From positions 949,331 through 1,013,330 of the forward strand of contig NZ_MRSV01000001.1 of NCBI RefSeq assembly GCF_001909285.1: DNA of 64,000 bases, in the 5' to 3' direction. The notes under the pieces are model-generated. The model was not told the DNA's origin, ran no database searches, and was given only the letters and a program-made list of their open reading frames with translations. Position 1 is the stretch's first letter, and each line of letters begins with the position of its first letter. This document shows positions 1-64,000 of this stretch, in pieces. Origin of the DNA: Exiguobacterium profundum. GTDB taxonomy: Bacteria; Bacillota; Bacilli; Exiguobacteriales; Exiguobacteriaceae. Both the position numbers and the translations under genes were made by a program.

Positions 1-467
1 CGTTCCTTGACGAAATCGAGTCGTGGGAAGGATTGAATCTCGTTTACCGGAGTTCGGACATCCTCGTATTACCGGCGACCTATTCGAACGGGAACATCAG
101 CATCATTGAAGCCTGCGCGTCCGGGATGGGGATTGTTGTCAGCCATGACGTCAACAACGTTGAGAGACATCTGCACGAAGGCATTAACTGTTACAAATGC
201 GAACCGACGGTGGCGTCACTCGTGACCGAGCTTAAGCGGTATCTGGAACATCCTGAAAAATTGAAAGCTCACGGACAACAATCGAAAGAACTCGTGACAC
301 CGCGACTGAACGCCAGTACTGCTGCCATCTACGCCGATTTACTCCAACCACTTTATCGCAAAGGAGATTCTCACCATGCTGAAGCTGATGTTGCTCGGGG
401 GCGCGATGCATCAAGTTCCCATCATACAAAAAGCGAAACAACAAGGGATATTCACCGTTCTCTGTGA
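1..467 (+). CDS. Glycosyltransferase C-terminal part (5' end outside window)
   Basis: The reading frame is open from base 3 and has no start inside the window. The visible part resembles the C-terminal Rossmann half of GT-B (family 4-like) glycosyltransferases: a segment ILVLPATYSNGNISIIEACASG containing the usual E-A-C/A-x-G sugar-nucleotide phosphate motif, then a GIVVS strand and a helical tail. It probably transfers a sugar during surface polysaccharide assembly. The frame runs 92 bases into the next gene, so its last ~30 residues, rich in H, S and R, look like overrun rather than conserved domain. Family assignment is by motif only and the donor sugar is unknown. Confidence 0.75.
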   Translation, partial: FLDEIESWEGLNLVYRSSDILVLPATYSNGNISIIEACASGMGIVVSHDVNNVERHLHEGINCYKCEPTVASLVTELKRYLEHPEKLKAHGQQSKELVTPRLNASTAAIYADLLQPLYRKGDSHHAEADVARGRDASSSHHTKSETTRDIHRSL

Positions 468-1632
468 CTATCTACCGGATAATCCAGGTCGACTCGTGGC
501 CGATCGCTATTACTGTACGAGCACGCTTGATCGGGAAGCAGTCCTCGCCATCGCGAGAGAAGAAGGCATCGATGGGATTGTCGCTTATGCCTCCGACCCG
601 GCGGCGCGAACGGCCGCCTATGTCGGAGAAGCGCTCGGTTTAGTGACGAACTCGCTAGAAACGGTCGAAACGTTGACGAATAAAGCGAAGTTTCGAACAT
701 TCCTACAGCGACATGGCTTTGCCGTCCCGGAAGCCTTTGCGTTTACCGAACTAGAAATAGCCGTCGAAACGTTACGGAATCGAGCGGGCGAGTACATCAT
801 CAAACCGGCCGACGCCTCTGGGAGTAAAGGGGTCAACAAATGGAGTCGGGGGAACGGAATTGAGCAGCTTCGCCGCCATCTCCGATCGGCATTTACGATG
901 TCGTTCAATCAGGAAGTGGTCGTGGAGGAGTTCATTACCCGAGACGGCTATCAACTAGCGGGTGATGGATTTGTCGTCGACGGGGAGTTAGTGTTTCGTT
1001 GTTTCGGAAACGGACATTTCAATGTGAACGGAGTCAACCCGTTTGCCCCGATTAGTGCGAGTTTTCCAAGTGTGCATCCACCTCACGTGCTCGAACAGGT
1101 ACATGAGACGTTGCAACGGATGTTGACTGAAGTCGGCTTCAAACAAGGGGCGTTCAATTTTGACATCTTCGTCAAAGGAGAAGACGTTTATCTGATGGAT
1201 ATCGGTCCACGGAACGGAGGAAATTACATCCCACAAATCATCGAACAAGCGACAGGCGTCGACTTGGTCCAGGCGACGATTGATGTCGCACTCGGGATGC
1301 CGGTGACGCTCGAGATGAAGCCGGTGACCGTACCGTCCGCCTATTTCATCATCGGTAGTCAAGAAAAGGGTCAGTTCATGGGTGTCCATTTCGATGAGGA
1401 CGCATATACGATTCGACAAGCGAACATCTATTACAACGTCGGAGATGTGGTCCCACGCTTCGAAGGGGCAAATCAAGCACTCGGTAGTTTGATTCTAGAG
1501 TTTGAAGACGTTGAGACGATGCTTCGACTCGTTGAACATCCCGAGCGATGGCTGACCTTTCACATCCAGTCAACCGAAGAAACGGAGGGAGAATCATGGA
1601 CATCGTCGTCACCGGTGCGAACGGTTTTTTAG
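376..1632 (+). CDS. ATP-grasp domain ligase
   Basis: 418 residues. The start is ATG 376, preceded by AAGGAG at about 361-366. The N-terminus (MLKLMLLGGAMHQVPIIQKA) is a Rossmann-like preATP-grasp domain. The central part has the ATP-grasp lid (YIIKPADASGSKGV, about residues 138-151) and the C-terminal metal-binding strand (YLMDIGPRNGGN). This fold is shared by carbamoyl-phosphate synthetase large subunit, biotin carboxylase and many carboxylate-amine ligases that form amide or peptide bonds using ATP. Lying between sugar genes, it may attach an amino or acyl group to an amino sugar, but that is inference. It overlaps the preceding frame by 92 bases and the next gene by 37. Confidence 0.8.
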   Translation: MLKLMLLGGAMHQVPIIQKAKQQGIFTVLCDYLPDNPGRLVADRYYCTSTLDREAVLAIAREEGIDGIVAYASDPAARTAAYVGEALGLVTNSLETVETLTNKAKFRTFLQRHGFAVPEAFAFTELEIAVETLRNRAGEYIIKPADASGSKGVNKWSRGNGIEQLRRHLRSAFTMSFNQEVVVEEFITRDGYQLAGDGFVVDGELVFRCFGNGHFNVNGVNPFAPISASFPSVHPPHVLEQVHETLQRMLTEVGFKQGAFNFDIFVKGEDVYLMDIGPRNGGNYIPQIIEQATGVDLVQATIDVALGMPVTLEMKPVTVPSAYFIIGSQEKGQFMGVHFDEDAYTIRQANIYYNVGDVVPRFEGANQALGSLILEFEDVETMLRLVEHPERWLTFHIQSTEETEGESWTSSSPVRTVF

Positions 1633-2708
1633 GCAGACACCTCGTTCACGCCTTAGAGCGGGCTGGGCATCTCGTCCTCCCGATCACCCGTTCGACATCA
1701 TCCGTGGAACGAAGCTACTATCTGCGTCGAGCCGACGCCGTCTATCATGTGGCCGGAGTGAACCGCCCTGAACGAGTCGAAGAATTCACGACCGGAAACG
1801 TCAACTTGACCGAGGCGATTGCAATCGAATTGCTGTCCTATAATCGGGTCCCGGTCATTTTCGCCTCGTCGATTCAAGCGACTCAAGACAATCCTTACGG
1901 AAACAGTAAACGAGAAGCGGAGGACATTTTGCGGCTGTACGGTCAACGGAGCGGGGCACCGGTTCACATATATCGGCTCCCGAACCTGTTCGGCAAATGG
2001 GGGAGACCATTCTATAACAGTGCGGTCACGACGTTTTGTTATCAGATTGCACGAGGAGAGGACATCACGGTCACACATCCCAATCACGTGTTGACGCTCG
2101 CCCATGTCGATGACGTCGTCGCATCGTTTGTAGGGGCGTTGCATAAAACAGAAAGCACCGATTCAGATGTCCCGACACACCAGATCACATTATTCGACCT
2201 TGCCCGAATGATTGAATCGTTCGAAGCGGTCCGAATGGCTAGAGGGGTACCGGATGTATCAGATCCTTTTACGAAAAAGCTGTACAGCACGTACTTAAGT
2301 TACTTGCCGAAAGAACGGATGGTCACGCCTCTCTTGATGCATCAGGACGTGCGGGGATCGTTCACAGAACTGTTCAAGACGCCTGACCGTGGTCAAGTCT
2401 CCGTCAACGTGGCCAAACCCGGAATCACAAAAGGGGAGCACTGGCATGAGTCGAAACATGAACAATTCATCGTCGTCAGCGGTGAAGGCGTGATTCGGCT
2501 CCGATTGATGGACCAAGATCAGATCATCTCGTTCCATGTCAGTGAAGAACAGCTTGAAGTCATCGAGATTCCGCCAGGTTACGTCCATCATATCGAAAAC
2601 ACGGGCGTGAAAGATTTAGTGACGGTGATGTGGGTGAACGAGCCGTTCGATGCGAGTCAACCGGACACCTATCGAGCCACTGTCGCACAAGACGCGGAAG
2701 TCTCATAA
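1596..2708 (+). CDS. capF: CapF-like bifunctional sugar epimerase/reductase with cupin domain
   Basis: 370 residues from ATG 1596 (GGAGGGA just upstream). The N-terminal ~240 residues are an extended SDR: TGANGFLGR nucleotide motif at residues 7-15 and a Y-G-N-S-K catalytic pair. The C-terminal ~120 residues are a cupin with KGEHWHESKHEQFIVVSGEG, giving several metal-binding histidines, and IPPGYVHHIENTG. This two-domain layout is that of CapF/FnlB, which in Staphylococcus makes UDP-N-acetyl-L-fucosamine precursors by 3-epimerisation (cupin) and reduction at C4 (SDR). The length matches CapF (about 370). Its usual partners CapE and CapG are not seen here, so they may lie before the window. 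Confidence 0.85.
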   Translation: MDIVVTGANGFLGRHLVHALERAGHLVLPITRSTSSVERSYYLRRADAVYHVAGVNRPERVEEFTTGNVNLTEAIAIELLSYNRVPVIFASSIQATQDNPYGNSKREAEDILRLYGQRSGAPVHIYRLPNLFGKWGRPFYNSAVTTFCYQIARGEDITVTHPNHVLTLAHVDDVVASFVGALHKTESTDSDVPTHQITLFDLARMIESFEAVRMARGVPDVSDPFTKKLYSTYLSYLPKERMVTPLLMHQDVRGSFTELFKTPDRGQVSVNVAKPGITKGEHWHESKHEQFIVVSGEGVIRLRLMDQDQIISFHVSEEQLEVIEIPPGYVHHIENTGVKDLVTVMWVNEPFDASQPDTYRATVAQDAEVS

Positions 2709-2722
2709 AGGAGGGATTCATC

Positions 2723-3700
2723 ATGGTCATGGTGAGCATCAACTGCATCACATACAATCACGAGAAGTACATCGCTCAGGCGATTGAAGGCTTTTTGTTA
2801 CAGCGTACGAACTTCGAGGTCGAGATTCTGATCCATGATGACGCCTCGACGGATCGGACGGCAGACATCATCCGGGAATACGTTCAGAAATATCCTGAAA
2901 AATTCAACGTCATCTATCAGACGGAGAATCAATATTCAAAAGGCGTGTTCATCGCCCGGTTGAACGAGGAGCGGGCACGCGGCAAATACATCGCGGTTTG
3001 TGAGGGCGATGATTACTGGACCGACCCGTACAAAATACAAAAACAAGTCGACTATATGGAAGCTAATCCGGACTGTACACTTTGTTTCCACGATGCGTAC
3101 GTTGAGACAGGTGGGAAGCTCCACACGAATTGGCACGTCATTCCATGGATGCCGGAAAATCGAAAGCTCGCCTCATCCGTGCCCCGTACGTATGACGCCG
3201 GAGAGTTACAGTTACTCGGGTTCGTTCCGACGATGTCCATGTTGTATGTGAACGATTTCCATGACGCCCCGCGATGGCTCGAAGAGACGCCGGCGCGAGA
3301 TGCATCGATTCGCTTGTATATCACGAGCAGGGGATACGCCTAATACATGCCGGAAGTGATGAGTGTCTATCGCTACGAGGTCGAGGGGTCGGCGACGACC
3401 ATTTGGAACGAAGGAGATGTCGAACGTGACGTGAAGCGACATGAGGAGTTCATTCGTTTCATCAACTTATTTGATGCCTATACCGATGGGAAATATCATC
3501 AGGAGCTGGAGTTGTCCCGGATTTCCTTTGAAGTGGGGCTCCACCGATTGAAGGGAGAGTATGATGCGTTACGTTCTACTCGGTATGACGCGTATCTGAA
3601 TCGATTCGTCGGAATCGATCGAATCCGACCTTACCTGATGATCAAGCAGCCACATTTAACGGAGTGGCTGATCAAAGTACGAAACCGAGCATTCGCTTAA
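2723..3700 (+). pseudogene. Family 2 glycosyltransferase split by an in-frame TAA
   Basis: Starts at ATG 2723 behind AAGGAGGG. It reads as a GT-A family 2 transferase (CITYNHEKYI, DDASTDRTADII, then the acidic metal site EGDDYWTDP) up to TAA at 3341-3343. The same frame then continues from the next codons (YMPEVMSVYRY) to a stop at 3698-3700. The intact paralogue at 6816-7796 has GYAYYMPEVMSVYRY at this point, so the TAA replaces a single Tyr codon (TAC or TAT). No frameshift is seen and the rest of the frame is well preserved, which points to a recent lesion. The first fragment is 206 residues and keeps the whole nucleotide-sugar site. Its acceptor region is lost unless the stop is read through. 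Confidence 0.85.
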
Positions 3701-3726
3701 ACGAAAGGAAAAGGGGCGATTTCACC

Positions 3727-4848
3727 ATGAGTGGTTCAAATGTAGAAACAGATGCCATCATTCCCGTCACGCGACCGAGTATGCCGGATTTTGATACGTA
3801 TGTCGAGATGATTCGTCCCCTTTGGGAATCGCGTCACTTGAGCAACCGTGGCGAGCATGTGCGGGCATTAGAAGAAGAGTTAGAGCAGCGTCTCCACGTC
3901 CCGCACGTTTCCTTATTGACGAACGGTCATTTGGCCCTCGAGACGGCGATTGATGTGCTCGGGTTGACGGGTGAGGTCATCACGACGCCGTTCACGTTCG
4001 CTTCGACGACGCATGCGCTCATCCGAAAACAAATCACCCCTGTCTTTTGTGACATCAACCCCGTCGACTATACGATTGATGTCAACAAAATCGAGGCGTT
4101 GATCACGGAAAGGACGACGGCCATCTTACCCGTTCATGTGTATGGGAACGTATGTGACGTCGAGGCGATCGAACAACTCGCGAAACGCCATGGACTCCAT
4201 GTCCTCTACGATGCGGCGCACGCGTTCGGTGTCCGTCACGACGGGCGCGATGTCTCGACGTTCGGCGATCTGACGATGTTCAGCTTTCATGCGACAAAAG
4301 TGTTTCACACGATTGAGGGTGGGGCGCTCACGTTCCGGGATGCCCGTTACATCGAGGCGATTCATCAAGCCGTCAACTTTGGAATCACCGGAACAGAATC
4401 CGTCGAATCGGTCGGGGGCAACGCCAAGATGAACGAGTTTCAGGCAGCGATGGGACGTTGCAACCTCCCACGAATTGATATCGACATTGAAAAGCGGAAA
4501 CGTCTGGTCGAGCGATACGATACCCGTTTAAGGGACGCTTCGTTTCTTCGCTTGAACCTCCGGAATGAACGAACCGAGTCCAACTATGCGTACTATCCGG
4601 TTCTCGTCACGCCAGGGAGAGCGGCGCGCGATGACATGATGGCATACTTAGCGCAACATGGGATTCTCGCCCGGAAGTACTTCTATCCGCTCGTGACCGA
4701 TTTTTCCTGCTACTTTTTCGACGCATCCGTACCGAACGCCACATACGTCTCGGATCGGGTGATCACGTTACCTCTGTATCCGGACATGACAATGGAGATG
4801 GTTGACCGCATTTGTGACGTAATCCTTGAAGGAGGGAATGAACGATGA
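3727..4848 (+). CDS. DegT/DnrJ/EryC1 family PLP sugar aminotransferase
   Basis: 373 residues from ATG 3727, chosen because an AAAGG/AAGGGG tract precedes it. A fold-type I aminotransferase that puts an amino group on a keto-sugar nucleotide. The PLP lysine is K191 in [14 protein letters not shown], with YDAAHAFG (PLP-contacting Asp) before it and [11 protein letters not shown] near residue 65. The genes immediately after it make dTDP-4-keto-6-deoxyglucose, so the likely substrate is that or an isomer, giving a dTDP-amino-dideoxyhexose. No 3,4-ketoisomerase (FdtA type) is visible nearby, which slightly favours C4 amination. This regiochemistry is inference. Confidence 0.88.
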
Positions 4849-5816
4849 AAGGGATCATTCTAGCGGGTGGGAACGGGACGCGTCTCTACCCGATGACGAA
4901 AGCAGTCTCGAAACAGCTATTACCGATCTACGACAAGCCCCTCATCTATTATCCGATGTCGGTGTTGATGCTCGCCGGCATCAAAGAGATTTTATTGATT
5001 TCGACCCCGAAAGACATCTCCGGGTATGAGCGACTGTTCGGTGACGGGCATCAACTCGGAATCTCGATTACGTACCAAGTACAAGAGCGTCCGGTCGGTC
5101 TCGCGGATGCTTTCATCTTAGGAGAATCGTTCATCGGGGACGACTCCGTTTGCCTCATCTTAGGGGATAACGTCTTCTATGGTCCGAACTTGACGCGCTT
5201 TTTACAGGATGCGAAAGAGCGGCAGTCAGGCGCAACGGTGTTCGGGTATCCGGTAAAGGACCCACGGGCATTCGGTGTCGTCGAGTTCGATGCGGACCGT
5301 CGTGTCTTGTCCATCGAAGAGAAACCGGCGGTCCCCAAATCCAATTATGCGGTACCGGGGCTCTACTTTTATGACAATCAGGTCGTCGAGTTCGCGAAAC
5401 AAGTAAAGCCGTCCCCGCGCGGTGAGCTTGAGATTACGTCGATCAATCAAATGTATTTAGAACGAGGCGAGTTGAACGTCGTCTTGTTCGGTCGCGGGAT
5501 GGCATGGCTCGATACCGGGACGCCAGAGGGGATGATCAAAGCCTCCATCTTCGTACAGACGGTACAGGAACGGCAAGGCTATTATATCGCATGTCTGGAG
5601 GAGATTGCGTGGCGTCGTGGGTTCATCACGCGAGAGCAATTGGCCGACATCGGTCAGACGCTCAAGATGACCGATTACGGACAGTATTTGATATCGCTTC
5701 TAGAGGGAGGAGAACAGACCAATGCATACGATCCTAGTGACTGGCGGAGCCGGGTTCATCGGTTCAAATTTCATAAAACACTTTCGGGAGAAACATCCAA
5801 CGTCACGAATCCTTAA
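4845..5816 (+). CDS. rfbA: Glucose-1-phosphate thymidylyltransferase (RmlA)
   Basis: 323 residues, ATGA overlap with the aminotransferase. Forms dTDP-glucose from dTTP and glucose-1-phosphate. The signature [20 protein letters not shown] lies at residues 8-27, with the usual KPLIYYP, GDNVFYG and SIEEKP motifs. RmlA enzymes usually end near 290 residues. Here the frame runs about 30 codons further, through the ribosome binding site and first 95 bases of rfbB, and this tail does not look like RmlA. The original stop may have been lost. Function should be unaffected. Confidence 0.93.
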
Positions 5817-6774
5817 CGTCGACGCTTTGACCTATGCCGGCAATTTAGAGAACGTTCAAGCGTTCGAGCACGACCCGCTCTACGTGTTTCGGAAAGTAGA
5901 CATCCGTGACCGTCCAGCGATTGATGAACTGTTCTCTCTCTTTGAAATTGACGAAGTCGTTCATTTTGCGGCGGAATCGCATGTCGACCGAAGTATTCTT
6001 GAGCCGGAGTTGTTCCTCTCGACGAATATCTTGGGTACACAAGTGTTGCTCGATGTGGCCATGCGGCATTGGAAACGGTACCCGGATGACAAATACAGTC
6101 AAGACTATCGAGACAATGTCTGTTTCGTCCATGTCTCGACGGATGAGGTATACGGGTCGCTAGGGGAGTCAGGGTTCTTTACAGAAGAGACCCCCCTCGC
6201 CCCGAACAGTCCTTATTCTGCCTCGAAGGCCGGGTCTGATTTGCTCGTTCGTTCCTATCATAAGACGTACGGCTTACCGATTAAGATCACCCGTTGCAGC
6301 AACAATTATGGTCCGTATCAATTCCCCGAGAAACTGATTCCGCTCATGGTGCACCATTGTATGACCGATCAACTACTCCCAGTATATGGGGACGGAGGAC
6401 ATATCCGAGATTGGTTACATGTACAGGACCACTGTGAAGCGATTGATCTCGTTCGGCAAAAGGGACAGGTCGGAGAAGTCTATAACATCGGCGGACATAA
6501 CGAGAAGACGAACCTCGAGCTCGTCCGAACGATTTTACAGGCTTTTGACTTACCCGATGACCGCATCCAATTCGTGACGGATCGCCCTGGTCACGACCGT
6601 CGTTATGCCATTGACGCGACGAAAATGAAAGACGAACTCGGGTGGGTGCCACGCTACAGTTTTGAACATGGAATCAAAGAGACGATTGAATGGTACCGAT
6701 CACATCCGGAATGGGTCGAGCGCATCGTTTCGGGAGCGTACAAAACCTATTATCAAGACATGTACTCTTCCTAA
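5722..6774 (+). CDS. rfbB: dTDP-glucose 4,6-dehydratase (RmlB)
   Basis: 350 residues from ATG 5722, preceded by GGAGG. Converts dTDP-glucose to dTDP-4-keto-6-deoxyglucose. Visible motifs are [11 protein letters not shown] (NAD binding, residues 7-17), STDEVYG (catalytic Thr-Asp-Glu) and YSASKAGSD (catalytic Tyr and Lys). RmlC and RmlD, which would lead to rhamnose, are absent next to it, while an aminotransferase and acyltransferase-like genes are present. This suggests an amino sugar product rather than rhamnose. Confidence 0.95.
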
Positions 6775-6815
6775 ATCGGAGCCGTTCTATCATCTCGGGA
6801 AAGGAGGGAATCGAC

Positions 6816-7796
6816 ATGGTGATGGTCAGCATCGACTGCATCACGTATAACCACGAACCGTACATCGCCAAAACGATTGAAGGATTTTTGATGCAGGAAT
6901 CAGATTTTGAATTTGAAATCCTCATTCATGAGGATGCCTCAACGGATCGGACGGCAGACATCGTGCGTAAGTATGAAGAACAGCACCCAAACCTCATTCG
7001 GGTCATCTATCAAACGGAAAACCAATATTCTCAAGGTGTGCTGGTGAATCTGTTGAACGAAGAGAGGGCGCGTGGCAAGTACATCGCGCTTTGTGACGGG
7101 GATGACTATTGGACCGACCCACGTAAATTGCAGAAACAAGTCGACTATATGGAAGCCCACCCGGACTGTACACTCTGTTTTCATGATGCGTATGTCGAAA
7201 CGGACGACACACTCCATACCGGATGGCACGTCATCCCGTGGATGCCTGAAAACAGAAAGTATGCCTCGACGGAGCCGCGGACCTATCATGCCGGGGAGTT
7301 ACAGCTACTCGGCTTCATTCCAACGATGTCCATGCTGTACCGAAATGGACTGACAGACCATCTGTTAGATTGGATCGGCGATACGCCAGCATTCGATGGG
7401 GCGCTCAAATTGCACGTCGCAAGCCAAGGCTACGCCTACTATATGCCTGAGGTAATGAGCGTATACCGCTACGGTGTGTCTGGATCGGTCACAACCGAGT
7501 GGAGTCAGACAGACAGGGAGTGCGACATCGAACGGTTCGAGGCGTTCATCCGAATGATGGATGCTTTCGATTCCTATACGGACGGCAGGTTTCATCAAGA
7601 AATCGAAATCTCTCGTTTATCGTTCGAGGTCGGCTTACATCGTCTCAGACGAGATTTTCAAGCGCTGAAGTCACCCCGGTATGACCGATATGTGGAGCGT
7701 TTCGTAGGTAGAGAGCGACTACGTCCCTACTTGATGGTACGACATCCGGTGTTGACCGAATGGTTGATTCGCATGCGCTCGTTCCAGCTGGGCTAA
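6816..7796 (+). CDS. Family 2 glycosyltransferase (intact paralogue)
   Basis: 326 residues from ATG 6816 behind AAAGGAGGGA. GT-A fold: CITYNHEPYIAKTIEGF at the N-terminus, EDASTDRTADIV, and the metal-binding CDGDDYWTDP near residue 95, followed by a Cys/His segment HPDCTLCFHDAYVE. The C-terminal third is helical. It is closely similar along its whole length to the broken gene at 2723-3700, so the two arose by duplication and flank the degT-rmlA-rmlB block. No membrane segment is seen, so it acts in the cytoplasm on lipid-linked intermediates. Donor and acceptor are unknown. Confidence 0.88.
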   Translation: MVMVSIDCITYNHEPYIAKTIEGFLMQESDFEFEILIHEDASTDRTADIVRKYEEQHPNLIRVIYQTENQYSQGVLVNLLNEERARGKYIALCDGDDYWTDPRKLQKQVDYMEAHPDCTLCFHDAYVETDDTLHTGWHVIPWMPENRKYASTEPRTYHAGELQLLGFIPTMSMLYRNGLTDHLLDWIGDTPAFDGALKLHVASQGYAYYMPEVMSVYRYGVSGSVTTEWSQTDRECDIERFEAFIRMMDAFDSYTDGRFHQEIEISRLSFEVGLHRLRRDFQALKSPRYDRYVERFVGRERLRPYLMVRHPVLTEWLIRMRSFQLG

Positions 7797-7810
7797 GGAA
7801 GGTGGCTCAA

Positions 7811-8509
7811 ATGAAATTAGGGATTATGCAGCCTTATTACTTCCCATACCTCGGATATATTCAATTGATGAACGCGGTGGACCAGTTTGTCATCTTGGAC
7901 CATGTGCAATTTACGAAACGAGGATGGATTCATCGAAACCGAATTTTGGTCGAGGGACACATCAAACCGATCCATCTGAAAATCGATCATATGACACAGC
8001 ATCGTACGATCCGTGAGCATGAGCGGATTCTCGATCCGGTTCATGAGACCTATCAACTGCGCTTATTGCATCATGCGTATCAGCACGCACCAAGTTATGC
8101 CGACGTCATGCCGATGGTGGAACGAATAAAAAAAAACGAGGAACGCAATGTCGCCACTTACCTAGAGACGTTATTGACGGAAGTGCGTGATTATCTCGAG
8201 ATGGATACGGAGTTATTGGTCGCCTCCTCGCTCGACTACGACAAGTCGCTGAAGTGTGAACAATTGGTACTCGAGATTTGTCATCATTTGCGTACATCGC
8301 ATTACATCAATGCGATTGGAGGACAGGAGCTTTATGATAAACAGCGTTTCGCGGAATCCGGGGTGCCGCTTGATTTTATCCAGATGGATGCGGTGGAATA
8401 TGCTCAATTTGGTCATCCGTTCACGCCCAACTTGTCCATCATCGATGTCTTGATGTTCAATTCGAAGACGAAAATGCGTGAACTACTCGATGCCTATACG
8501 CTCGTCTAA
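7811..8509 (+). CDS. WbqC-like family protein
   Basis: 232 residues from ATG 7811 (GGAAGGTGG upstream). The N-terminus MKLGIMQPYYFPYLGYIQL, then DQFVILDHVQFTKRGWIHRN, is the diagnostic start of the WbqC family (Pfam WbqC-like). Members are common in O-antigen and capsule clusters beside DegT aminotransferases. The biochemical role is not firmly established; a part in acylation of amino sugars is a guess from context. It lies 14 bases after the GT2 and is clearly in the same operon. Confidence 0.85.
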   Translation: MKLGIMQPYYFPYLGYIQLMNAVDQFVILDHVQFTKRGWIHRNRILVEGHIKPIHLKIDHMTQHRTIREHERILDPVHETYQLRLLHHAYQHAPSYADVMPMVERIKKNEERNVATYLETLLTEVRDYLEMDTELLVASSLDYDKSLKCEQLVLEICHHLRTSHYINAIGGQELYDKQRFAESGVPLDFIQMDAVEYAQFGHPFTPNLSIIDVLMFNSKTKMRELLDAYTLV

Positions 8510-8557
8510 TGGGGCGAGATAGATGCCGCAACAATTAGGGGAAAGGGGACGAACACG

Positions 8558-9523
8558 TTGAATACATCATTTGAATGGACCAATCGACGTCTTTTCTTCA
8601 GCCCTCAACGAGACGCATCACTCGACTGGATGGATGCGTTCGCACAAGGACCTTGTGTGTTGGAACGCGATACCTATTTACGAATCTACTTCAGTTGTCG
8701 ACCGAAACCGATCGATGGACGATACGTCAGTCACAGCGGGTATGTGGATGTCGCAAAAGAGGATTTCTCGATTCTTCGAGTGAGTGAACGACCGATACTG
8801 GAGCTCGGTGCACGTGGGACGTTCGACGAGTTTGGTGTCTATCCGTTCTCGGCGATTGAGGTTGGGGATGAGGTGCACGCCTATTACGGGGGCTGGACGC
8901 GTACTGTGTCCGTTCCGTTTAATGTGAATATCGGAAAAGCCATCAGTCGAGACGGCGGACGTTCGTTTGAGCGTGTCGGTCCAGGACCGATCCTATCGTA
9001 TACACTCGATGAACCGTTCATCTTGAGCGGTCCGAAGATTCGGCGTTTCCATGACACGTGGGTCTTGTTCTATATCGCCGGACGAGAGTGGGTCATGGAT
9101 GGCGAACGTCCTGAACCGGTGTATAAGATTCGGCTGGCCACGTCGAAGGACGGGGTCACTTGGGTGAAGGCGGGACGCGATTTGATCGAAAGCGTACTTC
9201 CGAATGAAGCGCAGGCTAGTCCAGACGTCTTTTATGAGGATGGGCGCTATCATATGTTTTTCTGTTACCGAGATGCGACCGATTATCGGAAGAATCCAGA
9301 GCGGACTTATCGAATCGGATATGCCTCTTCTCCGGATTTCCTCCACTGGACGCGTGACGATTCGGTCATGAGATTCTCGCGGACAGAATCGGGATTCGAT
9401 GACGAGATGGTCGCCTACCCCCACACGTTCACGTTGAACGGGAAACGGTATTTACTCTATTTGGGGAATGAAGTCGGACGAGAAGGATTCGGCATCGCGG
9501 AGCGCAAGGAGGGAGCGAGATGA
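8558..9523 (+). CDS. Five-bladed beta-propeller, glycosidase-like protein (copy 1)
   Basis: 321 residues. The start is TTG 8558, with a GGGGAAAGGGG tract 8-20 bases upstream; no ATG fits better. The pattern of YLRIYFSCRP, RGTFDEFGVYPFSA, DEPFILSGPKI, YKIRLATSKDGVTW and GRYHMFFCYRDA resembles the repeated W/Y-D-G blades of GH43/GH32/GH130-type propellers. No secretion signal is present, so it would be cytoplasmic, which is unusual for a polysaccharide-degrading enzyme. It may bind or process a nucleotide-linked or lipid-linked sugar. The next gene is a paralogue. Confidence 0.6.
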   Translation: MNTSFEWTNRRLFFSPQRDASLDWMDAFAQGPCVLERDTYLRIYFSCRPKPIDGRYVSHSGYVDVAKEDFSILRVSERPILELGARGTFDEFGVYPFSAIEVGDEVHAYYGGWTRTVSVPFNVNIGKAISRDGGRSFERVGPGPILSYTLDEPFILSGPKIRRFHDTWVLFYIAGREWVMDGERPEPVYKIRLATSKDGVTWVKAGRDLIESVLPNEAQASPDVFYEDGRYHMFFCYRDATDYRKNPERTYRIGYASSPDFLHWTRDDSVMRFSRTESGFDDEMVAYPHTFTLNGKRYLLYLGNEVGREGFGIAERKEGAR

Positions 9524-10458
9524 AGTGGAAAAAACTCGGACACATCTTCGACCCGGCGCCGTATGGATTTTTCGGGGAGTATTCCTCGTTCGCCCAGTCC
9601 CCTCAGGCGCTCGTCTTCGGAGATTTTGTGCGCATCTATTTCTCGACCCGTGAACCGGACGGTGACATGTTCAAGAGCCACGTCCGATATGTGGACATGA
9701 CACGTGATTTCAACGTCATCGACGTGTCCACAGATGAGATCATCCCACTTGGAAAACGGGGGACATTCGACGAACACGGGATCTTCCCATTCCACGTCAC
9801 GCGGACGCGTGATGGGCTTTATGGCTATACGAGTGGCTGGAGCCGTCGAGACTCTGTGTCGGTCGAAACGGGGATTGGTCTCACTGTCAGTCGGAACGAG
9901 GGAGAGACGTTCGAACGGCTCGGCGACGGACCGATATTATCGGCGAGCATCGAGGAACCGTTTCTCGTCGGCGACCCCTTTGTGGTCACACGGGAACAAT
10001 ACTATATGTATTACATTTACGGGACGACATGGAAAGAGGGTCCGGATGGCGTCCAGGAAAGGACCTATAAGATTGCGCTCGCCACGTCAGAAGATGGACA
10101 GACGTTCAAGCGTCACGGAAGAATCGTTTCGGATACAATCGCGGACGAGAGTCAGGCGCTTCCGACCGTGTTCGAAGCGGACGGACGCTACCATATGATT
10201 TTTTGTTTTTTTTACACCTTTGGCTTTCGGACCGACCCGTTACGCGGATATCGATTAGGTTACGCCTATTCGGAAAATCTGTTGGACTGGACGCGTGATG
10301 ATTCGGCACTCGGATTCGAACGAAGTTCCGACGGATGGGATGCGGACATGGAATGTTACCCGCACGTCTTCGAGTGGGACGGTCGGCACTACCTCCTTTA
10401 TAACGGGAACGAGTTTGGGCGACATGGATTTGGTGTCGCTGTCTTGGAGGATGTATGA
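9520..10458 (+). CDS. Five-bladed beta-propeller, glycosidase-like protein (copy 2)
   Basis: 312 residues, ATGA overlap with copy 1. It shares blade motifs with that protein: DFVRIYFSTREPDGDMFKS, KRGTFDEHGIFPFHV, EEPFLVGDPFVV, YKIALATSEDGQTF, GRYHMIFCFFYT, and a C-terminus YLLYNGNEFGRHGFGVA. The two were produced by tandem duplication and have diverged, so they may form a heteromer or act on related substrates. A stretch of T runs (10200-10211) encodes IFCFFY. No signal peptide. Function unknown beyond the glycoside-hydrolase-like fold. Confidence 0.6.
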   Translation: MKWKKLGHIFDPAPYGFFGEYSSFAQSPQALVFGDFVRIYFSTREPDGDMFKSHVRYVDMTRDFNVIDVSTDEIIPLGKRGTFDEHGIFPFHVTRTRDGLYGYTSGWSRRDSVSVETGIGLTVSRNEGETFERLGDGPILSASIEEPFLVGDPFVVTREQYYMYYIYGTTWKEGPDGVQERTYKIALATSEDGQTFKRHGRIVSDTIADESQALPTVFEADGRYHMIFCFFYTFGFRTDPLRGYRLGYAYSENLLDWTRDDSALGFERSSDGWDADMECYPHVFEWDGRHYLLYNGNEFGRHGFGVAVLEDV

Positions 10459-10874
10459 TGACTCGCGACCAAGGGACGGTCTCTGACTATGTGGCGCATC
10501 TTGAGGCGTGTGATCATCTGTTCCCGACCAAGCTGTCGGAGCGGGTAGAGTTAGAGCCATACGCTTTGAAACTGCACGAACGGGCGACGTCGTATGAAAT
10601 CTGGAACGACGGGCGTCTCGTCGGGCTAATCGCAGCTTACATGGATACGGACATCGTTTTCATCAGCCATATTTGCGTGTTGCCGGAAGCACCGTCCGGT
10701 AGTGGGCACGCCTTACTGGAAGCATTATGCGAAGAAGCGATCCAGACGAACAAATGGAAGATTCACTTGCACGTCGAGGCAACGAACGAACGGGCGATTG
10801 CCTTCTACATGCGACACGGCTTCAGCGAGCTCGACCGAATCGATGATGTGCTCGTCATGGAGAGTATATTATGA
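10455..10874 (+). CDS. GNAT family N-acetyltransferase
   Basis: 139 residues, ATGA overlap with the propeller gene; last gene of the operon. The GNAT fold is shown by a central strand FISHICVLPEAPSGSGHALLEALCEEA (acetyl-CoA pyrophosphate loop, here SGSGH rather than the usual QGxG/A) and the C-terminal NERAIAFYMRHGFSE motif. As the last gene of an amino-sugar cluster it could acetylate the amine made by the DegT enzyme. That role is inferred from position. Confidence 0.75.
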   Translation: MMTRDQGTVSDYVAHLEACDHLFPTKLSERVELEPYALKLHERATSYEIWNDGRLVGLIAAYMDTDIVFISHICVLPEAPSGSGHALLEALCEEAIQTNKWKIHLHVEATNERAIAFYMRHGFSELDRIDDVLVMESIL

Positions 10875-10927
10875 AACGCATCTCTCTCGTATTTTAGAAT
10901 AAGAAAGTTAAATACAAACCGAAGCTG

Positions 10928-10955
10928 ATCCTCGTCCATCGTACGAGGATTTTTT
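10928..10955 (+). terminator. Terminator of the polysaccharide operon
   Basis: Stem ATCCTCGT (10928-10935) pairs with ACGAGGAT (10943-10950), followed by five T. It lies 54 bases after the GNAT stop. Confidence 0.8.
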
Positions 10956-10993
10956 GATGTTTTTTTGAAACTGATAAGCTTTATCGAATACGA

Positions 10994-11027
10994 CAAAAAA
11001 AAAAAGCGCCTGACCGAGGTCAAACAC
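10994..11027 (-). terminator. Terminator of the small membrane gene
   Basis: On the minus strand GTGTTTGACC pairs with GGTCAGGCGC (G-T pairs included) at 11006-11027, followed by a long T run (10994-11005). The hairpin includes the stop codon of the gene it ends. Confidence 0.7.
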
Positions 11028-11259
11028 TTTTCTTGAGCTCTCGTTTCCGGTCGCGTTGTACTTTCCAAATCACCGATCCAACGATGATCAGAATTGGCGC
11101 GATGACCCATGGACGGGCTTCGAGAATCGAGACGAGTTCAAAAATGGAGAGCCATCCGCTCACCATGATCAAGACTAGCAAAAAGGTTTTCAGTCCCCCC
11201 CGGACAAAAAACCAAAAATAAACGAACAATGTCACTAAGAAGAAAGCGATTAAGCCCAT
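11020..11259 (-). CDS. Small two-segment membrane protein
   Basis: 79 residues if started at the ATG at 11259, which has AAAGGA eight bases upstream. Another ATG lies at 11283 but has no binding site and sits next to a TATAAT element. Residues ~1-20 (MGLIAFFLVTLFVYFWFFV) and ~24-45 are membrane helices with a third hydrophobic stretch after them, and the tail KVQRDRKRELKK is basic and cytoplasmic. No family is recognised. It stands alone between the polysaccharide operon and ugd. Confidence 0.55.
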   Translation of the reverse strand: MGLIAFFLVTLFVYFWFFVRGGLKTFLLVLIMVSGWLSIFELVSILEARPWVIAPILIIVGSVIWKVQRDRKRELKKSV

Positions 11260-11384
11260 GCGGTTTGTCCTTTCACCCATCATTTTGACTCATTATAGCA
11301 AAGAACATCGAGAGAGTGTTAGAAGCTTCACTTCTTCGGCGTGTTTCGGTACGCTTATAAAAGATGATTGAAGGAGGAACTGAT

Positions 11385-12626
11385 GTGAAATTTGGAATTA
11401 TTGGTTTAGGATACGTTGGATTGGCTACACTTTGTGGTTTGGCAAAAGCCGGTCATCACGTCATCGGGGTTGAAGCGGACGAAGAGAAGCTACGTCTTCT
11501 CATGAGTGGACACCCGCCATTCCATGAACCAGGCATGGCAGAGGTGTTGCAAGAGCACGCCGACCAGATCACCCTGACAAGCCGAATCGCGGATACGGAG
11601 CAGGTCGACTATTTGATTCTTGCGGTCGGGACACCGAGCAAGTCGGATGGAAGCTGTGACTTATCTTATATCGAAGCAGTCTTGTCGGAACTAAACACGA
11701 AGCATAAAATCGTCATTCGTAGCTCGGTCCCGCCCGGCACGACAGACTTACTGAACATCATGTATCCCTCTCATACGTTTGCGATCGTACCGGAATTTTT
11801 ACAAGAAGGACGCGCGCTCGCAGATGTCATGAAACCACACCGTGTCGTCATCGGGTGTGTAAACCTCGAAGTCGCAGAAGAGTTGGCAGGAATCTACGGA
11901 CGCCTTGGCGTTCCGCTCATCTGTACGACACCGATCAATGCAGAACTCATCAAATACGCCTCGAACGCCTTTTTGGCCACGAAAATCAGCTTCATGAACG
12001 ACTTGTCGCGTCTAGCCGATCAAGCTGGCGCTGACATTTCGACGATTGCGGACGGGATGGGACTCGATCCGCGAATTGGGCGTTCGTTCTTGAACGCGGG
12101 CATCGGGTACGGAGGTTCGTGCTTCCCGAAAGACATGAACGCACTCCTACACGTCGCGAGTGAAAACGAGATCGACCTACGTGTCATCCGGGCGGCGACG
12201 AAAGTGAATGAGACGCAAATCGAGTACGTGCTCTCAAAATTGAACGTTGAACCGAACATGCGCGTGGCTATCCTTGGTTTGGCATTCAAACCAGGAACAG
12301 ACGATATGCGAGATGCCCCATCGATTCTACTCGCTCACCACATGGTGGCCCGTAACGTGGACGTCATCGGGTATGATCCGATTGCGACGTGGGACTATCC
12401 ACAAGCGACGACGGTCGAAGAGGCGCTGAAGGGAGCCGATTATGCCATTTTCGTCACAGAATGGGATGAGATCGTGAACTTGGCACCGGATGCTTTCAAC
12501 GGCATGCGCCAGCGTCGATTGATCGATGCACGAAACGCATGGAAGTTTGCACGCGATCCGGGCGATGTGTCATACGAAGGAATCGGACGGATGCAACGTC
12601 CGTCGAACACACCGACTTCAAACTAA
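11385..12626 (+). CDS. ugd: UDP-glucose 6-dehydrogenase
   Basis: 413 residues from GTG 11385, preceded by AAGGAGGA. Oxidises UDP-glucose to UDP-glucuronate with two NAD+. The dinucleotide site GLGYVG is at residues 7-12, and the catalytic cysteine is C246 in GYGGSCFPKD. The C-terminal domain has LGLAFKPGTDDMRDAPS. It has its own terminator and is separated from the polysaccharide operon by a gene on the other strand, so it may be expressed independently. It supplies glucuronate for capsule or teichuronic acid. Confidence 0.93.
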   Translation: MKFGIIGLGYVGLATLCGLAKAGHHVIGVEADEEKLRLLMSGHPPFHEPGMAEVLQEHADQITLTSRIADTEQVDYLILAVGTPSKSDGSCDLSYIEAVLSELNTKHKIVIRSSVPPGTTDLLNIMYPSHTFAIVPEFLQEGRALADVMKPHRVVIGCVNLEVAEELAGIYGRLGVPLICTTPINAELIKYASNAFLATKISFMNDLSRLADQAGADISTIADGMGLDPRIGRSFLNAGIGYGGSCFPKDMNALLHVASENEIDLRVIRAATKVNETQIEYVLSKLNVEPNMRVAILGLAFKPGTDDMRDAPSILLAHHMVARNVDVIGYDPIATWDYPQATTVEEALKGADYAIFVTEWDEIVNLAPDAFNGMRQRRLIDARNAWKFARDPGDVSYEGIGRMQRPSNTPTSN

Positions 12627-12634
12627 AACTGTTC

Positions 12635-12665
12635 AGGACCGCTCATATAGGCGGTCCTGTTTTTG
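12635..12665 (+). terminator. Terminator of ugd
   Basis: AGGACCGC (12635-12642) pairs with GCGGTCCT (12651-12658), then GTTTTTG. Confidence 0.85.
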
Positions 12666-12723
12666 CGAGACGTGTATCTTTTGTAGCAGTCATGACGTAT
12701 AAAAAGGAGAGGAGGCGAGGCAT

Positions 12724-13377
12724 ATGTGGATTCTCATTCTAGCAGCAGGAATCGTCATCGGGTTAGGCTTCGCGGTTGACAGGCTCGGTTGGTATCACTT
12801 GATCTCTGGATATAATACGATGTCGAAAGAAAAACAGGAGCGGGTCGACATCAAAAAAGTGGCGCGACTGATTGCCTGGATGTGTTACGGGATTGGTGCA
12901 CTTTTTCTCATCATTGCACTTATCGAACTGTCTAGTTGGAACGTCCCGCTCGAACCGTTCTTTCTCGTCCTGATGGTATTCATTGTCGGGATGCTCTGGC
13001 GGATGCAACGCTATGACGGTAACATCTACGATGGAGCGGGGCGCTTGAGACCAGAAGGGAAAAAACGTCTCATTCCGATCATCATTGTCTCTGTCGTCTT
13101 ACTCGTCGGTGTGCCGGCGCTTATGTTTTGGTTCAGTCAACCGACTGAGGTGACCGTGACGGATGAAGCGATTGTGATTGAAGGCAGTTATGGTCGTGAG
13201 GTCTCGTTTGATGAAGTGGCAGACGTGACATGGACGACATTGCCGGATATCGCGCGTCGAACGAACGGAGCAGATACGGGAACACGTCTGACCGGACATT
13301 TTCGGACGGAAACAGGGGAGGATGTACTCCTCTTTATCGACCGCGATGTCGAACCGGTGATCCGACTCGATTGGTAA
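12724..13377 (+). CDS. DUF3784 family membrane protein
   Basis: 217 residues from ATG 12724 (GGAGAGGAGG upstream). Begins with a membrane helix, then LISGYNTMSKEKQERVDIKKVAR, the signature of the DUF3784 family. Three more hydrophobic helices follow at about 55-75, 78-96 and 120-138. The last 80 residues are outside the membrane and form short strands (TEVTVTDEAIVIEGSYG, VSFDEVADVTW) like a bacterial PH domain. Function unknown. Monocistronic. Confidence 0.65.
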   Translation: MWILILAAGIVIGLGFAVDRLGWYHLISGYNTMSKEKQERVDIKKVARLIAWMCYGIGALFLIIALIELSSWNVPLEPFFLVLMVFIVGMLWRMQRYDGNIYDGAGRLRPEGKKRLIPIIIVSVVLLVGVPALMFWFSQPTEVTVTDEAIVIEGSYGREVSFDEVADVTWTTLPDIARRTNGADTGTRLTGHFRTETGEDVLLFIDRDVEPVIRLDW

Positions 13378-13457
13378 AAAAAAACAATCTATCTCAATCA
13401 GTCTTCGGTTAAAGAAACGAGGCAGTTATATGAGGACATTCGTTCACGCTGAAAAAA

Positions 13458-13485
13458 GGGACACTCAATGCGAGTGTCCCTTTTT
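13458..13485. terminator. Bidirectional terminator within the 3' end of the EAL gene
   Basis: GGGACACTC (13458-13466) pairs with GAGTGTCCC (13472-13480), flanked by A6 on the left and T5 on the right, so it can end transcripts from both sides. It encodes the last residues (KGHSH) of the minus-strand gene. Confidence 0.85.
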
Positions 13486-16161
13486 GTTGACCCATGATTC
13501 GAATGAAGCCGCATCCAGGGCGGGTGAGAAGTAGAAGCCCTGTCCGAGTTCGACCCCTTCACGAAGCATGCGTGACAGGTCGCTTTCGGTCTCAATCCCT
13601 TCGGCGAGAGCGGTCAGCTGTTGCTCGTTCGCAAAGCGAGAGACGGCACGTAAGAAGGAAGTACTTTCTTTCGCCTTTCCACTCACATACATCCGATCAA
13701 TTTTCACTTCTTGAATCGGTAGGTGCCAAATCGCTTCGAATGAGGCGTATCCGGTCCCGAAGTCGTCGATTGATAGGCAATAGCCGAGGTCGGAGATGTC
13801 TTCTAATCGTTCGAGTTCACTCGCATACGACATGATATCCGAGGACTCCGTCAATTCAATCTTCAATCGGTCAGGTAGCCACGGGTATACCTCAATCGAA
13901 TCCCGGAGCTTCGCCACGATGGAAGGGTCGACCGAATGGGCCGACAAGTTGAACGACAAGGAGATGTCTTCAAATGAAGTTCCTTGCCATGCGACGAGCT
14001 GGGCAATCGTCTGATCGAGAATATTATGTGAGAGCCATAAGATTTGATCGGAACGTTCCGCGATGCGAATGAACTCGTTCGGTGGGATGACTCCGATGTC
14101 AGGATGTGTCCAACGAGCGAGCACTTCCGCGCCGACGACGCGACCGGTTTTCAATTCGACTTGCGGTTGATACGCGACCGTTAATTCTCCTTTTCGGATG
14201 GCGTCCGGAAGCGCTTGTTCAATCAGTGCGGCGAGTTGCATCTGGGCTAAAATTTCCGAGTCATACCAAACCGAAGGGGTACGTGTCTCTTTGGCGTGCT
14301 GTAACGCCTTCATCGCCTTGAACAGACAATCGTTGTAAGTCGATTCCGTCTCAGTTGCCCCGATTTGGATATGCACATTTTGACGTTTATGGTTGATTGT
14401 CACTTCTGTCGGGAAGAGCTCCAACAGCTCGTGCTCATCCTCGTACGAGAAGCCTTTGACATACAGCATAAACGTGTCGTCTCGGTATCGACCGAAGAGA
14501 TGTTGGGCATATTTCGAAAGACGGGACTCGACGGCTCGCGCAAACTCAATCATGAGCAGATCAGCATACGCAGGGTCGTACCAATCAACGAGATGATGAT
14601 AGTCATGAATCCGGATAAGGACAAATGCACCGTCAATCTCTTGCTTTTCCCACTTGCGAATAAAACCGTATTCGTTATAGAGATTGGTCGCCAAGTCGAA
14701 ACGGACGAGACGGTCGACCTTCCGTTCCCGTTCGACCCGGTCTGTCTCATCTTCGACGATGAGGTAATACGTCAACTTTTCCTCTCGCTTGAGCGGCGTC
14801 AGTTTCACATTCAGATAACGGAGATGTTCCCCTTTCAGATGAATGATGAACTGGGCACTCGTCCCATGTTCAGTCACACCTTCGAGCGCTTGCTCGAACA
14901 AGCGGCGACCCGTCTCGGTGAACAATTGATTAATCTCATATAAGTTCCGGTCACCGAAAAACTGCCGGAACATCTCGTTGCGCTCAATTAAATTATACGA
15001 GTCATCCATCAGTGCGATGGCGAGTCCCGTTTCAGAGAAGAGGGACGACCAACGTTCGTGATAGCGCACGAGATCTTGCGAACGATTTTCAAGTTCATGA
15101 ACAGTCGAATGGACACTCGTGGCAATCTCACGTAACTCGTCCTCGATCCCTCGAAAATCATGTGTTTTCGGAAACATCGCTTCGACAGGTTCTAGGCTCG
15201 GGTCGATGGCGAGTGCGCGTGCCTTGAGATGCGCCAAATCGTGATTGTAACGATTGCGTGTATAGTAGAGCAGGAATAAGAGTCCGAGAGATAAGAGCAA
15301 CGTCACCACGAATGAAGTGGTGGCTAAGACTTGATAATGCTTACTTTCTTCTTGAAGCATCGTCTCAGAACTCGAACGGATGGAACGAAGGGCACCATAG
15401 GCGTCCTCGTAGACATTCGTTGAATTGACGTAACGTGCTTCTAGAGACACCTCGCGATTCGCCATATTCGCAAAGGACTGCCCGCTTTCCGCCACGTCGA
15501 TGACCGCTTTCGATTGCAGTGTCTCATTCGATTCGATGATGGTTTGAACAAGTGTCGCTTCGCCGACAATCATGTCCACGGTGTTTGTGAGTTGATCCGC
15601 ATCAATCGGGTTACGGAAGAAGGCTTCGCGATTCCGCATAAGAATCGATTGCATTCGCATGATGGCATCAGTCAGTTCGTATGCCGCATTCGATTGATTC
15701 GTTTGCTCGAGTGCTTGATATAGCCATCGTCGATTGATGGAACTGATGACATCCGTTGGGACCGCTTCGAACTTTTCTGCCTCGAGAATTTGATTCAACT
15801 CATTTGAAAACGTCTGGAGTGTCTCCCGTTCCCGTTCGTTCACACCGTCCTCAAAGTCGTTCAATAAACGCTCATTGTATTGGAGTGCCCGTTCTTTGTA
15901 CGGTGTGGAGAGGAAGGATGTCGTTTGATTCGACTGCTCCTCATACCGGGTCGCCGCCTCGAACAGAGACACGTATGCTTCGACACCAGCTAGGTCTGCC
16001 GCTTGATTCAAATTCGTAATCGTCTGGTCGATGGCTTCTTGTTTTTCATGCCAATAAAAACTCGTGCCAAGTCCAAACAACAGGACACCGATGAGACAAG
16101 CAATCGCGAGCACCATCGTGTAGGTACGGTATGGAATTTTTGCAAAACGGGGTTGGCCCAT
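13465..16161 (-). CDS. Membrane-bound degenerate-GGDEF/EAL c-di-GMP phosphodiesterase
   Basis: 898 residues. The start is ATG 16161, where AGGAGG precedes; an upstream in-frame ATG has no binding site. Order: membrane helix (~15-38), extracytoplasmic helical sensor region, second helix (~282-305), a PAS-like segment, a GGDEF-type domain in which the active-site loop reads RYRDDTF, and a C-terminal EAL domain. The GGDEF loop is degenerate, so cyclase activity is unlikely. The EAL domain keeps EVLAR, NLS, ELTES, DDFGTGYAS, KIDR and EGIET, the residues needed for Mg and hydrolysis of c-di-GMP. It probably lowers c-di-GMP in response to an external signal. Confidence 0.88.
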   Translation of the reverse strand: MGQPRFAKIPYRTYTMVLAIACLIGVLLFGLGTSFYWHEKQEAIDQTITNLNQAADLAGVEAYVSLFEAATRYEEQSNQTTSFLSTPYKERALQYNERLLNDFEDGVNERERETLQTFSNELNQILEAEKFEAVPTDVISSINRRWLYQALEQTNQSNAAYELTDAIMRMQSILMRNREAFFRNPIDADQLTNTVDMIVGEATLVQTIIESNETLQSKAVIDVAESGQSFANMANREVSLEARYVNSTNVYEDAYGALRSIRSSSETMLQEESKHYQVLATTSFVVTLLLSLGLLFLLYYTRNRYNHDLAHLKARALAIDPSLEPVEAMFPKTHDFRGIEDELREIATSVHSTVHELENRSQDLVRYHERWSSLFSETGLAIALMDDSYNLIERNEMFRQFFGDRNLYEINQLFTETGRRLFEQALEGVTEHGTSAQFIIHLKGEHLRYLNVKLTPLKREEKLTYYLIVEDETDRVERERKVDRLVRFDLATNLYNEYGFIRKWEKQEIDGAFVLIRIHDYHHLVDWYDPAYADLLMIEFARAVESRLSKYAQHLFGRYRDDTFMLYVKGFSYEDEHELLELFPTEVTINHKRQNVHIQIGATETESTYNDCLFKAMKALQHAKETRTPSVWYDSEILAQMQLAALIEQALPDAIRKGELTVAYQPQVELKTGRVVGAEVLARWTHPDIGVIPPNEFIRIAERSDQILWLSHNILDQTIAQLVAWQGTSFEDISLSFNLSAHSVDPSIVAKLRDSIEVYPWLPDRLKIELTESSDIMSYASELERLEDISDLGYCLSIDDFGTGYASFEAIWHLPIQEVKIDRMYVSGKAKESTSFLRAVSRFANEQQLTALAEGIETESDLSRMLREGVELGQGFYFSPALDAASFESWVNKKGHSH

Positions 16162-16236
16162 CCGGCACCTCCTTTTTTCCTTCATTTTACTTCCGAATTC
16201 GGGTCAGGCGATAAAAATCCTGCAAAACGAAAGAAA

Positions 16237-16260
16237 AACCCGACTTTTGTCGGGTTTTTT
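16237..16260 (-). terminator. Terminator of the LysM/SH3/P60 gene
   Basis: AACCCGAC (16237-16244) pairs with GTCGGGTT (16249-16256), with A-rich left and T-rich right flanks. It lies just after the stop of the minus-strand hydrolase gene. Confidence 0.85.
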
Positions 16261-16273
16261 AGCGTGACCAAAG

Positions 16274-18046
16274 TCACGGTCGTTTATAACCGATTAAGCG
16301 TGACTGCCAATACGGTTCTTTACTGATTTGGTTGTATCCTAATCCGGATGAACCGGCATGGATGAACGTATCGGAATTGATCATGATACCCATGTGCGAT
16401 GGCCCGGCGGTATATGTGTTTTCGAAGAAGACGAGGTCACCGGCCTGCGGGACGAATGACTTGGGCAATTGAGGTCCGAAATAAGCGCCACCCCAATAAT
16501 TAGCCACGTTTGTCCGTGGGATGCTGACGCCGGATTGATTGAATACATAATAGATGAGTCCTGAGCAATCGAATCCACCATTTGCCGGGCTTGATGATGC
16601 CCATACGTACGGTGTGCCGACGAAGCGTTTTGCCACATCGATGGTCGAAAGCCTAGTAGCTTGGGCACTTTGCCCTTTGATTTCAGTGACGGCTGATTTT
16701 GCGACGAATCCTGATGCGAGACGATAGTGGGTCGATGTCTCTCCGATCACGTTCAAGAGTTCTCCCCGAAGTGTCGAGCCGACCGTGCTACTCGACTCGT
16801 TCGCCTGTGACCGAATCGATGTCGGATAGTACGTATAATATGAATTCGAATCATAAGAACCTTCAACCCAAGACGGGCCGTCTGCCGAACCTTTCGGGAC
16901 GGTTTTCACATAAGCCGAGGCGACAAATCCTACCGTATTCCCGTAATAGATTTGAAGCCAGCCTTTTGACGATTGGACGACGCGCAACGTCTGTCCTGCT
17001 TTGACACTCCCGATGATGGTCGCGCTCGTCGATGCGCTCGAACGTACGTTCAAGGACGGTGTGTTGACGATATAATCGACAGCCGCATTACCAGCACCGG
17101 CATCGCCTTCGTTCGGAGCCGGGTTGCTCGGTGTCGTGGACGTCTGCTTCAAGTAACCGGCGCTCACGTATCCGGACTTCCCATTATACGTGACATAGTA
17201 CCAGTTGCCCGACTGTTTCGTCGCTTTGACGACGGTTCCGTTCGGGATGGTCGTGACGAGCGGATAACCGACGCCTGCACCTTGTCGAACGTTCAAGTTT
17301 GCCGTCGTAGTGAATTGTTGATTGATTGATTGTCCTGTACTCGGTGTTGTCGGTGTCGCCGCTCCTGATGTCGTTAAATATGTATTGGCGACATATCCTG
17401 TTTTCGACCCGTACTTCACTTTCGACCATGACCCTTCGACAGATAAGACGGTCACGGTCTTGCCTTTTGGAATCGTGAGCAATACGGTCGTCTTCGTAGA
17501 CTTCGACGAACGCAGATTCAAGTTGGCTTTCGTTTGAGCTTTAGCCGAGCTCGGTGTGACCGTTGTTGGTTTGTCGGTACTGCTAGACATAGATGCCTTT
17601 TGCAAATAGTCGTTATGCACCCATCCGGTCTGTCCGCCGTAACTGACTTTTGTCCATGAACCGTTTGATTGAATCGACGTGAGCGTCGTACCTTTTGGAA
17701 TCGTCAAGAGGACGCGATGCCATGTTCCGCCCGCGACGCGCATGTTCAATGCGTGTGTCGTCGTGACGCGGTTCGTACTCGCCGTGGTTAACGAGGAACC
17801 ACCTGTCGCAGCAGAGGGACTGCCTGTGAGCTTTAGTTTTTGACCGATGCGAATGCTATCGGAAGAGAGACCGTTCAACGATTTAATCGTCGCAACGGAC
17901 ACATCATAGGACCGACTGATCGACCATAACGTATCACCCGAACGCACCGTATGTGTGCTCGCCGCTGCAGCTTCGTCTGCGTGGGCAAGCACGCTGACCG
18001 CTGCAAGTGCCGCGAATGAATAGGTGAGACCAGACTTTGGATTCAT
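16274..18046 (-). CDS. Secreted LysM / SH3 / NlpC-P60 peptidoglycan hydrolase
   Basis: 590 residues. The start is ATG 18046, nine bases after GAAAGGA. A signal peptide ends near ADEAAAA. Then one LysM (HTVRSGDTLWSISRSYDVS), four to five bacterial SH3 repeats (each with NLNVRxx..., xIPKGT, SGxWxKVxY, GYVxxxYL), a low-complexity linker, and a C-terminal NlpC/P60 domain. The P60 catalytic residues are Cys in GGFDCSGLIYYVF, His in PSHMGIM and a polar residue in FIHAGSSG. Such enzymes cleave the D-gamma-Glu to diaminopimelate or Lys bond in cell-wall peptides. LysM and SH3 anchor it to the wall. Confidence 0.92.
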   Translation of the reverse strand: MNPKSGLTYSFAALAAVSVLAHADEAAAASTHTVRSGDTLWSISRSYDVSVATIKSLNGLSSDSIRIGQKLKLTGSPSAATGGSSLTTASTNRVTTTHALNMRVAGGTWHRVLLTIPKGTTLTSIQSNGSWTKVSYGGQTGWVHNDYLQKASMSSSTDKPTTVTPSSAKAQTKANLNLRSSKSTKTTVLLTIPKGKTVTVLSVEGSWSKVKYGSKTGYVANTYLTTSGAATPTTPSTGQSINQQFTTTANLNVRQGAGVGYPLVTTIPNGTVVKATKQSGNWYYVTYNGKSGYVSAGYLKQTSTTPSNPAPNEGDAGAGNAAVDYIVNTPSLNVRSSASTSATIIGSVKAGQTLRVVQSSKGWLQIYYGNTVGFVASAYVKTVPKGSADGPSWVEGSYDSNSYYTYYPTSIRSQANESSSTVGSTLRGELLNVIGETSTHYRLASGFVAKSAVTEIKGQSAQATRLSTIDVAKRFVGTPYVWASSSPANGGFDCSGLIYYVFNQSGVSIPRTNVANYWGGAYFGPQLPKSFVPQAGDLVFFENTYTAGPSHMGIMINSDTFIHAGSSGLGYNQISKEPYWQSRLIGYKRP

Positions 18047-18108
18047 AGCGTCACATCCTTTCAAAGAGTGAGAACGAAACAATTCAACAAGTGAAGCAAT
18101 ACAAGTTC

Positions 18109-18138
18109 ATTGTACGGTGAGAGGAAAAGGACAATCAA
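18109..18138 (-). promoter_or_regulatory. Possible promoter of the LysM/SH3/P60 gene
   Basis: On the minus strand TTGATT (18133-18138) and TACAAT (18109-18114) are 18 bases apart, about 60 bases before the start codon. No riboswitch motif was recognised in this leader. Confidence 0.35.
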
Positions 18139-18327
18139 TGGGACAAAGGGTCAATTCACACCACTTTCTTAAAAAGGAGGTCAATAATTTATAAATGGGA
18201 ATAAATTCAAATCTTGTTTATTTAAAAACGAAGCAAGCATTGACTCTCTGTTGAATTTTGGAAAACGCTGTATCGGATGATTCATGCTATCATTAGGTCA
18301 AATTTAAATGGGTGAGGTAGCAGACTG

Positions 18328-20175
18328 ATGATCGAGAACAACTTTTCAAACCGAGTATATCGTAAGCATCAAGAGAAACTGTTCGCGCTCGTACGGATGC
18401 CGATTGTAACGGAAGAAACGGTGCAGGAGGCAATTCTGTATATGTGTGAGATTGTCGCCGATATGTTGGCAGTCGATACAGTCTCGATCTGGCATTTTGA
18501 TACATCGCATCGATCTATTTCATGTCAAGTCGCTTATTCTCACGAATCAGGGACACATCATCCGAAGTTGACCGTCCATCGTGAACTCGCGCCTGACTAT
18601 TTTGATGCGCTTCAAACAGAGCGAATCCTTTCGTTTGAGGATGTTCGCAGTCATCCATGGGTGAAGGACTTGTACAAAGAGTACTTTGTAGAAGGAAAGC
18701 GTGTGTACTCCATGCTAGACGCTCCGATTTATGCAAACAATCGTGCCACAGGTGTGATTTGTTGCGAGACGTTTCTGCTTCGGGAGTGGAACTATCTTGA
18801 GGAATTGATTGTGAGTACACTTGCGGATTTTATTGCCATCCTGTACTTCCGGCTTGACCGGCAGCTTGTGGATGAACGGATTCATCAGTTAGCCTACACG
18901 GACGAACTGACAGGTTTGATGAACAAATATGCATTTGTCGAGGAAGTCGATCAATTACGTCAACAAGCGAGAGGGTTTTTAGGAGCAGTTTTATATATTC
19001 GAGCAGACGATTTTCGGTCTATTGAGGATGCGATTGGAACCGAAACATCGAATTTGATCGTGAAAGAAATGGCGAAACGACTACGAGCAGTAATCGATGA
19101 ATCTAGGATGGCACGTACCTCGCAATCGGGATTTGTCATTTGGGTACCTTACGGGGAACGGAGGAAAATACGTTCGTTTGCAGAACATTTATGCGAGCAA
19201 GTGACGCGTGCGCCATATCGAATCAATGAATTGGACGTTGTACTGACGACGAGTGCATTCATTTCCATTGAACATGAAAGTCGATCTACTTTGGATATGA
19301 TTCATACAACACGTGTCGTTGCAGGTCAATCAGATGAGAAACGTGGGGTCATCAAGTTTTTTGAAGAGGCCATGGCGCAAGAAGCATCTGAGAGACTCTT
19401 GTTAGAGATGAATTTACGTACTGGTGTGATATCAGGTCAGTTTGAACTGTATTTCCAACCGAAAGTGAATGCTTCCTCAGGTAAACTGAAAGGGTTTGAA
19501 GGGTTGATGCGCTGGAATCACCCAGAGCGAGGTCTCGTGCCGCCGCTCGACTTCATTCCGCTTGCCGAATCAACTGGTGTCATCATCGACTTAGAGGAAT
19601 GGGCGTTCGTGACGGCTTGTCGCCAGCTCAAACGTTGGCATGAACGGGGAGACCGGTATGAACTCGCCCTCAATTTATCGGCGCGTCACTTCTTATCCGA
19701 AGGGGTCGTCGAAAAGTTTGCCCAAATCGCAAGGGAAGAAGGGGTCAGTACGAGTTATTTGACCTTAGAAATCACGGAAAGCGTCGGGATGGAGAACCAG
19801 AAACACGTCATCGATCGTTTTGTTGCATTCCGAGAAGAAGGTTTTTCTATCTCGATTGACGACTTCGGGACAGGGTTCTCGGCGTTCGTCTACTTGAAGC
19901 ACTATCCGATTCATGAGATCAAAATCGATCGCCAGTTCATTCAAGTGACCGAGAATGACCCGACCGGCAACGTCATCGTCGAATCGATTGTCGATTTGGC
20001 ACGTGGCTTGAATTTGAAGACGGTGTGCGAAGGCGTCGAGACGCTTGAACAGTGGAACGCGTTACGCGAACTCGGCTGTGACGAGATGCAAGGATATTAT
20101 TTCTCTAGACCATTACCGCTTGAAGAACTTGAAGAATGGATTGTTGACTATACGACACAGAAAAGGGACGCCTGA
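18328..20175 (+). CDS. Cytoplasmic GAF / degenerate GGDEF / EAL phosphodiesterase
   Basis: 615 residues from ATG 18328 (GGGTGAGG upstream). No membrane helix. An N-terminal GAF domain (about 20-180; MLAVDTVSIWHFD, YSMLDAPIYANNRATGVICCE) is a small-ligand sensor. The GGDEF region (about 190-340) has TDELTGLMNKYAF, but the active loop reads RTSQSGFVIW, so cyclase activity is unlikely. The EAL domain keeps EGLMRW, NLSARHF, EITES, DDFGTGFSAF, KIDRQF and EGVET, so it should hydrolyse c-di-GMP. It is the second EAL protein within 7 kb, and its terminator contains a duplicated sequence (see 20161-21003). Confidence 0.87.
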   Translation: MIENNFSNRVYRKHQEKLFALVRMPIVTEETVQEAILYMCEIVADMLAVDTVSIWHFDTSHRSISCQVAYSHESGTHHPKLTVHRELAPDYFDALQTERILSFEDVRSHPWVKDLYKEYFVEGKRVYSMLDAPIYANNRATGVICCETFLLREWNYLEELIVSTLADFIAILYFRLDRQLVDERIHQLAYTDELTGLMNKYAFVEEVDQLRQQARGFLGAVLYIRADDFRSIEDAIGTETSNLIVKEMAKRLRAVIDESRMARTSQSGFVIWVPYGERRKIRSFAEHLCEQVTRAPYRINELDVVLTTSAFISIEHESRSTLDMIHTTRVVAGQSDEKRGVIKFFEEAMAQEASERLLLEMNLRTGVISGQFELYFQPKVNASSGKLKGFEGLMRWNHPERGLVPPLDFIPLAESTGVIIDLEEWAFVTACRQLKRWHERGDRYELALNLSARHFLSEGVVEKFAQIAREEGVSTSYLTLEITESVGMENQKHVIDRFVAFREEGFSISIDDFGTGFSAFVYLKHYPIHEIKIDRQFIQVTENDPTGNVIVESIVDLARGLNLKTVCEGVETLEQWNALRELGCDEMQGYYFSRPLPLEELEEWIVDYTTQKRDA

Positions 20176-20186
20176 GCGTCCCTTTT
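20161..20186 (+). terminator. Terminator of the GAF-EAL gene (left copy)
   Basis: AAAAGGGACGC (20161-20171) pairs with GCGTCCCTTTT (20176-20186) around a CTGA loop. A 21-base core of this hairpin is repeated exactly at 20983-21003. Confidence 0.9.
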
Positions 20187-20256
20187 AGAATTGTATATAT
20201 CAATATCTTTCACTCTTATAACTTACCTAAAGTTTAGATTGGGGACTCAAATACAT

Positions 20257-20916
20257 ATGAATAGCTCAACGCCACAACAGTCAACTCATGAAATTACTTT
20301 TTTTAGCCAATTTAAGAATTATATCTTGTTAGGGTTATTGGGAATTTTCTTGGGATTCTTAGATCAATATGCGAGTAGTTCCCCTTTGATTGATTTTGAT
20401 ACTACACTTGAGTTTTGGCTATTCCTAGTGACATTAGTAGCTGTGTTTAGCAAGTCACGATTAAACGCTTCCATTCATTCGATTATTTTGCTTGTTTCCA
20501 CAGTTTTAGCTTATTACCTAATGTTCTATTTGAACTTAGGATTCTTACCTTATCAACTATTTGGAATATGGCTAACTATCGCAGTCCTATCCTCTGTCTA
20601 TGCGTTAATCATTTGGAATGCCGGTAAAAGAGGGATAGGCGCCGCTATTTTAGGTTCAATACCTACTGCCTTTCTATTCAAACAAGGCTACTATTTTCTT
20701 CCAGATCTCTTATTTAATACTGAAGCAGCTCAAGTACGTATTCACTACTTTGGTATCGATATTCAAAGTGGATTTAATCTTGTGACTGCGGTTGTGCTTT
20801 ATTCAATATTTTTTAAGATAACAGAACGTCGAATCATTTTAACTGTTTCTACGGTTATCATATTCTTCATTTTTAAAGAAACTGGCATCCTGTCGTTTCT
20901 GCCTTTTCAAATATAA
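20257..20916 (+). CDS. AT-rich polytopic membrane protein of unknown function
   Basis: 219 residues from ATG 20257; an in-frame TTG at 20191 would add 22 residues but has no binding site. Even at 20257 the ribosome site (GGGG, 14 bases away) is poor. Six or seven hydrophobic helices are visible (such as YILLGLLGIFLGFL, FWLFLVTLVAVF, IILLVSTVLAYYLMFYL, IILTVSTVIIFFIF). Base composition is clearly more AT-rich than its neighbours, and the gene sits between two copies of a terminator, so it looks acquired. I do not recognise the family; it has no obvious catalytic motif. Confidence 0.6.
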   Translation: MNSSTPQQSTHEITFFSQFKNYILLGLLGIFLGFLDQYASSSPLIDFDTTLEFWLFLVTLVAVFSKSRLNASIHSIILLVSTVLAYYLMFYLNLGFLPYQLFGIWLTIAVLSSVYALIIWNAGKRGIGAAILGSIPTAFLFKQGYYFLPDLLFNTEAAQVRIHYFGIDIQSGFNLVTAVVLYSIFFKITERRIILTVSTVIIFFIFKETGILSFLPFQI

Positions 20917-20923
20917 AAAGAAA

Positions 20924-20966
20924 AGCATCTACTTTATTCGCGTTGAAATGAAGTAGGTGCTTTTTT
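20924..20966 (+). terminator. Terminator of the AT-rich membrane gene
   Basis: AGCATCTACTT (20924-20934) pairs with AAGTAGGTGCT (20951-20961), followed by T6. Confidence 0.8.
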
Positions 20967-20982
20967 GTCTATTTTTTGCAAA

Positions 20983-21003
20983 GGACGCCTGAGCGTCCCT
21001 TTT
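20983..21003 (-). terminator. Terminator of the histidine kinase gene (right copy)
   Basis: GGACGC pairs with GCGTCC around CTGA; on the minus strand it follows the kinase stop codon at 21005 directly. The left-hand stem is one G shorter than in the copy at 20161. Confidence 0.7.
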
Positions 21004-21004
21004 G

Positions 21005-22381
21005 CTATGTCATGAATGTGATTCGAATTGTGGTGCCGTGTCCCGGTGCACTGTCGACTTCTATTTTCCCGCCGTGGGCTTCGATGATGTCCCGTGAGAT
21101 GGCCATGCCGAGACCACTCCCGCGTGCGTCGTCTGTATTCGTGCCTCGGTAATAGCGTTCAAAGATATAGGGCAATTCGGATTCTGCAATCCCATTTCCA
21201 TCATCTCCAATCGTCACGACGTCACCCTCGATGTGGACTGTCACGTGCACCGAATCGTCATTATGGAGAAGAGCATTATACAAGAAGTTGAGCAAGGCTC
21301 GCTTCATAAAGTGACGATCGAGCGAGACGGTCGCTGCTTGAGTAGCCTCAAACTCGATGTGACGCTCCCCAAAGCGAGAATCGTTCAACACGTCGATGAC
21401 GAGCTCACGAACGAACGGCTCGAGGTTTGTCTCTTCGAGCGTAAGTGGGAAATCGCCGTGTTGCAGACGCATCGTCAAATTGAAATCGTCGAGCAGTTCC
21501 TTCATATACTTAGCCTGTCGTTCAATCACATGTACGTATTGTCTGTGCTCGGTGTCATCTAACGAATCATCATCAAGTAGTTCGGCGTAGCCTTGGATGG
21601 AGGCGAGCGGGGTCTTCAGGTCGTGAGATACGTTGCTCATCCACTCTTTTCGACGTTCTTCGAGTTCTTCGCGCTGACGTTCATACGTTTTAAGTGTCTG
21701 TGAGACGGCATTCAAATCATAGAAAACAGGACGGTAAATCCCTGACTGCTTCGGTTCGGTAGTCGAAAAATCACGTTGCTTCAGCTGTTGAATCCGTTCG
21801 GTCAAGCGATATACAGGGCGCGTCAATCGTGAACTGAACAATAAACCGATCAAGGCGGCGACAAGTAAATCGACAACTAGAATCCAGAAGAACGCCTTCG
21901 TGATATACGAAAGGACTGCCTGTTCGTCTAACATAAAGAGCACCCGACGCTCATTTGCCTCCGGCACACCGATGAGATAACTGTACGATTCATACTCCCC
22001 GATGAAGTAGAGTCGGAGGTCATCATCCATATATTTATACATTTGAATCAATTCGATTGGAGAATAGGCGTCTGGTAATCCACTCGGGGCATCGACCTCG
22101 CTGACGACACGTCCCGTCTCATCTAAAAAGCGGACGAATGCACCCGTTTGGCGAAGAGCTTCCCGCCCGGCTTCTGACACAACGGGTTCACCGTCCTCAA
22201 GCGATACATAGGTGCTGAAGTTTCGGGTGAAGGTCTCCCCGGCGTTGCTCTCGACATCATCAAGTCCCGTTCGATCATTGATAAGGAGGCCGAATAAGAT
22301 TGTAATGTTCAAGAAGACGACGAGCGCGACAATAAGGAGAATCGACAACAAATAGCGACCGGTCAGTTTCCATTTCATCAT
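21005..22381 (-). CDS. Sensor histidine kinase
   Basis: 458 residues. Two membrane helices (about 11-34 and 163-183) enclose a ~130-residue extracytoplasmic domain. A HAMP region follows (about 184-236), then HisKA with the phosphorylated H253 in NVSHDLKTPLAS, and an ATPase domain with N box NALLHNDDS, G1 GDDGNGI and G2 GSGLGMAI. Partner of the response regulator encoded 9 bases upstream. The divergent ABC transporter suggests that it controls a peptide-export or detoxification module. Unlike classic BceS kinases it has a sizeable external domain, so it may sense a ligand directly. Confidence 0.93.
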   Translation of the reverse strand: MMKWKLTGRYLLSILLIVALVVFLNITILFGLLINDRTGLDDVESNAGETFTRNFSTYVSLEDGEPVVSEAGREALRQTGAFVRFLDETGRVVSEVDAPSGLPDAYSPIELIQMYKYMDDDLRLYFIGEYESYSYLIGVPEANERRVLFMLDEQAVLSYITKAFFWILVVDLLVAALIGLLFSSRLTRPVYRLTERIQQLKQRDFSTTEPKQSGIYRPVFYDLNAVSQTLKTYERQREELEERRKEWMSNVSHDLKTPLASIQGYAELLDDDSLDDTEHRQYVHVIERQAKYMKELLDDFNLTMRLQHGDFPLTLEETNLEPFVRELVIDVLNDSRFGERHIEFEATQAATVSLDRHFMKRALLNFLYNALLHNDDSVHVTVHIEGDVVTIGDDGNGIAESELPYIFERYYRGTNTDDARGSGLGMAISRDIIEAHGGKIEVDSAPGHGTTIRITFMT

Positions 22382-22390
22382 GATCGCTCC

Positions 22391-23080
22391 TTATACCGTC
22401 AGCCGATAGCCAAGTCCCTTGACCGTCTTGATATATGTCGGATCAGATGGATTCGGTTCGACTTTTTCACGGAGACGTCGGATGTGGACCATGACCGTGT
22501 TGTCGGATCCGAAGAATGACTCACCCCACACTTGCGTGAAGAGCGTCTCCTTGCTGAGAATTCGGTTCGGGTTGCGTAAAAAGCAGGCGAGAAGACCGAC
22601 TTCTTTAGCCGTCAACTCCAATCGCTCCCCGTTCACATACACTTCCGTCTCGTCTTCATTCATTTGAAAGGGGCCGACGGTCGTCGTCTCGGGCATTGGT
22701 GCTTCCATCATTGAAACCCGTCGGAGCTGAGCCTTTACACGGAATGCCACTTCTTTTGGACTGAACGGCTTCGTGATGTAGTCATCTCCACCGATGGCGA
22801 GACCGAGTAGTTTATCGACCTCTTCCGATTTGGCAGAGAGAAAGAGGATCGGGATGTTGGACTGCGCTCGCATCTGTTGGCAAAGCTGATAGCCTTCACC
22901 GTCCGGTAACATAACGTCTAAGATCGCCAAGTGAGGGCGGAACGTCTCGAAGACATCAAATCCGTCTTTCAATGTGTGAGCGGTCCGAATCTCATGAAAT
23001 CCTTCTTTTTCAAGCGCGCGTTGAATCAATATACATAAATCTTGTTCATCATCCACGATGAGAATCCGTGGCTGTTCCAT
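22391..23080 (-). CDS. OmpR-family response regulator
   Basis: 229 residues from ATG 23080 (AAAGAGG eight bases upstream; two in-frame starts just before are too close to it). The receiver domain has the acidic pair D10-D11, phospho-acceptor D55 in LAILDVMLP and the conserved Lys in ITKPFSP. The C-terminal winged helix has LTAKEVGLLACFLRNPNRI and GSDNTVMVHIRRLREKVE. It probably activates the divergent transporter genes starting at 23187; the 106-base gap would hold its binding sites. Confidence 0.93.
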   Translation of the reverse strand: MEQPRILIVDDEQDLCILIQRALEKEGFHEIRTAHTLKDGFDVFETFRPHLAILDVMLPDGEGYQLCQQMRAQSNIPILFLSAKSEEVDKLLGLAIGGDDYITKPFSPKEVAFRVKAQLRRVSMMEAPMPETTTVGPFQMNEDETEVYVNGERLELTAKEVGLLACFLRNPNRILSKETLFTQVWGESFFGSDNTVMVHIRRLREKVEPNPSDPTYIKTVKGLGYRLTV

Positions 23081-23186
23081 CGTCATCACCTCTTTCTAAG
23101 CATATCACGTAAGGATTTTGTAAGGTACGCGTGAGTTGGAGTTAAGACAGAGGGCGTAATGTAAGGGACAGAAAGAGGTGCTGAAC

Positions 23187-23948
23187 ATGGAAACATTATT
23201 ACAAGTAAAAGCGATTCAAAAGACATACGGGAAAGGGAACGCGACGTTTCGAGCGCTCGATGACGTCTCCTTCACCATTGAACATGGGGAGTTCGTTGGA
23301 ATCATGGGGCCGTCCGGGGCTGGGAAATCGACGTTGCTCAACGTCCTCGCGACAATCGATACACCGACGTCGGGTGAGATTTTAGTCGAAGGCGATGACA
23401 TTGCGGCGATGAATGAGGAGGCTCTTGCCGATTTTCGACGTGACCATCTTGGATTCATCTTTCAGGACTATAACTTGCTCGATTCATTGACGGTCCGGGA
23501 AAACATGTTGCTCCCGCTCGCCGTCTCGAAGACGCCGGTTCATGAGACACGCGCAAAGGTCGAACGGTTAGCGAAACGATTCAGACTCGAAGGGATCCTC
23601 GAGCAGTACCCGTATCAAATCTCAGGCGGACAGAAACAACGGACGGCTGTTTGTCGGGCGCTCATCTCGGACCCGAAACTCATCTTTGCCGATGAGCCGA
23701 CCGGTGCGCTCGACTCGAAGTCGGCGACCGATCTCTTAGATACCCTCGCTCGGTTGAATGAAGCGGAGACGACCATCATGATGGTGACGCATGACGCCTT
23801 CGCCGCAAGTTTTTGCCGCCGAGTCCTCTATATTCAAGACGGACAGTTGAAGAAAGAGCTCATTCGCGGCAACGCCTCACGAGACGCATTCTACCAATCA
23901 ATCCTCGAGGAGCTCGCGAAAGGCGGTGCGGTCGATGACGCTATTTGA
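23187..23948 (+). CDS. ABC transporter ATPase, BceA/YxdL type
   Basis: 253 residues from ATG 23187 (GAAAGAGGTG upstream). Walker A GPSGAGKST at about residues 40-48, Q-loop FQDYNLLDSLTVREN, signature ISGGQKQR, Walker B LIFADEPTGALD. It belongs to the MacB/LolD-like branch that powers FtsX-type permeases. Overlaps its permease gene by 14 bases. The neighbourhood (response regulator, kinase, ATPase, permease, YxeA-like) matches the yxdJKLM-yxeA locus of Bacillus subtilis. Confidence 0.92.
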   Translation: METLLQVKAIQKTYGKGNATFRALDDVSFTIEHGEFVGIMGPSGAGKSTLLNVLATIDTPTSGEILVEGDDIAAMNEEALADFRRDHLGFIFQDYNLLDSLTVRENMLLPLAVSKTPVHETRAKVERLAKRFRLEGILEQYPYQISGGQKQRTAVCRALISDPKLIFADEPTGALDSKSATDLLDTLARLNEAETTIMMVTHDAFAASFCRRVLYIQDGQLKKELIRGNASRDAFYQSILEELAKGGAVDDAI

Positions 23949-25767
23949 GCTCGCTAAGAAAAACGTCGTACGGAATCTGTCGCGATACGCACTCTATGTC
24001 GGGACGACCATCTTTTCCATCGTCATCTACTTCACGTTCGCGACACTCAAGCACAGTCATGAAATCAGTGCGCTTGCGGAAACATCGCAAAAGATCAGCG
24101 GGTTGATGAGCACGTCGACGTTCATCCTCATGTTGTTCGTCGCTTTGTTTATTGCCTACTCGAACGCCTTCTTTTTGAGAGGACTTAAGCGAGAGGTCGG
24201 GCTCTACTCATTACTCGGGGTCCGAAAGAAACAGATTGGACTCTTGCTCTTGTTTGAGAATATCGTCATTGGAGCGGTGTCCTTGGTCGTTGGAATCGTG
24301 CTCGGCCTGTTCGGGTCGAATGCGCTTTTGCAACTGTTGATGCGATTGATGGACAGTGACTTGAACATCGGATTCGCTTTCTCTGCGTCGGCATTCATCG
24401 AGACGTTCCTTGTCTTTCTTGCTATTTTCCTTTTCACATCATTCCAAGGGTACCGCGTCATCTATCGTTTCAAGTTGATTGACTTGTTCCATGCGGATAA
24501 GAGTGGGGAAGGAGTTCCGACGGCGAAAGGATGGGTCGCACTCACAGGTGTGCTCACGATTGGAGCGGCATACTGGCTCGCGCTTCAGGATCTGATGACG
24601 TCATCGCTATGGCGAATGCTCGGACTCGCGATGCCGCTTCTCATTATCGGATTGAGTGTCATCGGGTCTGCGCTTCTCTTTCACAGTGTCTTGATTTTCG
24701 CATTGACATGGTTGAAAGGGAACGAACGCTGGTCGTGGAAACGACTCAATTTGTTGACGACGTCACAGCTCCTCTATCGCATTCGCGGGAACGCGAAGAC
24801 GCTCACGTTGATCAGCATCATCAGCGCGACAGCAATCACGGCAGGAGGTGCCATCTTTAGCGTCTACTACTACGCGGAAGAGAATGTCGCCTCTTATACA
24901 CCATACACGTATGCTTGGAAAGGGGATGCGGTCGAGGTGAACGGAGCGACGTTCGAATCAAGTGTCGAACAAAAGACGATTCGGACGGAAGCGCAATACG
25001 GAGAGCGTGAGCTCGGGGTCATCGATGAATCGACATACCGCCATCTTCTGCAAGGTCTCGGCGTGGCAGAGCCGGCACCGTTCAAACAGGATGAGGTCGT
25101 ATGGGTCGACCCGTTCTATGACGAACGTTACTCGGAGAATCTTGAATCGGTCGAACTGTCAGGACAGACGGTTGACGTGTCGACGCGTCTTGAAGAATCA
25201 CCGCTCAACGTGATGACGTTCGGCGGGTCGTTCCTCGTCGTCGCCGACGACATGTTCAAGACGATGACGGAGCCGAGCGAGACGTATCACGTTGCCCTCA
25301 CGGAGTCGTTCAAAGATCAGCGCGAACAGTCTGAGCGTCTAGCGGAACTCGGGCTTGAATCGTTCTCGAGTGCACCGGACGTGTACGCCGAGACGATGGC
25401 AATGAACGGGGCGCTCCTCTTTGTCGGGACATTCCTTGGGCTCGTCTTTCTCGTTGCAACAGGTAGCGTCATTTACTTCAAGACGATGACGGAGGCAGAG
25501 GATGACCGGGCGAAGTATGCGATATTACAGAAAATCGGGATATCCGATCGGGACGTGCGCCGGACGGTGCGCCAACAGATCATCGTCGTCTTTCTCGCTC
25601 CGTTCGCGCTCGGGATTCTTCATGCGACCGTGGCGCTCATCGCGTTTTCAAACTTGTTGAGCATGAATTTCACGATACCGGTTCTCGTGTGGATGGGCGT
25701 CTATACGACCATTTATGCGGTCTATTATGGCATCACAGTTCGCCGCTTCATGACGGCGATTCGATAA
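23935..25767 (+). CDS. FtsX-type ABC permease, BceB/YxdM type
   Basis: 610 residues from ATG 23935. About ten membrane helices: one near the N-terminus, a group between 50 and 245, one near 287 (LTLISIISATAITAGGAIFS), and a C-terminal group from about 490. An external domain of ~200 residues lies between residues 305 and 490, as in BceB-like proteins, where it recognises peptide antibiotics. These systems move or release antimicrobial peptides and signal to the kinase. The peptide recognised here is unknown. Confidence 0.88.
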   Translation: MTLFELAKKNVVRNLSRYALYVGTTIFSIVIYFTFATLKHSHEISALAETSQKISGLMSTSTFILMLFVALFIAYSNAFFLRGLKREVGLYSLLGVRKKQIGLLLLFENIVIGAVSLVVGIVLGLFGSNALLQLLMRLMDSDLNIGFAFSASAFIETFLVFLAIFLFTSFQGYRVIYRFKLIDLFHADKSGEGVPTAKGWVALTGVLTIGAAYWLALQDLMTSSLWRMLGLAMPLLIIGLSVIGSALLFHSVLIFALTWLKGNERWSWKRLNLLTTSQLLYRIRGNAKTLTLISIISATAITAGGAIFSVYYYAEENVASYTPYTYAWKGDAVEVNGATFESSVEQKTIRTEAQYGERELGVIDESTYRHLLQGLGVAEPAPFKQDEVVWVDPFYDERYSENLESVELSGQTVDVSTRLEESPLNVMTFGGSFLVVADDMFKTMTEPSETYHVALTESFKDQREQSERLAELGLESFSSAPDVYAETMAMNGALLFVGTFLGLVFLVATGSVIYFKTMTEAEDDRAKYAILQKIGISDRDVRRTVRQQIIVVFLAPFALGILHATVALIAFSNLLSMNFTIPVLVWMGVYTTIYAVYYGITVRRFMTAIR

Positions 25768-25779
25768 GGAGAGAAAAAA

Positions 25780-26124
25780 ATAAAAAAATGGATTGGAATT
25801 GCAATTGTTGCGATTGTATTGGTCGTTGGATTAACGCAGGTGGATTGGAATCGAATTGGGAAGGATAACCTTTTCGTTGAAATCGGAGGAGCGACGGATG
25901 TAGAAGAGACGACGCTCGAGAACGGCGATGTGATGAAGCGTTACATTTATACACAATCCGCGTTCACGGAGGAAGGTGACCAGAAAGAAGTCACCTTTAC
26001 CGCCGGGAAAGAACTTCGGGAGGGGGCGTTCTTACGTCTTTATGTCAAAGATGAAGATACCGTGACTTCGTACGACGAAGTGAAACGGGAAGAGCTTCCT
26101 CGTCCAGTCATTGAGAAGTTGTAA
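25780..26124 (+). CDS. YxeA family secreted protein, apparent ATA start codon
   Basis: 114 residues if translation begins at ATA 25780. An AGGAGAG tract lies at the right distance, and the frame then reads KKWIGIAIVAIVLVVGLTQ, a normal signal/anchor sequence. The nearest legal start in frame, TTG 25819, has no binding site and would delete most of that signal. The rest matches the YxeA/DUF1093 family (YIYTQSAFTEEGDQKEVTFTA, then LRLYVKDEDTVTSYDEV), which accompanies YxdLM transporters. The simplest reading is an ATG-to-ATA change that weakens or abolishes expression. Confidence 0.7.
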   Translation: MKKWIGIAIVAIVLVVGLTQVDWNRIGKDNLFVEIGGATDVEETTLENGDVMKRYIYTQSAFTEEGDQKEVTFTAGKELREGAFLRLYVKDEDTVTSYDEVKREELPRPVIEKL

Positions 26125-26130
26125 AAAAAA

Positions 26131-26168
26131 ATCATTCGTCACGAACATCATGACGAATGATTTTTTTG
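26131..26168. terminator. Bidirectional terminator between yxeA-like gene and MerR-like gene
   Basis: ATCATTCGTCA (26131-26141) pairs with TGACGAATGAT (26151-26161); A-rich on the left, T7 on the right. Confidence 0.9.
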
Positions 26169-26191
26169 CCTACTCAGACGAGAGGAGTTTC

Positions 26192-26617
26192 CTAGGCATG
26201 AAGTTCAAGTTTGAGTATGTACGTTAGTTCATGATGCGCCAATTCAGAGAAGTTTGTTTTCTTCACATGTGTTCGTGGACGCAATCCGCATTCCAGTGCG
26301 ATGTCGACAATGGTACGAATCTGATTTTCCGTATAGAATCGCTTCCGGCCGAACGTAAATGGGGTCGGTGGCAAGACGCCATCTGTTTCCCATTTGATCA
26401 ATTGCTGTTGGCTGCGTGGGATGCCGGCCACGCTAAAGGCGCGACTCAATTCTTTGAGCGGATAGACCATTAGATGCTGCTCTTTATACGAAATTAGTTT
26501 TCCCTGTTCCGGTCGGTATGTATCCCATTCGGTCGCTGAAAACGTCAGGTCGGCTTGGTCGAAGTCGTGTTGAGCGGAAGGAATTGAGGCAAAGCTTGCG
26601 AGGTCTAGGCTGTTCAT
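26192..26617 (-). CDS. MerR-like helix-turn-helix protein
   Basis: 141 residues from ATG 26617 (AAGGAG nine bases upstream). The first ~50 residues are acidic and disordered-looking. Residues ~50-115 resemble a winged MerR/excisionase HTH: YPLKELSRAFSVAGIPRSQQ, WETDGVLPPTPFTFGRKRFY, then TENQIRTIVDIALECGLR. No metal or ligand cysteines are visible. It may regulate a nearby gene, but the target is unknown. Monocistronic. Confidence 0.6.
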   Translation of the reverse strand: MNSLDLASFASIPSAQHDFDQADLTFSATEWDTYRPEQGKLISYKEQHLMVYPLKELSRAFSVAGIPRSQQQLIKWETDGVLPPTPFTFGRKRFYTENQIRTIVDIALECGLRPRTHVKKTNFSELAHHELTYILKLELHA

Positions 26618-26937
26618 CGTGTATGTCTCCTTCTTCAAGACTGACTAGTAAAAAACAAAAAATGCCCTCCTACGTATCGTACCCCATTTACAAGAATTTA
26701 ACTTACAGTTTTTTCAAATGTTTTGAATAAATCATGGTACTTTTGACGTATTTTTGAATGCTGTCTGCCGAAGATTAAGATACCCTACTTAATATGAAAA
26801 CTCAAGAAAGTAGACAAAAAAAAAAAAATGAATAAATATTCAGATAGTTTAGGACTATCGTCACTTATTGTTATAGAAAAATAGAATGAGCACTTTGACC
26901 TTGTAAGCGGTTAATAAGGACGAAGGAGGTGAGACAA
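26618..26937. other. AT-rich intergenic region, 320 bases
   Basis: No convincing gene. It contains the upstream region of both divergent units. A 6-base inverted repeat GATAGT/ACTATC (26843-26848 and 26854-26859) lies about 80 bases before the next gene, and a strong GAAGGAGGTGAG ribosome site sits at 26922-26933. Confidence 0.5.
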
Positions 26938-27147
26938 ATGGCAGCATATCGAGAAACGGCGACGATGCTTTATTTGGACACCCGACGACAACTCGACGGA
27001 AAAAAAAAAAAGCAACTCGTCCGCTATGGACCGCTTGGAAGTCGGATGGATGAGGCGCGGATGAAACAGTTTGCTGACTTGATCAAGGCACTGATTGATG
27101 TGGAATCCGCCAACTACGTCGTGGCCCAAGAATTTCTAGTGTATTAA
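26938..27147 (+). CDS. DUF1659-like small protein (copy 1)
   Basis: 69 residues behind an excellent ribosome site (GGAGGTG). Two short strands (TMLYLDTRRQLDGKKKK, VRYGPLG) and a helix (ARMKQFADLIKALIDVE) match the layout of DUF1659 proteins and of copy 2 at 27383. The four lysines are encoded by a run of eleven A (27001-27011). Clusters of DUF1659, YvrJ and DUF2922 genes are common in Bacillales; their function is unknown. Confidence 0.65.
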   Translation: MAAYRETATMLYLDTRRQLDGKKKKQLVRYGPLGSRMDEARMKQFADLIKALIDVESANYVVAQEFLVY

Positions 27148-27159
27148 CAGGGAGGACTT

Positions 27160-27219
27160 ATGAAAAACCTCACTCGTCCCGCTGCCAATCCTCGGCACGA
27201 TGAGCAGGTGGTCACATGA
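27160..27219 (+). CDS. 19-residue reading frame coupled to the YvrJ gene
   Basis: ATG 27160 follows GGGAGGA by 4-5 bases and encodes MKNLTRPAANPRHDEQVVT. Its TGA overlaps the ATG of the next gene (ATGA). With no hydrophobic segment it is unlikely to be a membrane peptide. The strong ribosome site and perfect coupling suggest that it is translated, perhaps only to deliver ribosomes to the YvrJ gene. Confidence 0.4.
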   Translation: MKNLTRPAANPRHDEQVVT

Positions 27220-27356
27220 GTTGGCCCGAACTCATCTCAAATTTGGGGTTCCCTATCGTTGTCTCGCTCTATTTGCTTCATCGGATTGAGACGAAGCTCG
27301 ATCGTATGATCCAGCTGCTCGAACGAATGGATACCTCGACCGCATCAGAAACCTAA
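27216..27356 (+). CDS. YvrJ family membrane miniprotein
   Basis: 46 residues. The sequence begins MSWPELISNLGFPIVVSLYL and continues LHRIETKLDRMIQLLERM, the typical single-helix plus amphipathic-tail form of the YvrJ family. It lies in a five-gene cluster of tiny proteins and overlaps the preceding 19-codon frame by 4 bases. Function unknown. Confidence 0.8.
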   Translation: MSWPELISNLGFPIVVSLYLLHRIETKLDRMIQLLERMDTSTASET

Positions 27357-27382
27357 TCCCCTATTGAAAGGAGCCATCCCCC

Positions 27383-27595
27383 ATGGCTGTCTTAACAGAG
27401 AAGAAAGCAACGTTCGTTTTGACGACGCATCATGACGTACAAACAGCGAAACAAAAAAAAAAAGCACAACGGTTCGGTCCAATTCGTGCCGACCTGACGG
27501 CAGATACGATTGATGCGTTCGGTCGTCTCTTGATTGATCTCGTCATTCAAGAGGGAGCAGACCTCGGCATCGTCCGTGAATACGATTTAGTCTAA
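27383..27595 (+). CDS. DUF1659 family small protein (copy 2)
   Basis: 70 residues from ATG 27383 behind GAAAGGAG. Aligns with the protein at 26938: TAKQKKKAQRFGPI opposite DGKKKKQLVRYGPL, then a helix DTIDAFGRLLIDLVIQEG. It too has a run of eleven A (27453-27463) at the lysine stretch. Members of DUF1659 have no established role. Confidence 0.75.
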   Translation: MAVLTEKKATFVLTTHHDVQTAKQKKKAQRFGPIRADLTADTIDAFGRLLIDLVIQEGADLGIVREYDLV

Positions 27596-27622
27596 CCCAC
27601 ATCTTAAGGAGGAGAATAACCC

Positions 27623-27835
27623 ATGACTGACACAAAACTTGAAATCTCATTTTTAGATGCATTCCACAAGGTCGTACGCTTCCGCTTGAATAACGTGAAA
27701 CAACCGGTCGAAGCCCAAAAAGTAGAAGCGCTTGCTGACTTCATGGTCGCCAACGATCCGCTCGCGAAGAACGTGATGGAGTGGACCGAAATCAAGATGA
27801 TTGAAGGTACGCAGACCGTATTGAGTGAGAAATGA
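27623..27835 (+). CDS. DUF2922 family small protein
   Basis: 70 residues from ATG 27623 behind AAGGAGG. Sequence KLEISFLDAFHKVVRFRLNN then a helix EAQKVEALADFMV matches DUF2922, a usual neighbour of DUF1659 and YvrJ. Last gene of the miniature cluster. Function unknown. Confidence 0.75.
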   Translation: MTDTKLEISFLDAFHKVVRFRLNNVKQPVEAQKVEALADFMVANDPLAKNVMEWTEIKMIEGTQTVLSEK

Positions 27836-27840
27836 GGTCG

Positions 27841-27871
27841 AGAAGCATCGCCATGGCGATGCTTCTTTTTA
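27841..27871 (+). terminator. Terminator of the small-gene cluster
   Basis: A perfect palindrome, AGAAGCATCGCC and GGCGATGCTTCT around AT (27841-27866), followed by T5. Confidence 0.85.
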
Positions 27872-27959
27872 TTTACATAATTATCTTTCAAAAATCATAA
27901 TTAACAATTATATTTAAAGAAACAAAAAATAAATAAATTAAGGAAGGGTTTGTAAAAAG

Positions 27960-30692
27960 TTGAAACGATATCTATATGCCATCATGCTGATGATGATGAT
28001 GTTGCTTATGTTGCCAAAGCAGGAGGCATGGGCCACTTCTATAATCGAGACCGGGACAAAACTTGAACAATCGATTAAAGTCATCCCGCAGTCACCATTT
28101 TATCTAGACTATCTGAACGGGAAGACGCGCCTGCATGACCCGAATAATCAGTCCACCGTTATCATTGACTATCCAGGGGACTTAACGACGCATTCATCTG
28201 GTGACGAGGGGAGCTACGGAGGTGTCCGCTCGTGGATTGCGAGTCTAGACAGACAGGAATGGATTGCCGTTCCGCAATATGACCAACCCCTCATCCGCGT
28301 CCAACGAGACGGAACGACATCTCGAATCGATTCCTTAGAATCACCACATCGGGCGTACCTCGTATCGTATGATGCCAGTCGAGACGTGATGCTCTGGCGT
28401 GATTCGTACAAAAACGAATGGGCGTTGACGGATATGAAAGGAACGGTCAAAAGGACTTACCCGCTCATTTCGGGACAAAGTCTGATGTTAGGGACGAATC
28501 TTGATGAATTGATTGCATTCAACACGTCCGACAAGTCGATCACACATCTCTCACTTGAAACGGGAGAAGAACTAGAAAAGACAACGTATCCGAATGAATC
28601 GTTGTCCATCGATTTTGAGTCGAAGACCGATCGACTCTTTATGAAAGGATCCAATCATTTATACGTCTACGATTTCGCAACCCGAACGATTCAAACGCTC
28701 AATTTGAACGGGCAGGTCCACTACGATCTCACGTCATTGGTCTATCACGATGGGCTTTACTATGGTGTGACGTTTGATGATTCGATGGTCACGATTGATT
28801 TGGCGGAAGGTCGCATCACGGAGACGAGCTTGCGCACGCGCAACACGAATAGCGAGTTCGATTTAATCGAGAATGGGTATTTCGTGCAAGACGACCAGTG
28901 GTTGTTGTCAATCGAACGTTTCGGGCAAAAACCGAAAGAAATGTACACGTGGTTGAAAGCTACTGGCAACTCGGAGGAGGGGCATACGTGGCTGAATCAT
29001 GCATATCAACTCATGGCGACCATCACAACCGTTGATGGAATCGAACATAAGGTGCCTGTTGCTGAATTGCCGACGGATGTGACACAAGTCGAGTCGGCAC
29101 AATCGTTCGCGGAAGGCTATACGATTCCATCATTTGATCAATCGTTCTCCGCTAAGGTCAGCTTTGCCATGCTGGACCATTGGAAGTCGTTCAAACCGAT
29201 CAAACAACTTCCGCTTCAAGTGGACACTTCGTTCGAATACGGAGCAGTCGGGGAGATTAGCGGAATAACGGCACCGAATGCGACCGTATATCTTTCGTGT
29301 GAAAAAGCGTCGTTCGCTACGTGTTCGAGTCCCGTTCAAGCAGACGAGACCGGGCGCTTCACGCTCTCGAGTGGAATCATTGAAGGAAATCAAACAATCG
29401 AGCTATATGTTTCTGATGCATGGGATTACCGTCAAGCAACAGAAGCGTCTGTCAAAAAGAGATTTATGCTTGGACAGCCGGTAATCAACAATCCAACAAA
29501 AGTTCTGACAGAAACGCGAATGGAAGGGGTCTCTATCCAGACAGAACCTCACGCAAAAGTGGAAGTAAGACAATTAAATTCGAAAACAGCATTTGAAGTG
29601 AAAGAAGTTCAGGCGGATGAACACGGTGTGGCGCAATTGACGACATACAGTTCTGACCAACCCTGGTCATACCGGATCTTTTTCCGTGTCCTTTGACAAG
29701 AACGTCCTTACGAGATGGTCTACGTTACGAAAGACTATCCGATGCCATCTTTTACGTGGACAAAACAACCAAAAACAGGTGACACGACGATTACCGTATT
29801 TAACGACAAGTTAGACCCGGTTCTCGCTGTTTCTCGTAACGGTAGATCCGAATCGGCGAAACGCCTGACGAAAGGTCTCAACGTCATCAACTTGAAAGAA
29901 CCGCTACGCGAAGGCCAGACAATTAAACTTGTTGCGAGTTTTCGTCCAGAACTTACCCAAACGCTAGAAAAAAAAGTGACGAGTGACACACCAAAAGTAT
30001 TGACGGTGAAAGATGTTCTCCTCACGTCTTCATCCGCGACGTTCACGTTGGCACACGATCCAAATACGGATATCAATTTCATCTCAAACGGAGTCGTACT
30101 CTATACTCGCGTTGTCGGGACGAATCGATATCATATTTCGGCAAAACCGGGAACAACAGTCATCATCGAATCTTCATACGGATCGAAACGAAAGACGCTA
30201 ACGTATAGGCTACCAAGTGCGACAATCCCATCGGTGACGTTGACGGACGAACAGACGAAACGGGTCGGGAAGACACTACCGAACGCGACCGTGACGTTAA
30301 AGAATGGCTCGAAAATCATCGCGACAACAAAATCGAATGCAAATGGGTCCTACACGCTCACGTTCAGCCGTCCTCGTGCTGGAACGAAGCTCTATTTCGA
30401 GGCGAAGTCTGGAATTCATCGTGACGCGAAATCAGTTGTGGTCAAGTCGGGGATTCGTCCGACAATCAGCGCAGGGACCATCCGTTCGACGACAAAATCG
30501 GTAGCAGTACGAACGAACGTCCCGTATGGCACGCTGTATGTCTACAACGGCAGTAAGTTAGTCGCCAAAAAGTCCATCGGCTCGACGACGACCAACGTCT
30601 ATATCGGAACGCAGCGACGTGGGTCGAAACTGACATTCAAAGTCGTGACACCTGCGAATCGAACGAATCAAACAACGAAATCTGTGTATTGA
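27960..30692 (+). pseudogene. Large secreted Ig-like repeat protein split by an in-frame TGA
   Basis: The start is TTG 27960, about 11 bases after AAGGAAGGG, and gives a signal peptide MKRYLYAIMLMMMMLLMLP ending near EAWA. The frame stops at TGA 29694-29696 after 578 residues and continues in the same frame to 30692 with no usable ribosome site, so it reads as one ~910-codon gene with one nonsense codon. The N-terminal half contains beta-rich, propeller-like repeats (WIASLDRQEWIAVPQ, LMLGTNLDELIAFN). The C-terminal half has bacterial Ig-like repeats with the NATVTLKNGSKIIATTKSNA type signature. It was probably a cell-surface or matrix protein. CGA-to-TGA is a plausible lesion. Confidence 0.7.
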
Positions 30693-30700
30693 ATAGTCAG

Positions 30701-30732
30701 AAGGTGACTCTTGCAGTTTGAGTCACCTTTTT
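30701..30732 (+). terminator. Terminator after the Ig-like repeat gene
   Basis: AAGGTGACTC (30701-30710) pairs with GAGTCACCTT (30720-30729), followed by T-rich sequence. Confidence 0.85.
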
Positions 30733-30816
30733 TAAGTTTGGTCAATTCTCTTCATTATTTTCTGAAAATTGTCGATAGTATAGGAAACACTGCATGATTG
30801 AGAGGGGAATACATAG

Positions 30817-32661
30817 ATGGCATGGAAATCAACATGGTCTAAGGCACTGAGCCGGATCAAACGAAAACCGACATGGACGTGGAAACCGACACTCAAATGG
30901 AAGCGCGGAGAGAAGCGTGAACGCACGACATCTTTCGGAGCGAACGTTGGAAAGAATTTGACGATTCGTCAAAAATTATGGGGGCTCGTCATCATATCGC
31001 TCGTCATGGTCTTTGGCGTCGGTGGTTACGCACTGTTTTCAATGAGTGACGCGAACCGTCAAGCGGACGATATCGTCAATAACTGGAACAAAGGGCTCGA
31101 TTATGCTCATGAACTCAACACACTCGCCGCAAACTATCGAACACTCGAACTCGATCACATCGTGACAGAGGATGCGACCAAAAAAGAAGAGCTCATGACA
31201 CGGATGAAAGAGATTCGTGAAGAAATCAATACGATTGCACCAAAGTATAAAAAAACGGCTTCAGGTGCGGAAGACAAAGAACTATTCCAGAATTTCTCGC
31301 GTCAATGGGAGATGTATCAACGCGTCTCGGACAACATGTTGACGTTCAGCTCGACCGGTAACACAGGGATGGCGCGCTCATACTATGATGCGCAGTCCAA
31401 GTCTACATATGACAACTTCACACAAAAACTAGCGGACCTTGTCGACTACAACTCGGAAGGCTCACAACGTGTCGGACAGAACATGGAAAGTGAATTCATG
31501 CAGTCCCTTATGGCATTGATTGCCGTGACGGTCGGGGCTGTGGCGATTCTCTTGTTCCTTGGCCTCAGCCTGTTACGCTCGATTATTCGACCGATGCGCA
31601 CACTTCAGACACGCTTTGATGAACTCGCGACCCAAGGTGGCGATTTGACGATGACGATTCCGGTCACGTCGAATGATGAGATTGCACAAGTCAGTCGTTC
31701 ATTCAACACGTTCCTCGCGACACTACGTGAGATCATGATTGATGTCGACGAGACAGCGAAAGTCGTTCTCTCGTCTTCAAAAGACGTATCTGCTGAAGTG
31801 ACGCGACTCAGTCACTATATGGAAGAGACGTCTGGAACGGTCGAAGAATTGACGGCCGGTATGGAAGAAACGGCAGCCTCTTCGCAAGAAATGAGTGCCT
31901 CGACGACAGAAATGGGAAGTTCGATCGATTCAATCGTCGACTTATCCAACGAGAGTGCCGAAACGGCAAATCGTGTCGAAGCTCGAGCGCACGAGATGCG
32001 GGAACAAGCCGTTGTTTCGAAAACAGAAGCAGTGGCAATTATCGAGAAGAAACAGGTCGAGCTCGCGGAAGCCATCAAAGGAGCACAGTCGGTTGAAGAG
32101 ATTCGTGTCTTGACGACAGCTATTCTTGCGATTGCTGACCAGACAAACTTACTCGCTTTGAACGCTTCGATTGAAGCGGCACGTGCTGGGGAAGCAGGTC
32201 GCGGCTTTGCGGTCGTTGCATCAGAAATCCGCAAATTAGCGGAAAACTCACGTCAGACGGTCAACGAGATTCGTGACGTGTCAAACACGGTCATCGATTC
32301 GGTCGAACGACTCAACACGAGTTCGGAAGATATGTTGACGTTCCTCAATACGAAAGTCATGGCCGACTACGATCGTCTCGAAGAGTCGGCAACGCAATAT
32401 GAACAGGATGCGACAGTGTTCGGGGAGACAGCGAAGACGTTCGAAGGTAACGCGCTTCAACTTCGCCATATGACGGACAACATTCTTGGTGTCATTCAAG
32501 AAGTGGCGACGACCGTGACAGAAGGCGCGGACGGAACGCAGTCGATTTCAGAGAAAGTTCAACTCTCAGTCGAGCGTTTCAACGACGTTCAGGCGAAGAT
32601 GGGCGAAACAGAACAACGGGCGACCGAACTCTCGAATCGCGTGGCGCAATTCAAGCTATAA
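30817..32661 (+). CDS. Methyl-accepting chemotaxis protein with four-helix-bundle sensor
   Basis: 614 residues from ATG 30817 behind GAGAGGGG. The unusually long N-terminal cytoplasmic part is basic and Trp-rich ([15 protein letters not shown]). Membrane helices at about 55-75 and 228-250 enclose a ~150-residue helical ligand domain (4HB type). HAMP follows, then the signalling domain whose hairpin tip reads [18 protein letters not shown]. It will direct CheA/CheW signalling. A GTCGATAG element at 30771 could be the -10 of a flagellar sigma promoter, but no clear -35 was found. Confidence 0.92.
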
Positions 32662-32670
32662 GCAAGACTC

Positions 32671-32700
32671 AGAACCAGGCAGATGTCTGGTTCTTTTTTT
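32671..32700 (+). terminator. Terminator after first chemoreceptor
   Basis: AGAACCAG (32671-32678) pairs with CTGGTTCT (32687-32694), then T7. Confidence 0.85.
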
Positions 32701-32762
32701 GTGCACAGTAAAAAAAAAAAAAAAGATAGGTCAATACATAAATTAATTTCAAATTGTTGGTA

Positions 32763-32787
32763 CAAATTAGGCTGTTGTGTCCGATAA
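32763..32787 (+). promoter_or_regulatory. Possible sigma-D promoter of second chemoreceptor
   Basis: CAAA (32763) and TCCGATAA (32780-32787), separated by 13 bases, resemble the flagellar/chemotaxis sigma consensus TAAA-N15-GCCGATAA. The spacing is short, so this is tentative. Confidence 0.3.
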
Positions 32788-32894
32788 AGAAAAGGCAATA
32801 CATAAAAATAAAGAGAAAAAGAGGTGGAAGAGGAGATTACTCCTCGTAGTACGTGAAAAAGATGTTGAACGAATGGACGTTATAAAGAAAAATC

Positions 32895-34559
32895 ATGACG
32901 AGTATCGGTTTGATTCTAATTTTGACAATCGTTGGAATGGGATACAATCTGTGGACGCTCGACCGGATGACGAGTCAATATGAACACATGATTTCAAACG
33001 ATGTCATGAAGATGAAAGCGGCAGACGACTTGGCGCTCGGGATGGTCCGTCAAGCGTATGGTGTCCGCGGGTATGTGCTCCTACAGGATGATGAGCGCAA
33101 ACAACAAATCAGCCGGGGCGGAGAAGAGAAGAAAGCCGCCATCGAATCGTTGATTGAACTCGCGGACAATAAGACCGAACGAAAGGAATATGAATCGTTA
33201 CTCGGATACGCGACAGGATATGATGAGTTGGCGACACAAGCCATCGCGGCGATAGACTCAAAAGATCAAGAAGCAATCGATCGATTAGTATTCCGTCTCA
33301 TGCCGGACGTGACCAAATCCATCTCATCGACAGGTGAGACGTTACAAGCCGAAACAGAAGAGCAGTTAATTGCGATGCAAGCCGAATTGCAGGAGGCAGG
33401 TGAGCGTGCCTTTTGGTACTCGGTCGTCATCGCAGTTGTCAGTCTGATACTGATGTTTGGTGCCGGATATGCCATTAGTCATATGGTCACGACCCCGTTG
33501 CGATTCCTAGCGAAAGAGGTAGAAGTAGTCGCGGAAGGTGATTTGACCCGCGATGACCTTCAGGCGCTCACGCAAGATGAAATCGGACAATTGATGACCG
33601 GATTCAACCGCATGAAGGGTAATTTGCGTGAACTCATTGACCGCGTCACCCAAAACGCACAGGAAATCACAGCACAATCGGAAGAACTGTATGCGAGTAC
33701 GGAAGAGATGGCGTCACAGACGGAGGAAACGACACGTCTCATCGACCGAGTCGTGGAAGAAACGGTCGCGCAGGCGAAAGAAGCGACGGGAACATCTCAA
33801 GCGGTGGCTGCTGCCGATGAAGGCATCGGTCGTATCGCTGGCTCGATCGGCTCGATTGACGATGACGTGTCACAGAGTTTGAAGCTCGCCGAAGAAGGTG
33901 GTGCGACGATGGCTCAGGCGAAAGACGAGGTGCTCGCACTGGAGCGGGAGACACGTCTGACGGGAGAATCGATTTCGGCATTGAAGCAACAGTCTGACGA
34001 GATCGCCCTTATCACCGAGGTCATTCAATCGATCACCGACCAGACGAACTTGTTGGCATTGAACGCGGCCATCGAAGCGGCACGTGCCGGTGAGCAAGGA
34101 AAAGGGTTCGCCGTCGTTGCAGAAGAAGTGCGTAAACTTGCCGAGCAGTCGAAACAGTCGGCGACACAGATCGCCGGGTTGATCGAGTCGATTCAGACAC
34201 AGTCGAACGCTGTTCTCGACCAACACGTCGTCAGTGCGAAACGCGTCGAGACGAACACGTTGTTGCTCGAACGAGCGACACGCGCATTCGAACAGATTGT
34301 CAGTCAGCTCGAGACATCAGTCGATAATACGTCACATATCCGCATCGCCTCGCATGAGATTGCGGAGACGACGAAACAAGTTGCGACGTCCTCTCTTCAA
34401 ATGTCACAAGACAGTGAAGGGATGGCCGACACGATGCGTACGGTCGGTGAGACGGCTGACGCCCAACTCGCGATGATTCAAGAATTGAACGGTGTCGCCG
34501 AATCACTCGGCAATATGACGAGTGACCTGCAGACACTGATTGGTCGATTCACGACATAA
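32895..34559 (+). CDS. Methyl-accepting chemotaxis protein, N-terminus possibly cut by a TAA
   Basis: 554 residues from ATG 32895; no good ribosome site precedes it. Membrane helices at 4-20 and ~172-193 enclose a helical periplasm-side domain of about 150 residues (4HB/CHASE3-like). HAMP and the signalling domain follow, with tip [18 protein letters not shown]. Directly upstream in the same frame, from GTG 32853, ten codons (MKKMLNEWTL) precede a TAA at 32883, then RKI leads into this ATG. Many chemoreceptors begin with xLTIRxKL before helix 1, as the neighbour at 30817 does. The TAA has therefore probably replaced one codon of the original N-terminus. The protein may still be made from the internal ATG. 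Confidence 0.87.
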
Positions 34560-34565
34560 GTTGAA

Positions 34566-34596
34566 AGCCCTGTCTCCTTGGAGTCAGGGCTTTTTC
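34566..34596 (+). terminator. Terminator after second chemoreceptor
   Basis: AGCCCTG (34566-34572) pairs with CAGGGCT (34585-34591), then T-rich sequence. Confidence 0.85.
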
Positions 34597-34672
34597 GTTC
34601 ACATCGAAACGATTTGCGATGAAGAAAGTGGGGAATGAACAACAAGATAAAAGACAAAAAGGAGTGGATTAT

Positions 34673-35422
34673 ATGAAGTATACGGTCATTACAGGAGCCA
34701 GTTCAGGTATCGGGTATGAGACAGCGAAGTTGCTCGCTGAAAAGGGAAAGTCGCTCGTGCTCGTCGCAAGACGAAAAGAAGAGCTCGAATCGTTGCGTGA
34801 TGAAATCAAATCGATCTCGTCGGACAGTGACGTCATCATCAAATCGACCGACCTATCATATAGCGAGAACGTGTACGGATTATATGAATCGCTTGCGGAT
34901 CTCGACATCGAGACGTGGATCAACAATGCGGGATTCGGGGATGCAGATCTCATCAAGGACGTCGACCTCGGTAAAATCGAGAACATGATTCGTTTGAATA
35001 TCGAGGCGCTCACCGTCTTATCGAGTCTATACGTTCGAGATTATCATGATATCGAAGGGGCACAGCTGTTGAACGTGTCGTCTGTCGGGGGATATCGAAT
35101 CGTCCCGAACTCGGTCACGTATTGTGCGACGAAGTTCTTCGTGAGTGCATATACGGAAGGACTCGCACAAGAGTTGAAGCAGAGTGGGGCCAAACTTCGG
35201 GCGAAAGTACTCGCGCCGGCCGCAACGGAGACGAGCTTCGCCGACCGGGCTCGCGATACGGAAGGATTCGACTACAGTGAGAACGTCGCGAAATATCATA
35301 CGGCGCGCGAGATGGCGGAGTTCCTATGGGAGTTACTTGAAGGCGACGAAGTCGTCGGAATTGTCGATCCGGAGGACTACTCGTTCAGCCTGCGTGGACC
35401 GATTAAACCGTATGCCGGATAA
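34673..35422 (+). CDS. Short-chain dehydrogenase/reductase
   Basis: 249 residues from ATG 34673 behind AAGGAG; an upstream in-frame ATG at 34619 has a poorer context. Classical SDR: nucleotide motif TGASSGIG at residues 7-14, NNAGFG near 83, and the catalytic Y-x-x-x-K in YCATKFF. The cofactor is probably NADP (basic residues RRKEE after the second strand). The substrate cannot be predicted. Monocistronic, with a strong terminator. Confidence 0.88.
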   Translation: MKYTVITGASSGIGYETAKLLAEKGKSLVLVARRKEELESLRDEIKSISSDSDVIIKSTDLSYSENVYGLYESLADLDIETWINNAGFGDADLIKDVDLGKIENMIRLNIEALTVLSSLYVRDYHDIEGAQLLNVSSVGGYRIVPNSVTYCATKFFVSAYTEGLAQELKQSGAKLRAKVLAPAATETSFADRARDTEGFDYSENVAKYHTAREMAEFLWELLEGDEVVGIVDPEDYSFSLRGPIKPYAG

Positions 35423-35427
35423 ACAAA

Positions 35428-35459
35428 AACATCACGCCCTGTTGGCGTGATGTTTTTTT
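35428..35459. terminator. Bidirectional terminator
   Basis: AACATCACGCC (35428-35438) pairs with GGCGTGATGTT (35443-35453), with A-rich left and T7 right flanks, between convergent genes. Confidence 0.9.
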
Positions 35460-36333
35460 AGGATGTCGGTACAGAGTAGCCACCCGTGAAGCGGTGTGTC
35501 AGGCGACGTGTCAAGTAACGTAACCGAAGGCGCCATACATAAAACTGTGACGTGTTCGGAAGAATGACGTTGTCGACGTATTCGGCGAACATATGGCGGA
35601 ACATCCGCTCTTCACTGCGGTCATAGGTCGCACTCCACATCCCGTGATTCTCGACTTCAAGGAGCATCCAAATCATCTCATCGGTAAGCGGGTCATCGTC
35701 CTTCAACTCGGCCGTCAGTGCAGCGAAACGATGGCTACACATAGACGCGTATAAGGAATGGGCATGCGGATCATGCGGGTTTAATGTTAAGTAACCGCTC
35801 GCCGTCTTCATCAGTTCATCGACCATATCGAGCGGAATGTCGTCATACACTTGGAAAAATTCGAGCAACATCGGGACGGTGTCCGGACCAAATCCGGCAA
35901 GCCGGACATAGTTCATGATATGAAGACCGGCCTCACCATGGAATTTGCGGTCGAAGTAGTGGACGGCAAGGGCGCGATGCATGATTGGGACATCCGGATA
36001 GCGTTCGACGCCACGGAGAAAGTGTTGTTCCGCCTCGAACGTGAACCCGGTGTCTTCACTGACAAATCCTTTTAACATATGAAGAATGTAGTGGTCACCG
36101 AGCGAACTCGCTTTCTCGAGCCACGGTTTGGCCGAATCGGTGTCACCTTCTCGAATATATGGATAAGCACGCATCGCCGGGAAGAATGGGTCGTCCGGGA
36201 ACGCGGTCTCGCCCCGTGTCGCCATGTCATTGATGGCTTCAGCGTTATAAGCTTCCGTTAATTCTGCGAGGAGCATCATCTCAAGGAACGTGCGCTGGAA
36301 CTCTGGGGTGTGTAAATCGATCGTTTGTGTCAT
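35458..36333 (-). CDS. TPR-like helical repeat protein of unknown function
   Basis: 291 residues. The sequence is helical with tetratricopeptide-like spacing of small and aromatic residues (AKPWLEKASSLGDHYILHMLKGF, AEQHFLRGVERYPDVPIMHRALAVHYFDRKF). No signal peptide or membrane helix, so it is a cytoplasmic scaffold-type protein. The C-terminus is rich in R and Y. I recognise no specific family. Its start (36333) follows GGAGGAC. Confidence 0.65.
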   Translation of the reverse strand: MTQTIDLHTPEFQRTFLEMMLLAELTEAYNAEAINDMATRGETAFPDDPFFPAMRAYPYIREGDTDSAKPWLEKASSLGDHYILHMLKGFVSEDTGFTFEAEQHFLRGVERYPDVPIMHRALAVHYFDRKFHGEAGLHIMNYVRLAGFGPDTVPMLLEFFQVYDDIPLDMVDELMKTASGYLTLNPHDPHAHSLYASMCSHRFAALTAELKDDDPLTDEMIWMLLEVENHGMWSATYDRSEERMFRHMFAEYVDNVILPNTSQFYVWRLRLRYLTRRLTHRFTGGYSVPTS

Positions 36334-36452
36334 AGGGTGTCCTCCTCACAAGTACTAGTGTCGCTCTATTATACTTGTTCTTGTCACAGTCGAGTAGCAT
36401 CTTTTGCAAAAACGGGAAATGGAAAGTAAGGACTGGAAAGGAGGGGAACGGC

Positions 36453-36677
36453 ATGGCGACGTTCACTGGATATGTCGCAGAGGTGATAGATGAGAAAATC
36501 CGCGTCACGCCGACGCGGGAGGCAGAACCGTTTGACGGCATCGTGTTTCATGTACCGAGACCTCTTTTGGATGAGACACCGCTTCTCATCGGACAACAGG
36601 TTCGAGTCGAGCATAATGAACGGTTGACGCGCTCCTTGCCACCGCAAGCGACGGCACATCGGGTCGATGTGTTATGA
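36453..36677 (+). CDS. Small beta-rich hypothetical protein
   Basis: 74 residues from ATG 36453 (AAAGGAGGGG upstream). Sequence TGYVAEVIDEKIRVTP, then IGQQVRVEHNERLTRSLPPQA, suggests a small OB-fold like DUF3221 proteins, but this is a weak resemblance. It shares a short operon with the next membrane miniprotein. Confidence 0.5.
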   Translation: MATFTGYVAEVIDEKIRVTPTREAEPFDGIVFHVPRPLLDETPLLIGQQVRVEHNERLTRSLPPQATAHRVDVL

Positions 36678-36696
36678 TGAGGACGAGGTGAATGAC

Positions 36697-36861
36697 ATGG
36701 GACAACGGAACTTTCTATGGCTTGGAGCCGTCGTCGGCTTCAGTGCCCTCGTCGTCTGGTTATTGCAAGACGCGCTCCCGTTCTGGGCGCTGTCGATTCT
36801 ACTACTCGGACTAGGAGCGGTGCTCGGCAATCTCCAACGACGTTTCACACGTGACGAATAA
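36697..36861 (+). CDS. Small two-helix membrane protein
   Basis: 54 residues from ATG 36697 behind GAGGTG. Two hydrophobic helices (FLWLGAVVGFSALVVWLL and FWALSILLLGLGAVLG) and a charged tail QRRFTRDE. Unknown function; 19 bases after the preceding gene. Confidence 0.55.
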   Translation: MGQRNFLWLGAVVGFSALVVWLLQDALPFWALSILLLGLGAVLGNLQRRFTRDE

Positions 36862-36893
36862 CAAGCACTCCATCATTCGGATGGAGTGCTTGT
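36861..36893. terminator. Hairpin at the junction of convergent genes
   Basis: ACAAGCACTCCATC (36861-36874) pairs with GATGGAGTGCTTGT (36880-36893). It contains the stop codon and last codons of the minus-strand gene. The right flank is only moderately T-rich. Confidence 0.65.
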
Positions 36894-38030
36894 GTCGTTT
36901 TCTTCTTCATTTATGTTTTCTTCAGTGTCCGGATCGTCTTCGACGATGGAGTCCTCATCCCCGTCTGGTTCGAGCGTCGTCGGTTCTTCTGGCTCCGCTG
37001 GCTCTTCCGGTTCGCTCGGTTCCTCCGGCTCAGTCACCGGAGGATCGTCTTCAATCGGCTCTTCCGTTTCCGGTGGATCCGTCGGTTCCTCCGATTCACT
37101 CGGCGGTTCCGCAGGTTCTTCTGGCGTCACTTCAGGTGTCGTCGGTTCGGGCTCTTCCACAACCTCCTCTTCGACTTCTTCCTCGACCGGTGCCTCCGGT
37201 TCAGTGACAGGTGGGATTTCAGGTTGTGCCTCAGGAATAGAAGGTGTTTCCGGAACGACGACCGGTTCTTCTGTCAAATCCGGTTTGATCGGTTCAACCG
37301 GTGCGAGTTCGATAGGGGGTGGTGCCGGTGCATCTTTTGCGATGAACGTACGGATGTCTTGTTCAAATAATGCGGTCGGCAAGGCAATCCCACGCAAATG
37401 GATGGCGACGACTCGCCCGGATGCTGAAAGAAGTGGACTGCCATACGCATGACGTGGCAATTCAAAGTTTCGGCTATAGCCGTTCTCGGCGAATGTGACC
37501 GTACCGTTGATGCGTTCTTGCATCGTCAATGTGGTCAACGTCTCGTCCTCTGCGGCGATCGCTTGCGTGAGTGTGTATGGTGTGTTCTCCGTCTCTTCAA
37601 TTCGAATGACGGCAATGAGCTTCGTCCGACCGACGACGGTGCCGGAGACGGCCTCACCATCATGGTACATGATGATATTCGTCAACCCGGCCACATTCGA
37701 GGCGGCGGTGACGACATCGCGTGAGCTCACCAAAAATCCCGTTCCGTAACTGACGGTGAAGAGGCTATCCTGTAAGGCGGCGAAGTCGACCGGTGTCGCT
37801 TCGTCAGCGGAGACCGTATCTTCCCCAATCGGCAAGTTGACCTGATCGGCGAGCGAGTCGGACGAACGCAGCACGTCCTTGAAATAGGCGTTTCCAATGA
37901 AGGTGACAAAGGCAATGAGTGCGATAGCGAATGGAGTGGCAAATAACCAAATCGTGCGACGTGAGCGACGGCCACACGTCGGACAGATCGTTTTCGATCG
38001 TGTCTTCTTTCCGCAGTGGGGACAAGTCAC
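36873..38030 (-). CDS. Zinc-ribbon, membrane-anchored trypsin-fold pseudo-protease with acidic tail
   Basis: 385 residues from GTG 38030 (GAAGGTG upstream). Residues 3-20 form a zinc ribbon with two CxxC knuckles (CPHCGKK, CPTCGRR). A membrane helix follows (~28-48). Residues ~70-230 match a trypsin-like HtrA-type fold: GTGFLVSSRDVVTAASNVAG, and HAYGSPLLSASGRVVAIHL. The catalytic His is replaced in TAAS and the catalytic Ser in AYGSPL (normally NSGSPL), so it should be inactive. The last ~150 residues are almost entirely E, P, D, T and V. It may bind peptides or wall components rather than cut them. Confidence 0.75.
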   Translation of the reverse strand: MTCPHCGKKTRSKTICPTCGRRSRRTIWLFATPFAIALIAFVTFIGNAYFKDVLRSSDSLADQVNLPIGEDTVSADEATPVDFAALQDSLFTVSYGTGFLVSSRDVVTAASNVAGLTNIIMYHDGEAVSGTVVGRTKLIAVIRIEETENTPYTLTQAIAAEDETLTTLTMQERINGTVTFAENGYSRNFELPRHAYGSPLLSASGRVVAIHLRGIALPTALFEQDIRTFIAKDAPAPPPIELAPVEPIKPDLTEEPVVVPETPSIPEAQPEIPPVTEPEAPVEEEVEEEVVEEPEPTTPEVTPEEPAEPPSESEEPTDPPETEEPIEDDPPVTEPEEPSEPEEPAEPEEPTTLEPDGDEDSIVEDDPDTEENINEEENDTSTPSE

Positions 38031-38200
38031 AGGGGCACCTTCTTTCCATAAAGTTCGATGCTATGCTTATTCCTTCATTTGGAAAGAGGTAAACAAATAT
38101 TTTGGAGGGTGTTCGGATGAATGATGTTGTTTTCCTGAGAAAGAATGATTTTTAGGAATCGGGGAAAAAGTAGGTATGATTCCATGAAAGGAGACATGCC

Positions 38201-39331
38201 ATGCAACCCTTCTGGCTCACCCCTGCCTTTCGTAACGGGATTTGGGTGCTGCTCATCTTAACGATTCTTTTTATGTTGAAGCAAGTCGAATTTATCTTTT
38301 ACCCGCTCGGAATCTTTTTTGTTTTTTTTTTCACGCCATTTCTAATCGCAGGAGTCTTATTCTATCTCACTGTCGGATTCGTCGATTGGCTCGAAAGTAG
38401 GTTAAAGCGACGATCATTTGCGATTCTCGTTATTCTCTTGTCATTACTCCTTCTCGCTGTCTTGTTTGTGATCACCCTCGGTCCGATCTTGACTCGCCAA
38501 CTCTTTGCTCTCCTCGATGCCTTTCCACGAGTGGCGGAAGCGAGTTACCGGCAACTTGTCAACTTGTATCGAGCCTTGGAAGAGTATACGTGGTTCCAGA
38601 ACTATATCAATCAAAATGAGACCTCCATTGACACGTGGATTCGTCAATTGACGGATACGGTCGGCGCAGTGATTGGTAGTGTAGCCGGGTCACTCGGTCG
38701 TGTTCTCGCGTTTATCATCTCGGGATTATTCACCCTATTTATCGCCTTGTTCTTGTATGTGTTTATGCTGATTGATGGAGGAAAACTGGCGAGTGCGATT
38801 GTGCGCTGGGTCCCAGGAACTTATGAACAAGATGCCCGTCAAATCCTTCATGACATGCATGAGACAATCAAACGATACGTTCGAGCCCAGTTGATCGTCT
38901 GTACGTTTGTCGGCTTCTTTGCGACAATTGCGCTCTGGTTACTCGATGTCCCGTTCTTCTTGCCGCTCGGAATCTTTATCTTTGCTACGAACATCATTCC
39001 TTATTTCGGTCCTTTTCTCGGGGCCGCTCCAGCTGTCGTGATCGCGTTCATCGATGAACCGGTCAAAGCGATTTATGTCATTGTCGCGATTACCATCATT
39101 CAACAATTAGATGCCAACGTCATCTCTCCTCTTGTACAAGGAAAGTCGCTACGGGTCCACCCCATCACGATTACCTTGGTCTTACTCGTCGCAGGTCGAT
39201 TAGCCGGTATTGTCGGTATGTTGCTTGCTGTTCCTTTCTACGCCGTGTTAAAAGTCACATTTCTTAACCTTCAAAAGTTGTATCAGTTACGTAAATCGTC
39301 GAAATCACAAATTGATCGGTCAGTAAAATGA
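38201..39331 (+). CDS. AI-2E family transporter (YdbI/PerM type)
   Basis: 376 residues from ATG 38201 behind AAAGGAG. Eight or so membrane helices with a soluble loop of about 90 residues after the third (ALLDAFPRVAEASYRQLVNLYRAL). The family signature is seen in NIIPYFGPFLGAAPAVVIAF and the C-terminal ANVISPLVQGKSLRVHPITI. Members export autoinducer-2 or, as antiporters, sodium or other ions; the actual substrate here is not known. Confidence 0.88.
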   Translation: MQPFWLTPAFRNGIWVLLILTILFMLKQVEFIFYPLGIFFVFFFTPFLIAGVLFYLTVGFVDWLESRLKRRSFAILVILLSLLLLAVLFVITLGPILTRQLFALLDAFPRVAEASYRQLVNLYRALEEYTWFQNYINQNETSIDTWIRQLTDTVGAVIGSVAGSLGRVLAFIISGLFTLFIALFLYVFMLIDGGKLASAIVRWVPGTYEQDARQILHDMHETIKRYVRAQLIVCTFVGFFATIALWLLDVPFFLPLGIFIFATNIIPYFGPFLGAAPAVVIAFIDEPVKAIYVIVAITIIQQLDANVISPLVQGKSLRVHPITITLVLLVAGRLAGIVGMLLAVPFYAVLKVTFLNLQKLYQLRKSSKSQIDRSVK

Positions 39332-39433
39332 TGCTCCCGCATTATTCCATGGAAAATTTGGTCAATTGCATGAAAATCGGCGCCGGCTTTAGTATGATAA
39401 ATGAAATGAACAGACACAAAAGGGGCTCATCTC

Positions 39434-39994
39434 ATGAAATTCATCATCTTATTTGGTCCGCAAGCCGTCGGCAAGATGACGGTCGGACAGGCGCTCGCCG
39501 ACAAAACCGGACTGAAATTATTCCACAACCATATGACGATCGACCTCGTCGGACCGTTCTTCAATTACGGGACGCCGGAAGGGAAGCGACTCGTCCAACA
39601 CTTTCGTCAAGAACTGTTCGAGGCGGTCGCCAAGAGTGATTTACCCGGCATGATTTTCACGTTCGTCTGGGCGTTTGACATGCAGGAGGACTGGGATTAC
39701 GTGAAGAAGGTGACGGGCTTGTTCGAGTCACACGGGGCGGACATCTACTATGTCGAGCTCGAAGCCGAGATAGAGGAACGCCTTGCGCGCAATACGACGG
39801 AGAACCGCCTCACCCATAAACCGTCGAAACGTGACATCGCTTGGTCCGAAGCGGAACTGAAGCAGACGGCGACGATGTACCGATTGAACTCACGTCCCGC
39901 GGAGTTAGACGTCGAGCATTATCTCCGGATCGATAACACGAACTTAAGTCCAGAGGAGACAGCGGCACAGATTCAACAAGCATTTGACCTATGA
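39434..39994 (+). CDS. P-loop kinase-like protein (shikimate kinase-like fold)
   Basis: 186 residues. The P-loop reads FGPQAVGKMTVG at residues 7-18. The usual Ser/Thr after GK is Met, followed by Thr, which is normal for this family of small AAA_33/kinase-like proteins. A lid helix (ERLARNTTENRL) and the C-terminal IDNTNLSPEETA are present. Its substrate is unknown. It ends at a terminator facing the PTS operon. Confidence 0.75.
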   Translation: MKFIILFGPQAVGKMTVGQALADKTGLKLFHNHMTIDLVGPFFNYGTPEGKRLVQHFRQELFEAVAKSDLPGMIFTFVWAFDMQEDWDYVKKVTGLFESHGADIYYVELEAEIEERLARNTTENRLTHKPSKRDIAWSEAELKQTATMYRLNSRPAELDVEHYLRIDNTNLSPEETAAQIQQAFDL

Positions 39995-40028
39995 AAAAGC
40001 GAGTCCCCGTCAAAGGGAACTCGCTTTT
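39995..40028. terminator. Bidirectional terminator before the PTS operon end
   Basis: AAAAGCGAGT (39995-40004) pairs with ACTCGCTTTT (40019-40028); CCC and GGG add further pairs. Confidence 0.85.
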
Positions 40029-40029
40029 C

Positions 40030-40725
40030 TCATGCCCACCATTCGGGGCGTTCATAGTCGACCAACACCTGTTTTTCGAGGAGGCGTGGTACAAGATATG
40101 AGGTGACGTTCGGAAGACGATCATCGAGGTCGGCCGGATGGACCATCACTTCGATGGATCGTCCTGGTTCGATGGCATCGAGCGTCGCATGGGAGACGCC
40201 ATCCGCGTAGAACTGATCACTGAACCGTTCGGTCACCCACAAGTCTCGGCGTGACCCGAGCGTTGTTAAGGCCCGAAACGTCGTGTCGTATTCTTCAGCG
40301 AGACGAATGATGACGTCGTGCAGGACCGGCCAACCGTGAATGTGATGGTGGCTGTCGAGATGGTCGAGTGGAAGTCCTGTCGCAAGGAACGCCTCGATTT
40401 GGGCTTTCCACTCCAAATAGACGAGTCCCGGGTCAGGCGAGTCTTCAGTCATGAAGCGGCTCGTGTAGCGGAACGTACCATCTTCTTTCGTGAGGGGAGC
40501 ACTCGTGTCGGCGAGCGGTTTGCCCCAAGACAAGACGAGATGGACCCCGACACGGAGCGACGGATGTTGTTTCGCGAGTCGGACCGCTTCCTCGACGGCA
40601 TACCCGTTCATGATCATCGTCGCCGAATTGACGATTCCATTCACGTGACTGTCGAGTGTGCCGGCGTTCACACCCGTCGTCAAGCCGAAGTCATCGGCGT
40701 TGACGAGGACGAACGTTTTAAGCAT
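40030..40725 (-). CDS. chbG: ChbG/YdjC family carbohydrate deacetylase
   Basis: 231 residues. Zn-dependent deacetylase with NADDFG (catalytic and metal Asp, residues 9-14), GVHLVLSWG and DSHHHIHGWP (metal His). In Escherichia coli ChbG removes one acetyl group from chitobiose- or chitotriose-6-phosphate so that the GH4 glucosidase can act. Its presence as last gene of the operon, overlapping IIB by 8 bases, suggests that the transported sugar is diacetylchitobiose, though cellobiose-type operons also carry this family. Confidence 0.85.
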   Translation of the reverse strand: MLKTFVLVNADDFGLTTGVNAGTLDSHVNGIVNSATMIMNGYAVEEAVRLAKQHPSLRVGVHLVLSWGKPLADTSAPLTKEDGTFRYTSRFMTEDSPDPGLVYLEWKAQIEAFLATGLPLDHLDSHHHIHGWPVLHDVIIRLAEEYDTTFRALTTLGSRRDLWVTERFSDQFYADGVSHATLDAIEPGRSIEVMVHPADLDDRLPNVTSYLVPRLLEKQVLVDYERPEWWA

Positions 40726-41011
40726 TGACGAGACCGAGTGCCTGGTCGAGGACCAGGTCGCCTTTCATCATCCCATACGCCATGTTATCGATGACCGCGA
40801 CCGGGACGTCGACGGACGACTTGATTTTGCCTTCGAGGTAGCGGACTTGTGGTCCGATCAAGATGACGTCGACGTTCGACTGTTCTTTCAAGCGCGACTC
40901 CGGAATCGCGTCAATGGATGCGTCGAGTCCGCGTGCGGCAGCTTCCTTCCGCATTTTTTCCACTAAGATTGATGTCGACATTCCTGCCGAGCAGACGAGT
41001 AAGATGTTCAT
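40718..41011 (-). CDS. chbB: PTS lactose/cellobiose-family IIB component
   Basis: 97 residues. The phosphorylated cysteine is C8 in LLVCSAGMSTS, the standard P-loop of this family. Takes phosphate from the IIA protein and passes it to the sugar carried by IIC. Overlaps the IIA gene by 4 bases and chbG by 8. Confidence 0.92.
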   Translation of the reverse strand: MNILLVCSAGMSTSILVEKMRKEAAARGLDASIDAIPESRLKEQSNVDVILIGPQVRYLEGKIKSSVDVPVAVIDNMAYGMMKGDLVLDQALGLVNA

Positions 41012-41340
41012 GTCGTTTCCTCCAATCGATTCAAACGGGTGATCATGTCAATCATTTCGACGGCGAGTTCTTTCACGGTCATCGCCGTCATAAGATGGTC
41101 TTGTGCGTGGACGAGGAGGACGCTCATGTCGCTCGTCGTCCCCCGTGCCTCTTCTTGTAACAGCTCCGTTTGTAGCTTGTGTGCGTCCAAGAAGGCCGCG
41201 TCGGCTTCTTTCAACTTTGCCGCCGCTTCGTCCGCTTCACCGCGTTTCGCGGCAGCGATAGCCTCGAATGCAGATGAGCGTGCATTTCCGGCATGTAAGA
41301 TAATCATAAACGAGAGTTCTTGGATGGTTTCGGTTTTCAC
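41008..41340 (-). CDS. chbA: PTS lactose/cellobiose-family IIA component
   Basis: 110 residues, all-helical trimeric type. The phosphorylated histidine is in VLLVHAQDHLM (about residue 78). The N-terminal helices (ELSFMIILHAGNARSSAFEAI) match the family. Accepts phosphate from HPr. Overlaps IIC by 4 bases. Confidence 0.92.
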   Translation of the reverse strand: MKTETIQELSFMIILHAGNARSSAFEAIAAAKRGEADEAAAKLKEADAAFLDAHKLQTELLQEEARGTTSDMSVLLVHAQDHLMTAMTVKELAVEMIDMITRLNRLEETT

Positions 41341-42656
41341 GAAATCTTTTCTCCTTCCTCAGTAGCAGCTTTGTTTTTATTGATTTCGGCTGTCATCGCC
41401 TTCGCTCCTGCCATGACGAATGGAATATACATCGCTGTCGCAATCGACAAGTTGACGATTTGGAGCAAGACGCCGCGAACGCTACCGCCCGTCACCAAAT
41501 AGCCACTGATGATTGGTGGTGTTGTCCATGGGACGATGGCGACTGTCTTCGGAACCATGCCTGTCGAGAGCGCGACATAAGAGACGATGGTGAGCGTGAC
41601 CGGCACTAAGATGAACGGTACGAGCATGATCGGGTTCAATACGATCGGAAGACCGAAGATGACCGGTTCGTTGATGTTAAAGAGACTGGCTGGTGTCGAC
41701 AGTTTTGCCACTTGGTGATACGGGTGATTCCGTTGTTTGCGGACGACGATGAAGATCGCGAGTAAGAGCGCGAACGTCGTACCCGATCCACCCATGAAGA
41801 CGAACGCATCCAAGAACGGTTTTGTGACCGTGTACGGTACATCAAACGCTGACGTTCCAGCTTGGAAGGCAGCCAAGTTTTGCTCGATGAGCGGGAGGTA
41901 GACCGGTTCGATGACCGAGCCGATGATGTTCGTCCCGTGAAGCCCGAAGAACCAAAGGATGTGGTTCAAGAAGGCGATGAGCAAGGCAGCCGGGAGTGAG
42001 TCGCCGAATCCTTGGAGCGGTTGTTGGATCGCTTTAAAGATGACTTCAAATACACTGAGTTCGACGACGAGCGTCATGAAGAGCTGGAATCCTGCGACAA
42101 CCGTCAAGATGATCATTGATGGGATGAGCGCTTGGAATGAACGTGTGACCCCACCTGGTACACCTTCTGGCATCTTGATCGTCAGTTTCGTATTGATGAG
42201 GTAGCGGAACATTTCTGTAACGACAATCGATACGATGATGGCGACGAAGAGACCTTGTGCGCCGAGCCATGCGAAGTTGAGACCCCAGTCAGCAGTGACC
42301 GGTACGAGCATGATATACGAGGCGAGCGACAAGATCCCCGCCGCGAGCCCGTCAATCCCGTATGAACGGGCCAAGTTATACCCGATCGAGAAGGCGATCA
42401 GGAGCCCGAGTATCGCGAAGGACGCGTTCCAAATGCTACCGCCAAGCCCTTGCCAATTACCTTCGCCGAACATGCTGTTCATCGAGCCGACGAAGTCGAG
42501 TGAGAGACCACCGATGTTGATGGCTGGGAAGTTGTTAATGAGGACCGCGAGCGACCCGACGATGATGAGTGGCATGACGGAAACGAATCCGTCACGGATG
42601 GCGACTAAGTGCCTTTGGGACCCAATACGTCCCGCGATTTCAATAAACTTGTTCAT
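41337..42656 (-). CDS. chbC: PTS lactose/cellobiose-family IIC permease
   Basis: 439 residues, about ten membrane helices. Family motifs visible: RDGFVSVMPLIIVGSLAVL at the N-terminus, LNHILWFFGLHGTNIIG, GGSGTTFALLLAIF, and FNINEPVIFGLPIVLNP. Carries the beta-disaccharide across the membrane while IIB phosphorylates it. Overlaps the GH4 gene by 4 bases. Confidence 0.93.
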   Translation of the reverse strand: MNKFIEIAGRIGSQRHLVAIRDGFVSVMPLIIVGSLAVLINNFPAINIGGLSLDFVGSMNSMFGEGNWQGLGGSIWNASFAILGLLIAFSIGYNLARSYGIDGLAAGILSLASYIMLVPVTADWGLNFAWLGAQGLFVAIIVSIVVTEMFRYLINTKLTIKMPEGVPGGVTRSFQALIPSMIILTVVAGFQLFMTLVVELSVFEVIFKAIQQPLQGFGDSLPAALLIAFLNHILWFFGLHGTNIIGSVIEPVYLPLIEQNLAAFQAGTSAFDVPYTVTKPFLDAFVFMGGSGTTFALLLAIFIVVRKQRNHPYHQVAKLSTPASLFNINEPVIFGLPIVLNPIMLVPFILVPVTLTIVSYVALSTGMVPKTVAIVPWTTPPIISGYLVTGGSVRGVLLQIVNLSIATAMYIPFVMAGAKAMTAEINKNKAATEEGEKIS

Positions 42657-43972
42657 GAGTAAACCTCCTTCTTAAATTGGGGTAGGTACGCCTCGTGCGC
42701 TGTGAACAGCTCTTTAAGAAGCGGGTCGATCCGTTTCTCGTCCTGGATGAGCGGGTTCATGAGGCAGGCAAGGTAGGCGTCCTCGTACGTGCCGGATACA
42801 GCCGCTTGGATGGCGAGCTGTTCAAACGTTTTTAAGTTCGTGATGAGCCCACGGATCGGTAGCGGCAACGCGCCGATGGAGATTGGGCGAGGCCCCGACT
42901 TCGTGATGACGGCGTTCACTTCGATGACCGCATCGTCTGGTAAATCTCGAATCGTGCCGTTATTGAGCGTGTTGACCGTCTGGATGTCACCGCGGTCGTT
43001 GTGAATCGAGTCCATCAAGTTGCAGGCGGCGTCTGAATAGTAGGCGCCTCCACGTTTTTCAAGCTCTTCCGGTTTGACGGCGAGATCGACGTCTTTGTAT
43101 TTCTCGAACAACTGTGTCTCGACTTGTTGCACGACTTCGGCACGGGTGCCATTTTGTGCGTACGCCTTAAGATCTTTCTTCAACACATCTTTCGTCTGGA
43201 AGTAATACTGGTGATACGGGTTCGGTAACATGCCGAGTGACGATAGGAACGATTCGCTCCAACCGAGACCGACGATGTTCGCCGGCGAGTAATCGTTGCC
43301 TGAGTTGAGCGAGGCGAGGACGTCACTCGTCCGGTCCACGCCGTCGACCCATACGTGACGACCGAAGACGAAATGGTTCAATCCGATAAATTCAATCGCG
43401 ACTCGTTCGACAGGTGTCTCGAGGATCTCAGCGACCGAGTTTCGCATGTTGAACGGGATGTTGCATACACCGATGACCTTCTTATGAGATGAGTGCTTGA
43501 GTACGGCCTCGGTGACGATGCCCGCCGGATTGGTGAAGTTGACGAGCCAGGCATCCGGACAAATCTCGGCGACTTCATTTGCCAAGTCGATCAAGACCGG
43601 GATGGTACGGAATGCTTTGAATAATCCGCCTGCGCCGTTCGTCTCTTGCCCGATGAAGCCGTGCTTGAGCGGGATGCGTTCATCGAGCGCGCGTGCCTTG
43701 AGTCCACCGACCCGAATCTGTGTGGATACAAAATCTGCGCCGACGAGTGCGGCTCTTCGATCGAGCGTCCAACTGAGTGTGATCTCGGCGTTTGCCTTTT
43801 CAATCATCCGCTGAGCGAGACGACCGACAATCTCTAGTTTCTCCCTCCCTTCTTCGATATCGACGAGCACGATCTCCCGAACGGGGAACGTTGCCTGTCG
43901 ATCAATCAATCCTTCGATGATTTCCGGGGTGTAACTGGACCCACCGCCGATGATGACGACCTTGACTGCCAT
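42653..43972 (-). CDS. chbF: GH4 6-phospho-beta-glucosidase
   Basis: 439 residues from ATG 43972 (AAAGGAGGAG upstream). NAD- and metal-dependent glycosidase that hydrolyses 6-phospho-beta-disaccharides by oxidation and elimination. Visible are the NAD site GGGSSYTPEIIEGL (residues 9-22), NFTNPAGIVTEA, the metal Cys in GVCNIPFNM and the His in GLNHFVFG. First gene of the operon. The open frame extends far upstream on this strand, but that part is antisense to the regulator gene and not coding. Confidence 0.93.
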   Translation of the reverse strand: MAVKVVIIGGGSSYTPEIIEGLIDRQATFPVREIVLVDIEEGREKLEIVGRLAQRMIEKANAEITLSWTLDRRAALVGADFVSTQIRVGGLKARALDERIPLKHGFIGQETNGAGGLFKAFRTIPVLIDLANEVAEICPDAWLVNFTNPAGIVTEAVLKHSSHKKVIGVCNIPFNMRNSVAEILETPVERVAIEFIGLNHFVFGRHVWVDGVDRTSDVLASLNSGNDYSPANIVGLGWSESFLSSLGMLPNPYHQYYFQTKDVLKKDLKAYAQNGTRAEVVQQVETQLFEKYKDVDLAVKPEELEKRGGAYYSDAACNLMDSIHNDRGDIQTVNTLNNGTIRDLPDDAVIEVNAVITKSGPRPISIGALPLPIRGLITNLKTFEQLAIQAAVSGTYEDAYLACLMNPLIQDEKRIDPLLKELFTAHEAYLPQFKKEVYS

Positions 43973-43989
43973 GGTGCCAACTCCTCCTT

Positions 43990-44004
43990 TTGAAAGCGAT
44001 TTCT
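43990..44004. promoter_or_regulatory. CcpA cre site
   Basis: TTGAAAGCGATTTCT matches every position of the degenerate cre consensus WTGNAANCGNWNNCW. It lies between the operon promoter and the GH4 start codon, so CcpA would block transcription when glucose is present. Confidence 0.8.
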
Positions 44005-44017
44005 TTTTGTCGTAACA

Positions 44018-44046
44018 AATATAACAAATGATACAACTTTCAGCAA
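44018..44046 (-). promoter_or_regulatory. Promoter of the PTS/GH4 operon
   Basis: On the minus strand TTGCTG (44041-44046) and TATATT (44018-44023) are 17 bases apart. Confidence 0.6.
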
Positions 44047-44053
44047 AAAAAAA

Positions 44054-44096
44054 AATACAAATAATACAAATAAGTTTTTGTATTTGCTTTTGTATG
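44054..44096. promoter_or_regulatory. Probable GntR-family operator
   Basis: Inverted repeat AATACAAA (44063-44070) and TTTGTATT (44077-44084) with a 6-base spacer. A second AATACAAA lies 9 bases to the left and a second TTTGTAT to the right. It lies between the divergent operon and regulator gene, next to both promoters. Confidence 0.65.
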
Positions 44097-44146
44097 CTTG
44101 CTGTATCACAATAAAGGAACCAACCCAACGTAAAGGAGATGGAGAC

Positions 44147-44863
44147 ATGTCGCAATCGACGCTCCAAACCGCAATCAAGGATGAACTGCTGTCCCGCATC
44201 AAGAGTGGGCACTATAAAGAAGGGGAAAAATTTCCGACCGAATACGCGCTTTGCGAGGAGTTCGATGTGAGCCGGACGACGGTGCGTGGCGCCCTCAACC
44301 AGTTGACGACGGAAGGCTATCTGGTCCGTCAACAAGGTCGCGGGACGTTCGTCGCCGGGAAGAAAGTACAACAGACGTTGTCGTACACGCCGAACAACTA
44401 TGCGGCCCAGCTTGCCGTTCAAGGGAAACGTGGGCAAGTCGCCTTGATCGACATCTCGGTCATCTCGGCTTCCGGTCAAATCGCATCGGTGTTTGAAGCG
44501 GAAGACAACGCCCCGATTCAAAAGATTGAGCGAATCCGTCATGCGGACGGGGAACCGACGCAGTATGAGGTCTCGTTCATCCCGTGGCAGATCGCACCGG
44601 GGATCACGAAAGAACAGGCGGAGCATTCACTCTTCCGGACACTAGCGGAGGTCCATGACGTTCATGTCGCGAAGACGACGGAGGCATTGGAGATTGCCTT
44701 AGCTGATGAGAAGGTGAGTGCGCTCCTCGACTGTCCACTCGGATCACCGTGCTTCCATATCGAGACGGTGACAGAGGATGAGTCGGGACGGGCGATTGAA
44801 TACTCACGCTCCTACTTCCGCGGGGACAAGACGAGCTTCGTCATCGAACGGGATTATAACTAA
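44147..44863 (+). CDS. GntR/HutC-family transcriptional regulator of the PTS operon
   Basis: 238 residues from ATG 44147 (AAAGGAG upstream). N-terminal winged HTH (KDELLSRIKSGHYKEGEKFPTE, CEEFDVSRTTVRGALNQL, VRQQGRGTFV) and a C-terminal UTRA effector domain that usually binds a sugar phosphate. Divergent from the PTS operon with paired operator repeats in between, so it very likely represses that operon and itself until the phosphorylated disaccharide appears. Confidence 0.9.
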   Translation: MSQSTLQTAIKDELLSRIKSGHYKEGEKFPTEYALCEEFDVSRTTVRGALNQLTTEGYLVRQQGRGTFVAGKKVQQTLSYTPNNYAAQLAVQGKRGQVALIDISVISASGQIASVFEAEDNAPIQKIERIRHADGEPTQYEVSFIPWQIAPGITKEQAEHSLFRTLAEVHDVHVAKTTEALEIALADEKVSALLDCPLGSPCFHIETVTEDESGRAIEYSRSYFRGDKTSFVIERDYN

Positions 44864-44865
44864 CA

Positions 44866-44906
44866 AAAGCGCCCGACTGTTTCGTGTGGAAACGGTCGAG
44901 CGCTTT
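44866..44906 (+). terminator. Terminator of the GntR gene
   Basis: Outer stem AAAGCGC (44866-44872) with GCGCTTT (44900-44906), and an inner stem GACTGTTTC with GAAACGGTC. Confidence 0.75.
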
Positions 44907-45075
44907 GTTCGTTTAACCAAAAACAAAAAGAAATATGGTCATTTTGAGTGGAAATGACTATGTTCAACAAAACTGAGTACGAATCTCTCATATTCGCAAC
45001 AACCGATTACAGACTGCATTCTTGACCACCTCATCCTCTCTTTTTTGTACACTTGAACCAGGAGGCGAGAGAAGC

Positions 45076-45777
45076 ATGTCAATCATTGAATTCAAAGATG
45101 TGAGTCATCAAGACATTCTGCACCATGTGTCCGGGACGTTTCGAGAAGGACGAATCACGACGTTCGTCGGACCGAGCGGCGCCGGCAAGACAACGTGTCT
45201 GAAGCATATCAACGGATTGCTGTCACCGGACACCGGCACGATTCTTTTTAAAGGGGAAGACATCGCGGAGATGGACATCCTCGAGCTACGAAAGAAAATC
45301 GGGATGGCGTTCCAAAGTGCGCCGATGATTCAAGGGACCGTATACGACAACTTGAATCTCCCGAAAGCCATCTTCGACGAGACACTTGACCGCGACCGGG
45401 CTTCCGAATTGCTCCATCGCGTCGACTTGAGTGAGGCGCTCCTCGACCAACCCGTCAAATCACTATCGGGTGGGGAACGGAGTCGGGTCGCCATCGCCCG
45501 GACGCTCGTCAATAAACCGGACGTGCTCTTACTCGATGAAATTACGGCGAGCCTTGATTACCGGACGGTGAAAGAGATCGAGCGACTCATTCGAAAACTG
45601 CAACAATCATACGGTGTGACCGTCATTTGGATCACCCATGACCTCGACCAGGCACGGCGGGTGAGTGACGACATGTGGTTCTTGAAGGACGGGGAACTAC
45701 TTGCATTTGGGGACGCATCGTTCATCGATGAGTCGGACAATCCCGTCATCCAACGATTTGTCAGGGGGGAAGATTGA
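45076..45777 (+). CDS. fetA: ABC transporter ATPase, FetA/YbbL type
   Basis: 233 residues from ATG 45076 (AGGAGGCGAGAG upstream). Walker A GPSGAGKTT, Q-loop AFQSAPMIQGTVYDNL, signature LSGGERSR, Walker B VLLLDEITASLD, and switch His in WITHDLDQ. Stop and next start overlap (TGATG). In Escherichia coli the FetAB pair exports iron; other names for this family are YbbL/YbbM. Substrate here is not proven. Confidence 0.85.
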   Translation: MSIIEFKDVSHQDILHHVSGTFREGRITTFVGPSGAGKTTCLKHINGLLSPDTGTILFKGEDIAEMDILELRKKIGMAFQSAPMIQGTVYDNLNLPKAIFDETLDRDRASELLHRVDLSEALLDQPVKSLSGGERSRVAIARTLVNKPDVLLLDEITASLDYRTVKEIERLIRKLQQSYGVTVIWITHDLDQARRVSDDMWFLKDGELLAFGDASFIDESDNPVIQRFVRGED

Positions 45778-46544
45778 TGTCATATATTGAACTCGCGACG
45801 GCGCTCATCTTCGTTGTCATCCCGCTTGCCTTGACACTCGTCCTACGACTTGGACTCGAGCGTGATATTATCATTGCGACCGTCCGCTCCATCATTCAAC
45901 TATTGATCATCGGCTATATCCTGACGTTCGTCTTTGAGAGCGACAGTCCGATCTTCATGCTGTTGATGATTTTACTCATGATTGTCGCAGCGACACAAAA
46001 CATCCGACGGAAAGGGGACGGGATTCCGGGCATCATGTGGATTATCGTCTTGACGCTCGTGACGATCGAAGCGCTGACGATGGGACTCATGCTCGGGCTC
46101 GGTATCATCCCATTTGAGCCGGAAAAGGTCATTCCGATTAGTGGGATGGTCATCGGGAACAGCATGGTGTTGTCGCTCTTGTTCTTGAACAAGTTCAAAG
46201 ACGAGGTCGAGCGGAGCGACGACGTCATCGAACTCATTCTTTCACTCGGCGGCACACCGAAAGTGGCCATCGACCGCAGCTTGAAGAATGCGATTCGCAC
46301 GAGCATGATTCCGACTGTCGAGGCGCAAAAGACGATGGGGCTCGTCCAACTACCGGGAATGATGAGCGGTCTCATCATCGGTGGGGCCGACCCGATGGAA
46401 GCGGTCCTGTATCAGCTCTTGATCCTGTTCTTGATTTTGACGACCGCCTCAATCTCGGCGACGCTCGTCGGTTATCTCGCGTACCCACGACTGTTCAATG
46501 AGAAGATGCAGTATATCGGACTGACCTATCGGAAGGGGAAATGA
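45777..46544 (+). CDS. fetB: ABC permease, FetB/YbbM (UPF0014) type
   Basis: 255 residues, about seven membrane helices. The family hallmark is seen in ATVRSIIQLLIIGYILTFVF, then AATQNIRRKGDG, ISGMVIGNSMVLSLLFLNKF, and PTVEAQKTMGLVQLPGMMSG. Works with the ATPase encoded just upstream. Confidence 0.88.
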   Translation: MSYIELATALIFVVIPLALTLVLRLGLERDIIIATVRSIIQLLIIGYILTFVFESDSPIFMLLMILLMIVAATQNIRRKGDGIPGIMWIIVLTLVTIEALTMGLMLGLGIIPFEPEKVIPISGMVIGNSMVLSLLFLNKFKDEVERSDDVIELILSLGGTPKVAIDRSLKNAIRTSMIPTVEAQKTMGLVQLPGMMSGLIIGGADPMEAVLYQLLILFLILTTASISATLVGYLAYPRLFNEKMQYIGLTYRKGK

Positions 46545-46547
46545 AAC

Positions 46548-46910
46548 ATGATCACAGGGATTCATCATGTGCAGCTCACGATTCCAACTGGAGCGGAGCA
46601 AGAGGCGAAGGCGTTCTATTGTGACTTTCTTGGTCTACGTGAAATCGAGAAGCCGGATTCATTGAAGGGGCGAGGTGGATTTTGGCTTCAGGTCGGCGAC
46701 CGTTCCGTTCATGTCGGGGCAGAGGACGACGTGGAACGACAGAAGACGAAAGCGCATATCGCGTACGCTGTGACGGATTTAGCTCATTGGAAGGAAGCGC
46801 TTCAAGAGAATGAGATTTCTTACTCCGAAGGCATCCCGATTCCAGGATTCGAGCGGTTCGAGTTCAGAGACCCGTTCGGCAATCGGGTCGAGATGATTCA
46901 AGCGCTCTGA
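46548..46910 (+). CDS. VOC (glyoxalase/bleomycin resistance) family protein
   Basis: 120 residues. Begins ITGIHHVQLTIPTGAEQEAKAFYCDFLG with a possible metal His, and ends FEFRDPFGNRVEMIQAL with the usual Glu. The single domain will dimerise. Function may be a glyoxalase, dioxygenase or antibiotic-binding protein; it cannot be told from sequence. It starts 3 bases after the FetB-like gene. Confidence 0.8.
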   Translation: MITGIHHVQLTIPTGAEQEAKAFYCDFLGLREIEKPDSLKGRGGFWLQVGDRSVHVGAEDDVERQKTKAHIAYAVTDLAHWKEALQENEISYSEGIPIPGFERFEFRDPFGNRVEMIQAL

Positions 46911-46912
46911 CG

Positions 46913-46943
46913 AAAGGGAGCATCCAAAGCGGATGCTCCCTTT
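46913..46943. terminator. Bidirectional terminator
   Basis: AAAGGGAGCATCC (46913-46925) pairs with GGATGCTCCCTTT (46931-46943), between convergent genes. Confidence 0.85.
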
Positions 46944-46951
46944 GTCGTTCT

Positions 46952-47416
46952 TCAAGAAATACCGAACAGGCGAGTCACTTGCTCCCATTCGGACGGGTAG
47001 GCGTTACTGCCATGATGCTCGTGAATGAGTGTCCCGTTCGTGTATACGCTGAGGCTCCACTGCGTACCATCTAGCGTGCGAACACCTTCCAGTTCTTCGA
47101 AGACGGTTGGCCACCAATTCGTTCCAAGCAGATGAAACGCGACACGCATCTGTTTCGCTTCCTCGCCCTCATAGTATTCGAATTCAAAGGGCTCGGTGAT
47201 GGATCGGTCGGACCGCTCGATGTGACGAAGGACGGTGCCCCTCTCAAAAAAGGTGATCGTACTCACATCATACGTGCCGAACCCACCGACGCGGAAGATG
47301 ACCTCGACCATCGATTCCTGAGGACGACCAATCGCCTGAAGGACGCGCTTTTGGAGTGGGTGTTCGACGAAAGAAGGAGGGATATGATAAAGGGCGCGAA
47401 ACGTTTTGTCTTTCAT
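46952..47416 (-). CDS. Conserved hypothetical protein
   Basis: 154 residues from ATG 47416 (GAAAGG upstream). Mixed alpha/beta sequence with a distinctive WWPTVFEELEGVRTLDGTQWSL segment. No signal peptide, membrane helix or catalytic motif that I recognise. Function unknown. Confidence 0.6.
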   Translation of the reverse strand: MKDKTFRALYHIPPSFVEHPLQKRVLQAIGRPQESMVEVIFRVGGFGTYDVSTITFFERGTVLRHIERSDRSITEPFEFEYYEGEEAKQMRVAFHLLGTNWWPTVFEELEGVRTLDGTQWSLSVYTNGTLIHEHHGSNAYPSEWEQVTRLFGIS

Positions 47417-47505
47417 GAAACTTCAACCTTTCTCGGGCATAAGATGCCCCGAGTATAGCGGAATCTTCCGGACGAGGGAGACAAAATAAAGTGCAAGGTA
47501 CAAAA

Positions 47506-47529
47506 AAAGCACCTCTTGAAGAGATGCTT
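47506..47529 (-). terminator. Terminator of the efflux operon
   Basis: AAGCACCTCTT (47506-47516) pairs with AAGAGATGCTT (47519-47529); on the minus strand T7 follows. Confidence 0.8.
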
Positions 47530-47534
47530 CGAGG

Positions 47535-48134
47535 TTAATACACTTCGTACGTCTGTCCAGTCTGCGCGCCTTCGACGCTCTTCACATAAGCGAGGGCAAC
47601 CCGTTCACCCGGTACCGCCGCGTAACCACGGAAATAAGGACCATACGCATCGAGTGCTTCGACGAGGACGTTCGGACTGACGTTGTTGATGCGGATGCCC
47701 CGTGGCATCTCAATCGCCGCACCGGTCACGAATCCTTTGATGGCCCCGTTCGCTAGTGCCGCCGATGCGCCTTCTTTGATGGGGTCGTCCATCAAGATTC
47801 CGCTCGTCAGTGTGAAGCTACCACCATCGTTCACATGATCGAGCCCGAGAAGGACGAGGTTGACTTGTCCTTTGATCTTGCTGTCGATACTCTTCTGATT
47901 ATCTGCCGGCGTCATCTCGGAAAGCGGACCGAAATGCGTGCTGCCCGCCGTACTGATGACCGCGTCGACCCGACCGATCGTTTCATACATGTGGCGAATG
48001 CTGTCTTCGGAAGTGAGGTCGACTTGCACGTCCGCCCCGTTACGTCCAGCCCGGATGATCGTATGTGTTTTCTCCAACTCTTTTGCGACGGCCTGACCGA
48101 CCGTACCGCTTGCCCCAACGAGTAAAATTTTCAT
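47535..48134 (-). CDS. Short-chain dehydrogenase/reductase
   Basis: 199 residues from ATG 48134 (GAAAGGGGC upstream). The NAD(P) motif is VGASGTVGQAV (residues 6-16), an atypical SDR form of TGxxxGxG. The catalytic Y-x-x-x-K is not obvious: the region reads SAALANGAIKGF with no Tyr, as seen in several short non-classical SDRs. It is last in the TetR-SMR operon, 69 bases from the DUF4440 gene. Substrate unknown. Confidence 0.8.
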   Translation of the reverse strand: MKILLVGASGTVGQAVAKELEKTHTIIRAGRNGADVQVDLTSEDSIRHMYETIGRVDAVISTAGSTHFGPLSEMTPADNQKSIDSKIKGQVNLVLLGLDHVNDGGSFTLTSGILMDDPIKEGASAALANGAIKGFVTGAAIEMPRGIRINNVSPNVLVEALDAYGPYFRGYAAVPGERVALAYVKSVEGAQTGQTYEVY

Positions 48135-48203
48135 AAAGAAACTGCCCCTTTCGTCACGCTTAGATTCCATTTCAGAGTAGCGGATGGCGAGGACGTTCGG
48201 CAA

Positions 48204-48563
48204 TCAAGTTGCCTCTGGCGGGACGACCGTGCCTTGATGGAATCGCATCTTCCAACGTCCGTCCACGAATACCCAAATCGAGCTACGGCGTGTTTCGCGA
48301 TTCAATACCGGTTGAACGAGACGGTACGTCACCAAAACGTGACCTTCCGTCAACGGATACAGCGTGAATTCGGATAACTCGGCCTCAATCGGGTCAAGCT
48401 GGAGTGTCGTCTGATCCCAGTCTTGATACAGCAACCGTCCCGAGCTACCGATTTCAAAGAAGTCGTCGGTCAATAGTTCACGCAATCGCTCTGTCGACTG
48501 CCTGACTTCCGTCGTCAATAACGCTTCTTCTAGTGTTTGAAGATGATTTGCCAACTCGTTCAT
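48204..48563 (-). CDS. DUF4440 / NTF2-like protein
   Basis: 119 residues. Sequence LEEALLTTEVRQSTERLRELLTDDFFEIGSSGRL followed by strands ending SSIWVFVDGRWKMRFHQGT is typical of the SnoaL/DUF4440 cone-shaped fold. Overlaps the SMR gene by 4 bases. Might bind a small organic molecule handled by the efflux pump; this is inference. Confidence 0.8.
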   Translation of the reverse strand: MNELANHLQTLEEALLTTEVRQSTERLRELLTDDFFEIGSSGRLLYQDWDQTTLQLDPIEAELSEFTLYPLTEGHVLVTYRLVQPVLNRETRRSSIWVFVDGRWKMRFHQGTVVPPEAT

Positions 48564-48892
48564 GTCACGACTTCCTCTCTCCGTTGATTCATCACGATGA
48601 CGCCGAGGACGATCAACAAGAGACCGATTCCGTTCAACGCCGAAAGAACTTCCCCGTAAACAAACACCCCGATGAGTCCCGTCGCCACGGTCCCGAGTCC
48701 GGCCCAGATGCTATAGGCGATACTGAGCGGGATCGTCTTCAACACGATGCCCATGAGGGTGAACGACGCGGCGAAACTGACCAAGAGGATGACACTCGGC
48801 ACGAGATTCGTGAATCCATCCGACAGTTTCAACATCGATGTCCCGAGTACCTCAAATCCGATAGAAAAGAAGAGTAAAAGATAGGCTTTCAT
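48560..48892 (-). CDS. SMR multidrug efflux protein (second of pair)
   Basis: 110 residues, four membrane helices. The conserved membrane Glu is in LLFFSIGFEVLGTSMLKLSDG (E14), the proton/drug site, and ends with basic RREE. Next to another SMR gene, so the two likely form a heterodimer like EbrAB or YkkCD, exporting cationic drugs or guanidinium-type compounds. Confidence 0.9.
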   Translation of the reverse strand: MKAYLLLFFSIGFEVLGTSMLKLSDGFTNLVPSVILLVSFAASFTLMGIVLKTIPLSIAYSIWAGLGTVATGLIGVFVYGEVLSALNGIGLLLIVLGVIVMNQRREEVVT

Positions 48893-48903
48893 TCCGATTC
48901 ACC

Positions 48904-49212
48904 TCACACTTTCATCAAGACGAGCCCGATGATGACGAGCCCAATCCCTGCAATTTTTTGACGACTGATCTGCTCACGGAAGACGACGAACCCGATCACT
49001 GCCGTGAGTGCCGTCCCAACCCCGCTCCAAAACGCATACGCGAAGCTGAGCGGGATGGTGAAGAGGGCAAGTGATAAGAGATAAAACGCCGTCCCATAAC
49101 CGCAGGCGACCCCGAGAATCGGGAGTCGACTCGTCGAGGTGGCGTTCACTTTCAACATGCTCGACCCGAAAAGTTCCGAGGCGATGGCCCCGATCAAATA
49201 GATGAATCCCAT
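48904..49212 (-). CDS. SMR multidrug efflux protein (first of pair)
   Basis: 102 residues from ATG 49212 behind AAGGAGG. Four helices; conserved Glu in GAIASELFGSSMLKVN, then YAFWSGVGTALTAVIG and the family tail KIAGIGLVIIGLVLMKV. It follows the TetR stop by one base, so it is translated from the same message. Confidence 0.9.
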   Translation of the reverse strand: MGFIYLIGAIASELFGSSMLKVNATSTSRLPILGVACGYGTAFYLLSLALFTIPLSFAYAFWSGVGTALTAVIGFVVFREQISRQKIAGIGLVIIGLVLMKV

Positions 49213-49213
49213 A

Positions 49214-49741
49214 TTACAATCCTCCTTGAAGCAACTCGTCACATGCTTCCCGAATGAGTGTCGCCGCACGGTCCTTGAACGATTCGCTATACCCATACAA
49301 GACAGCGAACCAAAAGCCGTCACAGAGAAGGCGAAGTTTTAAAATCGCATCCTGGTCCGGCCCGTCGACAGCGAATCGCTCGTCCCAACCGGTCGACACG
49401 TCACTCCAAATCGACTCGCTCGTGGCATCCTCTTGCGAGGAGATAAAGACGGCGACGAGGTCCATATCTCCGTGATCGACATCATCCAATGTCGCCAGCG
49501 CATAGGCACGGGTAAACGAATATGGACCGTCCGATAGATGGGCGGTGATTCGTTTCTCGAACGTCTCGATGGCGAATTCGTTCATCTGTCGCAATAAGTT
49601 GGCCTTATTGTCGAAATGATAGAGGACCCCGGCTTTCGTGATTCCTGCTTTCGTCGCCAATCGTTCGAGCGACAACTGACTGATCCCGTCCTCTCGAATC
49701 ATCTGGGCGGCAGTCTGTAGCAACAATTGTTTTTTACTCAT
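49214..49741 (-). CDS. TetR-family regulator of the SMR operon
   Basis: 175 residues. N-terminal HTH: LLLQTAAQMIREDGISQLSLERLATKAGITKAGVLYHFDNK pattern typical of TetR. The C-terminal part is a ligand-binding helical bundle. It is first in the operon with the pumps, and an inverted repeat lies just before its start (49756-49782), so it is probably an autorepressor released by a drug ligand. Confidence 0.9.
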   Translation of the reverse strand: MSKKQLLLQTAAQMIREDGISQLSLERLATKAGITKAGVLYHFDNKANLLRQMNEFAIETFEKRITAHLSDGPYSFTRAYALATLDDVDHGDMDLVAVFISSQEDATSESIWSDVSTGWDERFAVDGPDQDAILKLRLLCDGFWFAVLYGYSESFKDRAATLIREACDELLQGGL

Positions 49742-49755
49742 CCTTTCACACCTCT

Positions 49756-49782
49756 CTTCACTTTACTGACCGTTCAGTGAAG
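49756..49782. promoter_or_regulatory. Probable TetR operator
   Basis: ACTGA (49765-49769) and TCAGT (49774-49778) form a short palindrome inside a wider CTTCACT (49756-49762) and AGTGAAG (49776-49782) repeat, 15-40 bases before the TetR start. Confidence 0.6.
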
Positions 49783-49857
49783 TTAGTCTATCAAAATTTG
49801 CGAGGGGTTGTCGAGATAGAACATTGATGGAATAATCAGGGAAAAGGGGGGCGTGAC

Positions 49858-50424
49858 ATGGGTTCACATTTGATGCATCTCGTCATCGCGAACGAGATGT
49901 TACCGGCGTTATCGGAGATTGATGAGGTCGCATTTTTGCTTGGATGTCTCGCACCGGATGCGACGAAAAAAAAAGAGGCATCCCATTATTACGCAGGACG
50001 CCATGATGATTTATCTCGACGCTTGGATCTGTCCCAATATTGGATTGACAGCAAGGAGGAAGACTTCTCATATCGACTCGGCTATTACGCGCATCTCGTC
50101 GCGGATGAGATATGGTTGCAGGGGTTTTATAAAGGTTGGTTGAAAGAACTCATCACCCAGGACCCGTCGAAACAGGCGGCCTATTATGCGGACTTTGATG
50201 CGTACAATGTCCGTCTCTCGGAACGCCTCGGGACGTTCGATTTTGAACGCTTGAAAAGAAATCCAGAGCTCATTGAACTGGTCGAGAAAGTCGAGCGGGA
50301 CGCCGCGATGACGGAGGAGGGGACGTACACGATGTTTCTCCCGCATCAATTGGATGGTTACGTTGATACGTGTGTCCGCCGTTGCCTCGAGATGGTCAAA
50401 CGGAAGCGGGCGATGCTCGTATGA
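49858..50424 (+). CDS. Zinc-dependent phospholipase C-like protein
   Basis: 188 residues. The start MGSHLMHLVIANEML with two His, then FLLGCLAPDAT and YYAHLVADEIW, gives the His/Asp metal pattern of the zinc-dependent PLC/S1-P1 fold found in many cytoplasmic Bacillales proteins of unknown role. No signal peptide, unlike secreted phospholipase C. Overlaps the next membrane gene by 4 bases. Confidence 0.7.
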   Translation: MGSHLMHLVIANEMLPALSEIDEVAFLLGCLAPDATKKKEASHYYAGRHDDLSRRLDLSQYWIDSKEEDFSYRLGYYAHLVADEIWLQGFYKGWLKELITQDPSKQAAYYADFDAYNVRLSERLGTFDFERLKRNPELIELVEKVERDAAMTEEGTYTMFLPHQLDGYVDTCVRRCLEMVKRKRAMLV

Positions 50425-50708
50425 AGAGGCGATACGCACCACTCTACGCGACGCTCGGACTATTTATCGTGACGGTGATTACCTTCTTCACCTTGAACGG
50501 TCGAGTGTTTCCGAACCTCGATTTGATGACGGTCATCTGGGTATATCTCGCGATTGACATCGCCTTATTCGCCACGTTGATTTGGGGACTGTTCACGAAG
50601 GATCGAATCATAAAAATGTACACGCTTCTTGCGACAATCGGATTGATGATCCCGTTGTCGATTTGGATTTTCTTGTTGATGTTGGCGAACGGGATCTCGG
50701 AGGCATGA
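50421..50708 (+). CDS. Small three-helix membrane protein
   Basis: 95 residues from ATG 50421 (ATGA overlap). Hydrophobic helices at about 10-27, 36-56 and 67-90. No recognised family. Shares an operon with the PLC-like gene and the next miniprotein. Confidence 0.6.
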   Translation: MKRRYAPLYATLGLFIVTVITFFTLNGRVFPNLDLMTVIWVYLAIDIALFATLIWGLFTKDRIIKMYTLLATIGLMIPLSIWIFLLMLANGISEA

Positions 50709-50713
50709 GTTGA

Positions 50714-50887
50714 ATGACAGAGAACAAAAAAAAATTACCTTTTATGGCGCAAGCAGTCCCATTTTTGATTTTTTTTCTGATTTTCGGACCAATCGGATTG
50801 GTTATCTTATTGTTTATTTGGAGACGCTTGGAACGCGATGAACGAATCATCTATTTGATCGTCTCTATCTTTTTCACGTTACTTTAG
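50714..50887 (+). CDS. 57-residue membrane miniprotein
   Basis: ATG 50714, five bases after the preceding stop. Begins MTENKKKLPFMAQAVPFL, then a hydrophobic helix, a charged joint RRLERDER, and a second helix IIYLIVSIFFTLL. The run of nine A in its start is a possible slippage site. The pattern of helix, basic loop, helix is coherent, so it is probably real. Function unknown. Confidence 0.5.
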   Translation: MTENKKKLPFMAQAVPFLIFFLIFGPIGLVILLFIWRRLERDERIIYLIVSIFFTLL

Positions 50888-51056
50888 GCTCTCGATTATT
50901 TTACGGATGGCATAATCTATTACTTCGTTTGAGAAAGTGGACCTCCCACTTTCTTTTTTGTGCGTGCATCTATAGAAAGAAAAATTTTCCTATCCGAATC
51001 TTGTCAAATTGGCATTGCGTATCCACATTTTGTTTGTTATGCTACTTGATGAAAAC

Positions 51057-51075
51057 GACAATGATAATCATTATC
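51057..51075. promoter_or_regulatory. Fur box
   Basis: GACAATGATAATCATTATC matches the classic 19-base Fur box GATAATGATAATCATTATC at 18 of 19 positions. It lies about 100 bases before the siderophore-binding protein gene. Confidence 0.88.
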
Positions 51076-51172
51076 ACTGATAACGAGAACGCGATATTAG
51101 ACATACATAACCAACGTGGCTCGTTTTTGGTGCGAGATTCATTGAAACTTACATACGAAGGAGATGGATGAA

Positions 51173-52174
51173 GTGGGGAAATTCAAGATTTCACTCATGT
51201 TGACGTTGCTCGTCTTCGTACTCGCCGCATGTGGCGGAACGAGTGAGACGAAGAAAGAAGAAAACGTCGACGGCGCAACAAAGACAGAGACGGTCGAAAT
51301 TACAGACGCACATGGCACAATCGAGGTACCGGTCAACCCGGAGAAGGTCGTCGCCCTTGATAACCGGACGTTTGAAACATTGGCAGCATGGGACATCGAC
51401 TTGGTGGCGGCACCGATCGGACTCCTTCCAGCGGAATCGCCATATGCATCAGACAAAGACATCGCGGACGTCGGCATGCACTTCGAGCCGAACTTAGAGG
51501 CGATTGCGGGAGTTGACCCGGACGTCGTCATCGTCGGTCAACGTTTCGCGGATTACTACGAGGACATCAAAAAGTTGGTACCGGAAGCAGCGGTCATCGA
51601 TTTGAACATCGAGATCCCAGAAGATTCAGGCACACCGGGTGAGATTTTAGTCAAAGGATTGACAGACACGACGCTTACACTCGGGAAAATCTTTGACAAA
51701 AACACAGAAGCCGAAGCCATCGTCGCGGACCTCGACAAATCGATCGAAGACGCGAAAGCGGCATACAACGGAAAAGATACAATCATGTCGGTTATCGTAT
51801 CGGGTGGAGACATTGGGTTCTCAGCACCGGTAACGGGACGCGTGTTCGGACCGATGTACGACATCTTCGGATGGGTCCCAGCTCTTGAAGTCGAGAAGAA
51901 GACAGGTGACCACGAAGGTGACGAAGTATCCGTCGAAGCCATCGCAGAAAGCAACCCAGACTGGTTGTTCGTTCTCGACCGTGACGCACCACTCGGTGAC
52001 GCAGAAGGCGCAGTACCAGCAGAAGACGTAATCGACAACGCACCGGCGCTTCAAAAGACGACGGCTGTGTCGAAAGAGCAAATCGTCTATGCACCGAAAG
52101 ACACGTACTTGAACGAATCGATTCAAACGTACGCGGAATTCTTCAACAGTGTCACGGAAGCGCTCGCGAAGTAA
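51173..52174 (+). CDS. Siderophore-binding lipoprotein (FatB/CeuE type)
   Basis: 333 residues from GTG 51173, nine bases after AAGGAG; the ATG at 51164 is too close to that site. Lipoprotein signal with lipobox LAAC. Class III binding fold: ALDNRTFETLAAWDIDLVAAP and PDVVIVGQRFADYYEDIKKL. The order binding protein, permease, permease, ATPase matches FatB-type uptake of catecholate siderophores such as petrobactin or anguibactin. The Fur box upstream shows iron control. Confidence 0.9.
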   Translation: MGKFKISLMLTLLVFVLAACGGTSETKKEENVDGATKTETVEITDAHGTIEVPVNPEKVVALDNRTFETLAAWDIDLVAAPIGLLPAESPYASDKDIADVGMHFEPNLEAIAGVDPDVVIVGQRFADYYEDIKKLVPEAAVIDLNIEIPEDSGTPGEILVKGLTDTTLTLGKIFDKNTEAEAIVADLDKSIEDAKAAYNGKDTIMSVIVSGGDIGFSAPVTGRVFGPMYDIFGWVPALEVEKKTGDHEGDEVSVEAIAESNPDWLFVLDRDAPLGDAEGAVPAEDVIDNAPALQKTTAVSKEQIVYAPKDTYLNESIQTYAEFFNSVTEALAK

Positions 52175-52183
52175 GGTTCCGTC

Positions 52184-53188
52184 ATGCAAAAACCATTGAC
52201 AGCCAGGGTTGAGACGATGTCTCAGCCCTCCTTTTCTAGATTGTGGACGAAGTCGTTCGTGTTCACCGTAATCATCGTCCTCGGTTTGGCGGTGCTGTCG
52301 CTTTTTACCGGGGTGTACGATTTGTCACGGACAGACGGCTTCGATATGTTTTGGATCACCCGAGTCCCACGGACGGTCGCCCTTATGTTGACGGGTGCGG
52401 CGATGGCAATGGCGGGGCTCGTCATGCAGCTCATCACGCAAAACCGACTCGTCGAACCGACGACGACGGGGACGCTCGAATGGGCGGGACTCGGACTGCT
52501 CACCGTTTACTTACTTGTACCGGCACCGAGCCTCATGATGCGGATGACCGGGGCGATCGTCTTCTCGTTTATCGGGACGATGGTCTTCTTCTGGTTCTTA
52601 CGTTCGGTCAAACTTCGTTCATCGCTCATCGTGCCAATCATCGGGCTCATGTTAGGGGCGGTCATCTCCGCCATCTCGACGTTCCTCGGTCTGTTCTTCC
52701 GGGCAAGCCAGGCGATCGAGGGCTGGTTCGTCGGTTCGTTCGCCTCGGTGCAAATCGGGCGCTACGAGTATCTATGGGTCATCATCGTCGTGACGGTACT
52801 CATCTTCTTACTGGCGAATCGCTTGACGCTCGCGGGGTTAGGTGAAGACATCGCGACGAGTCTCGGCGTGAACTATAACCAGCTCATGATGATGGCGACG
52901 GGGCTCATCGCCTTATCGGTCGGTGTCGTGGCGACGGTCATCGGGAATTTACCGTTCCTTGGACTCATCGTCCCGAACCTCGTCTCGATGTTCCGCGGGG
53001 ATGATTTGCGCAGCAACCTTCCATGGGTCTGTCTTGTCGGGATGGGTGCGATTCTCGTCAGTGACTTGATTTCACGGACAATCATCATGCCGTTCGAACT
53101 CCCGGTCTCACTGATTCTCGGGACGGTCGGGGCAGTCGTCTTCATCATGATCTTGATGCGACAACGGAAGAAGGGAGGGGTTCGATGA
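52184..53188 (+). CDS. Iron-siderophore ABC permease 1 (FecCD family)
   Basis: 334 residues from ATG 52184 (TAAGG upstream). The N-terminal ~30 residues are cytoplasmic. Nine or ten membrane helices with the family motifs VPRTVALMLTGAAMAMAGLVMQ and GNLPFLGLIVPNLVSM (the ATPase-contacting EAA-like loop). A hairpin (52205-52229) lies within its first codons. Ends overlapping the second permease gene (ATGA). Confidence 0.9.
   Translation: MQKPLTARVETMSQPSFSRLWTKSFVFTVIIVLGLAVLSLFTGVYDLSRTDGFDMFWITRVPRTVALMLTGAAMAMAGLVMQLITQNRLVEPTTTGTLEWAGLGLLTVYLLVPAPSLMMRMTGAIVFSFIGTMVFFWFLRSVKLRSSLIVPIIGLMLGAVISAISTFLGLFFRASQAIEGWFVGSFASVQIGRYEYLWVIIVVTVLIFLLANRLTLAGLGEDIATSLGVNYNQLMMMATGLIALSVGVVATVIGNLPFLGLIVPNLVSMFRGDDLRSNLPWVCLVGMGAILVSDLISRTIIMPFELPVSLILGTVGAVVFIMILMRQRKKGGVR
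52205..52229 (+). terminator. Hairpin at the start of permease 1, possible attenuator
   Basis: AGGGTTGAGAC (52205-52215) pairs with GTCTCAGCCCT (52219-52229) around GAT, followed by CCTTTTC. It may partially stop transcription so the binding protein is made in excess. Confidence 0.5.
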
Positions 53189-54243
53189 GTACGGTCATAG
53201 AACGAGACGGTGTTGAAGTCTCGATTGGGGTATTGAGAGAAGAACGTCACGCTTCAGCATTTCAATCGAAACGGGCGAGCAGGCGCTATTGGCTCTTCTT
53301 AAGTGCCTTCATTCTCGGCGGACTGTTGTGTGCGCTCGGGCTTCTCCTTTATAACAATCCGGTTCCGATGGACTCTCCGTCATTCGTGCCGGTCGTGGAA
53401 CGGCGAATCGTCGCCATCGTCACGATGTTGATTGCGGCACTCTGTCAAAGTCTTGCGACGGTCGCATTCCACTCCGTGACGAACAACCGCATCATCACGC
53501 CATCGCTGCTTGGATTCGACGCGCTCTATTCGACGATTCAGACGAGCATGGTCTTCTTCTTCGGGGCAGGGGCGTTGATCGGCTTCTCGGGGACAAGCGC
53601 CTTCTTGACACAGGTCGGCCTCATGGTGACGATGAGTCTCCTCCTTTACGGATGGCTCTTGTCAGGGAAATACGCCAACCTGCAGCTCATGCTGCTCATC
53701 GGGATCATCATCGGGACGGGTCTGAACTCGGTGTCATCGTTCATGCGCCGTATGCTCGCCCCGTCCGAGTTCGATATCCTGCAGGCGCGGCTGTTCGGTT
53801 CGGTGACGAATGCCGACGTGGCGTACTTTCCCATCGTCATCCCGATCGTCGTCATCGCCGGGACACTCTTGTTCCTGTTCTCGAATCGATTGAATATCGT
53901 CGCGCTCGGTAAGGACGTCGCGACGACGTTCGGGGTGAACCATCGGAGGAGTGTCATCTACACGCTCGTCCTGATCTCACTCCTCATGTCCGTCTCGACG
54001 GCGCTCATCGGGCCGCTCACGTTCTTCGGATTCTTAGTCGCGACGCTCAGCTATCAGGTCGCCTCGACGTATGACCATAAGTACGTCTTTCCAATGGCGT
54101 TCGCTCTAGGGTTCTTCGTCCTGACGAGCGCATATTTCTTTATGTATCACATATTCCAGACGCCAAGTGTCGTCTCCGTCATCATCGAACTGTTCGGCGG
54201 ACTCATCTTCTTGGCCGTCATTCTAAGGAAGAGGTCGCTATGA
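53185..54243 (+). CDS. Iron-siderophore ABC permease 2 (FecCD family)
   Basis: 352 residues. Hydrophilic N-terminal ~30 residues, then about nine membrane helices; motifs VERRIVAIVTMLIAALCQSLATV and ALIGPLTFFGFLVATLSYQV correspond to those of permease 1. Pairs with permease 1 as a heterodimer. Overlaps the ATPase gene by 4 bases. Confidence 0.9.
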   Translation: MSTVIERDGVEVSIGVLREERHASAFQSKRASRRYWLFLSAFILGGLLCALGLLLYNNPVPMDSPSFVPVVERRIVAIVTMLIAALCQSLATVAFHSVTNNRIITPSLLGFDALYSTIQTSMVFFFGAGALIGFSGTSAFLTQVGLMVTMSLLLYGWLLSGKYANLQLMLLIGIIIGTGLNSVSSFMRRMLAPSEFDILQARLFGSVTNADVAYFPIVIPIVVIAGTLLFLFSNRLNIVALGKDVATTFGVNHRRSVIYTLVLISLLMSVSTALIGPLTFFGFLVATLSYQVASTYDHKYVFPMAFALGFFVLTSAYFFMYHIFQTPSVVSVIIELFGGLIFLAVILRKRSL

Positions 54244-54992
54244 TTCAAATCGAAAAAGTCAAAAAATCGTATACAGACGATGTCCACATCGGACCGCTCA
54301 CGCTCGACATCCCGAAAGCCGGATTCACTTCATTGATTGGACCGAACGGAGCGGGCAAATCGACGACGCTCATGATGATTGGACGATTGCTCAACTTAGA
54401 CGAGGGACAGATCCAAGTCGCCGGCATGGACGTGTCGAGCACGAAGTCGAAAGACTTGGCGAAAATCATCACCATCCTGCGCCAAGAGAACCACTTCGTG
54501 ACAAGGCTCACGGTCCGACAACTCGCCGGGTTCGGACGTTTCCCTTACTCGAAAGGGCGCCTCACGAAAGAGGACGAGGCCATCATCTCGAAATATATCG
54601 ACTTCCTCGACTTGACCGCGCTCGAGAACCGCTATCTCGACGAGCTCTCAGGAGGACAAAGGCAGCGTGCCTACGTGGCGATGGTGCTCTGTCAGGAGAC
54701 GGAATACGTCCTCCTCGATGAACCGCTCAACAACTTGGACATCGCTCGTTCGGTACAGATGATGGAGTATTTACGCCACGTCGCCGACGAGTTCGGACGG
54801 ACAATCGTCACGGTGCTCCACGACATCAACTTCGCGGCGAAATACTCGGACCGCATCTGTGCGATGAAAGACGGACAAATCGCTGCGTTTGGAACGGTCG
54901 ATGAGATCATGGACGCGAAAATTTTATCCGAAATTTTTGAGACGAAACTGGAAATCATCGAAGGGCCGTATGGGCCGATTGCGGTGTATTAA
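54240..54992 (+). CDS. Iron-siderophore ABC ATPase (FecE/FepC family)
   Basis: 250 residues. Walker A GPNGAGKST, Q-loop LRQENHFVTRLTVRQL, signature LSGGQRQR, Walker B YVLLDEPLNNLD and switch His in VLHDINFA. Powers the FecCD-type permease pair. Confidence 0.93.
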   Translation: MIQIEKVKKSYTDDVHIGPLTLDIPKAGFTSLIGPNGAGKSTTLMMIGRLLNLDEGQIQVAGMDVSSTKSKDLAKIITILRQENHFVTRLTVRQLAGFGRFPYSKGRLTKEDEAIISKYIDFLDLTALENRYLDELSGGQRQRAYVAMVLCQETEYVLLDEPLNNLDIARSVQMMEYLRHVADEFGRTIVTVLHDINFAAKYSDRICAMKDGQIAAFGTVDEIMDAKILSEIFETKLEIIEGPYGPIAVY

Positions 54993-55009
54993 CGAAAGGG
55001 AGAATTCAC

Positions 55010-55705
55010 ATGAAAATTGACTGGACACCGATCACTAAAGTCGTAAACGAGGCACCAGATACATACACGTTCCATCTCGCCTTGCCACCTGAGTTCACGT
55101 GGCAGGAAGGGGCGCACACGCATCTCGCGCTCGAAGGGTTCAACGCTGGGGACAAGCCGGACCGAAGTCTCGTCCGCCATATGTCGATCTCCACATTGCC
55201 GCACGAAGGAGCGATCGGCATCACGACCCGCATCAAGTCCGAATGCTCGACGTTCAAATCGATCCTTCGCGACATGGTACCGGGGGACAAGGTCGCCTTG
55301 TTCAAGACACATTCGAACGTCCCGCTCGAACGGAGTGGGAAGAACGTCTACCTCTTATCGGCGGGTGTCGGACTCGCGACATTCCGTCCGGTCGTCCTCG
55401 AGTACTTGGCGAACGGGGAAGGTGTCCCGCATCTCCATTCGTTGAACGTCGATTCGTCGAAGGCGTATTTGTTCGGTGACGTCTTCGAATCGAACGAGCA
55501 CTTCACGTCAGAGTTCGTGCCGAGTCGTAAAGATTACTACGAACGCGTGGAGATGATGGCATCCGACAAGGACGCCTTGTTCTATATCGTTGGTAGTGAT
55601 GAGCTGTTGCGTGAAACGATTCAGGTGCTCCGGTCGAACGGGGTGGCATGTGACAACATCAAGATCGACAAGCATGATTTTCAACGAGAAGACTTTTTAG
55701 GTTGA
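55010..55705 (+). CDS. FAD-binding reductase of the siderophore operon
   Basis: 231 residues, 17 bases after the ATPase gene, with GAAAGGGAG before ATG 55010. Ferredoxin-NADP reductase fold: FAD-binding RHMSISTLP (residues ~57-65) and an NAD(P) loop in LLSAGVGLATFRPVV. It is probably the reductase that frees iron from the imported ferric siderophore. Its place at the end of the Fur-controlled operon supports this. Confidence 0.8.
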   Translation: MKIDWTPITKVVNEAPDTYTFHLALPPEFTWQEGAHTHLALEGFNAGDKPDRSLVRHMSISTLPHEGAIGITTRIKSECSTFKSILRDMVPGDKVALFKTHSNVPLERSGKNVYLLSAGVGLATFRPVVLEYLANGEGVPHLHSLNVDSSKAYLFGDVFESNEHFTSEFVPSRKDYYERVEMMASDKDALFYIVGSDELLRETIQVLRSNGVACDNIKIDKHDFQREDFLG

Positions 55706-55708
55706 TAC

Positions 55709-56284
55709 TCAAACCGGGGACACGTGCCCCGGTTTTTTCGTGCACAACTTGACGAATCGTTCGAAGATCCCACGTCCATCCGGGGTCCCGATCGACTCGG
55801 GATGAAACTGGACACCGTACGTCGGATGGGTCGGGTGTTCGAGTGCCATGATGACACCGTCTGTCGTCTCGGCCGTGACCGTCAGTTCGGTCTCTTGTAC
55901 GATGAGCGAGTGATAGCGCATGACGTCCATCGATAGCCCTTCAAAGAGGACGCTTGGAATCGTATTGATCCGTGAGACTTTTCCATGCATCACCTCGTTC
56001 GCTCGTCCGACGACCCCACCGAACGCCTCGGCGATGACCTGATGACCGAGACAGACCCCGAGAATCGGGATATAGCCGGACAGTTCTCGCACGACCGCAA
56101 GCGACACACCGGCGTCATGTGGACCGCCGGGACCAGGAGAGAGGATGATGCCGTTCGGGTTCATACGACGGATTTCTTCTATACTATGTTCATCGTTCCG
56201 GATGACGCAGACGTCACTGAAACGGGCGACGTCTTGATAGACGTTATACGTGAACGAATCGTAGTTGTCGATGAGGAGAATCAT
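55709..56284 (-). CDS. trpG: Anthranilate synthase glutamine amidotransferase subunit
   Basis: 191 residues. Class I glutaminase: nucleophile C78 in GVCLGHQVIAEAFGG, oxyanion motif SPGPGGP, and the catalytic His/Glu in GVQFHPES. Supplies ammonia to the TrpE partner. Overlaps trpE by 4 bases. In many Bacillales one such subunit serves both anthranilate and aminodeoxychorismate synthesis; here the partner is TrpE-type. Its last codons lie within the terminator hairpin. Confidence 0.88.
   Translation of the reverse strand: MILLIDNYDSFTYNVYQDVARFSDVCVIRNDEHSIEEIRRMNPNGIILSPGPGGPHDAGVSLAVVRELSGYIPILGVCLGHQVIAEAFGGVVGRANEVMHGKVSRINTIPSVLFEGLSMDVMRYHSLIVQETELTVTAETTDGVIMALEHPTHPTYGVQFHPESIGTPDGRGIFERFVKLCTKKPGHVSPV
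55711..55738. terminator. Bidirectional terminator
   Basis: AAACCGGGG (55711-55719) pairs with CCCCGGTTT (55727-55735), then T-rich. It also encodes the last residues of trpG on the other strand. Confidence 0.85.
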
Positions 56285-57612
56285 GCGAACACCTCCAATA
56301 GGGATTTGGCTTTATGCAGCGTTTCTTCATATTCCGAAACTGGGTCTGAATCATAGACGATGCCGGCGCCGGCTTGGACGTGGGCCGTGTCACCTTGGAC
56401 GACCATCGTCCGGATGGCAAGGGCGAAGTCGAATCCGCCCCGGACGTCGAGATAGCCGACCGCCCCGGCGTAGACTTCTCGTTTCACCGTCTCAAGCTCG
56501 TCAATCAACTGCATCGCCCGAATCTTTGGAGCTCCGGAGACGGTCCCGGCTGGAAGACAGGCACGGAGGGCATCGATCGGGGTCACATCGTCACGTAAAT
56601 CCCCTTCGACTTCGGAGACGAGATGCATCACGTTTTTGAATCGTTCGAGCTCGATGTGTTTCGGGATGGTGACCGTGCCGACTTTGGCGACCCGTCCGAT
56701 ATCGTTTCGTCCGAGGTCGAGGAGCATCCGATGCTCGGCGAGTTCTTTCTCGTCTTGAAGGAGTGACTCCGCGTGACGCATGTCTTCCTCGACGGTCTTC
56801 CCACGAGGGCGTGTCCCGGCGATCGGGTTCGTCGTCACTTTGCCGTTCTCGACCCGGACGAGACTTTCAGGAGAAGCACCGAGGACAATCACTTCCCCGA
56901 GGTCGATGTAGAACAAGTACGGACTCGGATTTTGTTTCCGCAGCGTCCGGTAAAAGTGGAACGGGTCCCCGGTGAACGTCGCGTCGATTCGTTGCGACAA
57001 GACGAGTTGAAACACCTCGCCCGCAAGGATCGCCTCTTTCGCCTGGAGCACACGGTCGATAAATTCGTCCTTCGGCGTCAAGATGCGCTCGCTCGTCCGG
57101 ACGACCCGTTCGAGGGCGTGTGTCTCCGGTGTCTCGAGCTGTTCCCGGATGGACTCGAGTCGCATCGTAGCATCCGTCTCGCTCGTATCGATCAGGATGA
57201 CCTGTTCCTCGAGGTGGTCGTATAAGACGACCGTCTCATAGCGTTGGAAGAGGGCGTCTGGCAAATCACGCGTCACGGTCGGCGTGTTCGGGATCGGTTC
57301 ATACACCCGAAGCAAGTCGTAGCCGATATAGCCGACGGCACCGCCGATGAACGGGTACGGTGCAGTGAGGTCGTCACGTGTGATGCGTTCGGATAAGGCA
57401 TGGAGCGGGTCGTCTGCATAGATTGTCCCCGTTGCATCTGTCACGTCGTTCCCATCGACTCGGATCGTCTCGACCGGGTTCGCCGCGATGATGGAGTAGC
57501 GACCGTGCTTGCCTTCCGCGCGACTTTCGAGTAATACTTTTCGTTCACCTTGTAGTCGGTGGAAGATTGCCACCGGTGTGAGTTCGTCACCATTGATGAT
57601 CCGTTGTTGCAT
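56281..57612 (-). CDS. trpE: Anthranilate synthase component I
   Basis: 443 residues from ATG 57612 behind TAAGGAGG. The N-terminal LLES...GRYSI motif is the tryptophan feedback site. The chorismate domain has PIAGTRPRG; the Ala where PabB has Lys marks TrpE rather than aminodeoxychorismate synthase. Also ASPESLVR, GRNDIGRV and AGAGIVYDSDP. It is shorter than many TrpE (about 500) but complete. The rest of the trp genes are not here. A tryptophan T-box points at it from 58198-58474, beyond a gene on the other strand. Confidence 0.9.
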   Translation of the reverse strand: MQQRIINGDELTPVAIFHRLQGERKVLLESRAEGKHGRYSIIAANPVETIRVDGNDVTDATGTIYADDPLHALSERITRDDLTAPYPFIGGAVGYIGYDLLRVYEPIPNTPTVTRDLPDALFQRYETVVLYDHLEEQVILIDTSETDATMRLESIREQLETPETHALERVVRTSERILTPKDEFIDRVLQAKEAILAGEVFQLVLSQRIDATFTGDPFHFYRTLRKQNPSPYLFYIDLGEVIVLGASPESLVRVENGKVTTNPIAGTRPRGKTVEEDMRHAESLLQDEKELAEHRMLLDLGRNDIGRVAKVGTVTIPKHIELERFKNVMHLVSEVEGDLRDDVTPIDALRACLPAGTVSGAPKIRAMQLIDELETVKREVYAGAVGYLDVRGGFDFALAIRTMVVQGDTAHVQAGAGIVYDSDPVSEYEETLHKAKSLLEVFA

Positions 57613-57656
57613 TGAAAGAACCTCCTTATAATGGGTAATAGAAAGGGGATATGCCG

Positions 57657-58235
57657 ATGTCAGTCTTACGACCTGACCAATTTTCAGGTGAAGCGTTGAC
57701 CGAGCACATCGAACTCGAGGACACGCTGTCACCTTACGTTGATATCAAATCATATGAACTGAATCTTGAATATTTTGAGGCAGTCGTTCGTCATGCCCAG
57801 CAATTGTTTGATGCGTTGTTCGAAGAGGGCGACCCCATCCGAATCGTTTGGCATGTAAATGGACAGCCCGTCAAACCGACCCTCTTGTTCCGTTATATCC
57901 GAGACAAATCGGTGCGCTTCAAGACGGCCGCCACATCGTGCACATTCGAGGACGAACCGTTATGGATGTTCACCGTGCCGGTAGCAGACAAGTCCGAAAT
58001 CCGTGTGCGACCACTCCTCGAGGCGATTTGTTATCAAGATTTTTATACAAAATCAAAGCCTCGTTTGAACGGAGAGTTCACAACGTATCCGTTCGTTCAG
58101 TTCATCCACGAACGAGAGGGTCACGTCTTGTTCGTATACGATGACCGCGGTGCATATATCCGTGGTACGTCACCAGCCCACCTCCAATCGCACAAACAAA
58201 AAATCTCCTCGTCCCGCATGCCCAATTGGACATGA
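57657..58235 (+). CDS. DUF3885-like protein between the T-box and trpE
   Basis: 192 residues from ATG 57657 (GAAAGGGG eight bases upstream); a TATAAT lies at 57627-57632. The C-terminal part HVLFVYDDRGAYIRG matches DUF3885-type proteins, which resemble immunity or antitoxin proteins in some genomes. The last residues lie inside the T-box terminator on the other strand. When trpE is read through from the T-box promoter, the whole gene is covered by antisense RNA. Function unknown. Confidence 0.6.
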   Translation: MSVLRPDQFSGEALTEHIELEDTLSPYVDIKSYELNLEYFEAVVRHAQQLFDALFEEGDPIRIVWHVNGQPVKPTLLFRYIRDKSVRFKTAATSCTFEDEPLWMFTVPVADKSEIRVRPLLEAICYQDFYTKSKPRLNGEFTTYPFVQFIHEREGHVLFVYDDRGAYIRGTSPAHLQSHKQKISSSRMPNWT

Positions 58236-58474
58236 AGGACGAGGAGATTCCCCGTGTTGCCACCTTCGTTGAAAGACGCCTTGTCTTCCCACTCATCGCG
58301 AACCATCATTCGCTGTCCCCGATAACGGGAGGACCCGTCAGAGCCTACATGTCGGTCTGAACGCTCAAAAGCCCATTCACGCAAGGCACGACACCGGTTC
58401 GCATCGACCACCGGCTTTCTGAAGACGTCCCTTCGCGCTACTCTTCTTTCTCATCGCGAGTTCGTATGAATGTT
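58198..58474 (-). ncRNA. Tryptophan T-box riboswitch
   Basis: Read on the minus strand it begins with a stem I containing GAAGAGTAG (AGTA bulge) and GCCGGTGG..GAACCGG apical pairing. Near the 3' side of stem I, GTGAATGGGC places a UGG specifier codon (58373-58375). The T-box AAGGTGGCAACACGG (58252-58266) offers UGGC to the tRNA end, which suits the G discriminator base of tRNA-Trp. A terminator (AATCTCCTCGTCC with GGACGAGGAGATT) and T6 follow. Uncharged tRNA-Trp should switch it to read-through. The next gene downstream on this strand is trpE, about 590 bases away. Confidence 0.85.
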
Positions 58475-58480
58475 ATCGTT

Positions 58481-58509
58481 ACTTTAACGGGATAAAGATG
58501 CATTGTCAA
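58481..58509 (-). promoter_or_regulatory. Promoter of the T-box transcript
   Basis: TTGACA (58504-58509) and TAAAGT (58481-58486) on the minus strand, spaced 17 bases. Confidence 0.75.
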
Positions 58510-58512
58510 GCA

Positions 58513-58779
58513 TCATTTGACCGAAGCGTGCCCCACCTGACGTTTCCCGATGAACGTGAACGTGATCCCCAATGCCAAAAGGGGAAGGAGCCACCACTTC
58601 GTAAAGAAGAAGAGGGTGCCCCGATACATGAACCACTCCATGCCCAAGTAGGCGAAGAGCGTGATCAAGGGAGCGATAGACAAGCGCTTCAAGTGCAATG
58701 CGATGGCGACCCCTAGTCCGATCGTAAACGTTGGAACGATCACGAGTTGCCATAGAAACGGATCGATATAGTGAAACAT
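58513..58779 (-). CDS. Small membrane protein, DUF2651-like (copy 2)
   Basis: 88 residues behind AAGGAGG. Three hydrophobic helices; begins MFHYIDPFLWQLVIVPTFTI, nearly the same as its neighbour at 58839-59099. A polar tail GKRQVGHASVK follows. Resembles the DUF2651 (YbeF) type by size and start but I am not certain. Its end touches the T-box promoter. Confidence 0.6.
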   Translation of the reverse strand: MFHYIDPFLWQLVIVPTFTIGLGVAIALHLKRLSIAPLITLFAYLGMEWFMYRGTLFFFTKWWLLPLLALGITFTFIGKRQVGHASVK

Positions 58780-58838
58780 GGAGAGTCCTCCTTATAACGA
58801 TTAATCACGACACATCAGGCAGATTTTTTTGTTTTCAT

Positions 58839-59099
58839 TTATCCGACGAAGATGAACGAGAACAAGAGCGAAATCAGCGGGAAGATGACATTCCACGAAC
58901 TGAGATGGCTGACATCGAACGGACTGTGGTCATAATAGACGGCAAAGTACGTCAATTCGATGATGGCGTTCAACAAGAACGTCACCACAGGGCCGACCCA
59001 GACACGTTTCATGATCATGGCGACCACGACACCACCGCCGATGGTGAGAAACGGGACGATGACGAGTTGCCATAGGAACGGGTCGATATATTGAAACAT
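58839..59099 (-). CDS. Small membrane protein, DUF2651-like (copy 1)
   Basis: 86 residues behind AAGGAGG. Begins MFQYIDPFLWQLVIVPFLTI and is a tandem paralogue of the next gene; the middle and C-terminal parts have diverged (DHSPFDVSHLSSWN). Three membrane helices, no charged active-site residues visible. It lies 12 bases after the SH3/P60 hydrolase and is probably in its transcript. Confidence 0.6.
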   Translation of the reverse strand: MFQYIDPFLWQLVIVPFLTIGGGVVVAMIMKRVWVGPVVTFLLNAIIELTYFAVYYDHSPFDVSHLSSWNVIFPLISLLFSFIFVG

Positions 59100-59111
59100 G
59101 GAGCATCCTCC

Positions 59112-61334
59112 TTATAACGATTTGTACCCTAGGAAGTACGGGCGCCACATCGGGTCATGGATCGAGTTGATTTGAAGCATCTCGCCCCCGGCATGGATGA
59201 AGAACTCATCATCGAGCATGATGCCGATGTGCGATGGACCGGATTTATACGTGCCGGCGAAGAAGACGATGTCCCCGCGACGGCCACTCGTGATACCCGT
59301 CCGTTTGTTCTTGAAATGGCCGCTATGCCAGTAACCTGACACGTTCGTGCGACCGCCGATTTTACCGGCTTGATTCGTCGCGTAGTGGATGAGACCGGAA
59401 CAGTCAAAACCGCCGTTCAGCGGAGACTGTGAGCCCCACGTGTACGGTGTCCCGAGATGTTTCACCGCGACGGCAATCATGCGTTCTTTTTGTGAGTTGT
59501 CCCGTTTCTTCAACAAGGCATCTCGTTTGATGCGGATGTCTTTCGTCTTGACGTAGACGGGACGCCAGTCGTATTGGATGAGGTACGAGTCGCCACTCTT
59601 CCCACGCGGGTAGATGCGACGTCCGGCATCGAGATACCCGATCGGACGGGTGTCGTTCGGGTTGGCGTAGAACGGCGTCTTCTTCGTCGTCCCATAGTGG
59701 GCGGCCGTATAGACGCTCGCCGGTTGAATCGCCTTCGGTTTCGTCTCGGCGATATAGGGGTTCAACACGTACACGCGTTTCCCGGACGGAAGACGGACGT
59801 GCCAGAAGTCGGCATCAATCGAGCGGAGCCCGACGAGTTTCGTCCCACGGGGCAGAGTGCCGGCCGGACGACCGTACGCGACGTCAGCCGAGAAGTAAGG
59901 TGTCCCGTTGAACTGTGTATAGAAGACCGTTCCTACCTTCGGCTTCGCGGTCGGTTTCGAGACAGCGAGGTAGCCAGTCGCGACATAGCGATAGGCTCCG
60001 TTTAATCGGATGCGCGTGTAGTAACCGCTCGTCCCATATGTCTCGATGAGCTGACCTCGTTTCAATGAACCGACTTGTTTCGCGATTGAGGTCGAGGCGT
60101 ATACTTCGACCTCGTTATAACGGCTGTATCGTTTCCCTGTCGCTTCGAAGCGAGGTGGTTTTTTCGTACTCGTCACGCTCGTCGGGACGAAGTAATAGTT
60201 CCCTTTCGTGAAGATGCGGGTATAGCTTCCACGGGTGCCATAGATGTAGACGAGCTGACCCCGCTTCAGGGACAAGGTCGTCTTGGATGATTTCATCGTC
60301 CGAGCATAGACCGGTGTGTTCTTCGTGATGTACCGTTGTCCGGTTTTAAGATAAGGTGGCTCCGTCGTCCCAAGCGATGCGGATTCGACGAAGACATATT
60401 GTCCGTTGTAATAGACACGGGTGAAGAGACCGTCTGTCCCATAGATGCTGACGAGTTGACTCCGTTTGAGTGAACCGACGACTTGCTTCTTGTCTGTGTC
60501 TAAATAAATCGATGTCTCTTTTTGAGCATAACGGCTCCCCGTTTTAGCGTAGCGGGGCATCTTGGCAGCGAGTGCGTCTCGCTTCATATACACGTACATG
60601 CCATTTTGATAAAGGCGGGCCATCGAGCCATTTGTGCCATATACATTTACTCGTTTGCCCCGGACAATCGTCCCGACGATCTCTCCGTCCTCATTCATAT
60701 AAGAGGATGTCGTCAAGACGAATTGCGAGTCCGTCTTGAACGGGATTCGATTTGTCATCGAGAGCGGGATGTATCCGACAGTTCCATTTAGATCGACACG
60801 CATCTGTCCGTCGATGAGGAAGCCGTTCAAGGTTTGACCGGCTTCAAGCGGAGTCATGGTTCCACCATCTGGTGAAGACGAGAGAGTCGCTCCCTCTTTT
60901 GCGTAGCGGGTCACTGCCGCCGGGACCGTCTCTCCGAGAGCGTCACTGGAGACATATGTCCCGTCCGTCGTGAGGAGAAGGTCGCCTTCGATGTCGAAGA
61001 CGTCGACCGCTGTCCCGATGGCGAGTGTTGCGACTACATTTCCAGCAGCGTCGCGTGCATCCGTCTCCGTATGGACGTAACGGGTGACAGCGTATGATAA
61101 GGCGTCGTTTCGGACGAATCCTTTTTGTGAAGCGACGGTGACGGACGCATGGGTCTCGGTCACCTCATGGATATCCACACGCTCCGCTTGGTCTGTGACC
61201 AGGAGGACGACCGTTTCCTCTGAATCGGCATAGAGGGTCGTGCCGGCACGAAGCATGGCCTCAGATCCGACCGCTTGAGCGGTGAGTGTCCAATAGAAGG
61301 TAAAGAGAAAGAGCAAACTGAAGATTCGTTTCAA
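59112..61334 (-). CDS. Secreted multi-SH3 / NlpC-P60 peptidoglycan hydrolase
   Basis: About 740 residues. The GAGGTG site fits TTG 61334 best; ATG 61337 and GTG 61343 are alternatives that add 1-3 residues. A signal peptide ends near AQAVGS. About eight SH3-like repeats follow (each YGTxGxYTRIxxxGxYxYV or similar), then NlpC/P60 with the Cys in GGFDCSGLIHYA, His in PSHIGIM and the polar third residue in FIHAGGEM. No LysM is present, unlike the hydrolase at 16274. Its repeats contain many Y, K and R and may bind wall polymers. First gene of a transcript with the two small membrane genes. Confidence 0.9.
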   Translation of the reverse strand: MKRIFSLLFLFTFYWTLTAQAVGSEAMLRAGTTLYADSEETVVLLVTDQAERVDIHEVTETHASVTVASQKGFVRNDALSYAVTRYVHTETDARDAAGNVVATLAIGTAVDVFDIEGDLLLTTDGTYVSSDALGETVPAAVTRYAKEGATLSSSPDGGTMTPLEAGQTLNGFLIDGQMRVDLNGTVGYIPLSMTNRIPFKTDSQFVLTTSSYMNEDGEIVGTIVRGKRVNVYGTNGSMARLYQNGMYVYMKRDALAAKMPRYAKTGSRYAQKETSIYLDTDKKQVVGSLKRSQLVSIYGTDGLFTRVYYNGQYVFVESASLGTTEPPYLKTGQRYITKNTPVYARTMKSSKTTLSLKRGQLVYIYGTRGSYTRIFTKGNYYFVPTSVTSTKKPPRFEATGKRYSRYNEVEVYASTSIAKQVGSLKRGQLIETYGTSGYYTRIRLNGAYRYVATGYLAVSKPTAKPKVGTVFYTQFNGTPYFSADVAYGRPAGTLPRGTKLVGLRSIDADFWHVRLPSGKRVYVLNPYIAETKPKAIQPASVYTAAHYGTTKKTPFYANPNDTRPIGYLDAGRRIYPRGKSGDSYLIQYDWRPVYVKTKDIRIKRDALLKKRDNSQKERMIAVAVKHLGTPYTWGSQSPLNGGFDCSGLIHYATNQAGKIGGRTNVSGYWHSGHFKNKRTGITSGRRGDIVFFAGTYKSGPSHIGIMLDDEFFIHAGGEMLQINSIHDPMWRPYFLGYKSL

Positions 61335-61506
61335 CATTTCCACCTCGATTCATGAAATTTACAGTTTTTAGTATATACATAGTGGAGATGAAAAAGGTTG
61401 CTTATTTCGATAAAAGGGAAATGATTGAAGGAATCCGTGCTCAGCATTCCACTCGTTCGTTTGCGACCATCTGTGCTATGATGGACGGGGAAAGGAAGGG
61501 ACAACT

Positions 61507-61881
61507 ATGGAGACACTCAACATGAAACAACTTTCTGACGACCGATCGGCCCATCAGGTAGCCGGCGATCTCGACGCGATGCGGGCGCTCATGCACGACT
61601 CGTTCCGATATGTCGATTCGAGCGGGCGTCAGTTCGATAAAGAGACGTTCTTAGACCAGTTCGTCGACCCGACAGCGATTCAATGGATCGCACAGGACAC
61701 GGTCACGTTCGATGAGACGGTACGCGGTGACCTCGCCGTCGTCCAACTCTTGCTCGAGGAGAAGTTCATTCTCGGCACGAACGCGTACGAAGGTCGCTTC
61801 TGGATGCTTCATCTTTATGTGAAAGAAGATGGCGTCTGGTTATGGCAAGGCGGCCAAGCGACGATGATCAACGAAGGTTAA
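61507..61881 (+). CDS. NTF2-like (DUF4440-type) protein
   Basis: 124 residues from ATG 61507 behind GGAAGGGA. DLDAMRALMHDSFRYVDSSGRQF and strand pattern VRGDLAVVQLLLEEKF, then RFWMLHLYVKEDGVWLWQGGQ, give the cone-shaped SnoaL fold. It resembles the protein at 48204-48563 in class but not closely in sequence. Function unknown. Confidence 0.75.
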   Translation: METLNMKQLSDDRSAHQVAGDLDAMRALMHDSFRYVDSSGRQFDKETFLDQFVDPTAIQWIAQDTVTFDETVRGDLAVVQLLLEEKFILGTNAYEGRFWMLHLYVKEDGVWLWQGGQATMINEG

Positions 61882-61890
61882 TAAACGTTC

Positions 61891-61924
61891 AGACACTCCG
61901 AATCGATGGAGTGTCTTTTTTTTA
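61891..61924 (+). terminator. Terminator of the NTF2-like gene
   Basis: AGACACTCC (61891-61899) pairs with GGAGTGTCT (61908-61916), followed by a run of T. Confidence 0.88.
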
Positions 61925-62055
61925 TAAATTTTAGGAAATGTGAATTTGAAAAATATATGCCTATTTTAGAAAAATTATGTACCCTTTTAAAAAAGGACAG
62001 ATTATAATAATTTTGTAAACGATTGTCATTATTCTTGAGGGGGACCCTACTTATT

Positions 62056-63366
62056 ATGAAACAACCGAAATATGCAGCACTTTTCCTAGCTACCACACTC
62101 GCATTCGGAGGTATCGCGCCTTCGACAATCGTCAACGCAGAGACGACGGAAGACGTGACTGCTCCTGACGCACCTGTATTATCGGCACCACTCCACACGT
62201 CGACAACACTCACGATTACTGGTGAAGTGGCTGCGAAAGCGGAGATCTTGATCAACGGCAAGACGTACGTCCGTACAATCCTCGAAGGTGGCGAGGCCGT
62301 CTTCAAGATGTCACCACAATCGGTCGGCAAGGTCATCGACGTCCGTCTCGTCGACGCGAGCGGCAACGTGAGTGACACGACGCGTGCCATCGTCGCCGAA
62401 GACCCGAACGCACGTCCAGACGCACCGGTCATCAAACCGTTGACGGAGACGTCACGTGAAGTGCGCGTCGTCGGGGAGCCGGGACAATATGTCGAGCTCT
62501 CGATCGGCAGCAGCACGTATAAAGGGAAGTTCGATGCGAACGGGCTCTACCGTCGTGGCATCGCACCGCAACCGGCCCACTCATGGCTCTCGGCGAAGAC
62601 GATCTCGACGAAAGGCGCGACGAGCGACGTCTCGAAACGTAGCGTCTACACAGACCGCGTCGCACCGAGAACGGCGACATTGACACAGTCCGTGACGGCG
62701 GCATCATACGGTGTCTTCGGAAAAGCCGAACCGTATGCGACGGCCATCGTCAAGATTGGCACGAAGTCATACACGGCACCGGTTATGTCGACTGGGAAGT
62801 TCATCGTGAAGATCCCGCGTCAAGCGATGGGGCAGAAGATGTCACTCGTCATCCGTGACGGCGCAGGCAACGTCAGCCAATCGAAGACAATCACAGTACA
62901 GCACGCGCTCTACAACAACTTCCATCGTGTCTACGTGGATGGTATGAAGTTGACGGTTCATAAAGAAGTCTTCTATGCAGATTCGACGACGAAATACGCG
63001 GACACGTTCGTGCCACTCTTCGTCGGACATCCGTCGAAGTCGGGCCTCGGCTTCCTCCTCAGCAGCTACACGGAGGATGGCTCGGTCGCTGGTTTCGAGA
63101 AGTTAACGCTCCGTGTCGGTCGTGCGACCTATTCGCAAAACATCAATGATTACGAAGTCTACTACGAAGAGTATGAGGACGGTTCGGTCGAAGAGTCATA
63201 CTTGTTCCAACCAGATTCGAAACTCATCAGCTTCGTCGACAAGTACGTCCGTCCGGAAAACCGGATCACGGTCATGGTCCAAGGAACGGACTACGACCTC
63301 GAGTTCAACCTATCGGGTGCGGAGAAACGCGCATTCATCCAATCCCTCCAATACGCAGGATACTAA
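62056..63366 (+). CDS. Secreted Ig-like repeat protein
   Basis: 436 residues from ATG 62056 (GAGGGGGA 11-15 bases upstream). Signal peptide MKQPKYAALFLATTLAFGG ending near VNAETT. Three bacterial Ig-like repeats follow, each with a PDAPVxxPLxETS or TGEVAAKAEILINGKTY type signature. A C-terminal domain from about residue 290 (YNNFHRVYVDGMKLTVHKEV) has no known match. No sortase motif is seen, so it is secreted or wall-associated by other means. It resembles the C-terminal half of the broken gene at 27960-30692. Confidence 0.75.
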   Translation: MKQPKYAALFLATTLAFGGIAPSTIVNAETTEDVTAPDAPVLSAPLHTSTTLTITGEVAAKAEILINGKTYVRTILEGGEAVFKMSPQSVGKVIDVRLVDASGNVSDTTRAIVAEDPNARPDAPVIKPLTETSREVRVVGEPGQYVELSIGSSTYKGKFDANGLYRRGIAPQPAHSWLSAKTISTKGATSDVSKRSVYTDRVAPRTATLTQSVTAASYGVFGKAEPYATAIVKIGTKSYTAPVMSTGKFIVKIPRQAMGQKMSLVIRDGAGNVSQSKTITVQHALYNNFHRVYVDGMKLTVHKEVFYADSTTKYADTFVPLFVGHPSKSGLGFLLSSYTEDGSVAGFEKLTLRVGRATYSQNINDYEVYYEEYEDGSVEESYLFQPDSKLISFVDKYVRPENRITVMVQGTDYDLEFNLSGAEKRAFIQSLQYAGY

Positions 63367-63374
63367 TTCTTTAG

Positions 63375-63398
63375 GACCGGTGGAGACACCGGTCTTTT
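63375..63398 (+). terminator. Terminator of the Ig-like repeat gene
   Basis: GACCGGTG (63375-63382) pairs with CACCGGTC (63387-63394), then T4. Confidence 0.8.
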
Positions 63399-63570
63399 GT
63401 ATGCACGGATTCGATTCTCTTCTATATAAATGAAGTGGCGACTACCATCTGCCACCTAGGAAGAAATATTTCCGAAATCTTTTTGTTTTTTTTTTGAAAC
63501 ATAAACCGATAAATAACGTAGAACAACGTGGAGCCAAGTGCTTCACTATTTAAGAAAAGAGGGAAAAGGT

Positions 63571-64000
63571 ATGAAACAAGCTTTGCAACGCCTCGTTGCA
63601 TTTGTATCGGTCCTTGCGCTCGTCGTGTCGCTCGTCCCAATGCGGACGATGGCAGCAGGCGCGGCCGATGTGAGCGGGGCCACATTACTTACACCAGGAC
63701 AGACTGTCGACTTCACGACAGGGACAGATCCGGTGAACACGTATTGGTTCAAGATGGAGCGAGAAGCTTCGGCTATGACACATATGGAGATTGCGATGGA
63801 AGCGTCTGCCGTGACGAACATCTCGGTCTATCCGAGCGCTGAGACGGCAGCGGCCGATGAGACGTTCGATCGCTACCGGGCGAGCGCTTCTCCGGACGCA
63901 GAGACGTCAGTCGCAAAAATCCAATTCCCATACGCATGGGAAGGTCCATATTACATCAAAGTGGAATACATGCCACTCGAGACAATCGATGAAGAGGGCG
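63571..64000 (+). CDS. Secreted protein, N-terminal part (3' end outside window)
   Basis: ATG 63571 follows GAGGGAAAAGG. A signal peptide (MKQALQRLVAFVSVLALVV, cut near AAGA) is followed by an open beta-rich sequence (LLTPGQTVDFTTGTDPVNTY, then YIKVEYMPLE) up to the window end. The start of the mature part resembles the pre-peptidase C-terminal type domain found on secreted proteases, but this is a weak guess. Function cannot be decided from the fragment. Confidence 0.6.
   Translation, partial: MKQALQRLVAFVSVLALVVSLVPMRTMAAGAADVSGATLLTPGQTVDFTTGTDPVNTYWFKMEREASAMTHMEIAMEASAVTNISVYPSAETAAADETFDRYRASASPDAETSVAKIQFPYAWEGPYYIKVEYMPLETIDEEG

What the first reader, a model, noticed from the sequence alone, without database searches (positions are those of the whole stretch)
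20161..21003. AT-rich membrane gene inserted inside a terminator, flanked by a 21-bp direct repeat
The same 21-base terminator core lies at 20166-20186 and 20983-21003. Between the copies is one AT-rich gene with its own terminator and a poor ribosome site. The repeat looks like a target duplication, or an integration by recombination at a terminator, without any transposase or integrase. It may be a passive cargo site.
Basis: partly seen in the sequence, partly recalled or inferred. Interest (0 to 1): 0.6.

Follow-up and report, generated by a model that had tools for sequence, protein, structure and literature searches.

The report
Captured gene between duplicated terminators
In one Exiguobacterium strain a small membrane-protein gene, cut from a three-gene set found on a plasmid-like contig of a related strain, has been inserted into the shared "stop transcription" hairpin between two facing genes, leaving a copy of that hairpin on each side although no mobility gene is present.

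Summary
A 24-nt hairpin terminator (23 of 24 identical, 21 nt exact) lies at 20163-20186 and 20980-21003, and the 21-mer occurs nowhere else in the genome. Five related genomes have an empty site: one terminator between the same convergent EAL and histidine-kinase genes. So the repeat is a duplication made at insertion. The cargo is the last gene of a three-gene cluster (secreted protein, ~540-aa protein, ~220-aa membrane protein) found in only two other Exiguobacterium genomes. Here only the tail of gene 2, gene 3 and gene 3's own terminator arrived. The frame is intact, with pairwise dN/dS of 0.12-0.18. The insert has no transposase, integrase or terminal inverted repeats; the genome has no reverse transcriptase and the genus no Ku.

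Another genome (G009) carries an unrelated ~180-bp insert at the same junction, between two copies of its own, different hairpin. The shared feature is therefore hairpin or position, not sequence. I infer hairpin-provoked, replication- or repair-coupled capture; a transposase or integrase acting in trans, or a decayed larger element, is not excluded. Beyond the window pair, 1.26 Mb of this chromosome gave one other terminator pair, not above chance. Real, unusual, not a demonstrated system.

The parts
18328..20175 (+). GAF-GGDEF-EAL gene; its TGA stop lies in the loop of terminator copy 1
20163..20186 (.). terminator copy 1 (AAGGGACGCCTGAGCGTCCCTTTT), left edge of the insert
20187..20194 (.). 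about 8 nt with no clear match to the donor relatives (junction filler or diverged donor DNA)
20195..20235 (+). remnant of the 3' end of gene 2 (the ~540-aa protein) of the donor cluster
20257..20916 (+). membrane-protein gene (219 aa), 88% and 68% identical to the third gene of the cluster in G009 and G016; stop shifted by two codons
20909..20976 (+). the inserted gene's own terminator (conserved in the donor relatives); the insert ends at its base
20980..21003 (.). terminator copy 2 (AAAGGACGCCTGAGCGTCCCTTTT), right edge of the insert
21005..22381 (-). sensor histidine kinase gene, convergent with the EAL gene; its stop is just outside copy 2

Best explanation
A roughly 780-nt fragment of a three-gene cluster was captured once into the bidirectional terminator between two convergent chromosomal genes. 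The fragment holds the last ~40 nt of gene 2, all of gene 3 and gene 3's own terminator. The insertion copied the 24-26-nt target hairpin, so each resident gene kept a complete terminator. Shown: the insertion, the duplication, the empty sites, the donor cluster and the intact frame. Inferred: the insertion was a replication- or repair-coupled event provoked by the hairpin (fork stalling or hairpin breakage, switch to foreign DNA, return and re-copying of the hairpin) rather than the work of a dedicated transposase. Also inferred: the gene is kept because its product still gives a benefit, possibly self-protection (immunity) against the secreted protein of its parent cluster.
For: Empty sites with a single terminator in G016, G010, G013, G001 and G002, with flank matches overlapping by about 24 bases. 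The 21-mer is unique to this site. The donor cluster is present in G009 and G016 only, on a 61-kb contig with ParA-like genes in G016, and is absent elsewhere in the window's genome. Homology begins at the terminator on the left and ends at the base of the donor terminator on the right. G009 has an unrelated ~180-bp insert at the same junction between the only two copies of its own hairpin GGTTCGCCGCGGCGAACC, whose sequence differs from the window's; that argues for hairpin or position rather than sequence recognition. Genus-wide absence of Ku, no reverse transcriptase in this genome, and no matching inverted repeats at the two ends of the insert. Polarised changes on the window branch are 15 nonsynonymous to 20 synonymous with no stop, and pairwise dN/dS is 0.12-0.18.
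Against: No intermediate or close donor was found, so the exact junctions are uncertain by about 10 nt on each side. A transposase or integrase acting in trans and since lost would leave a similar scar. Template switching usually leaves microhomology, and none is clear. No promoter-like site was found upstream of the gene on its strand, so expression is unproven. Part of the branch used for the selection estimate may predate the transfer.
Confidence: 0.45

Rival explanations
1. The insert is the remnant of a larger integrated element (plasmid or integrative element carrying the whole cluster). A site-specific recombinase used the terminator as attachment site, leaving attL and attR as the 24-nt repeats; the recombinase and most of the cargo were later deleted.
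For: Repeat length and palindromic arms suit an attachment-site core; the cluster lies near ParA-like genes in G016; gene 2 is cut to about 40 nt, as deletion would leave it.
Against: The G009 duplication at the same junction involves a different hairpin sequence, which one sequence-specific recombinase would not share. No recombinase or other element genes remain. The insert edges coincide with hairpin edges.
Confidence: 0.2
2. A transposase supplied in trans moved the fragment as a passenger into the hairpin; the repeat is an ordinary target-site duplication.
For: Target-site-duplication-like repeat and clean empty site. Some insertion sequences do prefer extragenic palindromes (PMC1525189, read).
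Against: No terminal inverted repeats. A 24-nt duplication is long for most transposases (own knowledge). No second copy of the fragment in this genome.
Confidence: 0.17
3. Homologous recombination: the incoming DNA already carried this terminator next to gene 3, and pairing at the terminator placed gene 3 between two copies.
For: The two copies are nearly identical; in the third case (YitT-ABM-EmrE) the two terminators are homologous in four genomes.
Against: In both known donor clusters gene 3 is bordered by gene 2 and by an unrelated terminator, not by this hairpin.
Confidence: 0.12
4. Retroposition: an mRNA truncated at its 5' end and ending at its terminator was reverse-transcribed into a hairpin target by a group IIC intron reverse transcriptase.
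For: The fragment is cut at the 5' side and ends near a terminator, the target is a terminator hairpin, and a duplication is present. Class C introns insert downstream of Rho-independent terminators (PMC3522654, read).
Against: No reverse transcriptase in this genome. Homology appears to run some nucleotides past the U tract of the donor terminator.
Confidence: 0.04
5. Assembly artefact.
For: Repeats can mislead assemblers.
Against: The two copies differ by one base and the insert is unique sequence inside a 2.8-Mb contig.
Confidence: 0.02

Closest known systems
Insertion sequences that target repetitive extragenic palindromes (PMC1525189)
   Same: Insertion into an extragenic hairpin.
   Different: Those elements carry a transposase and occur in many copies at a repeated palindrome. 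Here a single fragment without any mobility gene sits in a unique terminator.
Group IIC introns (PMC3522654)
   Same: Target Rho-independent terminator hairpins.
   Different: They insert downstream of the hairpin and carry a ribozyme and usually a reverse transcriptase; no reverse transcriptase is in this genome, and duplication of the hairpin is not part of their described pattern.
Elements integrated at a short attachment site (tyrosine recombinase type; own knowledge)
   Same: Cargo between two short direct repeats, with a clean empty site in relatives.
   Different: No recombinase. A second insert at the same junction duplicated a hairpin of different sequence.
Illegitimate recombination during natural transformation (own knowledge; not tested)
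   Same: Can insert a random foreign fragment without a mobility gene.
   Different: A precise hairpin duplication is not its usual product.

Membership tests
Transposon or miniature inverted-repeat element | Terminal inverted repeats at the insert ends | tested here: not met
   no inverted repeat joins the two ends of 20187-20979; the only end-to-end match is the palindromic terminator itself
Transposon or miniature inverted-repeat element | Target-site duplication with empty site in relatives | tested here: met
Transposon or miniature inverted-repeat element | Transposase in the element or further copies of the element | tested here: not met
   none in the insert or its neighbours; single copy in the genome
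Site-specific integrated element | Recombinase gene next to an attachment site | tested here: not met
Site-specific integrated element | Same attachment sequence used in independent insertions | tested here: not met
   the G009 duplication has a different hairpin sequence
Group IIC intron or retroposition | Reverse transcriptase in the genome | tested here: not met
   (none in G000)
Integron gene cassette | attC site and integron integrase | not tested
   The duplicated hairpin is a short terminator and was not compared with attC models; the integron integrase was not searched genome-wide
Known membrane-protein family (219-aa product) | Significant match to Pfam, NCBIfam or PHROGs | tested here: not met
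   nothing significant (best DUF6518, E 0.12, for the G016 homologue)

The most novel reading that the evidence does not exclude
Transcription-terminator hairpins between convergent genes act as structure-dependent capture sites in Exiguobacterium. Foreign fragments inserted there duplicate the hairpin whatever its sequence, without a dedicated recombinase, so that incoming genes arrive already insulated between two terminators.
Probability: 0.12. Interest if true: 0.75.

Novelty: new variant of a known kind. Interest (0 to 1): 0.4.

Why it matters
Many genes acquired by bacteria sit alone between core genes with no trace of how they arrived. Here the scar is preserved: a duplicated terminator and a donor cluster cut to its last gene. 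The same junction took an unrelated insert, with duplication of a different hairpin, in a second species. If hairpins provoke such captures, this gives a recombinase-free and easily searchable signature for gene gain, and one that leaves the neighbours' transcription stops intact.

Tried and rejected
Common repeat: rejected, two copies only in the genome. Generic terminator in G009: the same 18-mer is the aspS terminator in five other genomes, but G009 itself has it only twice, both at this junction. Transfer from another place in the same genome: no second copy of the gene or cluster. Reverse transcriptase and Ku routes: none found. Genome-wide cassette system: in 1.26 Mb of this chromosome and 400 kb of G009 the scan gave the window pair, the G009 pair, one new pair (YitT-ABM-EmrE) and a coding tandem repeat, against 0.32 expected. 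The window and G009 pairs were known beforehand, so what remains is not an excess. Early versions of the scan missed the window pair and were corrected (then 52). Plasmid, viral and other species collections gave no further homologue of gene 3. Structure prediction of gene 3 and of the secreted protein was too poor to use (pLDDT 45 and 48). Literature searches found no description of terminator duplication around acquired genes, which is weak evidence because only open-licence papers are held.

Full report
What is there. The window is from an Exiguobacterium genome: its nearest relatives in the searches are named Exiguobacterium sp. s122 and s48. Two convergent genes, an EAL/GGDEF regulator (18328-20175, +) and a histidine kinase (21005-22381, -), are separated by 829 bases that contain the same hairpin terminator near each end. 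The copies are 20163-20186 and 20980-21003, 24 nt with one mismatch and 21 nt exact. The 21-mer was not found in any of 100 shuffles, and even with 3 mismatches there is no third copy in the genome. Both copies fold well on both strands. The interior is 35% G+C and holds one 219-aa membrane-protein frame followed by its own terminator.

Empty site. In G016, G010, G013, G001 and G002 the two flanking genes are separated by 20-22 nt (measured between the aligned gene ends) that form a single terminator. In G016 and G010 it is identical in sequence to copy 1 over the 24-nt hairpin. The left and right flank matches overlap by about 24 bases in the relative, the classical sign of a duplication made on insertion. 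Most of the more distant members of the genus also have a single, different hairpin there.

The cargo. Among 38 genomes of the family the gene occurs only in G000, G009 (88% identical) and G016 (68%). In G009 and G016 it is the third gene of a cluster: a secreted protein of ~210 aa, a ~540-aa protein, and the membrane protein. The cluster stands next to a coiled-coil gene and, in G016, on a 61-kb contig with ParA-like genes. The window's genome has no other trace of genes 1 or 2; only the coiled-coil neighbour has a homologue, on contig C11. Alignment shows homology starting near 20195, inside the last ~40 nt of gene 2, and ending near 20976 at the base of the gene-3 terminator, with about 8 and a few unassigned nucleotides at the two joins. 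The fragment is therefore gene 3 with its terminator, cut out of an operon.

Is the gene alive. The frame is intact. Pairwise dN/dS is 0.12-0.18. Changes polarised with G016 are 15 nonsynonymous and 20 synonymous on the window branch, and 9 and 21 on the G009 branch (difference not significant). The stop codon moved by two codons. No sigma-70-type site lies upstream on its strand. It is probably still functional, but expression is not shown.

Function. Gene 3 matches no family. Distant relatives of the secreted protein in other Bacilli are followed by a lipoprotein-like frame and then an ABC-transporter ATPase frame, which resembles the layout of bacteriocin clusters. I propose that gene 3 is a membrane protein serving the secreted protein, perhaps as its immunity protein, and that it was kept alone for that reason. 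This is inference only.

A second insert at the same junction. In G009 the EAL/histidine-kinase junction holds a ~180-bp insert with a 55-aa frame between two copies of GGTTCGCCGCGGCGAACC. These are the only copies in that genome, 198 bp apart. The insert has no DNA relative in the genus beyond the hairpin and flank. The outer stem pairs of the two copies differ by compensating changes, so the event is probably older than the one in the window. The hairpin sequence is unrelated to the window's, so what the two events share is the position and the hairpin structure. G007 has a further ~180-nt insert there without a duplicated hairpin.

How common. A scan for near-identical terminator hairpins within 6 kb of each other was run over 1.26 Mb of this chromosome (window included) and 400 kb of G009. 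It recovered the two known cases, one tandem duplication at the start of queC, and one new case: YitT, ABM monooxygenase and EmrE-type genes, with an identical 28-nt terminator on both sides of the ABM gene. In that case three relatives have the same order with two related terminators, and at least five others have YitT next to EmrE without the ABM gene and with a different terminator, so it is an older and less clear event. The expected number of chance pairs is 0.32. Since the first two were known in advance, this is no proof of a recurring process.

Mechanism. The ends of the insert carry no inverted repeats, no mobility gene is present, the genus lacks Ku and this genome lacks reverse transcriptase. 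A sequence-specific recombinase is made less likely by the different hairpin in G009. I favour hairpin-provoked, replication- or repair-coupled capture that copied the hairpin twice. Rivals (decayed integrated element, transposase in trans, recombination with a donor that had the same terminator) remain open.

Verdict. The observation and the prediction of an empty site are confirmed. The event is a well-preserved single-gene capture with duplication of a terminator, unusual but not shown to be a system.

Noticed in passing
L028:1197-1413 (G009:C1:435247-435462): Unrelated ~180-bp insert with a 55-aa frame at the orthologous EAL/histidine-kinase junction, between two copies of GGTTCGCCGCGGCGAACC that occur nowhere else in that genome.
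   Followed up: yes
L019/L030 (G007 EAL/histidine-kinase junction): A ~180-nt insert with hairpins of its own at the same junction, without duplication of the resident terminator.
   Followed up: partly
L123:17770-18215 (G000:C1 about 1191100-1191545): An identical 28-nt terminator stands on both sides of a small ABM monooxygenase gene between YitT and EmrE genes; the gene is missing between them in at least five other genomes of the genus.
   Followed up: partly
L058:10150-10260 (G000:C1 about 190150-190260): A 56-bp tandem duplication and a run of 14 A at the start of queC; the listed queC frame begins only inside the second copy, so queC may be damaged, regulated by slippage, or misassembled.
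   Followed up: partly
L109-L114: Distant relatives of the cluster's secreted protein in other Bacilli are followed by a lipoprotein-like frame and an ABC ATPase, and match no named family: possibly an undescribed bacteriocin-like cluster.
   Followed up: partly
G000:C11:74300-75050, L045:10048-10785, L046:10558-11031: A coiled-coil protein with a weak ribbon-helix-helix start stands beside different cargo genes on plasmid-like contigs; it may mark a cargo position.
   Followed up: no
window 58655-59122: Two copies of a 148-nt stretch, 72% identical, 320 nt apart.
   Followed up: no
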